A stretch of 64,000 bases of DNA from Kineococcus xinjiangensis (lineage in GTDB: Bacteria; Actinomycetota; Actinomycetes; Actinomycetales; Kineococcaceae): contig NZ_PTJD01000018.1 of NCBI RefSeq assembly GCF_002934625.1, positions 1 through 64,000 on the forward strand, given 5' to 3'. How positions within the stretch are numbered: the stretch's first letter is position 1; each line of letters opens with the position of its first letter. A program made the position numbers and the translations under genes. Positions 1 to 64,000 of the stretch are shown in pieces. The notes under the pieces are model-generated. The model worked only from the letters and a program-made list of their open reading frames with translations. It was not told the DNA's origin and did no database searches.

Positions 1-97
1 TCACGCAACTCCGCGGGGTAACGCTTGGACGTGCTCCCTGACATGACTCCATCCTTCCCAAGGAACGGAGTCTCCGGACTCGCCGGGGCGGTTCAGG

Positions 98-337
98 GTG
101 CTGGTGGACCTGGGCCTAGAAGAGGACGAAGAGGACCCGGTCGTCACCCACCTGCTGGCGCATCCCGGCGTTGTGGAGGCTTACCAGGAGGACACCGAGG
201 TCTACTACTGGGTGACCCACACACCCCTGACCATCGCGCAGGCGGGCGCCCACGCTCTTGCCGCACTCCTGACAGGCCACCGGGCCGCCCTGCGCCGGGC
301 AGGACTGCAACCACCCGACGAGCCCACCAGCACATGA
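98..337 (+). CDS. Small hypothetical protein
   Basis: A 79-residue protein I do not recognise. It has an acidic N-terminal patch (GLEEDEEDP), an aromatic centre (EVYYWVTH) and a helical, Ala/Leu-rich C-terminal half. The GTG start is the first plausible one after the in-frame stop at 44-46; no clear ribosome binding site precedes it, so the true start is uncertain. It ends just before the first intergenic repeat and lies in what looks like an integrated element, so it is probably accessory cargo. Function unknown. Confidence 0.45.
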   Translation: MLVDLGLEEDEEDPVVTHLLAHPGVVEAYQEDTEVYYWVTHTPLTIAQAGAHALAALLTGHRAALRRAGLQPPDEPTST

Positions 338-353
338 CCACGTCCTGAGCTGC

Positions 354-396
354 GCCCAACGCACTCATCTGCCGCGCTGCGGGCGCGATCATGGGC
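354..396. repeat. Intergenic imperfect-palindromic repeat, copy 1
   Basis: The layout is AAC (358-360), ten variable bases, GCCGC (371-375), two bases, then TGCGGGCGCGATC (378-390). The same layout with the same spacings occurs at 1258 and 2370. Outer arms GCCCA (354-358) and TGGGC (392-396) are inverted, and CCGC/GCGG forms an inner stem. The core box GCCCAAC (GTTGGGC on the minus strand) fits the integron attC core consensus GTTRRRY, but the site is shorter than typical attC sites. Confidence 0.6.
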
Positions 397-421
397 GGCG
401 GGCGGACACGCGACTTTGTCG

Positions 422-1255
422 ATGTGCGCGCATGGAGGGAGTCGTGTCCTGGGTACCGTCGGGAGGGTGGATAAGGCTCCGGAGGCTGCCCCGTTGTGGT
501 CGGCTCTGCGACGAGGTCGCCGTGATGAAGCCGTCCAGGTGCTGCTGTCGATGCCGGCAGCACAGCGGCAGCGCTTGCGCCCGGCGGTGCGTGCTCACGA
601 ACGCTTCGTTACCAGCCATCCGGACAGTGCCCGCGCCCCCGACGGGGAGTGGAGCGGCCCGCTGCGCTCCGGTCACTGGTCCGCGGCGAAGGCCGCGCTT
701 CTGGCCTGCTCCCCGCTGCCACAGGCGGTGAAGTACTGGCCCTTGGACATGCCCGACGCCGTCGACCTGCCCCGTGCGTTCTTCCCCGAGGACCTCGACG
801 CGTTCGTCGAGGAGTGGTCGGCCCGCTTCCTGCGCAACCCCAAGGCCTGGGACCGCATCCGCGGCCTGGATGCGATGTTCGACTGGGCCCACCAGGGCCT
901 GGTGCCTGCCCCGACGCAGCCAGGGGCGGTGCTCTGCCTGGCCACCGGCATCCCGGGCGCCCACAGCGGCACCCACCTGCTGCGCTACCTCGAAGAGCGG
1001 CCCTGCCTGATCGAGGTCACCTTCGCGCGCATCTTCGACGTCGACGGCATCAAGGGCGCCTCGCTGGCGCAGCGGGACGAGACCACCCCCTGGCGCAGTC
1101 GACGGCTGGACAACTACGTGATCCCGCAGTTGATCCGGCGCGGGCACTGGAGCCGACAGATGGTCCTCGACGGCATCGACCGTGCCCTCAGCCGCGGCCA
1201 GACCCCCTACCTACGGCGCTGGTTCCACGGCCTCGCGCAGATCATCGGCCCTTGA
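422..1255 (+). CDS. Hypothetical protein, possibly truncated DUF6493-like
   Basis: About 277 residues from the ATG used here. The N-terminal part (LWSALRRGRRDEAVQVLL, then an RLRPAVRAHERF stretch) recalls from memory the start of large actinobacterial DUF6493 proteins, which are several times longer, so this may be only an N-terminal portion. No catalytic motif was recognised. The start is unsure: TTG at 494 lies eight bases after GGAGG and would remove a low-complexity N-terminus. The stop codon lies inside repeat copy 2, so the repeat or a recombination there may have defined the 3' end. Confidence 0.6.
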   Translation: MCAHGGSRVLGTVGRVDKAPEAAPLWSALRRGRRDEAVQVLLSMPAAQRQRLRPAVRAHERFVTSHPDSARAPDGEWSGPLRSGHWSAAKAALLACSPLPQAVKYWPLDMPDAVDLPRAFFPEDLDAFVEEWSARFLRNPKAWDRIRGLDAMFDWAHQGLVPAPTQPGAVLCLATGIPGAHSGTHLLRYLEERPCLIEVTFARIFDVDGIKGASLAQRDETTPWRSRRLDNYVIPQLIRRGHWSRQMVLDGIDRALSRGQTPYLRRWFHGLAQIIGP

Positions 1256-1290
1256 CGAACATCCGCCTCCGCCGCTCTGCGGGCGCGGTC
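1253..1290. repeat. Intergenic imperfect-palindromic repeat, copy 2
   Basis: Same architecture as copy 1: AAC at 1258-1260, ten bases, GCCGC at 1271-1275, two bases, TGCGGGCGCGGTC at 1278-1290. It sits between two convergent genes, beginning at the stop codon of the left gene and ending about 11 bases before the stop of the right one. Confidence 0.6.
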
Positions 1291-1301
1291 TGCGCGGGGT
1301 G

Positions 1302-1712
1302 CTAGGGCACGTCTCCGGCCTCGCGGATCCACTCTTCGATGTCGGCCTTGCTCTGCGGCTCGGGCATGACGACACCGCCGGTGAGCCACAAGCGCGCCCC
1401 CAGCTCCCCGGCCAGGTCGTACAGGCCGGTGAACACCGCTCGGGCATCACTGGTGCTGGTTCCGGTCGGGCTGAGGTAGGAGATCGCCCCGTCCATCATC
1501 CGCAGCTGCCCGTCGCTGCCCCGGCACAAGAGGAGGTCGTAGGAGACGGTTCCGTGCAGCCAACCGCCCTCGCCGTCCTCCTCGCCCAGGTCCGCGCCGA
1601 GCTCGGCCAGCCGGCGGCGCAGCAGCCTCTCGTCCAGCACCGGCAGCGGATCAAGGTTCTCCCCGTCCTCGTCGACCCACTGCGCCGCGAAGATTCCGAA
1701 GTGCTCAGCCAT
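1302..1712 (-). CDS. Hypothetical acidic protein
   Basis: A 136-residue acidic protein, family not recognised. It begins MAEHFGIFAAQWVDEDGENL and has a predicted mixed alpha/beta body with a conserved-looking VSYDLLLCRG strand and a C-terminal EEWIREAG helix. No signal peptide or membrane segment. Its ATG overlaps the 3' end of the upstream gene by eight bases, so the two are almost certainly translated together and may work as a pair. It ends close to repeat copy 2. Confidence 0.6.
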   Translation of the reverse strand: MAEHFGIFAAQWVDEDGENLDPLPVLDERLLRRRLAELGADLGEEDGEGGWLHGTVSYDLLLCRGSDGQLRMMDGAISYLSPTGTSTSDARAVFTGLYDLAGELGARLWLTGGVVMPEPQSKADIEEWIREAGDVP

Positions 1713-2265
1713 CGCTGCACCCCTCCGGCGTGGGGGACTCGTCGATGAGGAAGGTGACCACCTCGTGCAGCGCCTGCGGGTTGACCGGTTCGCGGTACAT
1801 GACCACCCCGAGGGCCTCCCCGTAGACGAAGCTCTCCGGCTTGAAGATGCCGAACGGTCCTTCCAGCACGGTTGCGTGCTGGTTGACGTCGCGGATCTTC
1901 GGGTCGCGCCGGTACACGACCCACCGCGCCTGCGGCAGCACGGCGTGCAGGACCTGCCCCAGGTAGGCGCCGACCTCGTCGACGAGGCGGACCTGGCGCA
2001 GTGAGAGCAGCTTCTCCCCGAAGAAGCCACTGCCGTTCTCGGCACCCGGCTGCCACCAGGACGGGGAGCCGGCGAGCCCGTCCTCGGCGTCGGCGTCGAG
2101 CTGCTCGAAGAACCACACCCCCAGCGCCTCGAGGCCCTCCACGGTGCCATCCAGCTCGGGCCCACCCGTGCGCGCGATGCGCCGGCGCAGGCGCTCCACC
2201 AGCTGCGGCCGCTCCGCGAGGTAGGACTCACGGTAGGCCTCGGCCTCCTCGAGGCTCAGGCGCAT
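1705..2265 (-). CDS. Hypothetical protein, partner of the downstream gene
   Basis: A 186-residue soluble protein of unknown family. The ATG at 2265 is chosen because GGGAAGG lies about nine bases upstream on the coding strand; the frame stays open to 2382 but that extension is Arg/Ser-rich and unconvincing. Features seen: an N-terminal helix rich in Glu/Arg, a central region with several tryptophans, and a C-terminal segment (GPFGIFKPESFVYGEALG) with the look of a compact beta fold. It overlaps the next gene by eight bases. A toxin/immunity or regulator pair is possible but nothing seen supports one role. Confidence 0.6.
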   Translation of the reverse strand: MRLSLEEAEAYRESYLAERPQLVERLRRRIARTGGPELDGTVEGLEALGVWFFEQLDADAEDGLAGSPSWWQPGAENGSGFFGEKLLSLRQVRLVDEVGAYLGQVLHAVLPQARWVVYRRDPKIRDVNQHATVLEGPFGIFKPESFVYGEALGVVMYREPVNPQALHEVVTFLIDESPTPEGCSDG

Positions 2266-2363
2266 GAAGTCACGCACCTTCCCAGCGTAGGAGCGCACCA
2301 CCAGCACGGACCGAGAGTGGGCGTCCGCATCCCACTCCTGGCCCTGGCGCTCGATCCATGACC

Positions 2364-2404
2364 TTGACCAACGCGCGCTCACGCCGCCGTGCGGGCGCGA
2401 TCAA
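2364..2404. repeat. Intergenic imperfect-palindromic repeat, copy 3
   Basis: AAC at 2370-2372, ten bases, GCCGC at 2383-2387, two bases, TGCGGGCGCGATC at 2390-2402. The outer arms TTGA (2364-2367) and TCAA (2401-2404) are inverted. The right end contains the stop codon of the leftward membrane-protein gene. Confidence 0.6.
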
Positions 2405-2697
2405 TCGAAGAGGCCCTCGAGGAAGATGCTGGGACCACCGAAGGTGAGGAAGACAAGCAGGGCGGAGCCCGGCACCGCCACCAGTCCCCACCGCTTGGCT
2501 CGGGGGAGGAGTCCGACCCAGGCTGCGCCCCCGAGTACCAAGGCGCCCGGCGCCGCGAAGAACCACCACACCTCGCGAGGCAGCAGCGGCGTCCTGCCGA
2601 TCCACCCGTCGAAGATGCCCATGATCAAGCACGCATAGGCACCAACCCCGCTCAGGAGGGCCATGGCGATCGCCGCGGTCCAGCGCCACCACGCCAC
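2401..2697 (-). CDS. Small hypothetical membrane protein
   Basis: About 98 residues with three hydrophobic segments: AAIAMALLSGVGAYACLIMG, a middle WWFFAAPGALVLGGAAWVG, and a third containing VPGSALLVFLTF. It should be an integral cytoplasmic membrane protein. The GTG at 2697 is preferred since GAGGGG lies upstream and the longer version, from an ATG at 2850, adds 51 Arg/Ala-rich residues that overlap a repeat copy. That ATG does, however, directly abut the stop codon of the upstream gene. No family recognised. Its stop codon lies in repeat copy 3. Confidence 0.55.
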   Translation of the reverse strand: MAWWRWTAAIAMALLSGVGAYACLIMGIFDGWIGRTPLLPREVWWFFAAPGALVLGGAAWVGLLPRAKRWGLVAVPGSALLVFLTFGGPSIFLEGLFD

Positions 2698-2769
2698 CTC
2701 GCGTCCCCTCTCGCGTCGATCGTCTACACGATGACGCCTTGCTTGCCTCGAAGCAGCCGCTGAGCGGGT

Positions 2770-2833
2770 CACCTCAACATCCGACTTTGCCGCGGTCAGT
2801 GCGCGCCTCTGCCGATCTGCGCGCAGTGAGGTG
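2770..2833. repeat. Divergent fourth copy of the intergenic repeat
   Basis: AAC (2776-2778), ten bases and GCCGC (2789-2793) match the other copies; the rest has drifted. It is a clear nested dyad: outer arms CACCTCA (2770-2776) and TGAGGTG (2827-2833), inner arms TGCGCGC and GCGCGCA. It lies just downstream of the gene ending at 2851, as the other copies lie at the 3' ends of their genes. Confidence 0.45.
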
Positions 2834-2850
2834 GCGCCGCTGGGGTTCAT

Positions 2851-3132
2851 TCAGTAGCGGTTGGTCTTGGCCCTGCGAAGGATCATCAGCGCAAAGGGCA
2901 GGAAGATCACCACTGTTACCACGGCGAGCATGACCAGCCCTGCAGGGCCGTACTCGACGTGGTGCTCGCAGGCCGCTGGCATGTCGCCGCTGAGGGGACC
3001 TTGGCCGTAGCAGCGGTAGCCCGACCATGATTGGAACCACCCCATGATCTGGCGAGCCCCGTACACGACGATCACCGTGGCGGCAAGGAAGCAGACGACC
3101 GCTGCACGCATCAGTCTTGCCCGCACGCTCAT
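2851..3132 (-). CDS. Small hypothetical two-helix membrane protein
   Basis: A 93-residue protein with an N-terminal membrane helix (AAVVCFLAATVIVVYGARQI), a short extracytoplasmic loop with two cysteines (YRCYGQG and AACEHH, possibly a disulfide), and a second helix ending in a basic tail (RRAKTNRY). No family recognised. It is followed on the same strand by the other small membrane protein. The 244 bases to its right, up to the tRNA fragment, show no gene I can support. Confidence 0.6.
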   Translation of the reverse strand: MSVRARLMRAAVVCFLAATVIVVYGARQIMGWFQSWSGYRCYGQGPLSGDMPAACEHHVEYGPAGLVMLAVVTVVIFLPFALMILRRAKTNRY

Positions 3133-3376
3133 CTCGGGAGGCTACGGGGACTGCCCCGAGTTCGGTTGACTCTCGTCGGTCGGGGCGGTCCCGCCTGCCG
3201 CCGTGGCTCGCTAGACGGGTCGGTGAGGCTGCCGCAGCCGGTCAGCAGCTTGTCAGCAGCGTTGATGGTCGCCGGTCGTCCCACCTTGCTCTCTGGGTGA
3301 CTCAACCGGACCCTGACCTGCACCGACGCTCCACAATGGACACGTCCCGCCACCACTCAGCACGCTGCCGGGACTT

Positions 3377-3420
3377 CTTCTAATCGGACGGTCGAAGGTT
3401 CGAATCCTTCCGGGCGCGCC
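3377..3420 (+). other. tRNA-Arg(TCT) 3' fragment, probable attachment site
   Basis: The sequence holds an anticodon loop CTTCTAA (TCT at 3379-3381), the 3' side of the anticodon stem, a perfect T-arm (GAAGG TTCGAAT CCTTC) and the 3' acceptor strand CGGGCGC plus G. The 5' half is absent: the bases before the loop do not pair with TCGGA, and no GCGCCCG acceptor strand occurs at the expected place. Many integrases recombine between the anticodon loop and the 3' end of a tRNA gene and leave exactly such a fragment at the distal end of the element. The intact tRNA would then lie left of this window. Confidence 0.75.
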
Positions 3421-3453
3421 GTCTCCCCCGGCCCTCAGCCCCGGTCCACTCGA

Positions 3454-4166
3454 TCAGGCGTGGGACCCGACGAGGGTCCCGACCTCCACAGCGGACAGCG
3501 GCGGGGCCAGTCCGAAGCCCTGCAGGAGGTCGCAGCCGAGGTCGCGGGCCTGCAGGCGCTGCCGCTCGGTCTCGACGCCCTCGGCGACCACCTTCAGGTC
3601 GAGGGCGTGGGCGAGGGCGACGATCGCAGCGTCCGGGTCGGCGCGGAGCAGGGCGTGGCGCAGCCGGTCCGACAGCAGCGCCCTGTTGGGCAGGCCCGTC
3701 AGCGCGTCGTGCAGCGCGCGGTGGCCGGAGGCGTCGGCGGCCTCGCGCAGCTCCGCCCGAGCCTGGGCGTTGAAGAGGTAGCCGGCGGCGACGTCGGCGA
3801 GGACCTGCGCGCCGACCAGGTCCGCCTCGGACAGCGCGCGCGGGACCTCGCAGTACAGGTCCAGTGCCCCCAGCCGCCCGGAGCCCAGCCGCAGGGGGAA
3901 CGAGAAGACCCCGCCCAGGGCCGCCTCGCAGGCGGGGGGGGGGACAGCCGGAACCGCTCGTCGCGGGACAGGTCGGGGATGAGGACGCGGTCCCCGGTCG
4001 AGTGCGAGACCGGGCAGGGCCCCTCACCGGTCTCCAGCTGCACCCGCTCGATCGCGAGGATCTTGTCGTTGCCGGCAGCGACCATGTGCATCGAGTCGTC
4101 GGCGCCGACCAGGACCACCCCGGCGCCCGTGGAGGACGCCCCCGGTGAGACGGCGACCTTCCGCAC
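3454..4166 (-). pseudogene. Decayed GAF-GGDEF-EAL signalling protein
   Basis: The 5' part encodes a GAF-like domain (DDSMHMVAAGNDKILAIE, then GEGPCPVSHSTGDRVLIPDL). The frame breaks in a run of ten G (3934-3943; C on the coding strand) and resumes as GGVFSFPLRLGSGRLGALDL. After a linker comes the start of a GGDEF domain (HDALTGLPNRALLSDRLRHA). It is joined directly to the end of an EAL domain (LDLKVVAEGVETERQ, then GCDLLQGFGLAPPLS). The GGDEF active site and the whole EAL core are missing, so no c-di-GMP synthesis or hydrolysis is expected. The GTG at 4166 is only a nominal start; the true 5' end is not clear. It lies directly beside the tRNA-Arg att site. Confidence 0.8.
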
Positions 4167-4312
4167 CGTCGACGACCGCAGCAGCAGCCACCGCCGCCCA
4201 TCCTCGTCCCCGCCACCTGCTCCTCGCCTCTGCTTCCGCAGGCCCGTGCCGGGGCTCCTCCGGTCCGGGGCCAGGACGACGGGGCGGGGCGCGGTCGCGG
4301 TGACCGCTGGGT

Positions 4313-5428
4313 TCAGCCCGCGCGGGCCGCGGCCCGCGCCCCGAGGCGCTTCTCGAGCCGGGTGCGCAGCGGCTTCTGCAGGGGGCGCTCCACGAGGCGG
4401 TGCAGCGCCCAGGCCAGGGCGATGCAGCAGCCCAGGGCGACGGCGAGGGTGGGGTAGCGCCCCAGCGCGGTGTGCAGCACGTCGATGAGGGCCCACCCGA
4501 CGTACTCGTGGGTCAGGTAGAGCGGGTACGTCAGGGCGCCCAGCGCCGTCAGCAGCGGCAGGTCCAGGTCCCGCACGACCGGCACGAGGGCGACGGCGGC
4601 GACCAGGCCGATGCACCCGGCCACGACGAGGGCGAGGACGACCGGGGAGGTCCGCCCACCGGAGGTGACGTGGTCGATGGCCCCCGTCTGCCGGGTGGCC
4701 GCCAGGAGCACCGCCTGGGCCGCGTTGAGGCCGAGCAGCAGCCAGCGTCCGCCCGTGTGCCCGTCGCGGTGGAGGACGTAGAGCACCATCCCGGCGGCGA
4801 ACAGCGGCGCGAAGCCCAGCAGCGTCACCGCCGAGGCCGCGGCCGGCGCGGCGAGGGTGAGCGCCGTGCACAGCACGGGCCCGACGCCGGCGCAGGCCAG
4901 CACCCTGCGGCGGGTCGGGCCGGCGAGCAGGAGCAGCAGCACCGCCAGGTAGAACTGCAGCTCCACCCACAGCGTCCAGTACACCCCGTCCACGCGGGGC
5001 ACCCCGAACAGGTCCTGCAGCATCGTCAGGTTCACCAGGACCTCGACCGGACCGAGGTCGCCGAACGTCGGCCAGGCCCAGCGCAGGGTGGCGGTCAGCA
5101 GGACGGCCGCCCAGTACGCGGGGAAGAGGCGGCTGACGCGCGACGCCACGAACTGCGGCACGCTGCGGCCCCAGGCCGACATCAGGATGACGAACCCGCT
5201 GATCACGAAGAAGAGGTGGACTCCTGCGTAGCCGTAGCGGGTCACCGCCGACAGGGCGGGGAAGGCCTCCACCGGCAGCGGACCCCACCGCACGTGGTCC
5301 CGGGCGGTGAAGTGGAACAGCACCACCGCCAGGGCCGCCAGCAACCGCAGCGCGTCCATCGACCGCAGCCGGGAGCCCGCGCCGGCCGTGCGGACGGGAC
5401 GGGGCGGGGCGGGCGCGGGGCGGGGCAC
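4313..5428 (-). CDS. Acyltransferase 3 family membrane protein (OafA-like)
   Basis: About 371 residues with roughly ten membrane helices. The N-terminal helix has the family pattern SMDALRLLAALAVVLFHF with the essential His, followed by GYAGVHLFFVISGFVILMS and a basic VASRVSRLFPAYW loop. Family members move acetyl or other acyl groups onto extracellular polysaccharides, lipids or glycans from the membrane. The GTG at 5428 is chosen because homologues have several residues before the LDxLR motif; ATG at 5359 is the alternative, and neither has a good ribosome site. Next to a polysaccharide locus it could O-acylate that polymer (inference). Confidence 0.85.
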   Translation of the reverse strand: MPRPAPAPPRPVRTAGAGSRLRSMDALRLLAALAVVLFHFTARDHVRWGPLPVEAFPALSAVTRYGYAGVHLFFVISGFVILMSAWGRSVPQFVASRVSRLFPAYWAAVLLTATLRWAWPTFGDLGPVEVLVNLTMLQDLFGVPRVDGVYWTLWVELQFYLAVLLLLLAGPTRRRVLACAGVGPVLCTALTLAAPAAASAVTLLGFAPLFAAGMVLYVLHRDGHTGGRWLLLGLNAAQAVLLAATRQTGAIDHVTSGGRTSPVVLALVVAGCIGLVAAVALVPVVRDLDLPLLTALGALTYPLYLTHEYVGWALIDVLHTALGRYPTLAVALGCCIALAWALHRLVERPLQKPLRTRLEKRLGARAAARAG

Positions 5429-5560
5429 CGGCAGACCGTAGACGAGGAAGCGCCCCGACGCCCTGTCGCACCCCGGCGGGGAAGCGCGCGGACGGCGCTC
5501 GGCGCCGCCGCGGTGCCGGAACCCGCTGACGGCGGCACGCCGCGGTGGAAGGATCGGCGC

Positions 5561-5800
5561 ATGAAGAAGCCGGTCCCCGCCGCGGCCGTCGCAGCCCTGG
5601 CAGCACTCACCCTGACCGCGTGCAGCGACACCAGCCCCTGCGCCGAACTGCCCGCTCCGAGCCCGGAACTGGTCGCCGCCGCGAGCCAGCAGGTCCAGGG
5701 CCTCCCCGTGGAGGTCGAGGTGGAGCACGAGGGCGTCGACTGCTTCGTCGACCCCCGGACCCGCCGCTGGACCGAGGAGCTGGAGGACGAGGAGGCCTGA
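5561..5800 (+). CDS. Small lipoprotein
   Basis: A 79-residue secreted protein with a signal peptide (MKKPVPAAAVAALAALTLTA) and lipobox LTAC, lipidated Cys21. The mature part is Pro/Ala-rich, then strongly acidic (EVEVEHEGVDC and a final ELEDEEA). Two further cysteines may form a disulfide. GGAAGGA lies nine bases before the ATG. No family recognised; likely membrane-anchored on the outside of the cell. Confidence 0.75.
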   Translation: MKKPVPAAAVAALAALTLTACSDTSPCAELPAPSPELVAAASQQVQGLPVEVEVEHEGVDCFVDPRTRRWTEELEDEEA

Positions 5801-5840
5801 CCTCCGCCTCCCCCGCTCCCGGCCGGTCCGGCGCCCGTCC

Positions 5841-7034
5841 CTACCGGCCGTGCCGCAGGACGAGCTCGACCCGGCGGTTGAGCTGCTGCGCGGCGGCGTC
5901 GAGCTCCCCCGCGGCGGTGGTGTCCGGCCGCACCGGTTCCCGCTCACCGCGGCCGCTGGGGCGCAGGCTGTCGCGCGGGACGCCCTGCGCGGAGAGCCGC
6001 TCCGCCACAGCGGTGGCGCGCCGCTCGGACAGGGACTGGTTGTAGCCCTCGTCCCCGGTGGAGTCCGTGTGGCCGACCACGTCGACGGACGGCGTCCCCA
6101 GCTCCCCCAGCAACCCGGCCACCCGCTGCAGCAGGGCCTCGGCCTCCGGCCGCACCCCCGCGGAGTCCAGGTCGAACAGCACGCCGGCGTCCAGCCGGAC
6201 CACCGTGCCGCAGACCTCCCCCACCGGCTCGAACCGGTCGATGCGCGGCACCGGCGGGAACGGCGGCATGCCCTCCTGGAAGACCTCCGCGACCACCGCG
6301 GCGAAGGCCGGGTCGGCGTCGCCCTTCGTGCTGCCGTCGGCAGCGACCTTGACCCGCCCCTCGGGGCCCCGGTAGCTGCCCGAGCCGTCCACGTCGATCC
6401 ACGCCCGGACGGTGTCGTCCTCGAACGAGCCCGAGCCGTCCGCCCGCACGAACGCGCGCAGGTCCTCCGACTCGTAGGTCCCCGCCCCGTCGGGGTGGAC
6501 GCTGAGCCGGACGTCGACGTCCTCGTAGACGCCCGCGCCGCCGGGCAGGACGGCGATGTGCAGGTCGGGGGCGTCGTAGACACCGGTGCCGTCCCCGGCC
6601 ACGGTCACCTGCACGTCGCCGGAGCGGAGCGTGCCCGTGCCGTCGGGCCGGACCGGGGAGGCGCCACCGGCGTCGGCCGCGACCGCCTCACCGGAGGGGC
6701 CGCAGTGGGCGTCGAGCACGGCGATGTCCCGGTACAGACCGGGGAGCACCTGGAGCTGCTCGCCGATCCGCTGGTTCTCCGCGTCGCGCAGCACGTCCGT
6801 GGGGACGGCGAAGGAGGGCAGTGCGGGCGGGGTGAGCCGCGCCCGCAGCTCCTCGGCCGTGAGGGAGGTCCCCGTCTCCTCCGGCGCCTGCTCCGGAGCC
6901 GTCGACGGCTGCGCCGCGCCGGTCGCGTCCGTCGGCGCGGCGCTGCCCGGCCGCACCTGCTCGGATCCCGTGCACGCCGTCGCGAGACACGCCAGGGCCA
7001 GCAGCGTCGCCAGCGAGCGCCCCCGTGAGACCAC
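5841..7034 (-). CDS. OmpA-family lipoprotein with DGxG repeats
   Basis: About 397 residues from the GTG at 7034, which has GGGAG just upstream. Signal peptide with lipobox ATAC at Cys21, then a Pro/Thr-rich linker. The middle (roughly residues 130-240) has at least five repeats of about 21 residues with the pattern DGxGxYxxxD, for example PDGAGTYESEDLRAFV. The C-terminal OmpA domain carries the peptidoglycan-binding pattern GHTDSTGDEGYNQSLSERRA and ends NRRVELVL. It probably tethers membrane and peptidoglycan; OmpA domains with a lipid anchor are known in Gram-positives but the repeat domain is not one I recognise. Confidence 0.85.
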   Translation of the reverse strand: MVSRGRSLATLLALACLATACTGSEQVRPGSAAPTDATGAAQPSTAPEQAPEETGTSLTAEELRARLTPPALPSFAVPTDVLRDAENQRIGEQLQVLPGLYRDIAVLDAHCGPSGEAVAADAGGASPVRPDGTGTLRSGDVQVTVAGDGTGVYDAPDLHIAVLPGGAGVYEDVDVRLSVHPDGAGTYESEDLRAFVRADGSGSFEDDTVRAWIDVDGSGSYRGPEGRVKVAADGSTKGDADPAFAAVVAEVFQEGMPPFPPVPRIDRFEPVGEVCGTVVRLDAGVLFDLDSAGVRPEAEALLQRVAGLLGELGTPSVDVVGHTDSTGDEGYNQSLSERRATAVAERLSAQGVPRDSLRPSGRGEREPVRPDTTAAGELDAAAQQLNRRVELVLRHGR

Positions 7035-7083
7035 GCGCTCCCGCCCCCTCAAGATGACGCCCGTGCAGGTCGACGTTCGTTCC

Positions 7084-8403
7084 ATGCGCCCCAGCCTCCG
7101 CATCGCTTCCCTCGCTCTCGTCGCCGCGTCGTGCCTGCCCCTGGTGCCGACCGCAGCCGCCGCGACGACCGCGCCCGCCGTCCTGTACGGCGGCGCGACG
7201 CTCGGTGGAACCGTAGTGGCAGGAGGTCTGGTCGATGTCGTCGCGCCCGGCGCGGTCAGGGTGAAGTTCTACCTCGACGGCGACTACCGCGCGGTCGACG
7301 TCACCGCCCCGTTCCAGTGGAAGCTGTCCGCGCCGGCGGGCAGCCACGTCCTGCGGATCCGCAGCTACGACGCCCAACGGAACTCCACGACGACCGAGGT
7401 CCGGTTCACCGTCGGTTCGACGGCGATCGCGCCGGCTCCCACCCCGACCCCGACCCCGACGCCCACGCCGGTCGCACCCGCACCCGCACCCGCACCCGTG
7501 GACGGAGCGTCCTCCCGCACCGTGCGAACGGTCGAGGAGATCCGCAACGCGGTCGCCACCGCGAAGCCGGGCGACGTCATCACAGTGGCCGACGGCGAGT
7601 ACACGATCCGCCCGCGCCTGGTGGTCAGCGCCAACGGCACCGCCGCCGCCCCCATCACGCTGCGCGGCTCGCGCGCCGCGGTCATCCGCTCCACGTCCAC
7701 GGGCGGCGACTACGGCATGCACGTCACCGGCGACCACTGGCGCATCGAAGGGCTCACCGTCGCCCACGCCACCAAGGGCATCGTCCTCGACCAGTCCGTC
7801 GGCACGGTGATCGACCGCGTCGAGGTCCACGACATCGGCCACGAGGGCGTGCACTTCCGCTGGTGCTCCAGCGACGGCAAGCTCATCAACAGCTACGTCC
7901 ACGACACCGGCCGGACCAACGCCGGGTACGGCGAGGGCGTCTACGTCGGTTCGGCGAACTCCAACTGGTCCAAGTACGCCTGCGTCGACGGGCGCGACAA
8001 CAGCGAGCGCGTACTCATCGAGAACAACGTGTTCCGCAACATCGCCGCTGAGGGCGCCGACCTGAAGGAGGGCACCGAGTCCGGCACCCTGCGCGGCAAC
8101 CTCTTCGACAACGTCGGCTTCAGCGGCGCGAACAGCGCCGACTCCGCCGTCGACGCCAAGGGCAACGGCTGGCTCATCGAGCGCAACACCGTGCGCAACG
8201 GCACGGGCAGCTTCCTCGACGGCTACCAGACGCACAGCGTCTACACCGGCTACGGCGTCGGCAACGTCTTCCGCGGGAACACCGTGGAGGGTCGCGTGCC
8301 CGGGTGGGGCTTCGGGATCTACCCCGCACGCTCCAACACGGTGGCCTGCGACAACTCCGCCCCCCAGGCGGCGAAGGGGCTCGCGAGCGTGCCCTGCTCC
8401 TGA
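7084..8403 (+). CDS. Secreted right-handed beta-helix protein (lyase/epimerase-like)
   Basis: 439 residues: signal peptide (LALVAASCLPLVPTAAAA), an Ig-like domain (about 30-110, VRVKFYLDGDYRAVDV), a Pro/Thr/Ala linker (about 118-138), then a parallel beta-helix. The helix begins EEIRNAVATAKPGDVITVADG, typical of PL6/chondroitinase-B-like and pectate-lyase-fold proteins, with NGTAAAPITLRG next. It shares GEGVYVGSANSNW, DLKEGT and KGNGWLIERNT with the beta-helix protein encoded at 10623. It is likely exported to act on an acidic polysaccharide; lyase or C5-epimerase cannot be told apart here. It is divergent from the OmpA lipoprotein. Confidence 0.8.
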   Translation: MRPSLRIASLALVAASCLPLVPTAAAATTAPAVLYGGATLGGTVVAGGLVDVVAPGAVRVKFYLDGDYRAVDVTAPFQWKLSAPAGSHVLRIRSYDAQRNSTTTEVRFTVGSTAIAPAPTPTPTPTPTPVAPAPAPAPVDGASSRTVRTVEEIRNAVATAKPGDVITVADGEYTIRPRLVVSANGTAAAPITLRGSRAAVIRSTSTGGDYGMHVTGDHWRIEGLTVAHATKGIVLDQSVGTVIDRVEVHDIGHEGVHFRWCSSDGKLINSYVHDTGRTNAGYGEGVYVGSANSNWSKYACVDGRDNSERVLIENNVFRNIAAEGADLKEGTESGTLRGNLFDNVGFSGANSADSAVDAKGNGWLIERNTVRNGTGSFLDGYQTHSVYTGYGVGNVFRGNTVEGRVPGWGFGIYPARSNTVACDNSAPQAAKGLASVPCS

Positions 8404-8423
8404 CCTGGGGAACGGAGCGCTCG

Positions 8424-9203
8424 TCAGTAGCGCTTCTGCCAGGTCAGCTCCTTCGAGGGGCTCTCGGTGCAGACCAGCTTGGGGCCGCCCTCCCCCGCCT
8501 TGGCGAGGACCCCGATCGCCGGGCAGGGCAGGCCCACGTCGACCCCGCCCGGCGGCGGGGGCGGAGCCGGGATCCCCGCCCCCGCTCCCGGCGGCGGTGC
8601 GGCGGAGGAGTAGCGGTCCACGGCCGCCCGCCAGTCCGCGACCAGGGCCTGCTGGGCCTCCGCGAGCGGAACGGAGCCCGCGCACACGAGTGCGTGCAGC
8701 TGACGCTCGAGCTGGTCCTTGTGCGCCGCCGCGAACTGGCCGTCGCGCGGCTGCGGCCAGAGGTTCCCCGGCGCGTTGGTGCCACCCAGGCTCACCGGGA
8801 CCAGGTGGTCGATGGTGTAGCCCTCCCGGTCGCGCAGGGCGACGCCGTACGCGACGAGCGCGTCCGCCTTGTCGCTGTAGCGCAGGTTGTGCACCCCGGC
8901 GGTGTAGCGGTCGGCGCAGACGTCCTCGCGGGTGACGTCGGGGAACACCGCCCCCGGTGTGAGCGCCAGGTCCGGCAGGACCGTTCCGTCGGCGGCCGCG
9001 GGACGCGCGACGACCGGCTCCTCGACGACCGTCCGGGTCGGAGCGGGGATCTCGAGCACCCGGACCTCCGGCGTCGCCGGTGGCTGCACGCCGGGGAGGG
9101 GTTCCGGCTCGCCCGAGCACCCCGCCAGCAGCGAGGCGCACGCACCCGCGACCGCAGCCGCGCCCACCACGTCCAGCCCGCGCACGCGCACGCCTGTGGT
9201 CAC
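8424..9203 (-). CDS. HNH-nuclease-like lipoprotein
   Basis: 259 residues. Signal peptide and lipobox LLAGC (Cys29), a Pro/Val-rich linker, then a domain with the HNH-type pattern YTIDHLVPVSLGG followed by NLWPQPRDGQ, and two Cys (ADRY-preceding VCAD and LVCAG). The last 50 residues are Pro-rich and end in a small domain with two Cys. HNH folds of this kind occur in secreted actinobacterial nucleases. The GTG overlaps the stop of the dehydrogenase gene (GTGA), so it is translationally coupled to sugar-nucleotide synthesis, an unexpected partner. It could have an unrelated binding role. Confidence 0.75.
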   Translation of the reverse strand: MTTGVRVRGLDVVGAAAVAGACASLLAGCSGEPEPLPGVQPPATPEVRVLEIPAPTRTVVEEPVVARPAAADGTVLPDLALTPGAVFPDVTREDVCADRYTAGVHNLRYSDKADALVAYGVALRDREGYTIDHLVPVSLGGTNAPGNLWPQPRDGQFAAAHKDQLERQLHALVCAGSVPLAEAQQALVADWRAAVDRYSSAAPPPGAGAGIPAPPPPPGGVDVGLPCPAIGVLAKAGEGGPKLVCTESPSKELTWQKRY

Positions 9204-10552
9204 GGCCGGCCCAGGGCGCGGTACTCCCACCCCGCCGAGCTCCAGAGATCGCGGTCCAGCGCGTGCCTGCCGTCGACGACACGGCGGTGCGCGACGACCC
9301 CCGCGAGGATCTCCGGGTCCACCTCGCGGAACTGGGCCCACTCGGTCAGCAGCACCACCACGTCGGCGTCCCGGGCCGCGTCCATCGCGGAGTCGGCGTA
9401 CGACAGCTGCGGGTAGGCGCGGCGAGCGTTGTCCATCGCCTCGGGGTCGTAGACGGTGACCTGCGCACCGGCGTCCTGCAGCAGGACGGCCACGTCCAGC
9501 GCCGGGGCGTCGCGGATGTCGTCGCTGTCGGGCTTGAAGGCCGCGCCCCACGCGGCGATCCGCGCACCGTCCAAGGAACCCCCCGCCAGTTCGCGGACCA
9601 GGTCCACTGTGCGGGCGCGGCGCCGCTTGTTGATCGCGTCGACCTCCCCGAGGAAGGTCACCGCCTGGCCGACGCCCAGCTCCTGCGCGCGGTGCTTGAA
9701 GGCGCGGATGTCCTTGGGCAGGCAGCCGCCGCCGAATCCGAGGCCCGGCCGCAGGAAGCGCCCGCCGATGCGGGCGTCGTGGGCCAGCGCCCCGGCCAGC
9801 GCGGTGACGTCCGCGCCGGTCGCCTCGCACACCTCCGCCATCGCGTTGATGTAGGAGATCTTCGTCGCGAGGAACGAGTTCGCGGCCACCTTCACGAGCT
9901 CCGCGGTCGGCAGGTCCATCACCAGCACGGGAGTCCCGTGCGCCTCGACGACGGGCGCGAAGGCGGCCCGCAGCTGCTGCTCCGCCCACTCGGAGCCCAC
10001 GCCGAAGACCAGGCGGTCGGGGTTCATCGTGTCCTGGACGGCGAACCCCTCGCGGAGGAACTCCGGGTTCCACGCCAGTTCGACCTCCTCCCCCGCCGGC
10101 GCGACCTCGTGGACGAGGGCGGTGAGCTCTGCCGCCGTCCCGACGGGGACGGTCGACTTGCCCACGACGAGGGCCTTGCGGTCGAGGTTCTCGGCGAGCC
10201 GGCGCACAGCCGACCGGACATAGGTGAGGTCGGCCGCGTCACTGTCCGGCGCCTGCGGGGTGCCCACGCAGACGAAGTGCACGTCACCGAAGGCGGCCGC
10301 CTCGGCGAAGTCCGTGCCGAACCGGAGCCGGCCGCTGTCCAGCGCCTTGCGGAGCAGTTCGGGCAGGCCGGGCTCGAAGAACGGGACCTCCCCGGCCGCG
10401 AGCCGCTCGACCTTGGTGCGGTCCACGTCGACGCCCAGCACCTCGAAGCCGAGGACGGCCATGCAGATGGCGTGGGTGGCGCCGAGGTAGCCGGTGCCGA
10501 TGACGGTCAGGCGCGGGGCGGTCGTGCGACCCTCGGCCGGGGGCGTGCTCAT
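9200..10552 (-). CDS. ugd: UDP-glucose 6-dehydrogenase
   Basis: About 450 residues. It oxidises UDP-glucose to UDP-glucuronate with two NAD+. The N-terminal Rossmann motif is VIGTGYLGATHA (starting near residue 15), the middle has EFLREGFAVQD, and the catalytic Cys lies in FGGGCLPKDIRAFKH. The C-terminal domain has GAAFKPDSDDIRDAPALD. ATG 10552 is chosen because AGGAG lies six bases upstream. GDP-mannose dehydrogenases are close relatives; the motif around the Cys favours the UDP-glucose enzyme. It follows two beta-helix genes and the synthase and precedes the HNH lipoprotein, so it probably supplies the uronate donor for that locus. Confidence 0.92.
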   Translation of the reverse strand: MSTPPAEGRTTAPRLTVIGTGYLGATHAICMAVLGFEVLGVDVDRTKVERLAAGEVPFFEPGLPELLRKALDSGRLRFGTDFAEAAAFGDVHFVCVGTPQAPDSDAADLTYVRSAVRRLAENLDRKALVVGKSTVPVGTAAELTALVHEVAPAGEEVELAWNPEFLREGFAVQDTMNPDRLVFGVGSEWAEQQLRAAFAPVVEAHGTPVLVMDLPTAELVKVAANSFLATKISYINAMAEVCEATGADVTALAGALAHDARIGGRFLRPGLGFGGGCLPKDIRAFKHRAQELGVGQAVTFLGEVDAINKRRRARTVDLVRELAGGSLDGARIAAWGAAFKPDSDDIRDAPALDVAVLLQDAGAQVTVYDPEAMDNARRAYPQLSYADSAMDAARDADVVVLLTEWAQFREVDPEILAGVVAHRRVVDGRHALDRDLWSSAGWEYRALGRP

Positions 10553-10622
10553 GCAGGACTCCTGTGGGTGGGCAGCGGATGCTGGGGATGGTGCTCGGTG
10601 GGGGCGGCGGCGTCGGGTCGGT

Positions 10623-11948
10623 TCAGCCGCTGCAGTCGACACCGCTGGTGGCCTCGCCGCCGGAGCTGTCCCGGTTGTCGCAGCGGACCTCGTTCGCGGT
10701 GTCCCTGGGCTTGTGGATGTAGATGCCGACGCCGTCTCCGGACGCCTCGACGACGTTCTCGGTGAAGACGTTTCCGGTCCCCCACCCGTCGAGGATGCGG
10801 TGGGTCTGCATGCCGTCCTTGGGGGTGTTGCGACCGGTGTTGCCCCGGATGAGCCAGTCGTTGCCCTTGACGTCCACCCAGGAGTCGGCCGCCGTCATGC
10901 CGGTGCCGTCGAACGTGTTGTCCAGGAGGGCTCCGCCGGTCGTCCCCTCCTTGATGTCGACGGACTCCGAACTGGTCCGGCTGATGGTGTTCAGCGCCAC
11001 GAGGTTGAAGTCGCTGCGGTCCGGTCCGCCGTCGCCGTACTTGGGCCAGTTCTTCTCGGCGGAGCCGATGTAGACGCCCTCGCCGAACTTCTCCTTGCGC
11101 AGCCCGGTCCGCCGGATCGTGTTGCGCAGCACCGCGTTGCCGGTGCTGTGCGAACGCAGGTGGATGGCCTCGTCGCCGATGTCCTCGACGAGCAGGTCCT
11201 GCAGGACGGTGCCGCTGGTGCCGTCGGTGACGACGCCCTTCTGGGAGTTGCGGATGGTGAGCCCGACGACCCGCCAGTGCTGCGCCGGCGCCAGGTGGAG
11301 GGCGTACCCCTTGCGGGTGCTGCCGGTCTGCAGCACCGCCTGGCGGCCGCCGCAGAGCCAGATCGGCTGGTCGGCCGTCCCGGACACCTGGGCGACGAAC
11401 CGACCCGTGTACGTGCCGTCCGCCAGTTCGATGACGTCGCCCGGCCGCGCCGCGTCCAGCGCCTCCTGCAGCTCCTCGGCGGAGCTCACGGTGGTGGTCG
11501 CCGAGGGGCACCGGACCGGGCTCGCGTCGGGCACTTCCGTCGCCCTGGGCACCTGACTACCGGCCACCACGGGCACCTCCTGCTCGCCGCCGTCCCCGGA
11601 GCTGTCATCGACCTCATCGCCGGAGCCACTGCCGGAGTCGTCGGAGGAGTCGTTCGCGCTGGCGGCGCGGTCTGCACCGGACGGCGCCGAGACGGTCGGC
11701 GCCGGCTGCACGGTCGAGGGCAGCACCGTGGGCGCCGGTGTCGCGACGGCCACCGGACCCACTGCCCCCGTGTGCTCCAGCGCCGGCTCGCCGCCGGGCA
11801 GGGCGACCGCCGCCCACGCCGTCAGCGCCACCACTCCGGTCGCCACCGAACCGGTGACCAGGCCGTCGCGGAAACCCAACTGCCCACTGCGCGCCCGCTC
11901 CAGCATGCGCCGGGCGGCCCCCGGCCGCGGTGCCCCCGGAGCCGTCAC
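10623..11948 (-). CDS. Membrane-anchored beta-helix protein (lyase/epimerase-like)
   Basis: 441 residues from the GTG that overlaps the upstream stop (GTGA). An N-terminal membrane helix (GVVALTAWAAVALPGG, about residues 35-50) is followed by a Ser/Asp/Gly-rich linker of about 90 residues and a parallel beta-helix starting AEELQEALDAARPGDVIELA. Motifs shared with the protein encoded at 7084 include GEGVYIGSAEKNW, DIKEGTTGG, KGNDWLIRGNT and QTH, pointing to a common active site. It is exported with the beta-helix outside. Placed between a second beta-helix gene and ugd, it is likely a polymer-modifying enzyme. Confidence 0.8.
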   Translation of the reverse strand: MTAPGAPRPGAARRMLERARSGQLGFRDGLVTGSVATGVVALTAWAAVALPGGEPALEHTGAVGPVAVATPAPTVLPSTVQPAPTVSAPSGADRAASANDSSDDSGSGSGDEVDDSSGDGGEQEVPVVAGSQVPRATEVPDASPVRCPSATTTVSSAEELQEALDAARPGDVIELADGTYTGRFVAQVSGTADQPIWLCGGRQAVLQTGSTRKGYALHLAPAQHWRVVGLTIRNSQKGVVTDGTSGTVLQDLLVEDIGDEAIHLRSHSTGNAVLRNTIRRTGLRKEKFGEGVYIGSAEKNWPKYGDGGPDRSDFNLVALNTISRTSSESVDIKEGTTGGALLDNTFDGTGMTAADSWVDVKGNDWLIRGNTGRNTPKDGMQTHRILDGWGTGNVFTENVVEASGDGVGIYIHKPRDTANEVRCDNRDSSGGEATSGVDCSG

Positions 11949-13816
11949 CGGGCACCCGACAGCGCCGGAGCGTCGTCCCGCAGGTCGATCGTCCGCGGAG
12001 CGGGGATCGGCAGGGCGCCCTGGTGCGCCATCTGGTGGGCGTAGGGGTGCTCCACGGTGCGCGTGCGCGAGCGACCGCGGAGCGCCGACGTGACGACGAG
12101 CAGCACGATCAGCGTCCACAGTGCGGTCATGGGCTGCAGGAGCTTCTTGAACCAGTAGTACCAGGGCGTCGTGTCGTCCCAGCCCTCGACCTCGTTGGAC
12201 GCCGCCGCGAAGTCACCGGTGGACCGTGCGGTGTCCAGGGCGCTGGCCCCGGCGCCGGCGAGCACGTTGTAACTGACCTCGGCGCCCTCCGCCCGCCCGA
12301 CGAGGGAGACGCCGTGGCTGCTCGCCTCCTGCACCGTGTTCCCCCGGACCTCGGCCACGGAGTCCCGGAGGTAGATCCCCGTCCTCGCCCCCTTCACGAG
12401 GTTCCCGGTGACCGTGGAGTTGCGCACGCCGTCGATGAGGGCGATGCCGTGGCGCTCTGTCCGCGCCACCTCGTTGCCCGTGACGGAGACCCGCTCTGCG
12501 GCACTGCGGACCACGATGCCCATGGAGTTGCCTGCGAGGCGGTTGTTCTGGACACCGACGTCGAGGCCACCGATGACCTCGATCCCGTAGTGGCCGTTGT
12601 CCTGGAAGGTCCCGTTGGTGACGGAGTTGCGGCCGTAGCTGACGGTCGTGGCCCCGGTGGCGCTCGGGCCTGCCGCCAGGGGTTCGCCCGACATGCTGAC
12701 GCCGTTCATCTCGTTGTCGCTGGCCGTGACGCCGTTGAGGGAGATGCCGGTCGTGGCCCGGTCGAGGGTGATGCCGTTGCCCCGGTTGCCGGACGCGACG
12801 GTCCGCTCGATGACGCCGTTGCTGACGTAGCGGTGCAGGATCACGCCGCCGATGAGGCTGCGCTCGACGCGGCTGTCCCCGATGTGGAGCCCGTTGGCGC
12901 CGGTGATGAACAGGCCGTAGGCGTTGTCCTCGATCGTGGTGTTCTCGATGCGGGTGGAGACGTAGTCGAAGGCGGGGACGCTGTAGTCCAGGTTGGGGTT
13001 CTCCTGTCCGGGTTCCAGCGGCCCGGCCGGCTGCGCGGAGACCCCCTCCAGCACCGACGGGAGCTGCTCGGCGCCCGGCCGGATGTTGGCCAGCGGCTCG
13101 ATGGCTCCGGTGTTCGGCCGGTCGGTGCCGGTGAGTGACAGCCCACCCGTGCGCCCGCTCCAGAACCCCAGCTTCGACAGCTGCGCATGCTCGGCGTGGA
13201 ACTGCCCACCGAGGGCGCGGAGATAGGCCCGGCCGTCCACCAGTTCGGTGTCCGGCGCCCCGGCGTCGGCGTTCCAGCTCTCGATCCGGACGGGAGCCCC
13301 TTCCTCACCGGCGAGCTGGAGCTTCCCGCCGAGGCTGACGATCGACGTGAAGCCCTTCGGGCTGCTGGCGAGGCGCACCGTCAGCCCGCCGGGCTGGCTC
13401 AGTCGGAGCGTGGCGCGGGTCGAGACGATGACGTGCTCGGTGAGGAGGTACGAGCCGTCGGACATCTTCAGGAAGGTCTGCGGAGCGAGCTGCAGCAGGT
13501 CGGCGACGGTGTACGGCTCGGAGCGGGGCGTCAGCACCAGCGTGAACCCGGTGCCGGTGCTGAGGCGGTACGGCTTCTTCCACGCCTCCCCCTGCCAGCG
13601 GGCGACGGCGGTCACGGTGCGGATCTCCGTGAGGCGGCGGTCCTCCGCGGCGACCAGGGCGGCGGAGCGCTGCTCCTCGCTGTCGGTGAGGGGCTTCACG
13701 CTCGCGACGGAGGTCTCGGCGTGGGCGAGCGGACCGGCAGCCGCCGAACCGGCGGAGACGAGGGCGGCGGCGACCAGCGCGTACCCGCCCCGGCGTCGGG
13801 GAGTGCTCATCGTCAT
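11945..13816 (-). CDS. Large beta-helix protein with C-terminal membrane anchor
   Basis: 623 residues. Signal peptide ending ASAAAGPLAHA-like, a 200-residue N-terminal region, then a NosD/AlgG-type repeat region with many NG/GN turns (TVASGNRGNGITLD, NNRLAGNSMGIVVR, TGNLVKGARTGIYL), roughly residues 280-545. Near the C-terminus a helix (MTALWTLIVLLVVTSAL) follows a WYYWFKKL patch and precedes a basic cytoplasmic tail. This resembles the carbohydrate-binding/sugar-hydrolysing (CASH) repeats of mannuronan C5-epimerases. One base separates it from the synthase stop, so it is the synthase's immediate partner. Confidence 0.8.
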   Translation of the reverse strand: MTMSTPRRRGGYALVAAALVSAGSAAAGPLAHAETSVASVKPLTDSEEQRSAALVAAEDRRLTEIRTVTAVARWQGEAWKKPYRLSTGTGFTLVLTPRSEPYTVADLLQLAPQTFLKMSDGSYLLTEHVIVSTRATLRLSQPGGLTVRLASSPKGFTSIVSLGGKLQLAGEEGAPVRIESWNADAGAPDTELVDGRAYLRALGGQFHAEHAQLSKLGFWSGRTGGLSLTGTDRPNTGAIEPLANIRPGAEQLPSVLEGVSAQPAGPLEPGQENPNLDYSVPAFDYVSTRIENTTIEDNAYGLFITGANGLHIGDSRVERSLIGGVILHRYVSNGVIERTVASGNRGNGITLDRATTGISLNGVTASDNEMNGVSMSGEPLAAGPSATGATTVSYGRNSVTNGTFQDNGHYGIEVIGGLDVGVQNNRLAGNSMGIVVRSAAERVSVTGNEVARTERHGIALIDGVRNSTVTGNLVKGARTGIYLRDSVAEVRGNTVQEASSHGVSLVGRAEGAEVSYNVLAGAGASALDTARSTGDFAAASNEVEGWDDTTPWYYWFKKLLQPMTALWTLIVLLVVTSALRGRSRTRTVEHPYAHQMAHQGALPIPAPRTIDLRDDAPALSGAR

Positions 13817-13817
13817 C

Positions 13818-15116
13818 TCAGACCGCCTCGAGGCTCGCGTCGCCCGCGGGCGCGGGGTTGGGGATGGAGATGGGCGCAGGGACGGGCGCGGGGTCGGTGA
13901 GCGTGGCCGCGGACTGCCCCTCGCCGCCGGTGCTGTCGGCGGTGCGGGTCAGCCAGCCCTGCTTGTTCATGGTGACGATCGCGTAGGCCTTGATGGGGAG
14001 GGCCACCAGGATCACGACCAGCGCGTAGAGCGGCAGCAGGAGGATCTCCTGCGGGTGGCGGCGCAGGTGCGAGAAGGAGCGGATGCCGCGCCCGACGAGC
14101 AGCCAGGCGGCCGCCAGCGCGAAGCCGGCCGGGGTCAGCTCGAGACGACTGAAGACGAGGTACGCCAGGGTCATGCCCATCGTGACCGGCGTGAGCAGGA
14201 TCTGCAGCACCGTGACGATGGTGATGACCGGCATCTTCCACAGCCAGCCCTTCCAGAGGGCCGTCAGGTACGTGCGGGCGGAGTTGCGGCTCCAGCGGAC
14301 GCGCTGCTTGACGAACGCGCGGAACGAGTCAGGGAACATCGAGATCGCCCTGGCCGAGCTCTGGTGCACGGTCTTGTAGCCCGAGGCGAGCACCAGCCAG
14401 GTGAGGCGGCCGTCGTCACCGGCGATGCAGCGGCGTCCCAGGAAGAACTCGTGCTCCAGGTTCGGCAGGACGGGCATCACGACGGAGCGGCGGTAGGCGG
14501 CGGTCCGCCCGGAGACGCATGCCACGGCGCCCCTGCGCCCCATGACGGGCACGTAGTCGTAGTAGCGGAGGTTGACCATCCAGTCGGCGATGCGCCGCCA
14601 CACGCTGCTGGTGCGCTGGTAGACGTTCTGCTGGGTGCTGACCGCGCCCACCATCGGGTCCGCGAAGGGCATCTGGACGTTGCGGAGGAGCCCGTCCGTC
14701 CACATCGTGTCGGAGTCCGCGAGCACGACGACCTCGTTGCGCGCGGCGCGGATGCCGACCCCGAGCGCGGAGCGCTTGCCCTCGTGCCGGTACACGATGA
14801 CCTGGAGTCGGGGGTCGTCGATCTCCGCGAGCAGGCGCTGGCACTCCTCGTCGGCCACGTCCACCACGACGATGAGCTCTCCGGGATCCTGCGAAAGCCA
14901 GTTGCGGGCGCAGTCCTGGAGGATCCGGGGATCCTCGCGGTAGGAGGGGACGACCACCGAGGTGGAGGTGGTGAAGTCGTTGACGATGGGCTTGCAGAAG
15001 CGCGAGCCGATGACCCGGTACAGCCACAGCGCCCACACGCTGATGCCGAAGGCACCGAGGGGCGCCAGGTCCCTCCACTGCGCTTGGCTGCCGAAGAACG
15101 TCTCTAGCCAGGACAA
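13818..15116 (-). CDS. Processive GT2 polysaccharide synthase (hyaluronan/Alg8-like)
   Basis: 432 residues. One N-terminal membrane helix, a cytoplasmic GT-A domain, then about four C-terminal helices. GT2 motifs are all present: STSVVVPSYRED, VVVDVADEE, the DxD metal site VLADSDT, the acceptor-site acid in IAGDDGRLT, and the processivity motif KQRVRWSRN. The order and membrane layout match hyaluronan, chitin and alginate-type synthases that extend and export a polymer. A TTG start with GGAGG seven bases upstream is used. It heads the leftward operon of beta-helix proteins and ugd. The product is probably uronate-containing (inference). Confidence 0.85.
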   Translation of the reverse strand: MSWLETFFGSQAQWRDLAPLGAFGISVWALWLYRVIGSRFCKPIVNDFTTSTSVVVPSYREDPRILQDCARNWLSQDPGELIVVVDVADEECQRLLAEIDDPRLQVIVYRHEGKRSALGVGIRAARNEVVVLADSDTMWTDGLLRNVQMPFADPMVGAVSTQQNVYQRTSSVWRRIADWMVNLRYYDYVPVMGRRGAVACVSGRTAAYRRSVVMPVLPNLEHEFFLGRRCIAGDDGRLTWLVLASGYKTVHQSSARAISMFPDSFRAFVKQRVRWSRNSARTYLTALWKGWLWKMPVITIVTVLQILLTPVTMGMTLAYLVFSRLELTPAGFALAAAWLLVGRGIRSFSHLRRHPQEILLLPLYALVVILVALPIKAYAIVTMNKQGWLTRTADSTGGEGQSAATLTDPAPVPAPISIPNPAPAGDASLEAV

Positions 15117-15647
15117 GAAGGAGCCTCCAGTGAACAGTCGCCAGGGACGGGGGTGGAGTGGCGTCGTCGCTCACCGGGACAGCAGCTTCATGCGCCCGCA
15201 CGGGGCGGAACCCGCGTGCGGTTCTCGCCGCGGATGGAACTCCCGGTGATCCGGGCGCTCCGCCGCACAGTCGTTTCGTGACAGCGCGCGCACCTTCGGA
15301 CACCGAACGTCGGATGGTTGAGGGCGCTCACTGCTCGTACCGACCAGGCCCCGTCGTGAGCCCCCTCACCCGTTCGGCGGGCTGAAAGATAGCGTGTTCT
15401 CACCCGTGTGGGGGAGCCTTTGCGCCATCTGGGTGACGGACCCGTGGACCAGGCGGGGGACACCCCTTGACACCACGGCGAAGCGGCGATGACGAGCGGG
15501 TGTCGCGGCGGTGACGCGCTCGTGGATCCCGCCGTGGCCCCCGGGCACGCGGGCCGGACCGCGCCGGGAGTGCGCCACCCGGACGGCCACGTGCCGGCAC
15601 GGCACGGCACGGCCCCGCTCGGGGGCCGACCGCGACGCGCTCCGACG
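15117..15647. other. Intergenic region upstream of the polysaccharide operon
   Basis: 531 bases without a supportable gene. It must contain the leftward promoter of the synthase operon. An inverted repeat CCGCACG (15196-15202) / CGTGCGG (15215-15221) with a 12-base loop lies about 80 bases before the start codon and could form a leader hairpin. On the minus strand TATCTT (15391-15386) is a weak -10 candidate without a convincing -35. Confidence 0.5.
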
Positions 15648-16802
15648 TCAGCGCAGCGCGCCGTGGCCCACCGCGAGGGGCGCCAGGAACGCCCTGCGCG
15701 CCACCGCGATGCGGTGCAGCAGCGTGAGCTCGTCCTCGACGACGCGGACGTCGGTGCCGCGTTGCGCGCGGTCGCGGCGGAAGGCCAGGGCGGTGGCCAG
15801 GTTCTGGAACTCCCCCATCGCCGCCCGGCCCTGCAGCCCACCCGCCCCCAGCGCCCACGCGCGGGCCTCGCGCCGGCGCCGGGGGGAGGCGAGCATGTGG
15901 ACCTCGGCGTCGGTCAGCCAGCCCGTCTCGGCGTAGACCTGCAGGTGCTTGGCGATCAGGTGCGCCTCCCGGGCCCGGGCCACCAGCGCGAGGGCGACGG
16001 CCAGCGCGAAGACGGGCATCTGCAGGAGCACGTAGGCCGGCAGGAAGAGCCCCGCACTGGCGCTGGCGTTCCACAGCGCGTGCAGCGCCACGGCGACGCA
16101 GAACCCGAGCACCGGCGCCCCCAGCCGCACGAGGACGTTGCGGTGCCGCGCCGCGATGCCCAGGCCCACCCCGAAGGCCATCGTGAAGAGCGGGTGCGCG
16201 AACGGGGAGGCGATGCAGCGCAGCACGAACACCACGGCCAGCGACGCCACGCCGTCGGTCGCCAGGGCCCTGCCGAGGTAGAGGACGTTCTCCAGGAACG
16301 CGAAGCCCACCCCCACGAAGGCGGCGTAGACGATGCCGTCGACGACGCCGTCGAAGTGCCTGCGCTGCCGCCACAGCAGCAGGAGCACCGCGGCGCCCTT
16401 GAGGGACTCCTCCACCACCGGCGCGATCACCACCGACGGGTCGGCGAGGCTGCCGGGCGTGCGCAGCAGCAGGAGGGAGCCCGCGGTGTTCAGGACCAGC
16501 GAGCCGAACGTGGCCACGCAGGCGCCCCAGCCGAAGGCGAACGCGAGCAGGTGCGGCGGCTCGGCCTCGTGCCGGTCCAGCCACAGCACGCACGCCAGCA
16601 CCGGCCCCACCGGCAGCGCCGCGAGCAGCACCCCGTAGACGAGCCCGTCGACGCCGACCTCCCAGGTGACGACGCCGAGGCTCAGCAGCCCGCACACGAG
16701 CAGGATGAGCACCGTCAGGACCGTCAGCGGCAGGCGGGCGCGGAACGCCCCGGGAGGCGGTGGCGCACCGCCGGGAGGAGAGACGAGCGGCGCGTCCGAC
16801 AT
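15648..16802 (-). CDS. PrsW-family intramembrane metalloprotease
   Basis: 384 residues with about eight membrane helices. It has the family motifs APVVEESLKGAAVL (paired Glu), GVGFAFLENVLYL (Glu-Asn) and, further on, HALWNASASAG with the His expected to bind zinc. PrsW proteins cut anti-sigma factors or other membrane proteins in the lipid bilayer. The long Arg-rich cytoplasmic C-terminal tail (about 90 residues) is additional. ATG 16802 chosen after a GGGAGG-like site. It is divergent from orn; the substrate is unknown. Confidence 0.85.
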   Translation of the reverse strand: MSDAPLVSPPGGAPPPPGAFRARLPLTVLTVLILLVCGLLSLGVVTWEVGVDGLVYGVLLAALPVGPVLACVLWLDRHEAEPPHLLAFAFGWGACVATFGSLVLNTAGSLLLLRTPGSLADPSVVIAPVVEESLKGAAVLLLLWRQRRHFDGVVDGIVYAAFVGVGFAFLENVLYLGRALATDGVASLAVVFVLRCIASPFAHPLFTMAFGVGLGIAARHRNVLVRLGAPVLGFCVAVALHALWNASASAGLFLPAYVLLQMPVFALAVALALVARAREAHLIAKHLQVYAETGWLTDAEVHMLASPRRRREARAWALGAGGLQGRAAMGEFQNLATALAFRRDRAQRGTDVRVVEDELTLLHRIAVARRAFLAPLAVGHGALR

Positions 16803-16905
16803 GGGCGGGAGGTTAGCCGCGCACCGGCCCCCGGGCAGGGCGAGCACCCTCCCCTCCCCGCGGCGCCGGGCGGGGGCGTCGGAGCCGCTGTCCTAGGCTG
16901 GCCGG

Positions 16906-17595
16906 GTGAGCAGCGACAGCGCCGACCTCGGCAGCAGCCCGGCACAGGAGCGCACCCCGGAGCGGGCGCAGGACCGGGTGCAGGACAGGATCGTCTGGAT
17001 CGACTGCGAGATGACCGGACTGAGCCTGGAGCGGGACGCGCTGATCGAGGTGGCCGCGCTCGTCACCGACGCCGACCTGAACGTCCTCGGCACGGGGGTC
17101 GACGTGGTGGTCCGGCCCCCGGAGGGCGCCGTGGAGGCCATGGACCCCGTCGTCGTCGCGATGCACACCGCCTCCGGCCTGCTCGCCGAACTGCCCGAGG
17201 GCCGGACGATGGAGGAGGCCGAGCAGGCGGTCCTGGACTACGTCCGCCAGTGGGTGCCCGAGCCGCGCAAGGCGCCGCTGGCGGGCAGCTCCGTGCACAC
17301 CGACCGCGCTTTCCTCGCACGCGACATGCCCGTGCTCGTGGACCACCTGCACTACCGCCTCATCGACGTCTCGTCGCTGAAGGAGCTGGCCCGCCGGTGG
17401 TTCCCGCGCGTCTACTACAACACCCCGAAGAAGCACGGCGGCCACCGCGCGCTCGCCGACATCCGCGAGAGCATCCAGGAGCTGAAGTACTACCGCGAGG
17501 TGCTCTTCGTCCGCGATCCCGGCCCCGACTCCGAGACCGCCCGGGCCGCCGGTGGGCGCCTGGAGCTGCGTCCGGAGGCGACCGGGCCCGAGTGA
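16906..17595 (+). CDS. orn: Oligoribonuclease
   Basis: 229 residues of the DEDDh exonuclease family, which degrades 2-5 nt RNAs and pGpG from c-di-GMP turnover. Motifs: IVWIDCEMTGLSLERD (first Asp/Glu), SSVHTDRAFLARDMP (Asp) and KKHGGHRALADIRES (His, Asp). The GTG start leaves a 27-residue polar extension (SSDSADLGSSPAQERTPERA) before the conserved core, longer than in E. coli. It is followed by tRNA-His, as in several actinobacteria. Confidence 0.95.
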   Translation: MSSDSADLGSSPAQERTPERAQDRVQDRIVWIDCEMTGLSLERDALIEVAALVTDADLNVLGTGVDVVVRPPEGAVEAMDPVVVAMHTASGLLAELPEGRTMEEAEQAVLDYVRQWVPEPRKAPLAGSSVHTDRAFLARDMPVLVDHLHYRLIDVSSLKELARRWFPRVYYNTPKKHGGHRALADIRESIQELKYYREVLFVRDPGPDSETARAAGGRLELRPEATGPE

Positions 17596-17739
17596 GGCGC
17601 GCGGCCGGCCTCCTCGTCGGCGAGGTCCCCCGCCGCGCCCTGCCGGGCCGCCGCGCCGCCGCGGACGGGTGACCGGTGCGGAACGGGCCCGCGAGTGGGG
17701 CTATGCTCTCCTCTGTCCGCGCGCTCAGGCGCCGTACGT

Positions 17740-17816
17740 GGTGGGTGTAGCTCAGCTGGTAGAGCACCTGGTTGTGGTCCAGGAAGTCGCGGGTTCAAGT
17801 CCCGTCACTCACCCCA
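17740..17816 (+). tRNA. tRNA-His(GTG)
   Basis: Full cloverleaf: acceptor GTGGGTG pairing with CACTCAC, anticodon loop with GTG in CTGGTTGTGGTCCAG, T-loop TTCAAGT, discriminator C and an encoded CCA. The extra G at 17740 opposite C73 is the tRNA-His hallmark. Confidence 0.97.
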
Positions 17817-17821
17817 CGAGA

Positions 17822-17855
17822 GAGGGCCCCGTCTGCTGGTGCAGGCGGGGCCCTC
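17822..17855. terminator. Intrinsic terminator after tRNA-His
   Basis: Inverted repeat GAGGGCCCCG/CGGGGCCCTC with a short inner CTG/CAG stem. No T-tract, as usual at this GC content. It lies between the tRNA and a convergent gene, so it may serve both strands. Confidence 0.8.
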
Positions 17856-17866
17856 GTCGTGCGCCC

Positions 17867-18490
17867 TCACTCGTCCCGGCAGGGCCCGGGGTCGGGCGGT
17901 CCGGGGTCGACGGAGCCGGGCCGGCCGGGCGCCACCGAGGGCCGCGGCGCGTGCATCAGCTCCCGAAGCCTCTCCCCCAGCCACGCCAGGTACGCGTCGC
18001 GGTCGGCCCGCAGCTCCAGCGGCAGCAGGAAGCGGCCGTCGCCCAGCCGGGACCACGACCTGCCCCGCACGGGCAGGACCACCAGTTCCAGGTCGACGGG
18101 TGGCAACCTGCGCCCCAGCCCCAGCTCCAGGTCCCGGACGAGGCCCACCTCGAACAGCGCGCTCGGCAGGCGCCGCAGCAGCCGGCTCTCCCGCTCGCGC
18201 TGCCAGGCGCTCCACTCCAGCGCGTCGTCGAGGAGCAGCTCCGCCACCCCCCGCAGCTCCGGCATGCCGCGCAGGCCGGTGAAGGACGGCGGCAGGATGC
18301 CCGCGAGCGCGGCGTGCTCGTCGGCGAGGGCTGCGGCCCACCACCGCGACCACTGCGCCGCGGCCGCCTCGGCTCCGGGGACCCGCACGCGGGGCGTCAG
18401 CGGCGGGTCGGCGGGAGGGAGGTGTCCCTCCTCGGGGCGCAGCCCGGCGGCGTCGCGCAGGTGCAGGCCGAGCAGCAGGGCCTGGGGCAT
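17867..18490 (-). CDS. Conserved hypothetical protein
   Basis: About 207 residues, soluble, Leu/Arg-rich; family not recognised. Tryptophan-rich helix QWSRWWAAALADEHAAL at about 45-62, and an Arg/Leu segment (RRLPPVDLELVVLPVRG) that looks like beta strands in the C-terminal half, then a Pro-rich tail. The ATG at 18490 is chosen since the extension to 18532 lacks conserved features. Convergent with tRNA-His. Confidence 0.6.
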   Translation of the reverse strand: MPQALLLGLHLRDAAGLRPEEGHLPPADPPLTPRVRVPGAEAAAAQWSRWWAAALADEHAALAGILPPSFTGLRGMPELRGVAELLLDDALEWSAWQRERESRLLRRLPSALFEVGLVRDLELGLGRRLPPVDLELVVLPVRGRSWSRLGDGRFLLPLELRADRDAYLAWLGERLRELMHAPRPSVAPGRPGSVDPGPPDPGPCRDE

Positions 18491-18797
18491 GGCGCTGCGG
18501 ATCGACCAGCCACGGGCCGCTCCTCGCTGCACCCTCCCCAGTCTCGGTGCCGCCGCCCGGGTCGTCCACCGAGATCCCCGGCACGGAGAACCCCTGGAAG
18601 CGGTGGGGTTCGTGCGACGGGTGGGGCGCGCAGGGCACCTCAGCGCGACCGTGCTTGGGCCGGCGCCGGCCGCGGCCAGCGCGCCGCTGCTCCGAAAGCG
18701 TTGCGTCCAGGCACCGGCCTCAAGCGCCCACCCCCTCCCGACGAACTAGTTCTCGACCCCCCGATCGGAGGGGGCCCCCATCCCTGGGAGGACTCAG

Positions 18798-19001
18798 ATG
18801 ACGCCCGAGGACAGCTGGCCGGCCCACGAGCAGGCCACGGAGCCGACCGCGGTACCGCACGCGGAACCGGTCATGGCGATGCTGCAGGAGCACATCCCGC
18901 TCTCGCTGATCCTGGACCTGGCGGTCCCCGGCGGCCCCGCCTCGCACGAACTCCTGGAGGCCGAAGGCCTGCCGGAGCAGGAGTGGTGGACCCCCGCCTG
19001 A
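18798..19001 (+). CDS. Small hypothetical protein
   Basis: A 67-residue acidic protein, family not recognised, with a hydrophobic middle (IPLSLILDLAVPGG) and a Trp-Trp near the C-terminus (EQEWWTPA). GGGAGGA lies seven bases before the ATG, which supports real translation. The 307 bases upstream show no other gene; they contain a C-run/G-run palindrome (around 18757-18779) that may be part of its leader. It is followed by tRNA-Lys. Confidence 0.65.
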   Translation: MTPEDSWPAHEQATEPTAVPHAEPVMAMLQEHIPLSLILDLAVPGGPASHELLEAEGLPEQEWWTPA

Positions 19002-19061
19002 CCCGATCGGCCGAGCCGATTTTCTCGACCCCGAGCAGGCCTGCTATGGTTTCGACCCGTT

Positions 19062-19134
<73 letters not shown>

Positions 19135-19143
19135 CTCGCAGGA

Positions 19144-19179
19144 CGAAGGGGCGGTGACCACCGGGTCACCGCCCCTTCG
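19144..19179. terminator. Intrinsic terminator after tRNA-Lys
   Basis: Perfect 16-bp stem (CGAAGGGGCGGTGACC against GGTCACCGCCCCTTCG) with a four-base loop, no T-tract. It separates the tRNA from the convergent DUF2339 gene. Confidence 0.88.
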
Positions 19180-19198
19180 CCGTGCCCGGCGGGGATCC

Positions 19199-21147
19199 TC
19201 AGGCGGCGCGCCCCGGGACCTGGGAGGTGCTCAGCCGCCGGCCGTAGCGGGCCCCGAGGACCAGCAACGTCAGCCCCACCCCCAGGTAGGCGCCGACCCG
19301 CTCGATGCCGTCGAGGACGCTGGCGTCCACCAGGACCTTGACCACCGCCGCGCCCATGGTGACCAGTCCCGCGTCGCGCACCGCGGCGACGGGGCTGCGG
19401 GAGAGGAAGGCCGCCAGCAGCGAGAACCCCAGCGCCGCGAGGGCGAGCGTGGTGACGAGGTGCCCGACGAGGAAGCCGTCCGCCGCACCGCTTCGGGTGA
19501 GCAGCAGCACGCAGGCGGGGACCGCCGCGGCCGCCGTGCCGTACCAGGCGATGACGAGGGCCGGCCCCCACACGACGGGCGAGTGCAGCGCCCCCGCGTG
19601 GACGTGGCGGAGGGCAGCCGCCGTGGAGGCCACCCGCACCACGAGCAGCACGCAGCACGGCGGAGACCACGTCGGGCCAGGCCGCGCCGGCGGCCAGCGC
19701 GGACGGGCTGACGAGCCTCCCCGGCTCGACGCGGGCCAGCAGCTCGCCCAGCGCGACCACGCCGAAGCCCAGCGACGTGAAGAGGGCCGTCCGGGTCCGG
19801 GAGACGTGGGTGACGACGTCGAGGACCAGCGCCTGCCCGAGCAGGATCACCACCGCGTAGGGGGCGGCGGCCACCAGGAGGGTCGCGACGAGGACGAACG
19901 CCGCGGCGACGGCGAGGAAGGTGGTGCGGACCGGGGCGGACAGCGCCCGCGCGCCCCGGCCGGTCGGGAACGCCGAGGTGGCGAGTGCCACGGCGAGGGA
20001 CAGCAGGACGCCCAGCACGAACAGGTCGCCGCGCTCCTGCCCGAACTCCACCAGCGCCAGCACCGGCAGCGCGAAGACGGGGACCGCGACGACGAGGTGG
20101 TGCGCCCCGGTCCGGCGGACCTGCACGGCCACCCACGCCCAGACGGCCACCGCCGCGGCCAGCGGCACCAGGACCGACAGCCCGGACGGGCCCCCCGCGA
20201 CCGCGGTCGCCGCCGCGTAGAGCCACGTGCAGGTCAGCACCACCGACGTCAGCCCCACCCGGCCCGGGCGCAGGAGAAGCACCCGTCCGCAGCCGACGGC
20301 CAGGACGAGGACGTGGGCGCTCATCAGGGCGACGTCCTCCGCCGCCCCCACGAAGGGCACGAGCAGGCAGACGGCGGTGATGCCCGTGACGGCGAGCGCC
20401 TGCGAGCACCAGCGGTGCGCGATCTCCAGGCCGGCCAGCGCCAGCGCGACGGCCAGGAGCAGGCCGGGCACCGCGGGCAGCCACTCGTAGACGGCGGTCG
20501 CGGCGAGGAGGGCGAGGTGCAGGCCGGTGAGGCCGACGCCCGCCAGGGAGACGGCCGCCGCCCCGGTGCCGGAGCGGGCCCGCACCCGCGCCGCGGCGGC
20601 GAGCAGGACAGCGGAGAGCACGACGAGGGAGGCGGTGCGCGGCACGGGGCCGAACACCCCGCTGCGCACCCCGAGGACGACGAGGTAGGTGACGCCGACG
20701 AGGGTGATGACGGTCCCGAGCACGGCGAAGGCCGCTGAGAGCAGCCGCTCCGTGGAGCGGCCCCCGGGCCGCTCCGGCACCGCCGGGCGGCCCGCCGGCG
20801 CAGTGGACGCGGCGTCGGGGAACGGAGGCGCCGCGGCGGGTGGCTCCGCAGGCTCCGGTCCCGACGCGGGCGCCCAGCGCGGATCGGGGGCGGGCGGCGG
20901 CACGAAGGGCGGCGCCGGGACACCGAAGCGCCCCGCCGCCACCGTCGAGCCCGCCCGCGCGGATCCGCGGCGGCGGGCGGTGGGCAGACCGGCGGCGGTG
21001 GGCAGACCGGCGGGCGGTGGGCAGACCGGCGGCGGTGCGCGTGAGCTCCTCGAGACCGTCGAGTCGCTCGTGCACGGCGCGCACGCCCTCGTCGAGGCGG
21101 CGGAACTCCTGCTCCAGGTACTGCCGCAGCTCGTCCGGGTCGGTCAT
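19199..21147 (-). pseudogene. DUF2339-like membrane protein gene with two frameshifts
   Basis: The start (MTDPDELRQYLEQEFRRLDE, AGGAG eight bases upstream) encodes a coiled-coil-like N-terminus. The frame is lost in tandem repeats: 18-base units encoding TAAGLP, one of which has an extra base near 21009-21017. It resumes as GSARAGSTVAAGRFGVP and runs through about 12 membrane helices (LLSAAFAVLGTVITLVGVTYLV and on). It breaks again near 19650, where SAVLR should continue as LLVVRVASTAAALRH in another frame, ending at 19199. Removing one base in each place restores a membrane protein of about 650 residues. These are either true mutations or assembly indels. Confidence 0.75.
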
Positions 21148-21508
21148 GGGCACTCCTGGCGAAGGGTGGCAGGGCGGCGGATGCCGCGGAAGGACGCCGG
21201 AGGGGCCGGTGCCCTCCGCCGGTAGTCCCGGCGTCGATCGGGGTGTGTCCGGACGCGCACAGCCCGGAGGAGACGTCGTCCGTACGGGCTCCCGGCCGCC
21301 GTCGCACGCTCCGTGACGCTCCCGCACGCAGGGCGCACGCCGTCGGCCCCGCACCGCACACCACGCGCGACGACCTGGTGACTCTCCGAATTCCACTGTG
21401 CGACAACGGGTTCGCGCCCACAGGCCGACACGCCCCGACGTGACATCGCGTCCTTGATCGGGTTAGTGTCCGCTCGCTCCCCGTCCTGCGACGGGGAGCC
21501 CTCGAGCG

Positions 21509-21685
21509 GACGCCGAGCCCTGCCACCGCTGACGAGGTCCCGCGACGACTCATGGCAGGGGTGGGGGAACCACTTCCGGGCCGCCCCCCGATCTCAGATC
21601 GGGGTGGTGGTCCTCGGGGTGAAGCCGGTGCGAACCGGCCGGGCGACCTTCCCGCCCGAACCCGACAGCTCACCTCGCAGGCGTC
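21509..21685 (+). promoter_or_regulatory. c-di-AMP riboswitch (ydaO/yuaA leader)
   Basis: Conserved ydaO elements occur in order: GGGGGAACCAC near 21567, GGGGTGAAGCC near 21617, and near the end CCGACAGCTCACCTCGCAGGC. P1 is closed by GACGCC (21509-21514) and GGCGTC (21680-21685). In actinobacteria this riboswitch commonly controls cell-wall hydrolases, as here. P1 ends directly at the GGAGAGG ribosome site, so control of translation as well as transcription is possible. Confidence 0.85.
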
Positions 21686-21700
21686 GGAGAGGTCCTCGCT

Positions 21701-22456
21701 GTGCCGACTCGCCTTCCGGCGCGCCACCGCGCCCCCGGTCGCCCCCTCACGCCCCTGGACGGCGCCGCCGTCCCCCTGCGCCGCGGCGCCGTCGCGCTCG
21801 GCCGCCGCACCGCCGTCGTGGCCGCGTCCTCCGGTCTCGCGTTCTCCCTCAGCGCCGCCGCCCCGGCCCACGCGCCCGCAGCGCCGGTGGCCGCGGGGAC
21901 GCAGAACGCCACCGCCGGCGTTCCCGCGAGCACCGCGGCCGTGAGCGCCGCGTTCACCGCCGCCCCGGCCGCGGCGGTCTCCGCCCCCGCGGGCGCACCG
22001 GCCCCCGTGTCCGTCGACCCGGCCTTCGCCACCCTCCCCGCCGCGCCGGTCTCGCGCGACGCCGAGGGCGCGCCGCTGGAGCTGGTCGACTTCGGCAACG
22101 GCGAAGTGCCGGAGGAGGTCCTGCACGGCATCGGCCAGGACGCCCACGTCCTGTGGGGACCCGCCGCGGCGGCCTTCCAGCGCATGCAGGCCGCGGCCGC
22201 CGCCGACGGCGTCGAGCTGCGGGTGACGGACTCCTACCGCTCCTACGGGGAGCAGGTGGGCCTCGCGCGGCGCAAGGGCATCTACGGCCGCGGCGGGTGG
22301 GCCGCGCGCCCGGGCACCAGCAACCACGGCTGGGGCCTCAGCGTCGACATCGACGTGCAGGAACCCGTGCTCACCTGGCTGCGCACCCGGGCCGCCGAGT
22401 TCGGCTTCGAGGAGGACGTGCCCCGGGAGCCGTGGCACTGGACGTACACGGCCTGA
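21701..22456 (+). CDS. D-alanyl-D-alanine carboxypeptidase, VanY/M15 family
   Basis: 251 residues. An N-terminal export signal (RRTAVVAASSGLAFSLSAAA after a basic region) precedes an Ala/Pro-rich linker of about 70 residues and a C-terminal M15 domain. Zinc and catalytic pattern: TDSYRSYGEQ, SNHGWGLSVDID (His and Asp ligands) and EPWHWTY (His). It should trim peptidoglycan stem peptides outside the membrane. GTG start 16 bases after the riboswitch, so wall hydrolysis is set by c-di-AMP. Confidence 0.88.
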   Translation: MPTRLPARHRAPGRPLTPLDGAAVPLRRGAVALGRRTAVVAASSGLAFSLSAAAPAHAPAAPVAAGTQNATAGVPASTAAVSAAFTAAPAAAVSAPAGAPAPVSVDPAFATLPAAPVSRDAEGAPLELVDFGNGEVPEEVLHGIGQDAHVLWGPAAAAFQRMQAAAAADGVELRVTDSYRSYGEQVGLARRKGIYGRGGWAARPGTSNHGWGLSVDIDVQEPVLTWLRTRAAEFGFEEDVPREPWHWTYTA

Positions 22457-22499
22457 CGCGCCCCGGCCGCTCCCCCGGCACCCCGGGAGGACGCCGGGA

Positions 22500-23957
22500 T
22501 CAGAAGGGGTAGCGCGGGATCTCCGAGCGCAGGGTCACCCACTGGGTCTCGGTGAACGCCTCCACGTTCGCCTCCGGGCCGCCGAAGCGGGCGCCGGTGC
22601 CGGAGGCCGCCATCCCGCCGAACGGGACGTTCGCCTCGTCGGAGACCGTCTGGTCGTTGATGTGGACCAGGCCGGTGGGGATGCGGTCGGCCAGGTCCAG
22701 CGCCCGCAGCGGGTCGGACGTGAGGATCCCCAGGGACAGCCCGTACTCGCCGGCGGCGGCGATGCGCGCGGCCTCGTCGAGGGTGCGGAAGCCGATGACG
22801 GGGGCGACGGGGCCGAACACCTCCTCCCGGAAGGCCGGCGTCGACTCCGTCACGTCCGCCAGCACCGTCGGGCGGTAGAGGAGGTCCTCGTACTCGCCGC
22901 CCGCCACCAGACGCGCCCCCGCGTCGACGCTGGCGGTCACCAGGGCGTGCACCCGATCGCGCTGGGACGCGTCGATGAGCGGGCCGAGGGCGACCTCCGC
23001 GGCCGCCGGGTCCCCCACGGGCAGGGCGCGCGCCTTCTCCGCGAGCCGTTCGACGTACTCCGGCAGCACGGACTCGTGCACGAGGTGGCGTCCCGTGGTC
23101 ATGCAGATCTGGCCCTGGTGCAGGTACGAGCCCCAGGCCGCGGCCGAGACGGCCCGCTCCAGGTCCGCGTCCTCGAGGACCACGAGGGCGTTGTTGCCGC
23201 CGAGCTCGAGGTGGGCGCGCTTGAGCAGCCTCCCGGCCGCCTCACCGACCCGGCGGCCGGCCGCCGTGGAACCGGTGAAGGAGATGATCCGGACCGCCGG
23301 GTGCTCCACGAGCGCCTGCCCGGCCTCCGTGCCCCCGGGCAGCACCTGCAGCACCCCCGGCGGCAGCCCCGCCTCCTCGAAGACGCGCGCCAGGGCCATC
23401 CCGCCGCAGACGGCCGTGCGCAGGTCGGGCTTGAGCACCACCGCGTTGCCGAGCGCCAGGGCCGGGGCGACGGAGCGGATGGAGAGGATGAGCGGGAAGT
23501 TGAAGGGCGAGATCACCCCGACGACACCGGCGGGGACGCGCCGGGACAGGCTCAGGCGGCGAAGCTCGCTGGGCAGCAGGCTGCCGTAGGCGCGGGAGGG
23601 CAGCGCCGAGGCCTCGTAGCACTCCTGGGCCGCGACGTGCGTCTCCACGCCCGCCTTGGGGCGCACGGAGCCCGCCTCGCGGACGAGCCAGTCCTCCACC
23701 TCGGCGGCGTGCTCCTCCCAGAGCCGCCCGGCCCGCCGCAGCACGTCCGCGCGCCGGGTGTGCGGGGCGGCGGCCCACTCCCGCTGCGCCTGCGCGGCCC
23801 GCTCCGCGGCCGCGGCCACGTCGTCGGCACCGGCGACGCCGATCCGGCCGAGCACCCGCCCCGTCGCGGGCTCCACCGCCTCGGCGGTCTGCGCGGCGGG
23901 TGCCCACTCGCCCGTGAAGAGGGCTCCGGTCCAGGTGGTGGGGTCGAGCAGGGGCAT
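22500..23957 (-). CDS. Aldehyde dehydrogenase (benzaldehyde-type)
   Basis: About 485 residues, full length. It oxidises an aldehyde to the acid with NAD(P)+. Motifs: SPFNFPLILSIRSVAPALAL, FTGSTAAGRRVG (cofactor), catalytic Glu in HLELGGNNALVVLED, catalytic Cys in HQGQICMTTGRH, and EEVFGPVAPVI. ATG 23957 follows GGAGG by six bases. The start lies 75 bases after the P450 stop on the same strand, so the two may be co-transcribed. P450 oxidation of an alcohol or methyl group followed by this enzyme would make an acid (inference). Confidence 0.93.
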   Translation of the reverse strand: MPLLDPTTWTGALFTGEWAPAAQTAEAVEPATGRVLGRIGVAGADDVAAAAERAAQAQREWAAAPHTRRADVLRRAGRLWEEHAAEVEDWLVREAGSVRPKAGVETHVAAQECYEASALPSRAYGSLLPSELRRLSLSRRVPAGVVGVISPFNFPLILSIRSVAPALALGNAVVLKPDLRTAVCGGMALARVFEEAGLPPGVLQVLPGGTEAGQALVEHPAVRIISFTGSTAAGRRVGEAAGRLLKRAHLELGGNNALVVLEDADLERAVSAAAWGSYLHQGQICMTTGRHLVHESVLPEYVERLAEKARALPVGDPAAAEVALGPLIDASQRDRVHALVTASVDAGARLVAGGEYEDLLYRPTVLADVTESTPAFREEVFGPVAPVIGFRTLDEAARIAAAGEYGLSLGILTSDPLRALDLADRIPTGLVHINDQTVSDEANVPFGGMAASGTGARFGGPEANVEAFTETQWVTLRSEIPRYPF

Positions 23958-24032
23958 CGTGGCCTCCACGGTCGTCGTCCTCCCTCGTCGGCGGGAGCGG
24001 CGCCGGACTGCCTGCAGCGGCTGCGGCGACGC

Positions 24033-25352
24033 TCAGGGCATGGTCCGCTGCCGGACGCGCAGGCGCATCCCCCCGCGCGGGCGCAGCGTGACGAGCGACT
24101 CGACCTCGGGCGCGGGACCGGAGCCGGGCAGCACCTGCTGTTCGCGCAGGAGCGCCGCGAGCAGCAGCACCCCCTCCACGAGGGACAGCTCCCGCCCGAT
24201 GCACAGGCGCGGGCCCGCCCCGAAGGGCACGTAGGCCCCCGGGCGGCGCTCCTGCTGCAGGAAGCGCTCGGGGCGGAACTCCTCGGGGGCCTCCCAGACG
24301 CCGGGATGCCGGTGCAGCGCCCAGGTGCAGACGATCACGAGCGTGCCGGCCGGCACCCGGACGCCGGCCACCTCGTCCTCGGCCAGCGCCGTGCGGGTGA
24401 TGACCCAGGCGGGCGGGTACAGCCGCAGCGACTCCTCCAGCACGGCCCGGGTCCAGCGCAGCGCCCCCAGGTCGTCCCAGCCGGGCTCGCGCTGCCCGCC
24501 GGGCGCGCCCAGGACGGCGTCGAGCTCGGCGTGCAGCCGCTGTTGCGCCTGCGGGTGGCGGGCGAGCAGGTGCAGCGTCCACGTCAGCGCGGAGGCGACC
24601 GTCTCGTGACCGGCCACGACGAAGGTGACCAGCTCGTCACGCACCTGCTGCTGCGGCAGCCCCGCGGCCAGCAGCAGGCCCAGCACGTCCGCGTCGGCCT
24701 CGCCGACCCCGCGGGCCCGGCGGGTGCGCACCAGCAGGTCGCACACCTCGTCCACCTCCGCGACCGCCCGGCGCAGCCGCCGGCGTCCCGGCGTGGGCCA
24801 GGAGCCGGGCAGGGGGCTCTGCGCGCCTGCCACCACGGCCGCCAGCGCCACGTCGACGGCGTCGACGAGCCGGCGGGCCACGGGGCCGAGGTCCTCGTCG
24901 GCGAGCACGTGCCCGACGACCTCCAGCGCGGCGCGGAAGAGGCCACCGGAGACGTCCACCTCACCGCCGGGCGCCTGCCGCCACTGCGCGCGCAGCCGCG
25001 CGGCCGCCGCCACCGCCTGGGTGGCGACGGCATCGAGGCGGCCGTGGTGGAACGCCGGCTGCACCGTGCGCCGGTGGCTGCGCCAGGTCGGGCCGTCGCT
25101 CGTGAGCAGGCCCTGACCGGTCACGGCGGCCAGCGCGCGGTACTGGACCGTGGCCTTGCCGTAGGAGCGGGCGTTGTCGACCAGCACCCGCCGGACCCCC
25201 TCGGGGTCGTTGACCAGCAGGACCGGGGTGCGGGGCAGCGGGAAGGCCACCAGGTCCCCGTGCCGGCGGGCGACGGCGGTGAGGAAGCCGACCGCGCTGC
25301 GGCGGATGGCCGGCACCGCCCGCACCATCTCCCACGGTGTGGGCCCGTCCAC
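24033..25352 (-). CDS. Cytochrome P450
   Basis: 439 residues. I-helix oxygen-binding motif FVVAGHETVASAL (about 255), ExxR in VLEESLRLYPPAW, PERF motif EEFRPERFL, and the haem Cys in FGAGPRLCIGREL. The overall pattern resembles class-B P450s that need a ferredoxin or reductase encoded elsewhere; none is in view. The start codon may lie slightly upstream. Substrate unknown; the neighbouring aldehyde dehydrogenase suggests a shared oxidative route. Confidence 0.93.
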   Translation of the reverse strand: MDGPTPWEMVRAVPAIRRSAVGFLTAVARRHGDLVAFPLPRTPVLLVNDPEGVRRVLVDNARSYGKATVQYRALAAVTGQGLLTSDGPTWRSHRRTVQPAFHHGRLDAVATQAVAAAARLRAQWRQAPGGEVDVSGGLFRAALEVVGHVLADEDLGPVARRLVDAVDVALAAVVAGAQSPLPGSWPTPGRRRLRRAVAEVDEVCDLLVRTRRARGVGEADADVLGLLLAAGLPQQQVRDELVTFVVAGHETVASALTWTLHLLARHPQAQQRLHAELDAVLGAPGGQREPGWDDLGALRWTRAVLEESLRLYPPAWVITRTALAEDEVAGVRVPAGTLVIVCTWALHRHPGVWEAPEEFRPERFLQQERRPGAYVPFGAGPRLCIGRELSLVEGVLLLAALLREQQVLPGSGPAPEVESLVTLRPRGGMRLRVRQRTMP

Positions 25353-25408
25353 CTCCAGCGGGGTGTACCGGGCGTTGCGGCGCGCCCGGGGGGCGGGCGG
25401 CTGGGGGG

Positions 25409-25741
25409 TCAGAGGTACAGGCCCGTCTGCCCGTCGTGCACCCGCGGTGCTGCGACGGCGTGCAGGTCGCGCTCGCGCAGGAGCACGTACCCCTTGCCGT
25501 GCAGCTCCACCTCGGCGCGGTCCTCGGGGTCGAAGAGGACGCGGTCGCCGACCTCGACGGAGCGCACGTGCTGCCCCTTGGCGACGACCTCGGCCCAGGC
25601 GAGGCGCTTGCCCACCGCCGCGGTCGCGGGGATGAGGATGCCCGCGCTGGACGTCCGCTCCCCCGCGTCCTCCTGGCTGACCAGGACCCGGTCGTGCAGC
25701 ATCCGGACGGGTATCCGCGAGGCGCTTCCTGGGGTGCTCAC
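25409..25741 (-). CDS. GroES-like co-chaperonin homologue
   Basis: 110 residues. Cpn10 fold motifs: MLHDRVLVSQED at the start of the domain, a mobile-loop-like stretch ERTSSAGILIPATA, VEVGDRVLFDPEDRAEVELHGKGYVLLRERDLHAV at the end. It lacks a neighbouring groEL and differs from canonical GroES, so it is a paralogue seen in several actinobacteria rather than the main co-chaperonin. GTG start (VSTPGSASRIP); its job is unknown. Confidence 0.8.
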   Translation of the reverse strand: MSTPGSASRIPVRMLHDRVLVSQEDAGERTSSAGILIPATAAVGKRLAWAEVVAKGQHVRSVEVGDRVLFDPEDRAEVELHGKGYVLLRERDLHAVAAPRVHDGQTGLYL

Positions 25742-25808
25742 GAGCGAGGACGCTACAGCGCGCGCCGACAGGACCGGAGCGCAGCGGCGGACGGGGTCCG
25801 CCCGCGCC

Positions 25809-26117
25809 TCAGCGGCGGCGGCGGATGCGGCGACGGAGGACCGCGACGACGACGAGACCCACGACGGCGGCGGCGACCGCACCGACGCGCTCGACGCGCA
25901 GCGCGCCGTCGGAGTCGGTCGCGAACGAAGCGGCGCTCTGCTGCGCCGAGCGGATGGCGCGCTCCTTCACCGCGGCGGGCTGGACCCTGCCGGCGAGCTC
26001 GTCGATCGTGGCGGCGAGCCGGGCCCTGCGCAGCTCGATCTCTCGCTCCAGCGCGCGCGGGTCGCTGGGCAACGGCGCCTTCAGGATCGTCACGTCGCCG
26101 TTCGCGCTGACCGTCAC
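25809..26117 (-). CDS. DUF3618 membrane protein
   Basis: 102 residues. The DUF3618 pattern is seen: DPRALEREIELRRARLAATI, then ELAGRVQPAAVKERA, then one C-terminal membrane helix (AVAAAVVGLVVVAVL) and a poly-Arg tail. GTG start preceded by GAGGAGGAG. Actinobacterial DUF3618 proteins often sit near phage-holin-like and stress membrane proteins; the role is unknown. Confidence 0.85.
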   Translation of the reverse strand: MTVSANGDVTILKAPLPSDPRALEREIELRRARLAATIDELAGRVQPAAVKERAIRSAQQSAASFATDSDGALRVERVGAVAAAVVGLVVVAVLRRRIRRRR

Positions 26118-26275
26118 GGTGGCTCCTCCTCGCCTGCTGCTGCCGGGCGCAGCACCTCCGGGGGCCCGACGGTACCGGAGGGGGACCGGCGCCACCCGCG
26201 GGCCTCGCCGGGGAACCCCGGCACCGGGGCCCGTGCCGCGGCGGGCGGTGGCGGCACGGGGGTTAGCGTGCCCGC

Positions 26276-26746
26276 ATGAGCACCCGTCTCCAGCCGGGCG
26301 ACGTCGCGCCCGACTTCACCCTCCCCGACGCCGCCGGAAACCCCGTGCAGCTGTCCGCGCTGCGCGGCGACCGCGTGATCGTGTACTTCTACCCCGCCGC
26401 GATGACCCCCGGCTGCACCACCCAGGCGTGCGACTTCCGCGACGACCTCGGCGCGCTGCAGGCCGCCGGCTACCGGGTGCTCGGCGTCTCCCCCGACCCG
26501 GTGGCGAAGCTGGCCCGCTTCGTCGAGGAGCAGTCGCTGACCTTCCCCCTGCTGTCCGACCCCGACCACGCCGTGCTCGAGGCCTACGGGGCGTGGGGCG
26601 AGAAGACGTCGTACGGGCGCACCAGCACCGGCGTGATCCGTTCCACGGTGGTCGTCGGGGCGCAGGGCGAGGTGGTGCTGGCGCAGTACAACGTGCGCGC
26701 CACGGGCCACGTCGCCAAGCTCCGCCGCGACCTCGGGATCGACTGA
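26276..26746 (+). CDS. bcp: Thiol peroxidase, Bcp/PrxQ type
   Basis: 156 residues, full length. It reduces hydroperoxides with thioredoxin as donor. The peroxidatic Cys lies in AAMTPGCTTQACDFRDD, with the resolving Cys five residues on (atypical two-Cys arrangement). N-terminus GDVAPDFTLPDAAGNPVQLS is typical. Single gene between DUF3618 (divergent) and tRNA-Leu. Confidence 0.95.
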   Translation: MSTRLQPGDVAPDFTLPDAAGNPVQLSALRGDRVIVYFYPAAMTPGCTTQACDFRDDLGALQAAGYRVLGVSPDPVAKLARFVEEQSLTFPLLSDPDHAVLEAYGAWGEKTSYGRTSTGVIRSTVVVGAQGEVVLAQYNVRATGHVAKLRRDLGID

Positions 26747-26801
26747 CCCGGACCTGCGCGGGCGTCGGTCGCGGTCCTAAGCTGGCCGGGCGCCACGCGC
26801 A

Positions 26802-26883
26802 GCGGGAGTGGTGTAACTGGCAGCCACGCAGGATTTAGGTTCCTGTGCCTCCGGGCGTGAGGGTTCGAGTCCCTTCTCCCGCA
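26802..26883 (+). tRNA. tRNA-Leu(TAG)
   Basis: Acceptor GCGGGAG/CTCCCGC, anticodon arm CAGGATTTAGGTTCCTG with TAG, long variable arm (GCCTCCGGGCGTGA region), T-loop TTCGAGT, discriminator A, no encoded CCA. The class II variable arm confirms Leu. Confidence 0.96.
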
Positions 26884-26896
26884 CCGGTCCGGACGT

Positions 26897-26935
26897 GCCC
26901 GCGCCCCGCAGTGCGATGCACTGCGGGGCGCGGGC
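26897..26935. terminator. Intrinsic terminator after tRNA-Leu
   Basis: Perfect 18-bp stem (GCCCGCGCCCCGCAGTGC and its complement) with a three-base GAT loop, no T-tract. It separates the tRNA from the convergent fasciclin gene. Confidence 0.9.
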
Positions 26936-26950
26936 GCTGTCGTGCGGGGA

Positions 26951-27643
26951 TCACATGGTGGGCATCAGGACCGAGTCGACCAGGTAGACGGTCGCGTTGG
27001 CGGTCTTCACGCCGCCGCAGATGACGGCCGAGTTCCCGTTGACGGTGAGGTTCTCCGGGGTGCCGCTGACCTCGACGGTCCCGCCCTGCACGGTCTCGTG
27101 GGTGCCGACGATCTCGTCGACGCCGATCTGGCCGGGGACGACGTGGTACGTGAGGATCGTCGACAGCAGGGCGTCGTCCGTCTTCAGCGTCTCGATGGTG
27201 GCGGGGTCGATCTTGCCGAAGGCCTCGTCGACCGGGGCGAACACGGTGAACTGGTCGCCGTTCAGGGTGCTGACCAGGTCCACCTTCGGGTTCAGCTTGC
27301 CCGACACGGCGGCAGTGAGCGTGGTGAGCATCGGGTTGTTGGAGGCGGCCGTGGCGACGGGGTCCATCGCCATGCCCTCCACGGAGGCGGGGCCGCTGGA
27401 GTTGGCCTCGGCGTAGGCGGCGCAGCCGGGGCCGACGGGGCCGGACGCCATCTCCGTGGCCTCGCTCGAGGGCGACTCGCTGGGGGTCTCGCTGGGCGTC
27501 TCCGCGGGGGCGCTCGAGCTGCTCGACGGGGAGCTCAGCTCCGAGGGGGCGTTCGCGGGCGCGGTGGTCTCGGCGTCACCACAGGCGGACAGGCCCAGGG
27601 TGACGGAGGCGACGAGGGCCAGGAGGGTGGCGGAGCGCTTCAT
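26951..27643 (-). CDS. Fasciclin-domain lipoprotein (MPB70/83-like)
   Basis: 230 residues. Signal peptide with lipobox LSAC (Cys21), a Ser/Pro/Glu-rich linker of about 45 residues ([18 protein letters not shown]), then one FAS1 domain with the H1/H2 boxes [15 protein letters not shown] and [13 protein letters not shown], ending [18 protein letters not shown] lies before the ATG. FAS1 lipoproteins mediate adhesion or matrix contacts outside the cell. The upstream sulfite-oxidase-like gene is on the same strand, a pairing also known around fasciclin genes in mycobacteria. Confidence 0.92.
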
Positions 27644-27773
27644 GGTGTTCTCCTTCGGGAGGGTTTCTCGGTTCTCAGGGTTCTCGGTTCGCCCGGCCCC
27701 TCGGCCCGGCTACACGAGGAGTTCGGGGCGGATCGGCCGGCGGATTGCCGGATGGGCGGGAACTTGAGTTCTC

Positions 27774-27797
27774 CGGGTGTGAGGAGTGACACACCCG
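27774..27797. promoter_or_regulatory. Perfect inverted repeat upstream of the fasciclin gene
   Basis: CGGGTGTG, eight bases, CACACCCG. It lies about 130 bases before the fasciclin start, in a 301-base gap with no other gene, so it could be an operator or a leader hairpin. No regulator can be named. Confidence 0.4.
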
Positions 27798-27944
27798 ATC
27801 GGCCGAACGCTTTGTGGCGCAAGGCGAGACGACACAGCGCCCGCCGGCGTGGATGCCTGCGGGCGCTGCGGGGTTCGTACGGCTTCGCGTGGGGCTCGGC
27901 GGAGGTTCACCGGCCGCCCGGCCGGTGAACCGGGAGGCGGGCGG

Positions 27945-29540
27945 TCAGACCACCGTGAACACGAGGGTGTCGTAGCCGGAGGCGCCGTCCGGGATCGGGG
28001 TGGCGGTCTCACCGGTCTGCACGACCCCCGTCGCGTCGGTCGCCCGGACCCGCAACGTGTAGCTGCCCGGTTCCACGTCCTCCCAGCGCCACACCCACTG
28101 GGCCCAGGTGTCCTCCGACACCGACGGCAGGACCTCCGCCCGGCGCCACTCCCCGTCGTCGACCCGGACCTCCACGGCGCTGACCCCCCGGTTCTGCGCC
28201 CAGGCCACACCCGCGACGGTGACCGTGCCGGCCGGGACCTTGGCGAAGGAGCGCGGCGTGTCGATCCGCGAGGCGGTCTTGATCGGCGCGCTCGGGGACC
28301 AGCCGCGCTTCGTCCAGTACGCCTCGGCGCGGTCGAACCTCGTCACCTCGATCTCGGTGATCCACTTGCAGGCCGAGACGAAGCCGTAGAGACCCGGGAC
28401 GATCATCCGGACGGGGAACCCGTGCTCGCGCGGCAGGGGAACCCCGTTCATGCCGATGGCGAGGAGTGCGTCGCGCCCGTCGACGACGTCGGCGAGCGTC
28501 GTGGACGTGGTGAACCCGTCGGTGCTGCGGGAGAGCAGCATGTCGGCGTCCGCGGACGGCACGGCCCGGCGCAGGACGTCGGCGAGGGGGATCCCCAGCC
28601 AGCGCGCGTTGCCGACGAGCTCGCCACCCACCTCGTTGGAGACGCAGGTGAGGGTGATCCAGCGCTCCACCAGGGGAGCGGCGAGCAGGTCGGCGTAGGT
28701 GAGCACGACCTCCTCCTCCACCATCCCGTGGATGCGCAGCGACCAGTCCTCCGCCCGGACGTCCGGAACCTGCAGGAAGGCCGTGTCGATGCGGTAGAAG
28801 TCCTCGACGGGCGTGACGTACGGGGTCAGCCCCTCCACGCCGGGGTTGACGCCGGGCGGCGGCGCGGGAGCCGGGTCGGCGGGCACCGGGAGGGTGAGCT
28901 GCGCCCGGGACGCCTCGGAGCTGCGGGCGGCCTCGAGGCCGCGGCCCGATCCGGCGGCGACCGCACCGACGGCGGCGACACCCCCGATGAGGAGGCTGCG
29001 GCGCGCCGGTGCCACCGCCACGGGGCGCACCGCCCGGCGGGTCAGCAGGACGAGGGCGGCGATCCCGGCCGCGGTGCCCACCAGGGTCGGCAGCGGCGAC
29101 AGGGCGGTGGCGTCGGGGCGGCTCAGCGCCGCGGCCACCCCCACCGCGCCGAGCAGGCCCACGAGGGCGATCCCCGCGCCCAGGTGGCGGCGGGCCGCGA
29201 GGCCCGCGACCACGGCCAGCGCCGCGATGACCGCGACGAGGCTCACCGCGAGGGCCAGCTTGTCGTTCGTCCCGAACGTCTCGATGGCGAAGTCCTTCAG
29301 CCACGCGGGCGTGCGGTCGATGAAGGCGGCCCCGACCACGGCCAGCGGCGCCGTCGAGGGGGCCACGAGCGCGGCGACGAGCTGCGCCAGGCCCAGCGTG
29401 AGGCCGGCGCTGACCAGGCCCGCGAGGGCGGCCGGCACCCAGCGGCGCAGGCGACCGCCCCGGGGCGGCGCCGCACGGCGCGCGCCGCCGTCCACGGCCG
29501 TCTCCGCACTGCCGCCGCTGGGATCGCCTTCGCTGTTCAC
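27945..29540 (-). CDS. Membrane-anchored sulfite-oxidase-like molybdopterin enzyme
   Basis: 531 residues. About five N-terminal membrane helices (residues 30-200) followed by a molybdopterin domain: molybdenum-ligand Cys in RWITLTCVSNEVGG, then GNARWLGIPLADVL, REHGFPVRMIVPGLYGF and ACKWITEIEV. The C-terminal Ig-like dimerisation domain ends YDTLVFTVV. Such proteins act on the outside of the membrane; substrates are mostly unproven and may be sulfite or methionine sulfoxide-like compounds. GTG start; a Tat-like RRSLLIGG sequence lies inside the last membrane segment. Confidence 0.88.
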   Translation of the reverse strand: MNSEGDPSGGSAETAVDGGARRAAPPRGGRLRRWVPAALAGLVSAGLTLGLAQLVAALVAPSTAPLAVVGAAFIDRTPAWLKDFAIETFGTNDKLALAVSLVAVIAALAVVAGLAARRHLGAGIALVGLLGAVGVAAALSRPDATALSPLPTLVGTAAGIAALVLLTRRAVRPVAVAPARRSLLIGGVAAVGAVAAGSGRGLEAARSSEASRAQLTLPVPADPAPAPPPGVNPGVEGLTPYVTPVEDFYRIDTAFLQVPDVRAEDWSLRIHGMVEEEVVLTYADLLAAPLVERWITLTCVSNEVGGELVGNARWLGIPLADVLRRAVPSADADMLLSRSTDGFTTSTTLADVVDGRDALLAIGMNGVPLPREHGFPVRMIVPGLYGFVSACKWITEIEVTRFDRAEAYWTKRGWSPSAPIKTASRIDTPRSFAKVPAGTVTVAGVAWAQNRGVSAVEVRVDDGEWRRAEVLPSVSEDTWAQWVWRWEDVEPGSYTLRVRATDATGVVQTGETATPIPDGASGYDTLVFTVV

Positions 29541-29652
29541 ACCAGGGGTTCGGAGCGCACGGGCCCGCGGATGGAGCGCTGCGCCGACCGGGTGACGGGC
29601 GGGTGCGCCCGGCCGTCCCCGCGGTCGCCGGACGCTGCGGCGAGGTCCCCCG

Positions 29653-30885
29653 TCAGTCCCCCGCGGTCGCCGCGTAGGCCAGTGCGCCGGCGGACAGCGC
29701 CCGCGCCCGCAGACCCCGCTCGGACGCCGGCACGAAGGCGCTGTCGCCCTGCCCCAGGCGCAGCCGCACCTCACCCGCCACGAGCTCCAGGTCGCCGGCC
29801 GCGACGAGCACCACCGTCGCCCCCGACTGCTCCAGCGGCACCTCCGCACCCACGGCCGGCGCCACCCGCTGGAGCTGGAACTCCTCGGCGGGCGGCAGGT
29901 AGCGCAGCCTGCCGGGCAGGTCCTCCACCGGCTCCACCCGACGCGGCGTCTCCGGCGCGAACCGCACGATGCGCACCAGCTCCCCGACGTCGACGTGCTT
30001 GCGCGTGAGCCCCCCACGCAGGACGTTGTCGGAGTTGTTCATCACCTCCACGCCGAGGCCCTGCAGGTAGGCGTGGACCGTGCCTGCGCCGAGGAAGACG
30101 GCCTCACCGGGGGCCAGGTGGACGTCGTTGAGCAGCAGTGAGACGGCGATCCCGGGGTCCCCCGGGTGGGTGGCGGCGAGCAGCCGGACCACCGACGCCG
30201 TGCCGCGGTCCGCCCCGCCGTCCGCACCCGCCGTCGCCGCCGCGCACGCCCCGACGAGGCGGTCGACGAAGACCCGGACCGCCGGGTCGCCGCCGAGGAG
30301 CAGCTCGAGGCAGCCGCGCAGCGCCGCACCCTCGTCGGGGCCGGCCAGCGCCGCCACCAGCGCCGCGTGGACCTCGTCGGCGGCGCCCTGGGCACCGGGC
30401 TGCCCGAGCAGTGCCTCGAGGTCCGCCAGCACCTGCCGGGGCGGGCGGAAGCCGCAGAGCGCGCGCATCGGCTGGACGGCGACCATCATCTCCGGCTTGG
30501 CCTGGTCGTCCTTGTAGTTGCGGTGCGGGGCGTCGCGGGGCACCCCCGCCGCGTCCTCCGCGGCCGCACCGGCCCGCGCCTGCTCCGGAGTGGGGTGCAC
30601 CTGCAAGGACAGCGGCTTGCCGGCCGCCAGGACCTTCAGCAGGAACGGCAGCCGCTTCCCGAAGCGGGCGATCCCCCGCGTCCCCAGCGCGTCCTCGGGG
30701 TCCTCGGCGACGACGTCGCCCAGGATCCGGCCGTCGCAGGTGTGGGTCGGCCAGCCGGGGTGCGCCCCCAGCCACAGCTCGGCCTCCGGCCCCCCGCCGA
30801 GGTCCCGCCCCAGGAAGCCGGAGATGGCACCGACCCCACCCCAGTCGTAGGGGCGCACGCTGCACTCGAGGCGGATCACGCGCAC
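29653..30885 (-). CDS. manA: Mannose-6-phosphate isomerase, class I
   Basis: 410 residues. It interconverts fructose-6-P and mannose-6-P, feeding GDP-mannose and glycan synthesis. Zinc ligands: SLQVHPTPEQ (Gln, His), QAKPEMMVAV (Glu) and LGAGTVHAYLQG (His). N-terminus RPYDWGGVGAI is typical. GTG start. Transcribed alone, leftward. Confidence 0.95.
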   Translation of the reverse strand: MRVIRLECSVRPYDWGGVGAISGFLGRDLGGGPEAELWLGAHPGWPTHTCDGRILGDVVAEDPEDALGTRGIARFGKRLPFLLKVLAAGKPLSLQVHPTPEQARAGAAAEDAAGVPRDAPHRNYKDDQAKPEMMVAVQPMRALCGFRPPRQVLADLEALLGQPGAQGAADEVHAALVAALAGPDEGAALRGCLELLLGGDPAVRVFVDRLVGACAAATAGADGGADRGTASVVRLLAATHPGDPGIAVSLLLNDVHLAPGEAVFLGAGTVHAYLQGLGVEVMNNSDNVLRGGLTRKHVDVGELVRIVRFAPETPRRVEPVEDLPGRLRYLPPAEEFQLQRVAPAVGAEVPLEQSGATVVLVAAGDLELVAGEVRLRLGQGDSAFVPASERGLRARALSAGALAYAATAGD

Positions 30886-30939
30886 AGGGTACGGGACGTC
30901 ACCGGAAAGCTACTGTCGCAACGCATTCGCATGGCCCGC

Positions 30940-31575
30940 TCAGCCCAGCGCGCGGGCGATGGCCGGCGCGATGGCCCGGAAGGCCGCACCGCGGTGGCTG
31001 ATGGCGTTCTTCTCCTCCGCCGACAGCTGCGCGCAGGTGCGCCCGCGCCCGCCCGGTGCCCGCTCCGCGTCCGGCACGAGGATCGGGTCGTAGCCGAAGC
31101 CACCGCCGCCGCTGGGCTGCGCCACCAGCACCCCCGGCAGCGACCCGAGCTCGACGTGCTCGGTGCCGTCGGGCAGCACCAGGGCCGCAGCGCACGCGAA
31201 GTGCGCGCCGCGGTGGGGCGCCGGGACGTCCGCGAGCTGCGCCAGCAGCAGCCGCAGGTTCGCCTCGTCGTCGCCGTGCCTGCCGCACCAGCGCGCCGAG
31301 AAGATCCCCGGCGCGCCGCCGAGCACGTCGACGCACAGCCCCGAGTCGTCGGCCACGGCCGGCAGCCCCGTGCCCGCCGCGACCGCGCGCGCCTTCAGCA
31401 GGGCGTTCTCGGCGAAGGTGACACCCGACTCGACGACGTCACCCACCGCCCGGTCGGGGTCGGAGTCGAAGGCGTCCACCCCGACGACCTCCACGCCCGG
31501 CAGGTGCCCGCCGAGGATGGCCCGCAGCTCGCCCACCTTGTGCGCGTTGCGGGTGGCCAGCACGAGCGTGCTCAC
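30940..31575 (-). CDS. rdgB: XTP/dITP diphosphatase (non-canonical purine NTPase)
   Basis: 211 residues of the HAM1/RdgB family, removing deaminated purine nucleotides. Motifs: [48 protein letters not shown] and [14 protein letters not shown], ending SHRGAAFRA. Its GTG overlaps the rph stop by four bases (GTGA). The order rph-rdgB is standard in actinobacteria. Confidence 0.96.
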
Positions 31576-32330
31576 GACCCCTCCGCCAGGGCCTGCTGCT
31601 GCAGCTGCGTCAGCCGAGCGCAGCCGGCGACGGCGAGGTCCAGCATGGCGTCCAGCTCGCGGCGGTCGAACGGGACCGCCTCGGCGGTGCCCTGCACCTC
31701 CACGAAGCGGCCGTCGCCGGTGCAGACGACGTTCATGTCGGTGTGCGCGGCGACGTCCTCGACGTAGCGCAGGTCCAGCGCGGGGAGCCCGCCCACGATG
31801 CCCACGCTGACCGCGCTCACCGAGCCGGTCAGCGGCTGCCGCGACGCCTTCACCAGGCCCTTGCGCTTGGCCCACGCGACCGCGTCGGCCAGCGCGACGT
31901 AGGCGCCGGTGACGGCCGCGGTGCGGGTGCCTCCGTCGGCCTGCAGCACGTCGCAGTCCAGGACCACGGTGTTCTCCCCCAGCGCGGAGGTGTCGACGAC
32001 CGCGCGCAGGCTGCGCCCGATCAGCCGGGAGATCTCGTGGGTGCGCCCGCCGAGGCGGCCCTTCACCGACTCCCGGTCCCCGCGGGTGTTCGTCGAGCGG
32101 GGCAGCATGGCGTACTCCGCCGTGACCCAGCCCTGGCCGGACCCCTTGCGCCAGCGCGGCACCCCCTCGGTGAAGGACGCCGCGCACAGGACGCGGGTGC
32201 TGCCGAACTCCACGAGGACGCTGCCCTCGGCGTGCTCGAGCCAGTTCCGGGTGATGGTGACGGGCCGCAGCTCGTCCGGTGCGCGGCCGTCGACGCGGGC
32301 GCCGGGCGCGGGGGTGCTGGAGGTGCTCAC
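31572..32330 (-). CDS. rph: Ribonuclease PH
   Basis: 252 residues. Phosphorolytic 3'-to-5' trimming of tRNA precursors. Motifs: [64 protein letters not shown] and [20 protein letters not shown] start gives the usual length. Upstream of rdgB with a four-base overlap, downstream of murI. Confidence 0.97.
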
Positions 32331-32406
32331 GCCCCAAGCCTCCCACTCCCGGCGGCCGCGGCACGCGGCTGCCCGCGCCGCGACTGCCCGGCGCGGGGGC
32401 CGCGGC

Positions 32407-33210
32407 TCAGACCGCCAGCGCGGCGTCCTCGACGAGGGAGACCCGCGGGCCGAGGAAGCGCTGCGCGAGCTGCTGGAAGGGCGCGGCCTCACCGGTGCAG
32501 GTGAAGCGGTGGCGCGGGGCCGGTGCGTCGTCGGAGCGCAGCAGGTCGCGCTGGGACAGCTCCCGGTAGACGTCGTTGGCGGTCTCCTCGGCGCTGGAGA
32601 CGAGCGTCACCGAGTCGCCCATGACGCTGCGCAGGACGCCGGTCAGCAGCGGGTAGTGCGTGCAGCCGAGCACCAGGGTGTCGACGCCGGCCTCCTGCAG
32701 CGGGGCGAGGTAGCCGCGGGCGGCGTCCAGCAGCTCGGGGCCGCTGGTGGTGCCCCGCTCGACGAACTCCACGAACCGCGGGCACGCGACACTGGAGAGC
32801 CGGACGTCGAGGGCGCCGGCGAAGGCGTCGTCGTAGGCGCGGGAGGCGATGGTGGCGCGCGTGCCGATGACCCCCACGCGCCCGTTGCGGGTGGCGCGCA
32901 CGGCCCGCCGCATCGCCGGCAGGATGACCTCCACCACCGGGACGTCGTAGCGCTCCCGGGCGTCGCGCAGCACGGCGGAGCTGGCGGAGTTGCACGCGAT
33001 GACGAGCATCTTCACGCCCGAGCCGACGAGGCGGTCCATGACGTCGAGGGCGTAGCGGCGGACCTCCGCCAGCGGCTTGGGCCCGTACGGGCAGTGGGCC
33101 GTGTCGCCGATGTAGTGGACCTCCTCGTGCGGGAGCTGGTCCAGGACCGCCCGGGCGACCGTGAGGCCGCCGACACCGGAGTCGAAGATGCCGATGGGAT
33201 CGTCCGTCAC
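32407..33210 (-). CDS. murI: Glutamate racemase
   Basis: 267 residues. Makes D-glutamate for peptidoglycan. The two catalytic Cys lie in [13 protein letters not shown] and [13 protein letters not shown]; the N-terminus [16 protein letters not shown] and [13 protein letters not shown] are typical. GTG start. Part of the clpS-DUF2017-murI-rph-rdgB gene order. Confidence 0.97.
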
Positions 33211-33292
33211 GGCTGCGACTGTAAGCGGTCCGGCGCCGTGATCCGCGCACCCGGGCGCCGCCGCCGCGGGGCGCGGGGGGCCGGTCGCCCGT

Positions 33293-33871
33293 TCAGGGCA
33301 TGGAGCGGACGAGGGTCTCCTGCAGGTAGGTGGCGAAGTCGTAGACGGCGAAGGCGTAGCGGCGGGGGTCGTCGTCGTCGAGGTCCGCGAGGACCTCCTC
33401 CACGTCCTCGTCGACCCCGAGCCGGGTGCCCAGGGCGAGGCGGATGTCGTTGAGGGCCGCCAGCCACGCCCGGGCGCCGTCGGCGTCGAGCTGCACCCGC
33501 CCGCCCTGCCCCTGCACCGGCTCCAGCGAGACGAGCATCCGGCGTCCCGCCTCCGCCTTGCGCTCGCGCAGGCTGCGCTCGGTGAAGCGGCGGAACTCCG
33601 CCGCCGCCTGCGGGTCGTCCGGGTAGGCGTCGGGCAGCAGCCGGCGCAGCGCCGGGTCCTCCGGTGCGGACGCCGGCCCCTCGTGCCCGCCCGTCCCCAG
33701 GTCCTGCAGGCCCAGCTGCACCTGCAGGGGGTCCATGCCGCCCGTCGGCTGCGGAGGGGGGACGTCCAGCAGCTCGACGACCTCGCGGACCAGGGAGCCC
33801 AGGACGTCGACCTCGACGGGGTCCAGGTCGATGGACACGAGGCCGCCCCGGCCACGGCGGAAGCGCGCCAT
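33293..33871 (-). CDS. DUF2017 family protein
   Basis: 192 residues, actinobacteria-specific and always near clpS and murI. N-terminus [20 protein letters not shown], an acidic middle, and a C-terminal helical half ([25 protein letters not shown]). Function unknown. Its ATG lies two bases after the clpS stop, so it is translated with clpS. Confidence 0.92.
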
Positions 33872-33873
33872 CG

Positions 33874-34173
33874 TCACTCGTCCTTCTGCAGCGTCGCCCA
33901 GAGCCCGTAGGAGTGCATCGCCTCGACGTCGCGCTCCATCTCCTCGCGGGTGCCGGAGGAGACGACGGCGCGGCCCTTCTGGTGGACGTCGAGCATGAGC
34001 GCCTCGGCCTTCTGCTGGGAGTAGCCGAAGTGCGTGCGGAACACGTACGTCACGTACGACATGAGGTTGACCGGGTCGTTCCAGACCAGGGTCACCCAGG
34101 GACGCTGGGGGTCGGTGACCTCCGCGCTCTCGGGACGCTCCAGCTCGACGGGAGCGGTGAGGACGGCAGGCAC
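33874..34173 (-). CDS. clpS: ClpS adaptor for ClpAP/ClpCP
   Basis: 99 residues. It delivers N-degron substrates to the Clp protease. Motifs: [20 protein letters not shown] (Asn-Asp and Met of the N-degron pocket), [19 protein letters not shown] and [19 protein letters not shown] start. Divergent from pncB. Confidence 0.96.
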
Positions 34174-34252
34174 GCCCCCATCGTAGGGACGCCGCGGAGC
34201 GCCCCGGACCGCGGCGCCGGCCGGGACCGCGCCAGACCCTAGGCTGACCGCC

Positions 34253-35647
34253 GTGACGGCAAGCCAGCCCGCGACCCCAGCCAGCAGCCCCGCGAGCGCC
34301 GCCGCGACGGCGGGCGGCGCCCCGGCGGGGCCGCGCAGCACGGCACTGCTGACCGACCACTACGAGCTGACGATGCTGCAGGCCGCGCTGCGCAGCGGCA
34401 CCGGCGGGCGCGCCTGCACGTTCGAGGTGTTCGCCCGGCGGCTGCCCGAGGGGCGCCGCTACGGCGTGGTCGCCGGCACCGGGCGCGTCCTCGACGCCCT
34501 GGAGGCCTTCCGCTTCGACGACGAGGTGCTGCAGCACCTGCGGCAGCGGCGGGTCGTGGACGAGACCACGCTGGAGTGGCTGGCCTCCTACCGCTTCGGC
34601 GGGGACGTCGACGGCTACCCCGAGGGCGAGGTCTACTTCCCCTCCTCGCCCCTGCTGACCGTCACGGGCACCTTCGCCGAGGCGGTGCTGCTGGAGACGC
34701 TCGTCCTCTCGATCCTCAACCACGACTGCGCCGTGGCGGCCGCGGCGGCGCGCATGAGCACCGCCGCCGGGGAGCGCCCCCTCATCGAGATGGGCTCCCG
34801 GCGCACCCACGAGGAGGCGGCGCTCGCCTGCGCCCGCGCCGCCCACCTGGCCGGCTTCGCCTCCACCTCCAACCTCGAGGCGGGCCGCCGCTGGGGCATC
34901 CCCACCGCCGGCACCGCCGCCCACGCCTTCACCCTGCTCCACGACAGCGAGCGCGAGGCGTTCGAGGCCCAGGTCGCCGCCCTCGGCCCCGGCACCACGC
35001 TGCTCGTGGACACCTACGACATCACCCGCGGCATCGAGACGGCCGTGCAGGTCGCCGGCCCCGGTCTCGGGGCGGTGCGCATCGACTCCGGCGACCTGGC
35101 CGTCCTCGCCGTGCAGGCGCGCCGGCAGCTGGACGCCCTGGGCGCCACCGACACCCGCATCGTGGTCTCCGGCGACCTCGACGAGTTCGCGCTCGCCGCG
35201 CTGGCCGCAGCCCCCGTCGACGGCTACGGGGTCGGCACGTCCCTGGTCGTGGGGTCCGGCGCCCCCACCGCGGGCCTGGTCTACAAGCTGGTCGAGGTGG
35301 AGGGCCGCCCGGTGGCCAAGCGCTCCACCTCCAAGACCACCCAGGGCGGTCGCAAGTTCGCCGTGCGCCGGCACAAGCCGACCGGCACGGCGACGGAGGA
35401 GGTCCTCGGGGTCGGCCGGATGCCGGAGCCGGAGCCGGGCGACGTGGCGCTGCAGGTGCCGCTGGTGCGGGGTGGGCAGCGCGTCCCCGGGCTGCCCGGG
35501 CTGGCCGAGTCCCGCGAGCACCTGCGCCGTGCGCTGGTCACCCTGCCGTGGGACGGTCTGGCCCTGTCCAGGGGCGAGCCGGCGCTGCCCACCACCGTCC
35601 TGCCGCCCGCCGGGACGTCCGCCGAGCAGAGGGGAACCCGTCCGTGA
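34253..35647 (+). CDS. pncB: Nicotinate phosphoribosyltransferase
   Basis: 464 residues. Makes nicotinate mononucleotide for NAD synthesis. Motifs: [64 protein letters not shown] and [27 protein letters not shown] start with a 30-residue Ala/Pro-rich leader. Its stop overlaps the pncA GTG, so salvage of nicotinamide is a two-gene operon. Confidence 0.96.
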
Positions 35648-36234
35648 GCAAGCGCGCGCTCGTCGTCGTGGACGTGCAGAACGACTTCTGCGAGGGCGGC
35701 TCGCTGGCCGTCGCCGGTGGCGCCGAGGTCGCCGCCGCCACCAGCCAGCTGCTGGCCCGCGGGGAGCTGCACTACGACCACGTCGTCGCCACCCAGGACT
35801 TCCACATCGATCCGGGCGGGCACTTCTCCGACAGCCCCGACTTCGTCGACTCCTGGCCGGTGCACTGCCGGGCGGGCAGCTACGGCGCGCTGCTGCACCC
35901 GTCCCTGGACACCCGCCGCATCGAGGCGGTCTTCCGCAAGGGGCAGTACGCCGCGGCGTACTCCGGCTTCGAGGGCACCACGACCCGGATGGACCCCGAG
36001 GGCGGGGAGCTGGCCACGGGCCTGGCGGACTGGCTGCGGGAGCGGGAGGTCGCGCAGGTGCACGTCGTGGGCATCGCCACCGACCACTGCGTGCGGGCCA
36101 CGGCGCTCGACGCGGCGCGGGAGGGCTTCGAGACGACCGTCCTGCTCGGGCTGACCGCCGGGGTGTCGCAGGACGGCACGGCGCGGGCGGTGGCTCAGAT
36201 GCGCGCGGCGGGCGTGCACCTGGTCGAGGACTGA
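35644..36234 (+). CDS. pncA: Nicotinamidase
   Basis: 196 residues. Deamidates nicotinamide to nicotinate, the substrate of pncB. Motifs: LVVVDVQNDFCEGGSLAV (Asp), TQDFHIDPGGHFSDS (metal site), FRKGQYAAAYSGFEG (Lys) and GIATDHCVRATALDA (catalytic Cys). Overlaps pncB by four bases (GTGA). Confidence 0.96.
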   Translation: MSKRALVVVDVQNDFCEGGSLAVAGGAEVAAATSQLLARGELHYDHVVATQDFHIDPGGHFSDSPDFVDSWPVHCRAGSYGALLHPSLDTRRIEAVFRKGQYAAAYSGFEGTTTRMDPEGGELATGLADWLREREVAQVHVVGIATDHCVRATALDAAREGFETTVLLGLTAGVSQDGTARAVAQMRAAGVHLVED

Positions 36235-36253
36235 CGCCGCGCCGGAGCCCGGC

Positions 36254-37054
36254 TCAGGCCGTGGCGGCCGGGGCGGGCTCAGGCCGTGGCCCCGCCTGCC
36301 TCTTCACCACGACGGTGCCCGGCCACTTGTCGTGCAGCGCCTGCCTGCGCTTGTCCCACAGCGGCCAGAGGTAGTCCAGCACCTGGTAGAGCGCGCCGAA
36401 CCAGCCGAGGTTGCCGAGCATGTCGGCCAGCATCCAGCGCCGGATCGACTCGCTCCACGTCGGCAGGCCGGGGCGGTCCCAGCGGCGCACCCGCAGCCGG
36501 CACAGGAGCTTGCCGGGGGTGGCGCCGAAGTAGCGCAGCATCGGGACGGTGTAGACGGCGGAGACGGCGATGAGGGTGAGCGTGAACGCGAGGGAGTTCT
36601 CGCCCACCCGCGGGTCGGTGGCGAGCCCGGTGATCTGCTGGGGCGTGAGCATCCCGCCGCTGCCGCGGGTGGCCTCCTCCATGAGGGCGAACGTCCGCCG
36701 GAGGTAGCCCCATCCGGCCACCGTCGCCAGCAGCAGCACGATCAGGCCGTCCAGGAAGCGCGCGAGCAGGCGCATCCCCAGCGCCGCGAGCGGCTGCCCG
36801 TCGGGCGTGGTGCGCGCACGTCCCGCCGGCGGCGCGCCGCCCTGCGCGGCCGGGGACCACGGCGGCTGCGCGGCCGGGGCACCGGGCTTGTCGAGGGTGA
36901 GCCCACCGCCGCCGGAGCGGGTCAGCTGCCCGTGCGCGCCCTGCACGGCCCCCGGCGCCTCCCCGTGCGTGTGCTCGGTCCACGCCGCCCCGTCCCACCA
37001 GCGCAGCCGGCCGGGGGCGGAGGGGTCGGGGTACCAGCCTGGGGAGGTGCTCAT
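36254..37054 (-). CDS. DUF2510-RDD membrane protein
   Basis: About 266 residues: N-terminal DUF2510 tryptophan motif (PGWYPDPSAPGRLRWWDGAA), a Pro/Ala linker, and a C-terminal RDD domain with four membrane helices (LARFLDGLIVLLLATVAGW; later ATPGKLLCRLRVRRWD). The function of RDD proteins is largely unknown; some are transporters. ATG 37054 used. Confidence 0.88.
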   Translation of the reverse strand: MSTSPGWYPDPSAPGRLRWWDGAAWTEHTHGEAPGAVQGAHGQLTRSGGGGLTLDKPGAPAAQPPWSPAAQGGAPPAGRARTTPDGQPLAALGMRLLARFLDGLIVLLLATVAGWGYLRRTFALMEEATRGSGGMLTPQQITGLATDPRVGENSLAFTLTLIAVSAVYTVPMLRYFGATPGKLLCRLRVRRWDRPGLPTWSESIRRWMLADMLGNLGWFGALYQVLDYLWPLWDKRRQALHDKWPGTVVVKRQAGPRPEPAPAATA

Positions 37055-37085
37055 GGCTGTGCAGGATGCCACGCGGCGAGCGGGC

Positions 37086-37547
37086 TCAGCGGCGCCCCTC
37101 CGCCCGCCGCGCGATCTCGGCGTTGCGGTCGGCCAGCAGCCGCAGCAGCGCGGGGCGGACGTAGGCGGTGTCCGCCACGGTGCCGAGGGGCCCGAGGGGG
37201 CTGCGCCAGCGCAGGCGGTCGGTCATGATCGTCATGTTGGGGCCCTCCACCTCGAACCGGTGCTCGTGGCGGAACTCCGCGAAGATCCCCGCGCGCATCA
37301 CGTCGACGAAGCGCCCGGGACGCTCCAGCTCCACGATCTCGGAGGTGTGCGAGATCGGCACGACGCCCAGCAGGCGCGCCTGCCAGCGCACGTGCTCCCC
37401 CAGGCCGATCCTGCCGCTCGTGCGCCCGCCGACCGCGCGCACGCCGAGGCGGCGCCCCGCGACGGCCTCCACGTCGACGTCGAGGCTGAGGTCGAAGACG
37501 ACCTCGACGTCTGCGCGCACGAGGGTGCGCACCACCAGCTGCGGCAC
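37086..37547 (-). CDS. SRPBCC/START-like protein
   Basis: 153 residues with the START-like fold pattern: PQLVVRTLVRADVEVVFDLS at the start, HTSEIVELERPGRFVDVMRAG and a C-terminal helix. Probably binds a hydrophobic ligand; no specific function. It lies nine bases from the helicase stop on the same strand. Confidence 0.8.
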   Translation of the reverse strand: MPQLVVRTLVRADVEVVFDLSLDVDVEAVAGRRLGVRAVGGRTSGRIGLGEHVRWQARLLGVVPISHTSEIVELERPGRFVDVMRAGIFAEFRHEHRFEVEGPNMTIMTDRLRWRSPLGPLGTVADTAYVRPALLRLLADRNAEIARRAEGRR

Positions 37548-37555
37548 GTCGTCCC

Positions 37556-39337
37556 CTACACCAGTGTCAGGAGGTGGTCGCGGCGCCGGCGGAGCAGCTC
37601 CACCGGGGCCGACGCGGACGGCGGGCCGGGCACGGCGGAGCGGAGCTTGGCGTAGACGCTGGCGTGCGGCATCTGCCGGCCGGCGGCCACCCGGCCCACG
37701 AGGCCGTGGATCTCCTTGCGCAGCAGGGCGGCGGTGTGCCAGGTGGCGTCCTCCTCGGCGGGCTCGGGCACGTCCTCCGTGCCGGCGCCGTCGAGGTCGA
37801 GGCCCGGCTGCTCCACCCGGGCGGTGCGCTTGCGGATCTCCGCGTCGCGCTGGGCGAGCAGCGCGGCCGTCTGCTCCGGCGAGAGCAGGCCCGGCAGTCC
37901 GAGGAAGTCCTCCGCGTCGGAGTCCAGCGGCTGCAGACCCGCGGTGACCGCCCGGCCCCCGTGCAGGACGTGGGCGAACTCGGCCTGCGCCTCCAGCGCC
38001 TCGAACTCCTTGGGACCGCCCTCGGCGCGCTCCACCGGCAGGGCGTCCAGCTCGCCGGGGTCGGGCAGGGCCTCACCGGGGGCGGGCGCGGCGATGACGT
38101 GGTTGCGGTCGGTCTCCAGCTCCGCGGCCAGCGCCAGCAGGGGGCGGACCGCGGGCAGGAAGACGGTGGCGGACTCCCCGCGGGTGCGGGCGCGCACGAC
38201 GCGGCCGACGGCCTGCGCGAAGAACAGGGGGGTCCGGTACGACGTCATCCACGCCAGGCACGCCGCGCGCGGCACGTCGACGCCCTCGGAGATCATGCGG
38301 ACGCAGACCGCGTAGCGCTGGTCGCCCTCGGCGAACTCCTTGATCTTCGCCGACGCCTTGGGGTCGTCGGAGAGGATGAGCGCCGGCTTCTCCCCCGTCA
38401 CCCGCTGCACGATCTTCGCGTAGGCGCGGGCGTCGTCCTGGTCGGAGGCCAGCACCAGCCCGGCGGCGTCGTGCATGCCGTACTCGCGCAGGTGCGTCAG
38501 CCGCTCGTCCATCGCGGCGATGACGTGCGGCACCCAGTCGCCGCGCGGGTCCAGCGCCGTGCGCCACGCCAGCGCCTCCACGGACTTCGTGGAGGGCTCG
38601 GTGAGGGAGGCGGCGATGACCTCCCCGGCGCTGTTGCGCCAGCGGGAGGTGCCCGTGTAGGCAGCGAAGACGACGGGGCGGACGACGCCGTCGGCGAGGG
38701 CCTGCCGGTAGCCGTAGGTGTAGTCGGCGCGGCTGCACAGGCCGCCCTCGGACTCCGGGGAGTCGTCCTCGACGTAGGAGACGAAGGGGATGCGCTCGTC
38801 GACCTTGGTGCGGAACGGCGTCCCCGTCAGCGACAGCCGCCGGCGGGCGTCGGCGAACGCCTCCCGGACCGCCTCGCCCCAGGACAGCCCGTCCCCGGCG
38901 TGGTGGATCTCGTCGAGGACCACGAGGGAGCGCTTGGCGGTGGCCCGCGCCCGGTGCAGCATCGGGTGCCCGGCGACCTGCGCGTAGGTGGTCACGTAGC
39001 CCTGCATGTCGGGGCGGACCGGACCGACCGCGTTGCTCATCGTCGGGTCCAGCTCGATGCCCATCCGGTGCGCGGCGTCGGCCCACTGGGTGCGCAGGTG
39101 GTCGGTCGGCGCGACGACGACGACCCGGTCGACGCGGCGGGAGTCCAGCAGCCGCCGGGCCAGCGTCAGCGCGAAGGTCGTCTTGCCCGCGCCGGGGGTC
39201 GCGGTGACGAGGAAGTCGGCGCAGTCCTCGCGCGCGGGGTCGAAGTACGCCTCGAGGGCGTCGTGCTGCCACGCGCGCAGGGGGCGTGCCGCAGCGGCGC
39301 CGGAGGCGTGGCTGAGGGCGGGAAGGGTGGTGCTCAC
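37556..39337 (-). CDS. Superfamily 2 DEAD/DEAH-type helicase
   Basis: 593 residues. RAWQHDALEAYF (Q-like motif), Walker A ATPGAGKTTFALTL, motif II VVLDEIHHAGDGLSW, motif III SLTGTPFRTK, motif V/VI MISEGVDVPRA and QAVGRVVRARTR. The C-terminal 180 residues are helical and not recognised. It resembles XPB/RadD-like helicases found throughout actinobacteria beside DUF3039 and yqgE. GTG start. Confidence 0.9.
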   Translation of the reverse strand: MSTTLPALSHASGAAAARPLRAWQHDALEAYFDPAREDCADFLVTATPGAGKTTFALTLARRLLDSRRVDRVVVVAPTDHLRTQWADAAHRMGIELDPTMSNAVGPVRPDMQGYVTTYAQVAGHPMLHRARATAKRSLVVLDEIHHAGDGLSWGEAVREAFADARRRLSLTGTPFRTKVDERIPFVSYVEDDSPESEGGLCSRADYTYGYRQALADGVVRPVVFAAYTGTSRWRNSAGEVIAASLTEPSTKSVEALAWRTALDPRGDWVPHVIAAMDERLTHLREYGMHDAAGLVLASDQDDARAYAKIVQRVTGEKPALILSDDPKASAKIKEFAEGDQRYAVCVRMISEGVDVPRAACLAWMTSYRTPLFFAQAVGRVVRARTRGESATVFLPAVRPLLALAAELETDRNHVIAAPAPGEALPDPGELDALPVERAEGGPKEFEALEAQAEFAHVLHGGRAVTAGLQPLDSDAEDFLGLPGLLSPEQTAALLAQRDAEIRKRTARVEQPGLDLDGAGTEDVPEPAEEDATWHTAALLRKEIHGLVGRVAAGRQMPHASVYAKLRSAVPGPPSASAPVELLRRRRDHLLTLV

Positions 39338-39419
39338 GGTCTGGCCACCGTAGCGGAGGAGCGGCGGGCCGGCGCGCAGGCGACCCCGCGCGTCGCGGCG
39401 GGGCGGGCAGCCGCGGGCA

Positions 39420-39469
39420 GCACGAAGGGATCCGTCACACCTGTTGCGGTGCAACGGATCCCTTCGTGC
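39420..39469. terminator. Long perfect hairpin, probable terminator
   Basis: A 16-bp perfect stem (GCACGAAGGGATCCGT against ACGGATCCCTTCGTGC) with an 18-base loop, no T-tract. It lies at the 3' end of the DUF3039 gene and upstream of the helicase gene. Confidence 0.8.
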
Positions 39470-39489
39470 GTAGCGGACGGGCGCGGCCG

Positions 39490-39792
39490 TCAGTCCCCGC
39501 CGTCCTGGGGAGCGCGGAGGCCGTCGTAGACCTCCTTGCACATGGGGCACACGGGGAAGCGGTTGGGGTCGCGGCCGGGCACCCAGACCTTTCCGCACAG
39601 CGCGATCACGGGCTCGCCGGTGAGGGCGGACTCCAGGATCTTCTCCTTGCGCACGTAGTGCGCGAAGCGCTCGTGGTCGCCGGGCTCGACCCGCTCGTCG
39701 GGCAGGACCTCGCGGTCGAGCACCGACGTCGAGGACGGCGCCGAGGAGGGCGAAGGCAGCGGCGACGGGTCGTCCGGGAAGGGCGTGCTCAT
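39490..39792 (-). CDS. DUF3039 zinc-ribbon-like protein
   Basis: 100 residues. A Pro/Ser-rich N-terminus is followed by FAHYVRKEKILESALTGEPV, then cysteines in ALCGKVWVPGRDP and FPVCPMCKEVYDGL that could form a zinc ribbon. Conserved in actinobacteria beside the helicase and yqgE. Function unknown. Confidence 0.92.
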   Translation of the reverse strand: MSTPFPDDPSPLPSPSSAPSSTSVLDREVLPDERVEPGDHERFAHYVRKEKILESALTGEPVIALCGKVWVPGRDPNRFPVCPMCKEVYDGLRAPQDGGD

Positions 39793-39846
39793 GTCCGGAA
39801 GCGTACGCGAGGAGCGCCGCCCGGCGCCGCTCCCACCGCCGCCGGC

Positions 39847-40419
39847 TCAGTTGAGGGAGGGGTCCTCGGGGAAGCTCGCCACCAGGGCCAGGTCCCCGCC
39901 CTGCCGCCGCAGCACGTCGGCCCACAGCTTGTCCGGGGTGTCCGTGAAGGGGTCGCGGGACTCGGCGGGGAGGACGAACCAGGCGCCCTCGGCGATCTCC
40001 CCCTCCAGCTGCGCGGCGCTCCACCCGGCGTAGCCCGCGAAGATCCGCAGCCCCGCCAGCTCGGCGGCGACGACCTCCGGCGGGGCGTCGAGGTCCACCA
40101 GACCGACCGACCCCAGGCCGACGGAGCCGAAGACGCGGCGGACCCCCAGCGGCTCGGGCCGGTCCCCCGGCACGGCCACCAGCCCGAGGGCGGAGTCCAG
40201 CGCCACCGGCCCGCCCTGGTACAGCTTGCCCGGCGCGGTCGTGAAGGGCTGCCAGCCCGGCAGGACGGCGGCCACGTCGACGCTGAGGGGGCGGTTGACC
40301 ACGACTCCGAGCGCGCCGTCCTCGTCGTGGTTGAGCACCAGGACGACCGCCCGGTGGAAGTTGGGGTCCTTCAGCGCAGGAGTCGCCAGCAGGAGCTTCC
40401 CCGTCAGGCCGCTGGTCAT
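39847..40419 (-). CDS. YqgE/AlgH family protein
   Basis: 190 residues, family UPF0301. Motifs: GKLLLATPALKDPNFHRAVV, NHDEDGALGVVVNRPLS, YQGGPVALDSALGLVAVPGD and FAGYAGWSAAQLEGEI. Its precise function is unknown in actinobacteria. Follows DUF3039 order seen elsewhere. Confidence 0.94.
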   Translation of the reverse strand: MTSGLTGKLLLATPALKDPNFHRAVVLVLNHDEDGALGVVVNRPLSVDVAAVLPGWQPFTTAPGKLYQGGPVALDSALGLVAVPGDRPEPLGVRRVFGSVGLGSVGLVDLDAPPEVVAAELAGLRIFAGYAGWSAAQLEGEIAEGAWFVLPAESRDPFTDTPDKLWADVLRRQGGDLALVASFPEDPSLN

Positions 40420-40512
40420 GAGGACATCTTGCCTCGCGCGCCCGTCCGCGGCACGCTGACGTGACCGCTCTCAACGAGTTCGTGACCTGGGGCCGGGCGC
40501 ACCCCGCGGACA

Positions 40513-40550
40513 CCGAAGGGCCCGGTCACCGCGGTGACCGGGCCCTTCGG
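40513..40550. terminator. tmRNA terminator
   Basis: An 18-bp near-perfect palindrome (CCGAAGGGCCCGGTCACC and its complement around GC) just beyond the 3' end of ssrA. No T-tract. It may also serve the yqgE side. Confidence 0.88.
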
Positions 40551-40559
40551 CTGGTGGGG

Positions 40560-40921
40560 TGGAGGTGGCGGGAATCGAACCCGCGTCCGTCGGCGTGGGA
40601 ACAGGGCTTCTCCGGGTGCAGCCTGCTACTGGTCTACTCGGCCCCCACGATCACGCAGGCAAGTCGTGGCCAGGCCCAGCCGCGTTGCGTGTCCCTCCCA
40701 CCTACGCGACCTCGGTGGGAGGTGAGCCTCCTAGTCGACGCCAGGACCCGGGGCGGAGGCGCACCCGGGCTGACGGACTCGCACTCGCTCAGGCAGCGAG
40801 GGCGAAGTCGGTGCGCTTGGAATCGGCACCTATTGGTTTGCACGGGGCGTTGACGAGATGACCGTGCATCCTCGACCCGCTTCCCCTGCTTCGACGACCG
40901 ACGTCGAAACCTGTCACCCCC
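40560..40921 (-). ncRNA. ssrA: tmRNA
   Basis: Ends as expected: acceptor GGGGGTG at the 5' end (40921-40915) pairing with CACCTCC at the 3' end, a T-arm GCGGGTTCGATTCCCGC, and a tag reading frame whose coding strand gives ADSKRTDFALAA followed by TGA. With the charged Ala the tag becomes AADSKRTDFALAA, matching the actinobacterial ALAA ending. It rescues stalled ribosomes with SmpB, whose gene lies 155 bases upstream. Confidence 0.95.
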
Positions 40922-41076
40922 TGTTGAGTTGTCAACGACTGCTCGTTGTCACCCACCGCCGCGGCTTCCAAGACCGGCAGCGGTGGGACCACTCTACGCC
41001 AGGAACCGCCCGCGCACCCCGGCGATTCCCGCAGCCGCTCCCCCGGCGCACGCCCGTGGGCGCCCCGGGACGGGAC

Positions 41077-41550
41077 CTACTCGCGGTTGCGGCGGAGCGA
41101 CATGGCCCGCTCCGCCTCGCGGCGGTCCTGCCGCTCCCGCAGCGCGTGGCGCTTGTCGTACTGCTTCTTGCCCCGCGCCAGGGCCAGCTCGACCTTGACG
41201 CGACCGTCGACGAAGTACAGGGCCAGCGGGACGACGGTGAGGCCGGACTCGCGCAGCTTGCCCGCCCACTTGTCGATCTCCTCCCGGTGCAGGAGGAGCT
41301 TGCGCTTGCGCCGCGGTGCGTGGTTCGTCCACGTGCCCTGCACGTACTCGGGGATGTGCACGCCCTCCAGCCACATCTCCCCGCCCTGCAGGCTCGCGTA
41401 GCCGTCGACGAGGGAGGCCCGCCCCATCCGCAGGGCCTTGACCTCCGTCCCCATGAGGGAGACGCCCGCCTCGTAGACGTCCTCGACGTGGTAGTCGTGC
41501 CGCGCCTTGCGGTTGCTGGCGATCACCTTGCGGCCGGTCTCGCGCGGCAC
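41077..41550 (-). CDS. smpB: SsrA-binding protein SmpB
   Basis: 157 residues. Motifs: [54 protein letters not shown] and [18 protein letters not shown]. Binds tmRNA and guides it to stalled ribosomes. Directly upstream of ssrA on the same strand, the usual bacterial order. Downstream of ftsX by about 118 bases. Confidence 0.97.
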
Positions 41551-41668
41551 GGTGCGTCCTCCTGCTCGTCTGCGGGTCCCGGCAGCGCTCCGGCGGGACT
41601 GGACCAGCCACTCTACGAGCGCCCTCGGCCCGCCCGCACCGCGATTGCCCGCCCACCGCGGGCCCCCG

Positions 41669-42583
41669 TCAGATCCGCAGCCAGCGGTGCAGGCTGATCA
41701 GCGAGGCGAGGACGGCCACGGCGATCCCGAGGCCGAAGAGGTACGGCAGCTGCTGCAGCACGTCGGTGGTGTCGATGAGGCGCACCTGCAGCTCCCGGCC
41801 GGAGGACAGCTGCCCCAGGCCGCGGTCCACGATGACCCACAGGGCCGTCGAGGCCAGCGCGGCCCCCAGGAGGGTCGCCAGGACGCCCTCGAGCACGAAG
41901 GGCAGCTGGATGATCCAGCGCGAGGCGCCCACCAGCCGCATGATCCCGATCTCGCGGCGGCGGCTGAAGGCGGTGAGGCGGATGGTGGTCGAGACGAGCA
42001 GCACCGCGCAGAGCAGCATGAGCCCGGCGAGGACGAGCGCCACGTAGGTCGCGGCGTCCAGCGCCGCGAAGAGCGGGTCGAGGATCCGGTGGTCGTCCTG
42101 GACCCGCTCCACACCCGCCGTGTTCGCCAGCTGCTCGGCGATCACCTGGTACTTCGTGGGATCGGCCAACTTGACCCGGAAGGACTCGGGCAGGACGTCC
42201 GGCGTCACGTTCTCGGTGATCGCGGAGTCCTCGAACTGCTCGATGAAGCGCTCGTAGGCCTGCTGCGAGGACTCGTAGAAGACGCGGTCGACGTAGGGGT
42301 CGAGCGGGCCGGTCTCCAGGGTCTCGAGGATGGCGTCGCGCTGGGACTGCGTCACCGCGCCGTCGATGCAGCGCGGGCTGTCGTCGAGCTCCCCGCACAG
42401 GTACACCGACACCTGGACCTTATCGTACCAGAAGCCCTTCATCGTCTGCACCTGCGACTGCACCAGCAGCGCGGCGCCGAAGAAGAACAGCGACACCATG
42501 GTCACGAGGATCACGGAGATCGCCATGGACAGGTTGCGTCGCAACCCGATCCCCATCTCGCTGAGCACGAAGCCGACGCGCAC
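41669..42583 (-). CDS. ftsX: Cell-division ABC permease FtsX
   Basis: 304 residues. N-terminal helix after [20 protein letters not shown], a large extracellular domain (about 60-170) with a Cys pair in [15 protein letters not shown], then three membrane helices ([56 protein letters not shown]). With FtsE it activates RipC-type cell-wall hydrolases at division. Downstream of ftsE by 41 bases. Confidence 0.96.
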
Positions 42584-42624
42584 GCGCTGCTACCTCCCGT
42601 TCTGCCGTTGCGACGTCGCCACGC

Positions 42625-43314
<690 letters not shown>

Positions 43315-43459
43315 TGAAGTCCGGATCGGCCAGTCTCGGGGGCGGGACGTGCTGGGTGGTGCGCTGGTTCAGCTCCTGGCCTGCTGATCCACCATACGTT
43401 CCGTGACCTCGCGGATGCAGAGGTGGGATGCCCGGACCGGGCGGGTGACCCCGCCCCGC

Positions 43460-44572
<1,113 letters not shown>

Positions 44573-44609
44573 GAACGTCGAGCCTACGCGAGCGCCGGCA
44601 CCGGGCGGC

Positions 44610-45422
44610 TCAGCGGAAGCGGCGGCCCTCGTCGCGGCGCTGGGCGGCCACGGCGAGCGCGGCGAGCAGCAGCGTCCAGCCGGCGAGCACCGGCAGGGTC
44701 GAGGCGGGCACGGGCGCACCCGTCGCGGCGCCCACGACGAGATCGCGGGCGGCGCGGGTGGGCAGCCAGCGCGAGACGGCGTCCAGCCAGGCGGGGAACA
44801 TCGCGGGCGGGAAGAACAGCCCCCCGGCGAAGGCCAGCGGCAGCAGGAGGACCTGTGCGAGCGCCAGCGCCGCCCTGCTGGACAGCGAGAAGCCGATCGC
44901 CAGCCCCAGCACCGCCACGGGCAGCGCCCCCGCCACGACGGCCGCGACGCTCGGCAGCCACCGGTGCACCGGCAGCGCCGCCTCCGTGAGCACGGCGGCG
45001 AGCAGGACGACGGGCAGCAGGCCCAGCAGCCCGAAGGCCGTCCCCGTGAGCAGCTTCGCCCCCAGGCGCGGGCCCGCCCCCACCGGCAGGGTCCGCAGGT
45101 GGGCGTCCCACGGCAGCGCGCGCTCCTCGGCGGTGCTTGCGCCGTAGGTGAAGAGGCAGACGCTCATGACGGCGAAGACGGACAGCTGAGCGGCGGCGGC
45201 CGTCGACAGCGCGGGGTCGCGGGCGATCTGCGGCTGGGAGACGACGAAGAACAGCAGCGACAGGGCGGGGAAGGCGGTGGTGCCCACGACCGCCACCGGC
45301 ACCCGCAGCGCCTCCAGCACCTGCGAGCGGGCGTGCAGCAGGGTGAGGCGGGCCGCGGACGCTCCGCGGCGCCCCGAGGCGAGGGGGGCGGTGGTCGCGG
45401 CGGGGGCGGTGGGGGCGGTCAT
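44610..45422 (-). CDS. ABC-2 type permease
   Basis: 270 residues, about six membrane helices ([58 protein letters not shown] and on), with an Ala/Thr-rich N-terminus. [19 protein letters not shown] is typical of ABC-2 drug/lipid exporters. Its ATG overlaps the ATPase stop (ATGA). Forms an exporter with the next gene. Confidence 0.9.
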
Positions 45423-46381
45423 CGCCGGCCTCCCCGCTCGGCGCCGGTGATGGCGAGGAAGGCGTCCTCCAGGGAGGCGGGGCTGACCTCCAGGTCGCAG
45501 AAGGGCACCTGCCGGCACACGAGGTCGCGGACGAGGCCGTCGGCGTCGGGGACGAGCAGCTCGACCCGCTCGCCGTCGCGGACGCAGGTCCCCGCTCCGG
45601 CCGCACCCACGGGCTCCGGGACACCGGCGGGCAGCCGCAGCCGCACCCGGCGCAGCGCCACCCGGGAGCGCACGTCGGCCACGGGACCGTCGGCCAGGAC
45701 GCGCCCGCCGCCGAGGACGACGACCCGCTCCGACAGCGCCTCCACCTCCTCCAGGTGGTGGCTGCTGAGCAGCAGGGTGCCGCCCGCGGCGGTGAACCCG
45801 CGCACCGCCTCCCACAGGGCCCGGCGGGCCGTCACGTCGAGGCCGCTGGTCGGCTCGTCGAGCAGCACGACGTCGGGGCGGCCGGCGAAGGCCAGCGCCA
45901 CGCACAGCCGCCGCTGCTGCCCGCCGGAGAGCCCTCCGCACTGGCGTCGGGTCAGCTCGGCCAGGCCGAAGCGCTCCAGCAGCTCCCCGCGCGGGACCGG
46001 GTCGGGGAAGTGCCCGGCGACGAGGTCGACGACCTCTCCCACCCGCAGCGTCGCGGGCAGGCCGGTCTGCTGCGGGGTGCAGCCCAGGCGCCGGCGGGTC
46101 GCCGGGTCGCGCGGGTCGCCGCCCAGGACGCGGACGCTCCCCCGGCCGGGCCTGCGGGTCCCGGCGAGCAGGGCCAGCAGGGTGGACTTCCCGGCGCCGT
46201 TGGGACCGAGGATCCCCACCGACTCCCCCCGCGCCACGGTGAGGGAGACGTCGTCGAGGGCGGTGACCGCGGCGAAGGAGCGGCTGACGCGGTCGACGGC
46301 GACCGCGGGGGTGGCCGCCGCCGTGGAGCGGGCCGGTGGGTTCGCGGGGTGCGGGCCGGTGGTCGTCGGACTGGGGGTCAT
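45419..46381 (-). CDS. ABC transporter ATPase (ABC-2 exporter)
   Basis: About 320 residues. Walker A GILGPNGAGKSTLLALLAG, Q-loop TPQQTGLPATL, signature GLSGGQQRRLCVALAFAG, Walker B VVLLDEPTSGLDV, H-loop SSHHLEEVEAL. C-terminal 80 residues are a typical drug-exporter extension. GGAGGA precedes the ATG. Follows a winged-helix regulator by 84 bases, so export is probably under its control. Confidence 0.94.
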   Translation of the reverse strand: MTPSPTTTGPHPANPPARSTAAATPAVAVDRVSRSFAAVTALDDVSLTVARGESVGILGPNGAGKSTLLALLAGTRRPGRGSVRVLGGDPRDPATRRRLGCTPQQTGLPATLRVGEVVDLVAGHFPDPVPRGELLERFGLAELTRRQCGGLSGGQQRRLCVALAFAGRPDVVLLDEPTSGLDVTARRALWEAVRGFTAAGGTLLLSSHHLEEVEALSERVVVLGGGRVLADGPVADVRSRVALRRVRLRLPAGVPEPVGAAGAGTCVRDGERVELLVPDADGLVRDLVCRQVPFCDLEVSPASLEDAFLAITGAERGGRR

Positions 46382-46465
46382 CGGGTCCTCCGTGGCGTCG
46401 GGCGTCCGGCCGGAGCGGGCGCGTCGTGGGCGCACTGCAGACGGGGCCGGGAGACGGGGCCCGGC

Positions 46466-46819
46466 TCAGGTGGGGCCGGGCTCATCCGTCCCGGCCTCGA
46501 CGAGACCGTCGGCGCCGGCCAGCAGGCGGCGCACGGCGGCGGTGTAGTCGCGGAAGGCGCTGCGACCGGTGGCGGTGAGGGCGACGTAGGTGGCGGGCGT
46601 GCGCCGCTCGTGGGTCTTGGTGACCTCCACGTAGCCGGCGTCCTCGAGCTTGCGCAGGTGGGTGGAGAGGTTGCCCGCCGTCATGTCGAGCAGCTTCTGC
46701 AGGCGGGGGAAGGCGATGCGGTCGTCCGGGCCGAGGGCCGCGAGGGTGGCGGTGACCTTGAGCCGGGCGGCGGCGTGGATGACGGGGTCGAGGTGCGTCC
46801 CGTCGTCGGGTGGGGTCAT
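46466..46819 (-). CDS. Winged-helix transcriptional regulator
   Basis: 117 residues. The DNA-binding part reads VIHAAARLKVTATLAALG, then FPRLQKLLDMTAGNLSTHLRKLEDAGYVEV and a wing THERRTPATYVALTATGR (HTH_34/MarR-ArsR-like). Probably represses the ABC exporter and the membrane gene it overlaps (ATGA with the upstream stop). The ligand is unknown. Confidence 0.9.
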   Translation of the reverse strand: MTPPDDGTHLDPVIHAAARLKVTATLAALGPDDRIAFPRLQKLLDMTAGNLSTHLRKLEDAGYVEVTKTHERRTPATYVALTATGRSAFRDYTAAVRRLLAGADGLVEAGTDEPGPT

Positions 46820-47499
46820 CGCCCGGTCCCCGCGCGGCCGCGGCGGCGCAGGGCGAAGACCGCCGCGGTGAGCAGGAACCCCCCGCCGCCGGCCAGCGAC
46901 ATCGCCCAGTACAGGCCCGGCAGCCCCAGGAGCGCGCCGCCGCAGCCGGTCAGCAGGATCCAGGCACCCAGGGCGAACTGGTGCGGCTCGCGCCACAGCG
47001 CGCCCCCGGCGAGGTAGAGCAGGCCGACGACGAGCGCCGAGCCGCCGGCACTGAGGACCGCGAAGACCTGCGGGTCGGCGGTGTAGCGGTGCAGCGAGGC
47101 GATGAGCGCGGCGAGCGCGGCGAAGCCCAGGAGCCAGCTCCAGCCGTAGAGGGCGCCGGAGGTGGCTCCCGGTCCGGCGATGCCCGTGGTGGCCCGCGCG
47201 GTGTGCACGGTGGTGATCACCATTGCCGCCAGGAGCAGGAGCCCGAGCACGGGGGCCGCCGCGCCGGCGGAGAGGCCCAGCAGGCCGGAGCCGCCCAGGG
47301 ACAGCGCGAACAGCAGGAAGCCCACGAGCCACGCCACCCCCCACGCGCCGTAGATCAGCACCGGGTCGACGGAGACGGCCTCGGACACCCGCCGCTGCTG
47401 CCGCTCGATGAGCGCCAGGGACTCGGCGGCGCCGAGCACCTCCTCGCCCGGTCCCGCCGTTCCGCCCCGCCGGGGCTCGTGGCGCTGCGTGCCGTCCAT
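46816..47499 (-). CDS. Membrane protein coupled to the regulator
   Basis: About 227 residues: a cytoplasmic N-terminus with SLALIERQQRRVSEAV, then six hydrophobic segments (VAWLVGFLLFALSLGGSGLL and on). I do not recognise the family by name. It opens a leftward unit of membrane protein, regulator, ATPase and permease. The 70 bases upstream form a promoter region with no other gene. Confidence 0.8.
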   Translation of the reverse strand: MDGTQRHEPRRGGTAGPGEEVLGAAESLALIERQQRRVSEAVSVDPVLIYGAWGVAWLVGFLLFALSLGGSGLLGLSAGAAAPVLGLLLLAAMVITTVHTARATTGIAGPGATSGALYGWSWLLGFAALAALIASLHRYTADPQVFAVLSAGGSALVVGLLYLAGGALWREPHQFALGAWILLTGCGGALLGLPGLYWAMSLAGGGGFLLTAAVFALRRRGRAGTGR

Positions 47500-47571
47500 C
47501 GCGGTCTCCCTCCGTCGCAAACTTTGTATCGCAAAGTTCTCCGCGTCGACAAGAGGTTCGCGGTCAGGACC

Positions 47572-48384
47572 TCAGGCGCCCCAGCGCGCCTCCAGCCACT
47601 CCACCGCAGCCCGCGCGACCTCCGGCGGCACCACGTGCGCGCCGTCGAACTCCTCGTACGCCACCTCGTGGCCAGCCTCCCGCAACGGCGGCACCAGGCG
47701 CCGGCTCGTCGCGTCGATCGGCAGGACGTCGTCGTGCACCCCGTGCGAGACGAAGACCGCCGGCCGGCCGGCACGCGGTCCCCGCGGCACGAAGCCCGGG
47801 GAGAACGCCACGACGGCGGAGAAGAGGTCACCGTTGGCCAACCCGAGGCCCAGCGCGTACGAGGCGCCGTCGGAGAAGCCCGCCACCGCCACCCGGGCCG
47901 GATCCACCGGCACGGTCGCGAAGACCTCCGCCAGCGCCCGGTCGACGACCTCCACGTCCACCCCGAAGCCTCCGCCGACCGCGTCCCACGTCGCCCCGCG
48001 CGAGTCGGGCGCCACCAGCACCAGACCGTGCGCCTCCGCCAGCGGACGCAGCGGAGCCAGCCCGCCCGCCGCGTCCCCACCGGCACCGTGCAGCGCCACG
48101 ACCAGCGGCACCGGCCCGTCCGCGGGCAGGCCGGGCGGCACCAGCAGCAGGGCATCGCGCACCGGCGCCACCCCCAGCGCCCGCTCCCCCGGCGGGGGCA
48201 CCGCGCCACCCGAGCCGGAGGGGCGCGCCGTCAGGGACGCCGGACCGCGCTCGGGCCGGGCCCGGCCACCCCCGGGAGGTTCCTCCGCGGGAACTCCGGC
48301 GCGACGCTGCGGCGACGGGGCGGAGGTGCACCCCGCCAGCACCGCGGCGCATCCCGACAGGACGACCTTCCGTCGGATCGGCAC
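47572..48384 (-). CDS. Alpha/beta-hydrolase lipoprotein (esterase-like)
   Basis: About 270 residues. A signal peptide with lipobox VLAGC (GCAAVLAGCTSAP), a Gly/Pro-rich linker, and an alpha/beta-hydrolase domain: VVALHGAGGDAAGG (oxyanion), nucleophile GFSDGASYALG, acid in SHGVHDDVLPID and His in FDGAHVVPPEVAR. Resembles phospholipase/carboxylesterase and PHB-depolymerase-like enzymes. The GTG at 48384 gives the signal peptide. Confidence 0.85.
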   Translation of the reverse strand: MPIRRKVVLSGCAAVLAGCTSAPSPQRRAGVPAEEPPGGGRARPERGPASLTARPSGSGGAVPPPGERALGVAPVRDALLLVPPGLPADGPVPLVVALHGAGGDAAGGLAPLRPLAEAHGLVLVAPDSRGATWDAVGGGFGVDVEVVDRALAEVFATVPVDPARVAVAGFSDGASYALGLGLANGDLFSAVVAFSPGFVPRGPRAGRPAVFVSHGVHDDVLPIDATSRRLVPPLREAGHEVAYEEFDGAHVVPPEVARAAVEWLEARWGA

Positions 48385-48465
48385 GGCTCCGCAGTACCCC
48401 ACCGCCCCCCGGACAACCGCGCCGGAGGGCATCCGGAGGGCATCCGGAGGGCATCCGGAGGCCCC

Positions 48466-48942
48466 TCAGGGGATGCGCGCCACCGCCCGGCTCGTCACCC
48501 GGACCACGAACCCCTCCCCGAGGCGCAGCGGACCCGCCGACGCCCACGGCGGCTCCAGCCGCGCCACCAGCACCACCACGGCCGTGCGCCCGTCCGGGGA
48601 CCCCGTGCCCTCCCCCACCGCCACGTCCCCGCCCGCCCCCGCGGCAGCCGCCCGCTCCAGGAACTCCTCCGCGCTCGCCCGCACCGACGCGTCGCTCAAC
48701 GGCACCCCCACCGCCCCCAGACCGCCGTCGGGCGCGTAGTAGCCCGCCGGGTCGAGGGCGTCGGCGGCGTCGACGGCAGCCGCGTCCGCCAGGGCCAGCA
48801 CCCCCTTGCGCTGCAGGTGGACCGCGGAGGCCGCACCCACCACCAGCACCAGCACCACCGCGATGAGCGCGTACGCCAGCGACAGCAGCAGGATCCGCCC
48901 CTCGTCCGCACCTCCGGCCGCAGCCGACCCCGCGCCCGTCAC
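48466..48942 (-). CDS. TadG-like pilus/secretion protein
   Basis: 158 residues with a single N-terminal hydrophobic segment (LLLSLAYALIAVVLVLVVGA), as in Tad minor-pilin-like proteins and their 'helicase/secretion neighborhood TadE-like' relatives. The rest is soluble and faces outwards. GTG start overlaps the preceding TadE stop by four bases. Last gene of the Tad operon. Confidence 0.82.
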   Translation of the reverse strand: MTGAGSAAAGGADEGRILLLSLAYALIAVVLVLVVGAASAVHLQRKGVLALADAAAVDAADALDPAGYYAPDGGLGAVGVPLSDASVRASAEEFLERAAAAGAGGDVAVGEGTGSPDGRTAVVVLVARLEPPWASAGPLRLGEGFVVRVTSRAVARIP

Positions 48943-49407
48943 GGCCCCTCCCCGGGCACCGCGAGGCGGTCGACCACCGCCACCCGCACCACCTCCACCG
49001 GAACCCGGGCCGGGACGCGGCGCCCCACCCAGGCCGGCACCAGCGGCAGGTCCACCTCCACGCGCACGCTCGCCCGGACCACCGCCCCCGGCGTGCGGCA
49101 GGGCTGCGCGGAGCACCGCAGCCGCACCTCGGCGGCGGTGGCCGCGAAACCCTGGTCCTCCGCGGCGAGCGCCACCGCCGCGGCCGCCCGGTCCTCCGCC
49201 ACGCCGGCGTCCGCCGTGGCGGCCACGATCCGCGCCGCCTCCCGCGCGGCGCCCTCCGCCGCGAAGGCACCGGCCTGCACCCGCCCCAGGCAGAGCACCA
49301 GGTACAGCAACGGCACGAGCAGCAGCACCCCGACGGCGAGGAACTCCACCACCGCGCTGCCCGCGTCCCCGCCCCCCCGTCCGGGCGCCAGTCGTCCGGG
49401 CCCTCAC
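48939..49407 (-). CDS. TadE-like minor pilin, frame broken near its 5' end
   Basis: The domain begins GDAGSAVVEFLAVGVLLLVP, the classic TadE N-terminus with Glu5 after the cleavage Gly, and ends VDRLAVPGEGP. The natural GTG at 49407 overlaps the upstream stop (GTGA), but between it and the domain a run of seven C (49372-49378) shifts the frame by one base. Removing one base gives a full coding sequence. Without that, only a start at 49352 remains, which removes the prepilin cleavage site. Either a sequencing/assembly indel or a real off state. Confidence 0.8.
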
Positions 49408-49844
49408 GAACCCTCCACCAGGGCCTCCTCCAGCAGCGCCTCCTCCAGCAGGGCGTGCCCGCGCACGTCCAGACCACGCCCCGCCCCCAGCAACCCCACC
49501 ACCGGAAGCGGCGCCCGCACCCGCACCTGCACCACGGCAGCGCCCTCCACCTCCACCACAGCGGCCGTGACCTCGCCGGCATAGCGCGCCGAGAGCGAGG
49601 TCCGCAGCAACTGCCTGGCGCGCTCCGCACCGGCCTCCGGAGAACTGCCCACCAGCGCGCCGAACCTGGCCCCCTCCGAGGCGCAGTCGGCCGCCGTGGC
49701 CCGCACGTGCAGCACCAGCGCCACCTGCAGCACGAGCAGGAACAGCAACGTCAGCAGCGCGCCGACCGCGGCGAACTCCGCGACCGCGGAACCGCCGTCG
49801 ACCGCGGAGGACCCACCGTCGGCGGACCGGCCGGACCGGCTCAC
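49404..49844 (-). CDS. TadE-like minor pilin
   Basis: 146 residues. The N-terminus VDGGSAVAEFAAVGALLTLL matches the TadE type IV prepilin-like pattern (Gly, then Glu5, then a hydrophobic helix). A soluble C-terminal half follows. GTG overlaps the stop of the pilin-like gene and its stop overlaps the next TadE gene. Part of the Tad apparatus. Confidence 0.85.
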   Translation of the reverse strand: MSRSGRSADGGSSAVDGGSAVAEFAAVGALLTLLFLLVLQVALVLHVRATAADCASEGARFGALVGSSPEAGAERARQLLRTSLSARYAGEVTAAVVEVEGAAVVQVRVRAPLPVVGLLGAGRGLDVRGHALLEEALLEEALVEGS

Positions 49845-50095
49845 AGCTGCGCGAGCACCCGGTCCATCGAGGCGGTGAACAACTCCTCCAGCCGCGGCGC
49901 CGCCACGGCCCACAGCCCCACGACGAGACCCGCCGTCATCAGGGTGACCAGCACCCACCCCGGAACGTCACCGCGGTCACGCCCCGACGCCAGCGCGGTG
50001 CGCACCCGAACCCCCGCGGCCGCGGCCACCCACGCCACGAGCCCCAGGAGCCGTGCACGCCCCGCCAGCACCGAATTCCTCGAAACGGTTCCCAC
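49841..50095 (-). CDS. Flp pilin-like small protein
   Basis: 84 residues. After a basic N-terminus and RDRGDVPGW it has a hydrophobic helix (VLVTLMTAGLVVGLWAVA) and a short amphipathic tail (LEELFTASMDRV), the layout of actinobacterial Flp pilins and DUF4244-like proteins. The predicted cleavage is after Gly of DRG. GTG start with GGAGG eight bases upstream. Likely the major pilin of the following machine. Confidence 0.75.
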   Translation of the reverse strand: MGTVSRNSVLAGRARLLGLVAWVAAAAGVRVRTALASGRDRGDVPGWVLVTLMTAGLVVGLWAVAAPRLEELFTASMDRVLAQL

Positions 50096-50247
50096 CGCAG
50101 TTCCTCCCTCCCGGTGACCGGACCACCCGGCCACCGAACCTGCCCGAACCCGCCCGGACCGACGCGGAACCCCCCGGAACGGAGAGACCACGCCGACCGC
50201 GACGCCCAACACCACGACGCCGGGCAGCGCACGTCCACCGACCCCGG

Positions 50248-51180
50248 TCACGGCCCGACCTGCAGCACGGCCATCCCCGGGAACACCGCGAAGACCACCG
50301 TCACCGGCAGCACCAGCAGGACCACCGGCACGAGCATCCAGATCTCACGACGCCCGCCGGCCTCCAGCAACTGCCGCCGCCCGGCCTCCCGCACGTCCCC
50401 CGCCTGCGCGCGCAGCACCTCCGCCATCGGCGTGCCCCGCTCCGCTGACACCACCACGGCGTCGACGAAGCGCCGCAGGGCCGGCACGTCGCAGCGCAGC
50501 GCGAACCCGTCCAGCGCCACCGCCAGCGGCGCACCGGCCCGCACGTCACCCAGCACCCGCCGCAACTCCGAACCCACCGCCCCCGACGACGCGCGCGCCA
50601 CCCGCTCCAGCGCCGCCGCCACGCCCTCGCCCGCCCCCACCGACAGCGCCAGCAGCTCCGCCGCCGCGGGGAACTCCGCGAGGACCCGCTCCCGGCGCCG
50701 CCGCGCCGACCAGCTGAGGGCGGAGTCCCGCGCCAGCACCCCCGCCGCGGCGGCGATGAGCACCAGCAGCACCATCGGCACCGGCGCCCACCCCCGCCGC
50801 GCCGCCACGAGCAGGCACAGCAGCACCCCGGCACCGGCACCCGTCAGACCCCACAGCACCTGCTGCGCGCGGAACTGCGCCGGCGTCAGCGCGCCGCCCA
50901 CCACGTCGAGCCGCCGGCGCACCGACGCCGCACCGCCCAGGACCCGGTCCACCCACCCCGCAGCGTCCGCCAGCAGCGGCGCCGCCAGCCGCGCCAGCAC
51001 CCGCAGCGGAGCGGGACCCGTCGCCGGCTCCTCGACGCGCCCACCGCCGGGCCCGGCCAGGTACGGCGCCAGCCGCACCGTCAGGTCGACTCCCGTGCGC
51101 CACGGCCGGCGCGCCACCACGAGGCACAGGCCCGTTCCGCACGCCAGCCCGAGCCCCGCCCCCAGCAGCGTTCCGCTCAC
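50248..51180 (-). CDS. tadC: TadC-like Flp pilus membrane platform protein
   Basis: 310 residues of the type II secretion F family. Two to three membrane segments near the start and end (AGAGAGVLLCLLVAARRGW; VPMVLLVLIAAAAGVLAR; EIWMLVPVVLLVLPVTVVFAVF) and the conserved loop AAELLALSVGAGEGVAAAL, followed by GTPMAEVLRAQAGDVREAGR. GTG overlaps the TadB stop. The 152 bases to the pilin gene contain no recognisable gene. Confidence 0.9.
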   Translation of the reverse strand: MSGTLLGAGLGLACGTGLCLVVARRPWRTGVDLTVRLAPYLAGPGGGRVEEPATGPAPLRVLARLAAPLLADAAGWVDRVLGGAASVRRRLDVVGGALTPAQFRAQQVLWGLTGAGAGVLLCLLVAARRGWAPVPMVLLVLIAAAAGVLARDSALSWSARRRRERVLAEFPAAAELLALSVGAGEGVAAALERVARASSGAVGSELRRVLGDVRAGAPLAVALDGFALRCDVPALRRFVDAVVVSAERGTPMAEVLRAQAGDVREAGRRQLLEAGGRREIWMLVPVVLLVLPVTVVFAVFPGMAVLQVGP

Positions 51181-52043
51181 CGCAGGACCCGCCGCTCCAC
51201 GGGCAGCCGCCCGATGGCCAGCATCAGCCGGTAGGCGAGCAGGGACCCAGCCGCGCCACCGGCCAGGACCGCCGACCCCGCGGCCGAGTCGTAGGCCCGC
51301 ACCGCCTCCGGCCGGCTCGCCAGCAGGGCCAGCACCACCCACGGAGCCGCCACGGCCAGCCGCGCACCGTTCACCGTCCAGCTCTGCCGTGCCTGCAGCT
51401 CCCCGCGCACCCGCGCGTCCTCCCGCAGGAACGCCGAGAGGGTCCGCAGCAGCCTCCCCAGGTCGCTGCCGCCGACCTGCCGGGTCATCCGCAGCGCCTC
51501 CAGCAGGCGGTCCGCGACGGGGTCCGCCAGCTCCTCCTTGAGGACGTCGAGCTCCGCCTCGAAGGCGCCGGAGGTGCGGTAGCGCAGGGCGAAGCGCGCG
51601 AAGGGCGGGCGCAGCTCCTCCGGGCCGCGCTCACCGAGGGCGGCCACGGCCTCGGGCAGGGACAGCCCCGCACGCACCGCCGAGGCCAGGTTGTCGACGG
51701 CGTCCGGCCACAGCTGCGCGACCTGGACGCGGCGCCTGCCCCCGCGCCAGCGCACCAGGCCCCACGGAGCCCACCCCGCGATGACCGCGGCGCACGCGCC
51801 CAGGGACCAGACCCCGGTCAGCAGCAGCGCGGCCGAACCCGCCACGGCCGCACACGCGGCGCAGGCACCGGCGAACGCGCCCGGCGCCACCCCACGCACC
51901 TCCGCCTGCGCGAGCGCCTCCCGAACGCGGCCGGGCCGGGGTTCCGACGCGGCCGCGAGCACCCGCGGCGACGGAACCCAGCAGGCGCTGAAGGCGGTGA
52001 ACAACCCGGCCCCGAGCAGCAAGCCGCACAGCAGGCCCGTCAC
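51177..52043 (-). CDS. tadB: TadB-like Flp pilus membrane platform protein
   Basis: 288 residues, type II secretion F family. N-terminal helix LLCGLLLGAGLFTAFSA, cytoplasmic part DAVDNLASAVRAGLSLPEAVAALGERGP and a C-terminal pair of helices. GTG overlaps the TadA stop. Works with TadC as the inner-membrane platform for the ATPase. Confidence 0.9.
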   Translation of the reverse strand: MTGLLCGLLLGAGLFTAFSACWVPSPRVLAAASEPRPGRVREALAQAEVRGVAPGAFAGACAACAAVAGSAALLLTGVWSLGACAAVIAGWAPWGLVRWRGGRRRVQVAQLWPDAVDNLASAVRAGLSLPEAVAALGERGPEELRPPFARFALRYRTSGAFEAELDVLKEELADPVADRLLEALRMTRQVGGSDLGRLLRTLSAFLREDARVRGELQARQSWTVNGARLAVAAPWVVLALLASRPEAVRAYDSAAGSAVLAGGAAGSLLAYRLMLAIGRLPVERRVLR

Positions 52044-53275
52044 CGGCGCGGCCCCCCGTCCCCCAGCAGCGCACGCAGGTCGAAACCCGCGCGGGCGAAC
52101 CTGTCCGCGTGCGGCGGCCAGCCGGTTCCGCGCACCAGCCCACCGCTCCAGGGGTGCGGGTCGGTCCCGAAGACCTCACCGGTCTCGACGACGTCGCCCT
52201 CCACCCGGCCCGTCACGGCGAGGACCTCCCGCACCCGCCGCCGCCCGTCCCGGTCCAGCTCGGCGTGCACGACGAGGTCGATGGACGCGGCGACCGTGGG
52301 CACCACGAACCTGCTGGAGACGTTCTCCCCGGCCAGCAGCGGCAGGGTGCACATCTTCGTCACCGCTTCCCGCGCGCCGTTGGCGTGCACCGTGCACATC
52401 CCCGGCAGACCCGAGTTCAGCGCGATCAGCAGGTCCAGGCTCTCCGCCTGCCGCACCTCGCCGACGAGGAGCCGGTCCGGGCGCATCCGCAGCGCCTCCT
52501 TCACCAGGCGCCGCAGCGGAACCTCACCCGCACCCTCCAGGTTCGCCTGCCGGCACTGCAGGCCCACCACGTCGCGCAGCGGCACCTGCAGCTCGAACAC
52601 CTCCTCGCAGGTGATGACGCGCTGCTGCGCGGGGATCGCGGCGGCGAGGCAGTTCAGGAGGGTCGTCTTCCCCGCCTGCGTCCCGCCGGAGACGAGGATG
52701 TTCAGCCCCGCGGCCACGGCGGCCTCCAGGAACCGCGCGACGGGAGCGGTCAGCGACCCCAGCGCGACGAGGTCGTCGAGGCGCCGGGCGCGGGCGACGA
52801 ACCGGCGGATGTTCACCGCCCAGTGGGCGCGGGTGATGTCGGGGATCGCCACGTGCAGCCGGGAACCGTCGGGCAGTGCGGCGTCGACGAACGGTGAACT
52901 CACGTCGACGCGCCGCCCGGACGCGGCGAGCATGCGCTCGACGAGGTCGCAGACCTGCTCGGAGCGCAGGATCGTCGTGGTGAGTTCCGCGACCCCGCCC
53001 CGGGCGACGAACACCTTCCCGGGTTCGTTGATCCAGATCTCCTCGACGAGCGGGTCGTCGAAGTACTGCTGGAGCGGACCCCACCCCGAGAGGGAACCGA
53101 CCAGCGCCCTGACCGCCGCGTCCGGGTCGTCCAGGCGCGGCAGCGACCCGTCGAGGGAGCGCACGTCGTAGTCGACGACGGCCGCGCGCACCAGGTCGGC
53201 GACGGGGGTCCCCGTCCCTGCGCCACGGCGCAGCGCGCCGCGGACCTCGTCCTCGACGATCCGCAGTGCCTCCAC
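52040..53275 (-). CDS. tadA: Flp pilus ATPase TadA/CpaF
   Basis: 411 residues. Walker A VSGGTQAGKTTLLNC, Asp box RVITCEEVFELQVP, Walker B RLLVGEVRQAES, His boxes GMCTVHANGAREAV. GGAGG precedes the GTG. Secretion ATPase that drives Flp pilus assembly. No CpaE/TadZ or prepilin peptidase lies in the window. Confidence 0.94.
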   Translation of the reverse strand: MEALRIVEDEVRGALRRGAGTGTPVADLVRAAVVDYDVRSLDGSLPRLDDPDAAVRALVGSLSGWGPLQQYFDDPLVEEIWINEPGKVFVARGGVAELTTTILRSEQVCDLVERMLAASGRRVDVSSPFVDAALPDGSRLHVAIPDITRAHWAVNIRRFVARARRLDDLVALGSLTAPVARFLEAAVAAGLNILVSGGTQAGKTTLLNCLAAAIPAQQRVITCEEVFELQVPLRDVVGLQCRQANLEGAGEVPLRRLVKEALRMRPDRLLVGEVRQAESLDLLIALNSGLPGMCTVHANGAREAVTKMCTLPLLAGENVSSRFVVPTVAASIDLVVHAELDRDGRRRVREVLAVTGRVEGDVVETGEVFGTDPHPWSGGLVRGTGWPPHADRFARAGFDLRALLGDGGPRR

Positions 53276-53395
53276 GCCGCACCTCCGGTGGCATCCACCG
53301 GCGCTCGCCGGTGCACGGGCACGGTAGGGAGGCGCACCGCGGCGGCGTTCGGGTGATGTGGACAACACGGCCCGGAGGCCCTGCGCCGCCGGTCG

Positions 53396-54475
53396 TCAGG
53401 TCCTGCGCGCCCGCCGGGAGGCGGCCACGAGGTAGACGACGTTGAGGATGCCGATCGGCAGCAGGGCCAGCACGGCGAACGGCGCGAGGTCGCGGGGCAG
53501 GAGGGCCAGCGCCACCGCCGTCCCCGCCATCGCGACGGTGAGCAGCCACGCCAGCAGGAGCAGCGGCCGGCGCAGCGCCCGCCGCCGGACGGGTCCGCGC
53601 AGCGCCGGGGGCACCTGGCGCCAGGTGCGGTGGACCCACCGCCCCACGAGGGCGAGTCCGACGAGTCCGACGAGCCGGCGCACCGGCAGCCACCCGCGCG
53701 TCCCCTCCGCATCGATCTCCAGCCCGAGGGCGACGGCGACCGCGACGAGGAGCAGGAGCGCGAAGAGGTACAGCCGCCGGGCCAGCACGAGGGCGAGGAC
53801 GTCCAGGTTCGTCCGCGTCACCGGCGACTGGGGATCGACGGCGAGAGCGGCACCGAACGAGCGAGCGGCCGCACCGATCTCCCTGTGCTGCAGCAGCTCC
53901 ACCCCGAGGTCGTTGTGGGCGGTGGCGTTCTGGGGATCCAGCTCCAGCACCCGCACCAGCGCCTGCCGCTCCATCGTCCGCTCGCCCAGCGCGTCGGCTG
54001 CCTGCGCGACGGCGTAGTGGCACTCCGGCGACAGCGGATCCAGCTCCACCGCCCGACGGGCGGCGTCGAGCGCCTCCCGCGCGCGCCCGACGCGGCACAG
54101 CACCCCGGCCAGCGTCGCGTGGGTCTCCGCCTTCTCCGGAGCGCACCGGAGCGCACCGCGGGCCGCCCGCACCGCCTCCTCCAGCTGCCCCAGCCCCAGC
54201 AGCGCGGCGCTCGCCAGGCGGTGCCCGGCCTCCGCCGTCGGCTCCACCGCCAGCCCGCGGTTGACGGCGTCCAGGCCTCTCCGGAAGTCGCCGAGCGAGA
54301 TCCTCGCCAGCCCGAGGAGGAAGTGCGCGGCTGCGTTCCCCGGGTCCGCGGCCAGCACCTCCCCTGCCGCCCGGGCGGCGTCCTCCCAGCGCCCCGTCTC
54401 CGCCAGCAGCGCGGCTCGGCGCAGCTCCACCCCGGCGGGGTCCAGGGAGTCCTCGGCGGGAGCCGCCGCGCTCAC
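53396..54475 (-). CDS. TPR membrane protein
   Basis: 359 residues. Four or five tetratricopeptide repeats (EDAARAAGEVLAADPGNAAAH; EEAVRAARGALRCAPEKAET; REALDAARRAVELDPLSPEC; LVRVLELDPQNATAHNDL) in the first 230 residues, then four membrane helices (LYLFALLLLVAVAVALGLE and on) and a short basic tail. Its gene overlaps the AAA ATPase by four bases. Probably a scaffold at the membrane. Confidence 0.88.
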   Translation of the reverse strand: MSAAAPAEDSLDPAGVELRRAALLAETGRWEDAARAAGEVLAADPGNAAAHFLLGLARISLGDFRRGLDAVNRGLAVEPTAEAGHRLASAALLGLGQLEEAVRAARGALRCAPEKAETHATLAGVLCRVGRAREALDAARRAVELDPLSPECHYAVAQAADALGERTMERQALVRVLELDPQNATAHNDLGVELLQHREIGAAARSFGAALAVDPQSPVTRTNLDVLALVLARRLYLFALLLLVAVAVALGLEIDAEGTRGWLPVRRLVGLVGLALVGRWVHRTWRQVPPALRGPVRRRALRRPLLLLAWLLTVAMAGTAVALALLPRDLAPFAVLALLPIGILNVVYLVAASRRARRT

Positions 54476-55773
54476 AGCAGCCGCCGCTTCCTCAGGTAGT
54501 CGCGCAGCTCGTCGTACTCACCGCTCTCGTTCGCGTACAGCGCCACGTTGCGCGCCTGCTCCAACCACGCGGCCGTCGACGGGCGCGTCTCCGCCACGGC
54601 GGCCAGGAGGTCCGTCATGCCGATCGTGCGCACGGTGCCGGTGCGCATCGAGTCCGCCAGCGCCCGCTCCGCCGCCGACTCGCACACGGACGCGAGGTCG
54701 GCCCCGGAGAAGTCCTCGGTGCGCTTGACGAGCTTCGCCAGGTCGACCCCCGCGACCGGGCGTCCCTGCAGGTGGTGGCGGAGGATCGCCTCGCGGGCCG
54801 GGGCGTCGGGCGGCAGGACCAGGACGGTGCGACCGAGGCGGCCGGGCCGGCGCAGCGCGGGGTCGACGTCCCAGGGGGCGTTGGTCGCGGCCAGCACGAA
54901 GACGCCCTCGTTGTCGCCGCCCATGCCGTCCAGCTCCGTCAGCAGCTGCTGCACGGTCGTGCGCATCCCGCTGTTGCGGGTGAGGCTCCGCTTCATGCCG
55001 ATCGCGTCGACCTCGTCGAGGAAGAGCACGCAGGGCGCCTTGCGCCGCGCCTGCTGGAAGACGCGGTGCAGGTTGCGCTCGCTGTTGCCCAGCCACATGT
55101 CCAGCACGTCGGAGAGCGCCACGGAGAGGAAACCGGCGCCCATCTGCCCGGCGAGCGCGCGGGCGATGAACGTCTTGCCGCAGCCGGGCGGGCCGTACAG
55201 CAGCAGCCCGCCGCTCAGGCTCTTGCCGTAGAGCGCCCGCAGGCGCGGGTCGCTCATGGGGCCGAGGAACGACAGCTGGAGCCGCTCCTTGACGTGCCGC
55301 ATCCCGCCCACGTCGTCGAGCGTGACCGTCGGGCGTTCCGCCTCACCCTCGTCCGCATCGTCGTCGTCCTCGTCGTCGGAGGACTCGACGAAGACGGGGG
55401 GCACGACGGCGCCGAGGTCCTCCTCCGCCCGTCGCCAGTCGAAGCGCTCCCCCGCCCCCGCCGGCGGGTCCTGACGCGCGCCCCCCGCCGGCGGGTCCTG
55501 ACGCGCGCCCCCCGCCGGCGGGTCCTGACGCGCGCCCCCCGCCGGCGGGTCCACGGCGGTCGCCGGCGTCTGGGCGGCGAGGACCCGGGCCATGAGAGCC
55601 CGCGCCGGCGCCGAGGACGGATCCGCCTGCAGCGCCGCCACCGCGTGCACCAGGGCCTGGTCCGCGTCCCCGCCCGCGACCAGCAGCTCGGCCAGGTGCA
55701 GGCGCAGGGGCAGGTCCCGGGGAGCGGCGTCGACGGCTGCCTGCAGGCTGCGCAGGAGAGCGGGGTCGGTCAC
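54472..55773 (-). CDS. TPR-AAA+ ATPase
   Basis: 433 residues. N-terminal TPR-like repeats (LPLRLHLAELLVAGGDADQA), a linker of three and a half copies of the nine-residue unit DPPAGGARQ, an acidic stretch (SSDDEDDDDADEGE), then a CDC48/FtsH-type AAA domain: Walker A GPPGCGKTF at 194, Walker B CVLFLDEVDAIG, arginine finger region DPALRRPGRLGR. TPR plus AAA is also the layout of EccA in type VII secretion, although the sequence here is closer to CDC48-like proteins. Divergent from the FHA-FtsK gene. Confidence 0.88.
   Translation of the reverse strand: MTDPALLRSLQAAVDAAPRDLPLRLHLAELLVAGGDADQALVHAVAALQADPSSAPARALMARVLAAQTPATAVDPPAGGARQDPPAGGARQDPPAGGARQDPPAGAGERFDWRRAEEDLGAVVPPVFVESSDDEDDDDADEGEAERPTVTLDDVGGMRHVKERLQLSFLGPMSDPRLRALYGKSLSGGLLLYGPPGCGKTFIARALAGQMGAGFLSVALSDVLDMWLGNSERNLHRVFQQARRKAPCVLFLDEVDAIGMKRSLTRNSGMRTTVQQLLTELDGMGGDNEGVFVLAATNAPWDVDPALRRPGRLGRTVLVLPPDAPAREAILRHHLQGRPVAGVDLAKLVKRTEDFSGADLASVCESAAERALADSMRTGTVRTIGMTDLLAAVAETRPSTAAWLEQARNVALYANESGEYDELRDYLRKRRLL
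55471..55551. repeat. Perfect 27-bp tandem repeat inside the AAA gene
   Basis: Three identical 27-bp units (plus a partial fourth at 55453-55470) encode the repeated DPPAGGARQ linker. Perfect identity points to recent expansion; the count may vary between strains without losing frame. Confidence 0.9.
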
Positions 55774-55912
55774 GGGGACTCCAGGGTCGGGCCGGTGCGA
55801 GCGGCGCCCACGGTAGAGGGCGCCGCACCACCTCCGCGTCCCCCGCCGGGGCGCCCGGGGCCTGTGGACGACGGGCTCCCCGCTACCGGTGGCGCTGGAA
55901 GCATCCGGCGCC

Positions 55913-58900
55913 GTGCTGCTGCGCCTGACCGTGACCGCCCGCACCTGCGGTGGACCGCGACCGCGGCGATGGGCGGTCGACGTGGAGGTCGCCGCCGCGC
56001 CGGGCACCCCGTGGTGCGAGGTCGAGCGGGAGGTCCGCGCGCTGACCCCCGACTGGCCGGGTCGCCCGCGCGTGGCGGGGACAGTCCTGGCGCCCGATGC
56101 CCCGGTCGGCAGTGCCCCCCTGCTCCACGGCGCGGTGCTCGACGTGGGAGAGGACGCCGCACCCCGCCCCGCCACCCGCGCCGCCGCTCGCGCCTCGGCT
56201 CGCGCCACGGCAGCGCGCGTCGTGCTGGCCGTCACGGGAGGTCCCGATGCCGGCCGCCGCCTGAGCCTGCCCCGCGGCACCCACGTGCTCGGTCGCGGCT
56301 CCGCACCGGAGCAGGTCGCCGACGAGGGCCTCTCCCGGCGCCACCTCCTCCTGCACGCGCCGGCCGGGCCCGCGGGCGCGGAGGTGGAGGACCTGGGCTC
56401 CGCCAACGGCTCCTGGCTCGAACGCGACGGGGAACGCCGCGAGCTCGGGGCACGACAGCGCCTCGACGTCCCCGGCCAGCGGCTGGTCGCCGGCTCGTCG
56501 ACGTTCGCCCTCCTCCCCGCCCCGCCCCCGCCCGCCGCCTGCACCGGCGACGGCGCCGGCCACGTCCTGCTCAACCGGGCGCCGCGGCTGCGTCCCGGCA
56601 CCGCGGAGCGGCTCCTGCGGCTGCCCGCCGAACCTGCCCCCGGGGCGCGTCCCGCCTTCCCGTGGCTCGCCGCCTCCGTCCCCCTGGTCCTCGCCGTGGT
56701 CATGGCGATCGTGTGGAGCCCGCTGTCCCTGCTGCTGGGGCTGGCCTCGCCGGTCCTGGTCCTCGGGCAGTGGTGGAGCGACCGGCGCGGTGGGGCGCGG
56801 CGCGACGAGGGGGCGCAGCGGCAGCACCGGGAGCAGTGCGACGCCGTGCGCGCCGACCTGGCGGAGGCCCTGGCCGCGGAGCACGCCGAGCGGCACCGCG
56901 CGGCACCCGACGCGGTCTCGCTGCTGGACGCGGTGCGCACGCCGGGGCGGCGGCTGTGGGAGCGCACCGCCGACGCGGACGACGCGCTGCGGCTGCGCCT
57001 GGGCAGCGGTGACCTGCCCGCCGCGAGCTGCGGCCTGCACGGCGAGCCGGACGCCTCCGTGCTGCGGGGGGTGCCCGTGGAGGTGGACCTCGGCGCGGCC
57101 GGCGTCCTCGGCGTGTGCGGACCGCGGACGGCCGTCCTCGGCGTCGCGCGCTTCCTGCTCGGGCAGGTCGCGACCTGGCACAGCCCCGACGAGGTCGCCG
57201 TCGCGGTGCTCGCGGCGGACGAGGACGCCGAGGCGGACTGGGGGTGGACCGCATGGCTGCCGCACACCCGCTCCGCGCTGGAGCCCGGGGCCGCCGGGGC
57301 CCCGGCCAGCCGCACCGCCGGGTGCGCGCAGGACCAGGACCGGGTGCAGCGCATCGTCGCGGAGCTGCTCACCGTGGTCGGCGCCGGCCGGCGGCAGGCC
57401 GGCGGCCCGTCCGGGCCCGGGGCGCGCCGCCGCGTCGTGCTCCTGCTCGACGGGGCGCAGCGGCTGCGCTCGCTGCCGGGCGTCGCCGACCTGCTGCGGG
57501 AGGGCCCGGACGCCGGGGTGTCCGTGATCTGCCTCGAGGAGGACCCCGCCCGGCTGCCCGCGGAGTGCCGCGCGCTGCTGTCCCTGCCCGCCGCGGGCAC
57601 CGGGGAGGCGTCACTGAGCGCGGACGGGCAGCAGGTGCTGGCCCTGCGCGCAGATGCCACGGGCGCCGCCTGGGCGTGGGACGTGGCGAGGTCGCTGGCG
57701 CCGTTGCGCGACGCCACCCCCGCGCCCGTGGCCGCCACCCTCCCCGCCACCGTGCGGCTCGTCGACCTGCTGCGCCGGGGCCCGGCGGCCGTGGACGCCC
57801 ACGACGCCACCTCGGTCGCCGCGGCGTGGCGGCGGGAACCGGCGTCGACGCGCGTCCTCCTCGGCCACGACGGGCGTGCGGCGCTGAGCGTGGACCTGGC
57901 CGTGGACGGTCCCCACGCGCTCGTGGCGGGCACCACCGGGTCGGGCAAGTCAGAGCTGCTGCAGGCGCTGGTCGCGGCGCTGGCCGTGGGGAACCGGCCG
58001 GAGGAGCTGCAGTTCGTCCTCGTGGACTACAAGGGCGGCTCGGCCTTCGCGGAGTGCGCCGCCCTGCCGCACTGCGCGGGCCTGGTGACCGACCTCGACG
58101 AGCACCTCACCCGGCGGGCGCTGCGCAGCCTGACCGCGGAGGTCCGCCGCCGCGAGCGGCTGCTGCGGGCAGCGGGGGCGAACGACCTGGCGGCGCTGCG
58201 TGCGGCGGCGGGTCCCGGAGGGTCCTGCCCGCCCCGGCTGGTGCTCGTCGTCGACGAGTTCCGGGTGCTGGCGGAGGAGCTGCCGGACTTCGTGGGCGGG
58301 CTGGTGCGCATCGCCGCGGTCGGCCGCTCGCTCGGCATCCACCTGGTCCTGGCGACGCAGCGCCCGGCCGGTGTCGTCAGCGCCGACATCCGCGCCAACA
58401 CCAACCTGCGGATCGCGCTGCGGGTGCAGGACCGCGCGGACGGGGTGGACGTGGTGGGCGTCGCGGACCCCGCGCTGCTGGACGAGCGCACGCCGGGGCG
58501 GGCGGTGCTGCGCAGCGGCGGAGGCGCCGTCCGCACGGTGCAGGTGGCACGGGTGGGTGGCGCTCCCCCCGCACCGGCGGGCGCGAGGGTGCGGGTGCGA
58601 CCGGTGCGCTTCGGGGCTCCGGCGGAGCAGTCCGCCGCGGGCCCGTCGGAGGCCGCGGAGCCCCCGGAGGCCGCGAGCAGCGACCTGCGGCTGCTGGTGG
58701 CGGCGCTGCGCGCGGCCGCCGTCGACGTGGACGCGGAGGCGCCGGCGAGCCCCTGGCTGCCGCCCCTGCCGGAACGGGTGGCGTCGGCGGACCTGCCACC
58801 GCCCGCCGTCGCGGGCACCGCGCTGCCGTGGGGCCTGCTCGACCTGCCCGACCTGCAGGAGCGGCGGAGCGCGACCTGGGACCTCGCCGAGGGGCAGCAC

Positions 58901-60307
58901 CTGCTCGTCGTGGGCACGGTCCGCAGCGGCCGCAGCACCCTCGTCAGGACGCTGCTCGCGGCGGCCGGGGCACCGCCGCCGGCTCCCGTGCACTGCTACG
59001 TCCTCGACGCCGGCGGGACGCTCGCCGACCTGGACGGGGCGCCGCACGTGGGTGCCGTGGTCGGGCCGGAGGAGCTGTGGCGGGCGGGCAGGGTGCTGGC
59101 GCGGCTGCTGGCGGAGGTGGAGTCCCGCCGCGCCCTCTTCGCCTCCCTCGGTGTGCGGAGCCTGGAGGAGCAGCAGGGCTGCCCGGGCGCCGGACGGCCG
59201 CTGCCGTACCTGCTGCTGGCCGTGGACGGGTGGGACACCTGGTCGCGGGTGCTCGCCGAGGCCGATCCCAGCGCGGCCGACGCCGTGCCGCGCCTGCTGC
59301 GGGAGGGCTCGGCGCTGGGCGTGCGGGTGCTGCTCACCGGCGACCGGGGGCTGCTGACGTCCGCGGTCGCCTCCGCCGCGGGCTGCACCGTCCTGCTGCG
59401 GCTGTCGGACCGGGCGGACGCCGCGCTGGCGGGCGTGGACCCGCGCCAGGTGCCGCTCGGCGTCCCGGCGGGGCGCGGGCTGCGGGTGCGCGACGGTCGC
59501 GCGGAGGAGGTGCAGGTGGCGCTGCCCCCGGCGGCCGCTGCTGCGCGGGCGGCCGCTGCGCGGGCGGCCGCTGCGGGGGCGCGACCGTGGCGGGTGCGCC
59601 CGCTGCCGGCGCGGTGCTCGTGGGCGGACACCGCGCCGGCGCCGGCGGACGCGGGCGGGCGCCTGCCGCCCCTGCTGCTCGGATCGGGCGGTGACGAGGC
59701 CGCGCCCGTGCACCTCGACCTCGGCGCCCCGGGCTCCTGCGCGCTCGTCGCGGGTCCGCCCGGGTCGGGCCGCTCGTGGGCGCTGGCGCTGCTGGCGGCG
59801 CGCACGGCAGCGGCGGGCTGGCCGGTAGCGCTCGTGCGCCCCACCGCCGCAGCAGCCCCGCCGGCCTCCCTCGGCTGCTTCGCGCCCGGGACGGGACGGG
59901 AGCTGGCGGCGGCCCTCGACGCCGCACGCGCGGACGGGCGCGAGGCGCTGGTCCTGGTGGACGACCTGGAGGAGCTGCTGGACTCCGACGTGGAGGAGGT
60001 GGTGCTGCGCCGCCTCGCCGCCCGGGGCGGCGAACGCGTCGTGGGCGCCGGCCGCAGCGCGGACCTGGCGGCTGCGTACCGGGGGCTGGCGGTGTCGCTG
60101 CGCCGCAGCGGGTCCGGCCTGCTGTTGGGGGCGGGCCCCCGCGTGGACGGGGAGGCGCTGGGCCTGCGCTCCCTGCTCGCCCCGGGGCCGGGGCCGGGGG
60201 CCGGGTTCCTGGTGGCGCCGGGAACCGGCGCGGGACCGGTGCCCGTGCGGCTGGCCGGGTTCCCCGGCGGGGCGGAGGACGGCCGGGGCCGTACGGTGTC
60301 GGGGTGA
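55913..60307 (+). CDS. FHA-TM-FtsK/SpoIIIE ATPase of EssC/EccC type
   Basis: About 1464 residues. Domains: FHA at about 100-200 (LGRGSAPEQVADEGLSRRHL, LEDLGSANGSWLERDG), two membrane helices at about 250-290 (VPLVLAVVMAIVWSPLSLLLG), then three FtsK-like ATPase domains. The first has Walker A GTTGSGKSELL (about 673), the EssC/EccC signature VLVDYKGGSAF and Walker B LVLVVDEF. The second and third P-loops are GTVRSGRST (about 1001) and GPPGSGRSW (about 1280), each with Arg for the Lys. GTG 55913 has GGAAG upstream; 55889 is an alternative. WXG100 partners are not in view. Confidence 0.9.
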   Translation: MLLRLTVTARTCGGPRPRRWAVDVEVAAAPGTPWCEVEREVRALTPDWPGRPRVAGTVLAPDAPVGSAPLLHGAVLDVGEDAAPRPATRAAARASARATAARVVLAVTGGPDAGRRLSLPRGTHVLGRGSAPEQVADEGLSRRHLLLHAPAGPAGAEVEDLGSANGSWLERDGERRELGARQRLDVPGQRLVAGSSTFALLPAPPPPAACTGDGAGHVLLNRAPRLRPGTAERLLRLPAEPAPGARPAFPWLAASVPLVLAVVMAIVWSPLSLLLGLASPVLVLGQWWSDRRGGARRDEGAQRQHREQCDAVRADLAEALAAEHAERHRAAPDAVSLLDAVRTPGRRLWERTADADDALRLRLGSGDLPAASCGLHGEPDASVLRGVPVEVDLGAAGVLGVCGPRTAVLGVARFLLGQVATWHSPDEVAVAVLAADEDAEADWGWTAWLPHTRSALEPGAAGAPASRTAGCAQDQDRVQRIVAELLTVVGAGRRQAGGPSGPGARRRVVLLLDGAQRLRSLPGVADLLREGPDAGVSVICLEEDPARLPAECRALLSLPAAGTGEASLSADGQQVLALRADATGAAWAWDVARSLAPLRDATPAPVAATLPATVRLVDLLRRGPAAVDAHDATSVAAAWRREPASTRVLLGHDGRAALSVDLAVDGPHALVAGTTGSGKSELLQALVAALAVGNRPEELQFVLVDYKGGSAFAECAALPHCAGLVTDLDEHLTRRALRSLTAEVRRRERLLRAAGANDLAALRAAAGPGGSCPPRLVLVVDEFRVLAEELPDFVGGLVRIAAVGRSLGIHLVLATQRPAGVVSADIRANTNLRIALRVQDRADGVDVVGVADPALLDERTPGRAVLRSGGGAVRTVQVARVGGAPPAPAGARVRVRPVRFGAPAEQSAAGPSEAAEPPEAASSDLRLLVAALRAAAVDVDAEAPASPWLPPLPERVASADLPPPAVAGTALPWGLLDLPDLQERRSATWDLAEGQHLLVVGTVRSGRSTLVRTLLAAAGAPPPAPVHCYVLDAGGTLADLDGAPHVGAVVGPEELWRAGRVLARLLAEVESRRALFASLGVRSLEEQQGCPGAGRPLPYLLLAVDGWDTWSRVLAEADPSAADAVPRLLREGSALGVRVLLTGDRGLLTSAVASAAGCTVLLRLSDRADAALAGVDPRQVPLGVPAGRGLRVRDGRAEEVQVALPPAAAAARAAAARAAAAGARPWRVRPLPARCSWADTAPAPADAGGRLPPLLLGSGGDEAAPVHLDLGAPGSCALVAGPPGSGRSWALALLAARTAAAGWPVALVRPTAAAAPPASLGCFAPGTGRELAAALDAARADGREALVLVDDLEELLDSDVEEVVLRRLAARGGERVVGAGRSADLAAAYRGLAVSLRRSGSGLLLGAGPRVDGEALGLRSLLAPGPGPGAGFLVAPGTGAGPVPVRLAGFPGGAEDGRGRTVSG

Positions 60308-60858
60308 CGAGCGACGACGGCCGCCCCGCCACGGAGCACTTCCGCATCCGGGAGGCGCGCCCCGCCGACTGCCCGCAGATCGCCGCCCTGGTCCGGGAGC
60401 TCGCGGCCTACGAGCGCGAGCCGGACGCGGCCACGGCGGGACCGGAGGACTTCGAGCGCGCGTTCTTCGCGCCGGACCCCCGCGTGAGCTGCCTGGTGGC
60501 CGAGGTCGTCGCGGCGGACGGCAGCACCGACGGGGAGCTGGCGGGCCTGGCCGTCTGGTACGTCACCTTCTCGACGTGGCAGGGCCGGCACGGCATGTGG
60601 CTGGAGGACCTCTTCGTGCGGCCGCAGCACCGCCGGCTCGGCATCGGCCGGGCGCTGTTCGCCGAGCTGGGCCGTCGCTGCGCCGAGCAGGGCTGGGGGC
60701 GGCTGGAGTGGTGGGTGCTCGACTGGAACGCCCCCGCGCACGCCTTCTACCAGGAGATCGGGGGCGTGGCGCAGGACGGCTGGACGACGTGGCGGCTCGA
60801 CGGGGCCGCCCTGGCGGAGCTGGGATCCACCCACACCACGGCTACGAACCCTTCGTGA
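60304..60858 (+). CDS. GNAT N-acetyltransferase
   Basis: 184 residues. GNAT core: FRIREARPADCPQIAALVREL at the start, acetyl-CoA loop RPQHRRLGIGRALFAELGRR and WWVLDWNAPAHAFYQEIGG. It resembles diamine/thialysine acetyltransferases (SpeG/SSAT2-like), but the substrate cannot be told. GTG overlaps the FtsK-gene stop by four bases, so the two are translated together. Confidence 0.9.
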   Translation: MTSDDGRPATEHFRIREARPADCPQIAALVRELAAYEREPDAATAGPEDFERAFFAPDPRVSCLVAEVVAADGSTDGELAGLAVWYVTFSTWQGRHGMWLEDLFVRPQHRRLGIGRALFAELGRRCAEQGWGRLEWWVLDWNAPAHAFYQEIGGVAQDGWTTWRLDGAALAELGSTHTTATNPS

Positions 60859-60939
60859 GTACGGCTCGACGCTGCGCATCTGCGAGTCTGGTGCAGGAGG
60901 GCGCGCCGGTGGGCGCCCGTGATCTGGAGAGGACGGACC

Positions 60940-61341
60940 GTGGCAACGACACAGGCCGGTGAAGTGACCGGCAGTGACCTCGTCGAGTTGAGGGTTCCTG
61001 CCGATCCCGCCTACCTGACCGTCGTGCGCACCGCGAGCGCGGGCCTGGCCGCACGTCTGGACCTCACCCTCGACGAGATCGAGGACCTCCGCATCGCGGT
61101 GGACGAGGCCTGCACCCTGCTGCTCGACCCGCAGGCCGAGGCGGGCGAGATCGTCGCCACCTTCCGGCTCGGGTCGGGCGTGCTCGAGGTGGAGGTGCGG
61201 GGACCGGCCACCGCCCTGCCGGAGCGCTCGAGCTTCGCGTGGGCGGTCCTCGAGGCGCTCGTCGGGGAGGTCTCCACCGGCCAGTCCGACACCGGCGCGT
61301 GGATCGTCCTGCGGCACACGCGGGCGAGGGGGGCGACGTGA
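60940..61341 (+). CDS. rsbW: Anti-sigma factor, RsbW-type kinase domain
   Basis: 133 residues. GHKL ATPase fold: ELRVPADPAYLTVVRTASAGLAA at the start, N-box LRIAVDEACTLLL, and a C-terminal SFAWAVLEALVGEV. Serine-kinase anti-sigma factor expected to hold the SigF-type factor encoded next; their genes overlap (TGATG). GTG start with AGAGGA upstream. No anti-anti-sigma gene is in view. Confidence 0.92.
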   Translation: MATTQAGEVTGSDLVELRVPADPAYLTVVRTASAGLAARLDLTLDEIEDLRIAVDEACTLLLDPQAEAGEIVATFRLGSGVLEVEVRGPATALPERSSFAWAVLEALVGEVSTGQSDTGAWIVLRHTRARGAT

Positions 61342-62177
61342 TGGCGGCCGTCGAGGGCGGCGACGCGGGCCGCGAGGTGCTGACCGGCCCGCCCAGCGCG
61401 CGCCGCGGCGACGAGCCGCTGACGCGGTACGGGCCCGGTGCGGCGCCCGAGGTCGACGACTTCGCCCGCTTCGCGGCGCTGCCCGAGGGCGCGCCGGGGC
61501 GCGCGGCGCTGCGGGAGGAGCTGCTGCGACGCCACCTGCAGCTCGCCGACCACCTGGCTCGCCGCTTCTCCGGGCGCGGGGAGCCCCACGACGACCTCGT
61601 GCAGGTCGCCACGATCGGCCTCATCAAGGCGCTCGACCGCTTCGACCCCAGCCGCGGCGTGCCCTTCCCCGCCTACGCGATCCCGACGATGCTGGGCGAG
61701 GTCAAGCGGCACTTCCGCGACCGTGGCTGGGCGCTGCGCGTGCCCCGGCGGATGCAGGAGACGGGCCGGGCCCTCGCCGACGCGAGGGAGACGTTGACCC
61801 ACGAGCTGGGACGGGCGCCGACGATCGCCGAGCTCGCCGCTCGCACCGGCCGGGACGCCGACGAGGTGGTGGAGGTCCTGGAGTCGGCCAACGCCTACTC
61901 CACCGTCCCCCTCGACGCGGCGTCGCCGGACTCGGGCGCCGCCCACCTCGGCAGCGTGGACGAGCAGCTGGAGCGGGTCGACAACCGGGAGGCGCTGCGT
62001 CCGCTGCTGGCCCAGCTGCCCCCGCGGGAGCGCCGCATCCTGGCTCTGCGCTTCGTCCGCGGCATGTCCCAGTCGCAGATCGCGGCCGAGGTCGGCATCT
62101 CGCAGATGCACGTCTCGCGCCTGCTGAGCCGGACCCTCGGCCAGCTGCGGGAGGGCCTGGGCACCGACAGCGCCTGA
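61341..62177 (+). CDS. sigF: RNA polymerase sigma factor, SigF/SigB group
   Basis: 278 residues. Region 2 has HLQLADHLARRFSGRGEPHD, DLVQVATIGLIKALDRFDPSRG and YAIPTMLGEVKRHFRDRGWALRVPR; region 4 ends LRFVRGMSQSQIAAEVGISQMHVSRLLSR. The group controls stress and developmental genes. ATG 61341 shares the A of the rsbW stop. An alternative GTG at 61338 is possible. Confidence 0.95.
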   Translation: MAAVEGGDAGREVLTGPPSARRGDEPLTRYGPGAAPEVDDFARFAALPEGAPGRAALREELLRRHLQLADHLARRFSGRGEPHDDLVQVATIGLIKALDRFDPSRGVPFPAYAIPTMLGEVKRHFRDRGWALRVPRRMQETGRALADARETLTHELGRAPTIAELAARTGRDADEVVEVLESANAYSTVPLDAASPDSGAAHLGSVDEQLERVDNREALRPLLAQLPPRERRILALRFVRGMSQSQIAAEVGISQMHVSRLLSRTLGQLREGLGTDSA

Positions 62178-62192
62178 GCGCCCGGCCCGGTC

Positions 62193-62597
62193 TCACTCCA
62201 CGACGGCGTCGACCACGTCCCGGTGGAAGAGCAACGCGACGGCCACGACCGCCGGCACCGCCAGCAGGATCCCCGCCCACGTCGTGCCGCTGGGGATCTG
62301 GGGGAGGCCGACCGCGAGCTGGAGGATCTGCCACACCAGCAGCGGCGCGCGGGCGGCGCGCCGGCGGTGCCACAGCGCTCGCGCCCCCAGGCCGAGACCG
62401 GCGGCGAAGCCCAGGGCGATCACCACGAGGCCGACGGCACCCGCCGTCTCGGTGGCTTCCGCGGTGGCCAGTCCCCACACCAGGTAGGCGGCCCACCCGA
62501 CCAGCAGCAGCGCCTCCAGCAGCACGAGGCCGACGAGGACGCGCAGCAGCGGCGGGCGGGTGGAGACCGGTGGGGCGGGACGCGAGGAGCTGGTCAC
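62193..62597 (-). CDS. Hypothetical membrane protein
   Basis: 134 residues with four hydrophobic segments (LVGLVLLEALLLVGWAAYLV; GAVGLVVIALGFAAGLGLGA; VWQILQLAVGLPQIP; WAGILLAVPAVVAVALLF). GTG 62597 chosen over longer frames that run into the whiB promoter. Convergent with sigF. Conserved-looking in related organisms, function unknown. Confidence 0.75.
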   Translation of the reverse strand: MTSSSRPAPPVSTRPPLLRVLVGLVLLEALLLVGWAAYLVWGLATAEATETAGAVGLVVIALGFAAGLGLGARALWHRRRAARAPLLVWQILQLAVGLPQIPSGTTWAGILLAVPAVVAVALLFHRDVVDAVVE

Positions 62598-62673
62598 GAC
62601 GGAACGGTATCCGCCGGCGCGGCGGTGACCCTGCGTGCGGGAACACGTGCGGATGGACGCGACGTTACGTGCG

Positions 62674-62756
62674 TGTGACGAAAACCTCAGGCGCACGCGG
62701 TCAAGACCCCGCCAACCCCCTTGTGGGCCGGGCCTGAGCATGTGAATCTGTTCTCA
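62674..62756 (+). promoter_or_regulatory. Two CRP-like sites in the whiB promoter region
   Basis: TGTGA-N6-CCTCA at 62674-62689 and TGTGA-N6-TCTCA at 62741-62756. The CRP/Rv3676 consensus is TGTGA-N6-TCACA; the second site differs in one half-site position order and the first in two. The whiB1 gene of M. tuberculosis is known to have two CRP sites. The 312-base region upstream of whiB has no other gene. Confidence 0.5.
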
Positions 62757-62909
62757 ACGAGATCCCCGACGGGTGGCGGTCGTGCGCGACCAGGGCCCGT
62801 CCAGGCACCGCCGGCGTCGCCGGTGCTCTGGGATCACCGTACACGACCCCGCACTGTGCGGAGTCATGTGCGTACCCGACACCGCAACGCATGAGGAGTG
62901 GAAACAACG

Positions 62910-63158
62910 ATGGACTGGCGTCACCGTTCCGCCTGCCTTGACGAGGATCCCGAGCTGTTCTTCCCGATCGGGAACACGGGCCCGGCCATCCTGCAGATCG
63001 AGGAGGCCAAGGCCGTGTGCCGTCGCTGCGACGTCGTCGACTCGTGCCTGAAGTGGGCACTGGAGACCGGGCAGGACGCCGGTGTCTGGGGCGGCCTGTC
63101 CGAGGACGAGCGCCGCGCCCTCAAGCGCCGCGCCGCCCGCGCCCGCCGCGCCGGCTGA
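62910..63158 (+). CDS. whiB1: WhiB-family iron-sulfur regulator, WhiB1-like
   Basis: 82 residues. The N-terminus MDWRHRSACLDEDPELFFP and the four cluster Cys (ACLDED, then AVCRRCDVVDSCLKWA) are followed by the GVWGG turn and a basic C-terminal tail KRRAARARRAG. It should bind a 4Fe-4S cluster sensitive to nitric oxide and act with the housekeeping sigma factor. ATG 62910 with GAGGAG 11 bases upstream. Divergent from the membrane gene. Confidence 0.96.
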   Translation: MDWRHRSACLDEDPELFFPIGNTGPAILQIEEAKAVCRRCDVVDSCLKWALETGQDAGVWGGLSEDERRALKRRAARARRAG

Positions 63159-63180
63159 GGCAGCGCCCAGCAGATCGCTC

Positions 63181-63229
63181 GAACGTGGGAGGAGCCCCGA
63201 CCCTCAGGGTCGGGGCTCCTCCCACGTTC
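63181..63229. terminator. Bidirectional terminator between whiB and pdtaS
   Basis: Perfect 23-bp stem with a three-base loop (TCA), the longest in the window. It lies between convergent genes and reaches into the stop codon of the kinase gene. Confidence 0.92.
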
Positions 63230-64000
63230 AGGACCGGGCCGCCGGATCCTGACGGCGCGCGGAGCGGATCCGCGCCTCCAGGACCACCTCGGTGCCGCCC
63301 TTCGGGCTCGTGCCGAAGTCCATCCGGCCGCGCAGCTCCCCCGCGACGAGCGAGTGCACGATCTGCGTGCCGAGCCCGGAGCGTCCCACCGCGAAGTCCG
63401 GCGGCAGGCCCACCCCGTCGTCGGACACCACCACCACGAGGCGCTCGTCGTCCTGGCGCTCGACCTGCACCTGGACGGTGCCCTCCTCCCCGGGGCGGTA
63501 GCCGTGCTCGACGGCGTTGGTCACCAGCTCCGTCAGCACCAGCGCCAGGGGCGTGGCGTCCTCCTGGCGCAGCGCCCCGAAGCGGCCGTCCCGCTGGATG
63601 TGGACCCGGGCGGAGGTCGACGTGGCGACCTCCGCGGCCAGCATCAGGCAGCGGTCGAGGACCTGGTCGAAGTCGACGTGCTCGTCGACGCCCTGGGCGA
63701 GCGTCTCGTGCACCAGGGCGATCGTCGCCACCCGCCGCATCGCCTCCTGCAGGGCCGCGCGCCCCTCGTCGGAGCGGATGCGCCGCGCCTGCAGGCGCAG
63801 CAGCGCCGCCACCGTCTGCAGGTTGTTCTTGACCCGGTGGTGCACCTCACGGATCGTCGCGTCCTTCGTCATCAGCTCCCGCTCGCGACGGCGCAGCTCC
63901 GAGACGTCGCGCACCAGGAGGATCGCGCCCACCCGCGTCGGCGCCGAGGTCGGCCCCTCCCGCCGCACCAGCGGGATCGCCCGCATCGACAGCGTCGCGG
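63228..64000 (-). CDS. pdtaS: PdtaS-like histidine kinase, 5' part outside the window
   Basis: The visible C-terminal part (about 257 residues) starts in a GAF/PAS-like region (VGAILLVRDVSELRRRERE), then a HisKA_2 dimerisation domain with phospho-His in IREVHHRVKNNLQTVAALLRLQ and an HATPase domain: LTELVTNAVEHGYRPG (N box), VVSDDGVGLPPDF (G1) and GRSGLGTQIVHSLV (G2). This is the orthologue type of M. tuberculosis PdtaS, which signals to the antiterminator PdtaR. The gene continues past the right end. Confidence 0.93.
   Translation of the reverse strand, partial: ATLSMRAIPLVRREGPTSAPTRVGAILLVRDVSELRRRERELMTKDATIREVHHRVKNNLQTVAALLRLQARRIRSDEGRAALQEAMRRVATIALVHETLAQGVDEHVDFDQVLDRCLMLAAEVATSTSARVHIQRDGRFGALRQEDATPLALVLTELVTNAVEHGYRPGEEGTVQVQVERQDDERLVVVVSDDGVGLPPDFAVGRSGLGTQIVHSLVAGELRGRMDFGTSPKGGTEVVLEARIRSARRQDPAARS

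Follow-up and report, generated by a model that had tools for sequence, protein, structure and literature searches.

What does the 3' half of a tRNA gene, standing alone 3.4 kb from the end of a contig of Kineococcus xinjiangensis, tell us about the DNA to its left? The stretch that we analysed, here called the window, comprises bases 1-64,000 of contig C18 (72,759 bp), base 1 being the contig end, in a draft genome of 4.62 Mb and 42 contigs. The initial annotation had described positions 3377-3420 as a 3' fragment of tRNA-Arg(TCT) lacking its 5' half, and we confirm this: read directly, they are the final 44 bases of the tRNA, beginning at C32 in its anticodon loop, they match base for base the end of an intact tRNA on contig C8, and the sequence before 3377 has no match to the tRNA. 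ARAGORN predicts no tRNA at 3377-3420, and Rfam gives none at gathering scores. With a single mismatch the repeat extends to 57 bp (3377-3433 vs. C8:141949-142005), in two parts:

3377-3420, + strand: 3' half of tRNA-Arg(TCT), the probable attR core; exact repeat of C8:141949-141992
3421-3433, + strand: extension of the att repeat beyond the tRNA end; 12 of 13 bases identical

A 181-base query searched against the bacterium's own genome (4.6 Mb, 42 contigs) returned two matches at an E value of 0.001, itself and the C8 tRNA, and the resemblance is therefore not due to chance. The 44-mer had no further copy in C8:110000-221768 or in C18, and neither did 16-base pieces of its two ends; the exact 44-mer had 0 matches in a wider collection of genome contigs, from which this or very near genomes may be missing.

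An intact tRNA-Arg(TCT) with the same 44-base end and an integrase close by, which the initial annotation had proposed to look for, does exist; it lies on C8, with the integrase gene 101 bases away, within a recognisable actinomycete integrative and conjugative element (AICE):

C8:141918-141992 (= L003:11919-11993): intact tRNA-Arg(TCT), called by ARAGORN
C8:142094-143371: tyrosine integrase (PF00589, E 9.9e-20; Arm-DNA-bind_4, Phage_int_SAM_3 and Phage_integrase)
C8:145564-146508: Prim-Pol (PF09250, E 8.4e-44)
C8:146750-148996: FtsK/SpoIIIE gene (PF01580, E 6.9e-8; 32.6 bits vs. a cut-off of 24)

Counted from the tRNA, the gene order is integrase, HTH_17, a large gene without a Pfam match, Prim-Pol and FtsK_SpoIIIE, and our reading of the HTH_17 gene suggests an excisionase-like protein. 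Measured against the AICE recognition modules given in PMC3218068, the C8 element has the tyrosine integrase, the Prim-Pol replication gene, the FtsK/SpoIIIE transfer gene and the insertion at a tRNA 3' end with a direct repeat (44 bp exact, 57 bp with one mismatch). It thus shares with AICEs of the pSAM2/SLP1 type a tyrosine integrase at a tRNA 3' end, an excisionase-like HTH gene, Prim-Pol, FtsK/SpoIIIE and a repeat of the tRNA 3' half; unlike them, it comes with arrays of gene cassettes at the cargo end (on C8, on contig C22 and in the window) and with att copies on different contigs.

Left of the C8 tRNA are an SSB gene and an EttA gene (above its NCBIfam cut-off), and because EttA adjoins tRNA-Arg(TCT) in 9/9 fetched sister-genus stretches (G003 and G007 being outside this sample) we regard this side as native. 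Compared by eye with several sister-genus copies, the tRNA-Arg(TCT) itself differs by paired compensatory changes in the anticodon stem and the T stem. The DNA after tRNA-Arg in these nine relatives (2 to 18 kb examined) gave no convincing match to either side in the K. xinjiangensis genome; neither an empty site nor the C18 genes downstream of tRNA-Arg were found there, nor was the chromosomal side of the window found beside tRNA-Arg.

Since the sole other close copy of the repeat is an intact tRNA beside an integrase and an AICE, we consider 3377-3433 most likely to be the attR of an AICE-type island in tRNA-Arg(TCT), with 1-3376 as island DNA, and assign this reading a probability of roughly three in four. 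The proposal that 1-3376 belongs to an integrated element is thereby supported as the most likely one; its partner end lies on another contig, so that a single element is what we infer. The island's tyrosine integrase would have recombined an attP, carrying a copy of the tRNA 3' half, with the tRNA; the attP-borne copy would have restored a whole tRNA at the integrase end (C8:141918-141992), and the original 3' half would have been displaced to the far end, at window position 3377. The cargo, small genes and an approximately 68-bp repeat in one orientation, may have been assembled by a putative site-specific recombinase, and C8 and C18 would be the two ends of one island. Cassettes follow the AICE on C8 and precede attR on C18. 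The two observations named beforehand as fatal to an island did not materialise, as the intact tRNA has its repeated 3' sequence, and, in place of conserved synteny, 0 of the six ORFs in 1-3376 has a homologue (E 1e-3) in the Kineococcus stretches that were fetched, which are not whole genomes.

The two att copies sit on separate contigs, and C8 runs on into the chromosome. Next after its three repeats (154751-156812), at 157218, comes the gene of a calcineurin-like phosphoesterase, and five fetched sister-genus genomes have this gene beside homologues of C8:192836-200192, a cluster of PASTA kinase, penicillin-binding protein and FtsW/RodA genes; C8 beyond the cassettes is therefore core chromosome, and, with no attR on C8, one island requires separation by array recombination, an IS event or misassembly. 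We rejected a simple inversion of C8:157-192 kb, as the orientation of the phosphoesterase with respect to the kinase/RodA cluster matches that in the relatives; the gene downstream of tRNA-Arg in G004 and G011 encodes an alpha/beta hydrolase, from a family too common to be used as a marker.

Alternatively, the fragment could be the attR of an older or other integration into the same tRNA (accretion), the C8 AICE having arrived later and lost or moved its far end. C8 does lack a second att despite 64 kb beyond its cassettes, and Frankia AICEs are described as occurring in tandem, so that a single tRNA has several att copies (PMC3218068); however, the genome holds exactly two copies of the repeat (E 0.001), the number that one element predicts, and the arrays on C8 and C18 share one polarity with respect to the tRNA, and we consider accretion unlikely. 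Far less probable still is an assembly artefact, by which C8 would have been misjoined where its cassettes meet the chromosome, near 156.8-157.2 kb, or the end of C18 would be chimeric. The assembly is fragmented (42 contigs), many of the contig ends carrying IS copies, and a misjoin of C8, if true, would remove the main objection to one island; against an artefact stand the position of the fragment, 3.4 kb inside a 72.8-kb contig, and a second locus pair, at a tRNA-Pro, that repeats the plan independently:

C22:17150-17224: tRNA-Pro(GGG) of the second island, beside an AICE with a cassette array on its far side
C16:78511-78578: 3' half of tRNA-Pro, 68 bp with 2 mismatches, starting at the same anticodon-loop base

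The C16 half lies 1.3 kb from an array of 24 repeats, the C22 AICE also has Prim-Pol and FtsK/SpoIIIE genes (its FtsK-like protein being 79% identical to the C8 counterpart), and the repeats have the same polarity relative to the tRNA on C22 and C16. Because the C22/C16 pair matches C8/C18, the plan of the window, a tRNA fragment with cassettes on one contig and a tRNA with AICE and cassettes on another, occurs twice in this genome.

Genome contigs were scanned with the C8 integrase, which gave 54 loci, 21 with a predicted tRNA within 1 kb and 33 with none. Among the six closest relatives (53-62% identity), five have a tRNA at a distance of 103-142 bp, which is tRNA-Phe in four cases and tRNA-Arg(ACG) in the fifth; all six loci belong to other families, and none of them yielded a cassette repeat. 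The tRNA-Arg(ACG) case is Planosporangium mesophilum (L204), where a 61%-identical integrase accompanies a 43-bp direct repeat with copies 8.57 kb apart. This element resembles C8/C18 in its integrase, its use of a tRNA-Arg and a repeat whose first base is the same loop position as in the window fragment, but it differs in the anticodon (ACG), in its 8.57-kb length with both ends on one contig, and in having no cassette repeat. Within K. xinjiangensis, a tRNA-Phe(GAA) on C17 (L110:4041-4117) lies ~145 bp before a cassette array and has no second 3' copy in the genome. As this tRNA-Phe lacks a copy and the six integrase loci lack the repeat, array and att fragment are not fixed companions.

The DNA that we assign to the island consists of gene cassettes in a row: between about 96 and 3132, small genes alternate with the ~68-bp repeat that joins them. 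The features left of the att site, and the nearest chromosomal gene to its right, are as follows:

1-94, - strand: end of a multi-copy insertion sequence, its orfA start reading leftward, with terminal repeat TGAACCGCCCCGGCGAGTCCGGAGACT; the contig breaks here
98-337, + strand: cassette ORF of 79 aa with weak, sub-threshold similarity to DUF6907 (Pfam E 0.008)
355-433, + strand: cassette-joining repeat, full-length (model R1 E 2.4e-17; also by nhmmer)
416-1255, + strand: cassette gene, ORF of 279 aa (DUF6493 E 0.009, below cut-off)
1255-1292, + strand: cassette-joining repeat, 5' half (R1 E 5.4e-4)
1302-1712, - strand: cassette gene 1 of a pair, 136 aa, no assigned function; 77% identical to the C8:155739-156155 protein
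1705-2382, - strand: cassette gene 2 of the pair, no assigned function; 58% identity across 185 residues with the C8 partner region
2368-2403, + strand: cassette-joining repeat, 5' half (R1 E 3.1e-5)
2401-2850, - strand: cassette gene without a Pfam match (ORF call)
2773-2805, + strand: cassette-joining repeat, 5' half, weak (R1 E 0.006)
2851-3132, - strand: final ORF before the island end, no Pfam match (ORF call)
4313-5359, - strand: acyltransferase (Acyl_transf_3, Pfam), on the chromosomal side

Bases 96-307 are 84% identical to C27:502-713, and 1283-2313 are 75% identical to C8:155720-156743. The codon-usage caller puts the start of ORF 416-1255 at 728, and the translations of 2401-2850 and 2851-3132 look, in our reading, like small membrane proteins. 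The acyltransferase has homologues in the sister-genus genome G006 (69% identity) and in G024, from another family (60%). Farther along the window there is a c-di-AMP riboswitch (21533-21696; Rfam RF00379, 57.2 bits).

The insertion sequence at 1-94, which we take to be IS3-like, has 95-100 bp in common with the ends of contigs C1, C29, C25, C17 and C15. Seven fetched stretches bear an orfB-type end of the IS, C27 and C33 having two copies each; of their flanks, that of C33 alone (GGG) fits C18, and C33-IS-C18 is a likely join across the assembly gap on the strength of these 3 bases; C33 carries two more repeats in the same orientation. Flanks of the same element pair three sets of contig ends as likely joins, C1-C4 (CCT), C25-C19 (AAG) and C33-C18 (GGG).

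How far does the cassette repeat reach? An iterative search seeded by the window copy recovered 120 repeats in the initial set of fetched stretches and, once these had been joined, 121 on 16 contigs of the genome, and R1, a sequence model of 85 positions, made 141 own-genome matches at E 0.01 out of 150 scored candidates; all these counts come from models trained by iteration on their own hits. The alignment (A1) holds 35 of 36 chosen full-length repeats, one from C27 having been left out. The median distance between repeats is 708 bp (105 gaps), and of the 27 stretches, own and sister-genus, with at least two repeats, 24 carry them all on one strand. At E 0.001, R1 matched all 11 sister-genus (Kineococcus) genomes, with 1 to 27 matches each among the best 45 candidates, G002 and G010 having one weak match each; one weak match each was found in 10/87 genomes from other families of the order, and one match each at E 1e-5 in 4/295 other genomes of a class-wide sample. 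The repeat system is thus seen here almost only in the bacterium's own family. In G003, a three-contig genome that we take to be Kineococcus radiotolerans SRS30216 (PMC2587704), positions 4,590,000-4,761,183 hold 59 repeats (E 0.01), 59/59 on the minus strand, and 4,540,000-4,589,999 hold 12 more hits (E 0.05), all minus. These 71 hits on one strand span G003:C2:4540916-4731110, in the last 220 kb of the 4.76-Mb chromosome.

Between the repeats lie genes of mixed function. Our simple codon-usage script, from which errors are to be expected, above all in start sites, called 118 ORFs in and beside the arrays, 64 along the repeat direction and 54 against it; after flank, IS-like and doubtful ORFs had been removed by hand, 92 proteins remained (set A2, in which two window ORFs were entered with longer starts). 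Pfam assigned 51 families to these 92 (E 0.001), none of them dominant among the 25 listed; sigma-70 regions (5 proteins), acetyltransferase (4) and glyoxalase (2) domains recur among the matches listed, where HIT, EPSP synthase, Imm7 and rifampin ADP-ribosyltransferase (Arr-ms) domains are single cases. PADLOC recognised five families, with one protein each. Homologues at E 1e-15 or better (up to 76% identity) were present in the fetched sister-genus stretches for 15/92 of the cassette proteins.

We reasoned that site-specific joining predicts a change of partner within the repeat, and this is what related cassettes display. Comparing array with array yielded 24 similar segments, 8 of them at 90% identity or more; five of these were aligned with their flanks and their edges read by eye, C13/C27 and two C27/C33 pieces being left out (short, at contig ends), and a sixth aligned pair, C16/C21 (86%), had unclear edges and was not counted. 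In 5/5 pairs (90-95% identity) the right edge of identity lay either within the 5' box of the repeat (AAC[A/G]TCCG, with variants) or a few bases beyond it. Two pairs (C17/C27 and C22/C8) had their left edge after the 5' box, and the other three (C10/C16, C16/C17 and C2/C22) had it at the second or third box (GACGTCCG, CGGATG, or variants). In 3/5 pairs the repeat core differed on both sides, that is, it does not travel with the gene. No cassette reversed relative to the repeats was seen among the pairs compared by eye, a comparison that was unsystematic.

The repeats might nonetheless be ordinary dispersed intergenic elements, REP- or MITE-like, between genes that spread by homologous recombination with no dedicated recombinase. 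Half-length copies are common: when 119 copies were aligned to the full-length model, 62 reached the 3' end region and 36 were 5' halves ending before column 53. Folding as DNA looks unremarkable (six repeats on both strands, 12 folds, z from -3.11 to +0.60), outer boxes pair in 68.2% of cells vs. 67.7% in shuffles, and the 5' and 3' boxes within a repeat give no covariation signal, by a pattern that parsed 23/121 repeats or by a second test against shuffles. Between neighbouring repeats, four comparisons of box covariation (11 pairs each) had a lowest shuffle fraction of 0.05, which we do not count as a signal. There are also isolated R1 matches, few in number (e.g. C1:29416, C11:152145, C13:105316 and C15:8436), and no recombinase is tied to the arrays. 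On the other side, REP- and MITE-like repeats are scattered in either orientation, whereas these are mostly clustered and mostly on one strand (24/27 stretches, and 59/59 in the K. radiotolerans stretch): the 3 hits on C8 fall within 2.1 of the 112 kb examined, the 3 on C18 within 2.4 of 73 kb and the 8 on C22 within 7.0 of 42 kb. The sharp switch of partner within the repeat likewise speaks against dispersal, which we hold to be possible but doubtful.

We also asked whether these are true integron cassettes, a CALIN in which attC sites lie without an IntI nearby. Like chromosomal integrons and CALINs, they form long arrays in a single orientation, whose cassettes differ in function, mostly contain one gene and share a repeated joining site; many copies have AAC...GTT-like ends, and the acetyltransferase, glyoxalase and rifampin ADP-ribosyltransferase domains fit such cargo. 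However, no gene in the draft genome exceeds the TIGR02249 cut-off for integron integrases (265 bits), although a CALIN does not itself require IntI; the best match is XerD (125.6, whole protein), and the remaining matches are XerC/XerD-like genes and element integrases. In integrons the attC core travels with its cassette and crossover takes place at one box, a rule from which 3/5 of our pairs depart; 54/118 ORFs oppose the repeat and folding appears weak. We therefore judge true integron cassettes improbable, and, because no IntI passes the cut-off and the sites break the attC rule, the Kineococcus arrays look like an integron analogue.

Complete integrons are reported to be absent from Actinobacteria, which have a few CALINs, and integrons to be extremely rare there (PMC9024848); Actinobacteriota are listed among the phyla with integrons (PMC8618304). 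Titles and abstract openings of open PubMed Central papers yielded no published description of such arrays in Kineococcus or Actinobacteria, the words repeat, integron and cassette are absent from the main text of the K. radiotolerans genome paper, and a repeat survey that covers K. radiotolerans names no such arrays in its available sections (PMC5378121).

One gene comes into question as the joining enzyme:

C21:39901-40917 (L135:4901-5917): Xer-like tyrosine recombinase; its scores fall short of the XerC, XerD and IntI cut-offs of NCBIfam

It is the third Xer-like gene of the genome, with orthologues (63-71% identity, E 1e-30) in 8/11 sister-genus genomes and in 0/47 genomes of other families at the same threshold. 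Its range resembles that of the repeats, which makes it a candidate cassette enzyme. We rejected it as the proven enzyme: it is absent (E 1e-30) from G003, G004 and G005, which bear repeats, and repeats lie near it in G009 and G010 alone, as weak hits, and at least 10 kb away in G007 and G008. Another tyrosine recombinase gene is located inside a cassette array of G008 (C25; L171:10936-11841).

The tRNA fragment alone is an ordinary, textbook attR; the interest lies in the cassette arrays of the island DNA. As a tentative interpretation, to which we give somewhat less than even odds, the Kineococcus lineage may have a cassette-capture system of its own, a separately evolved integron analogue that holds more than 100 cassettes of mixed function, works without IntI, uses a lineage-specific Xer-like recombinase (the candidate being C21:39901-40917) and is carried between cells as cargo by AICEs that insert at tRNA genes. 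Integrons are the known bacterial system that collects genes as cassettes, and a second, independently built one, if true, could show which features gene capture requires. Carriage by an AICE, if true, would offer cassettes a plausible route from cell to cell, and the system could explain a variable part of Kineococcus genomes, including that of the radiation-resistant K. radiotolerans.
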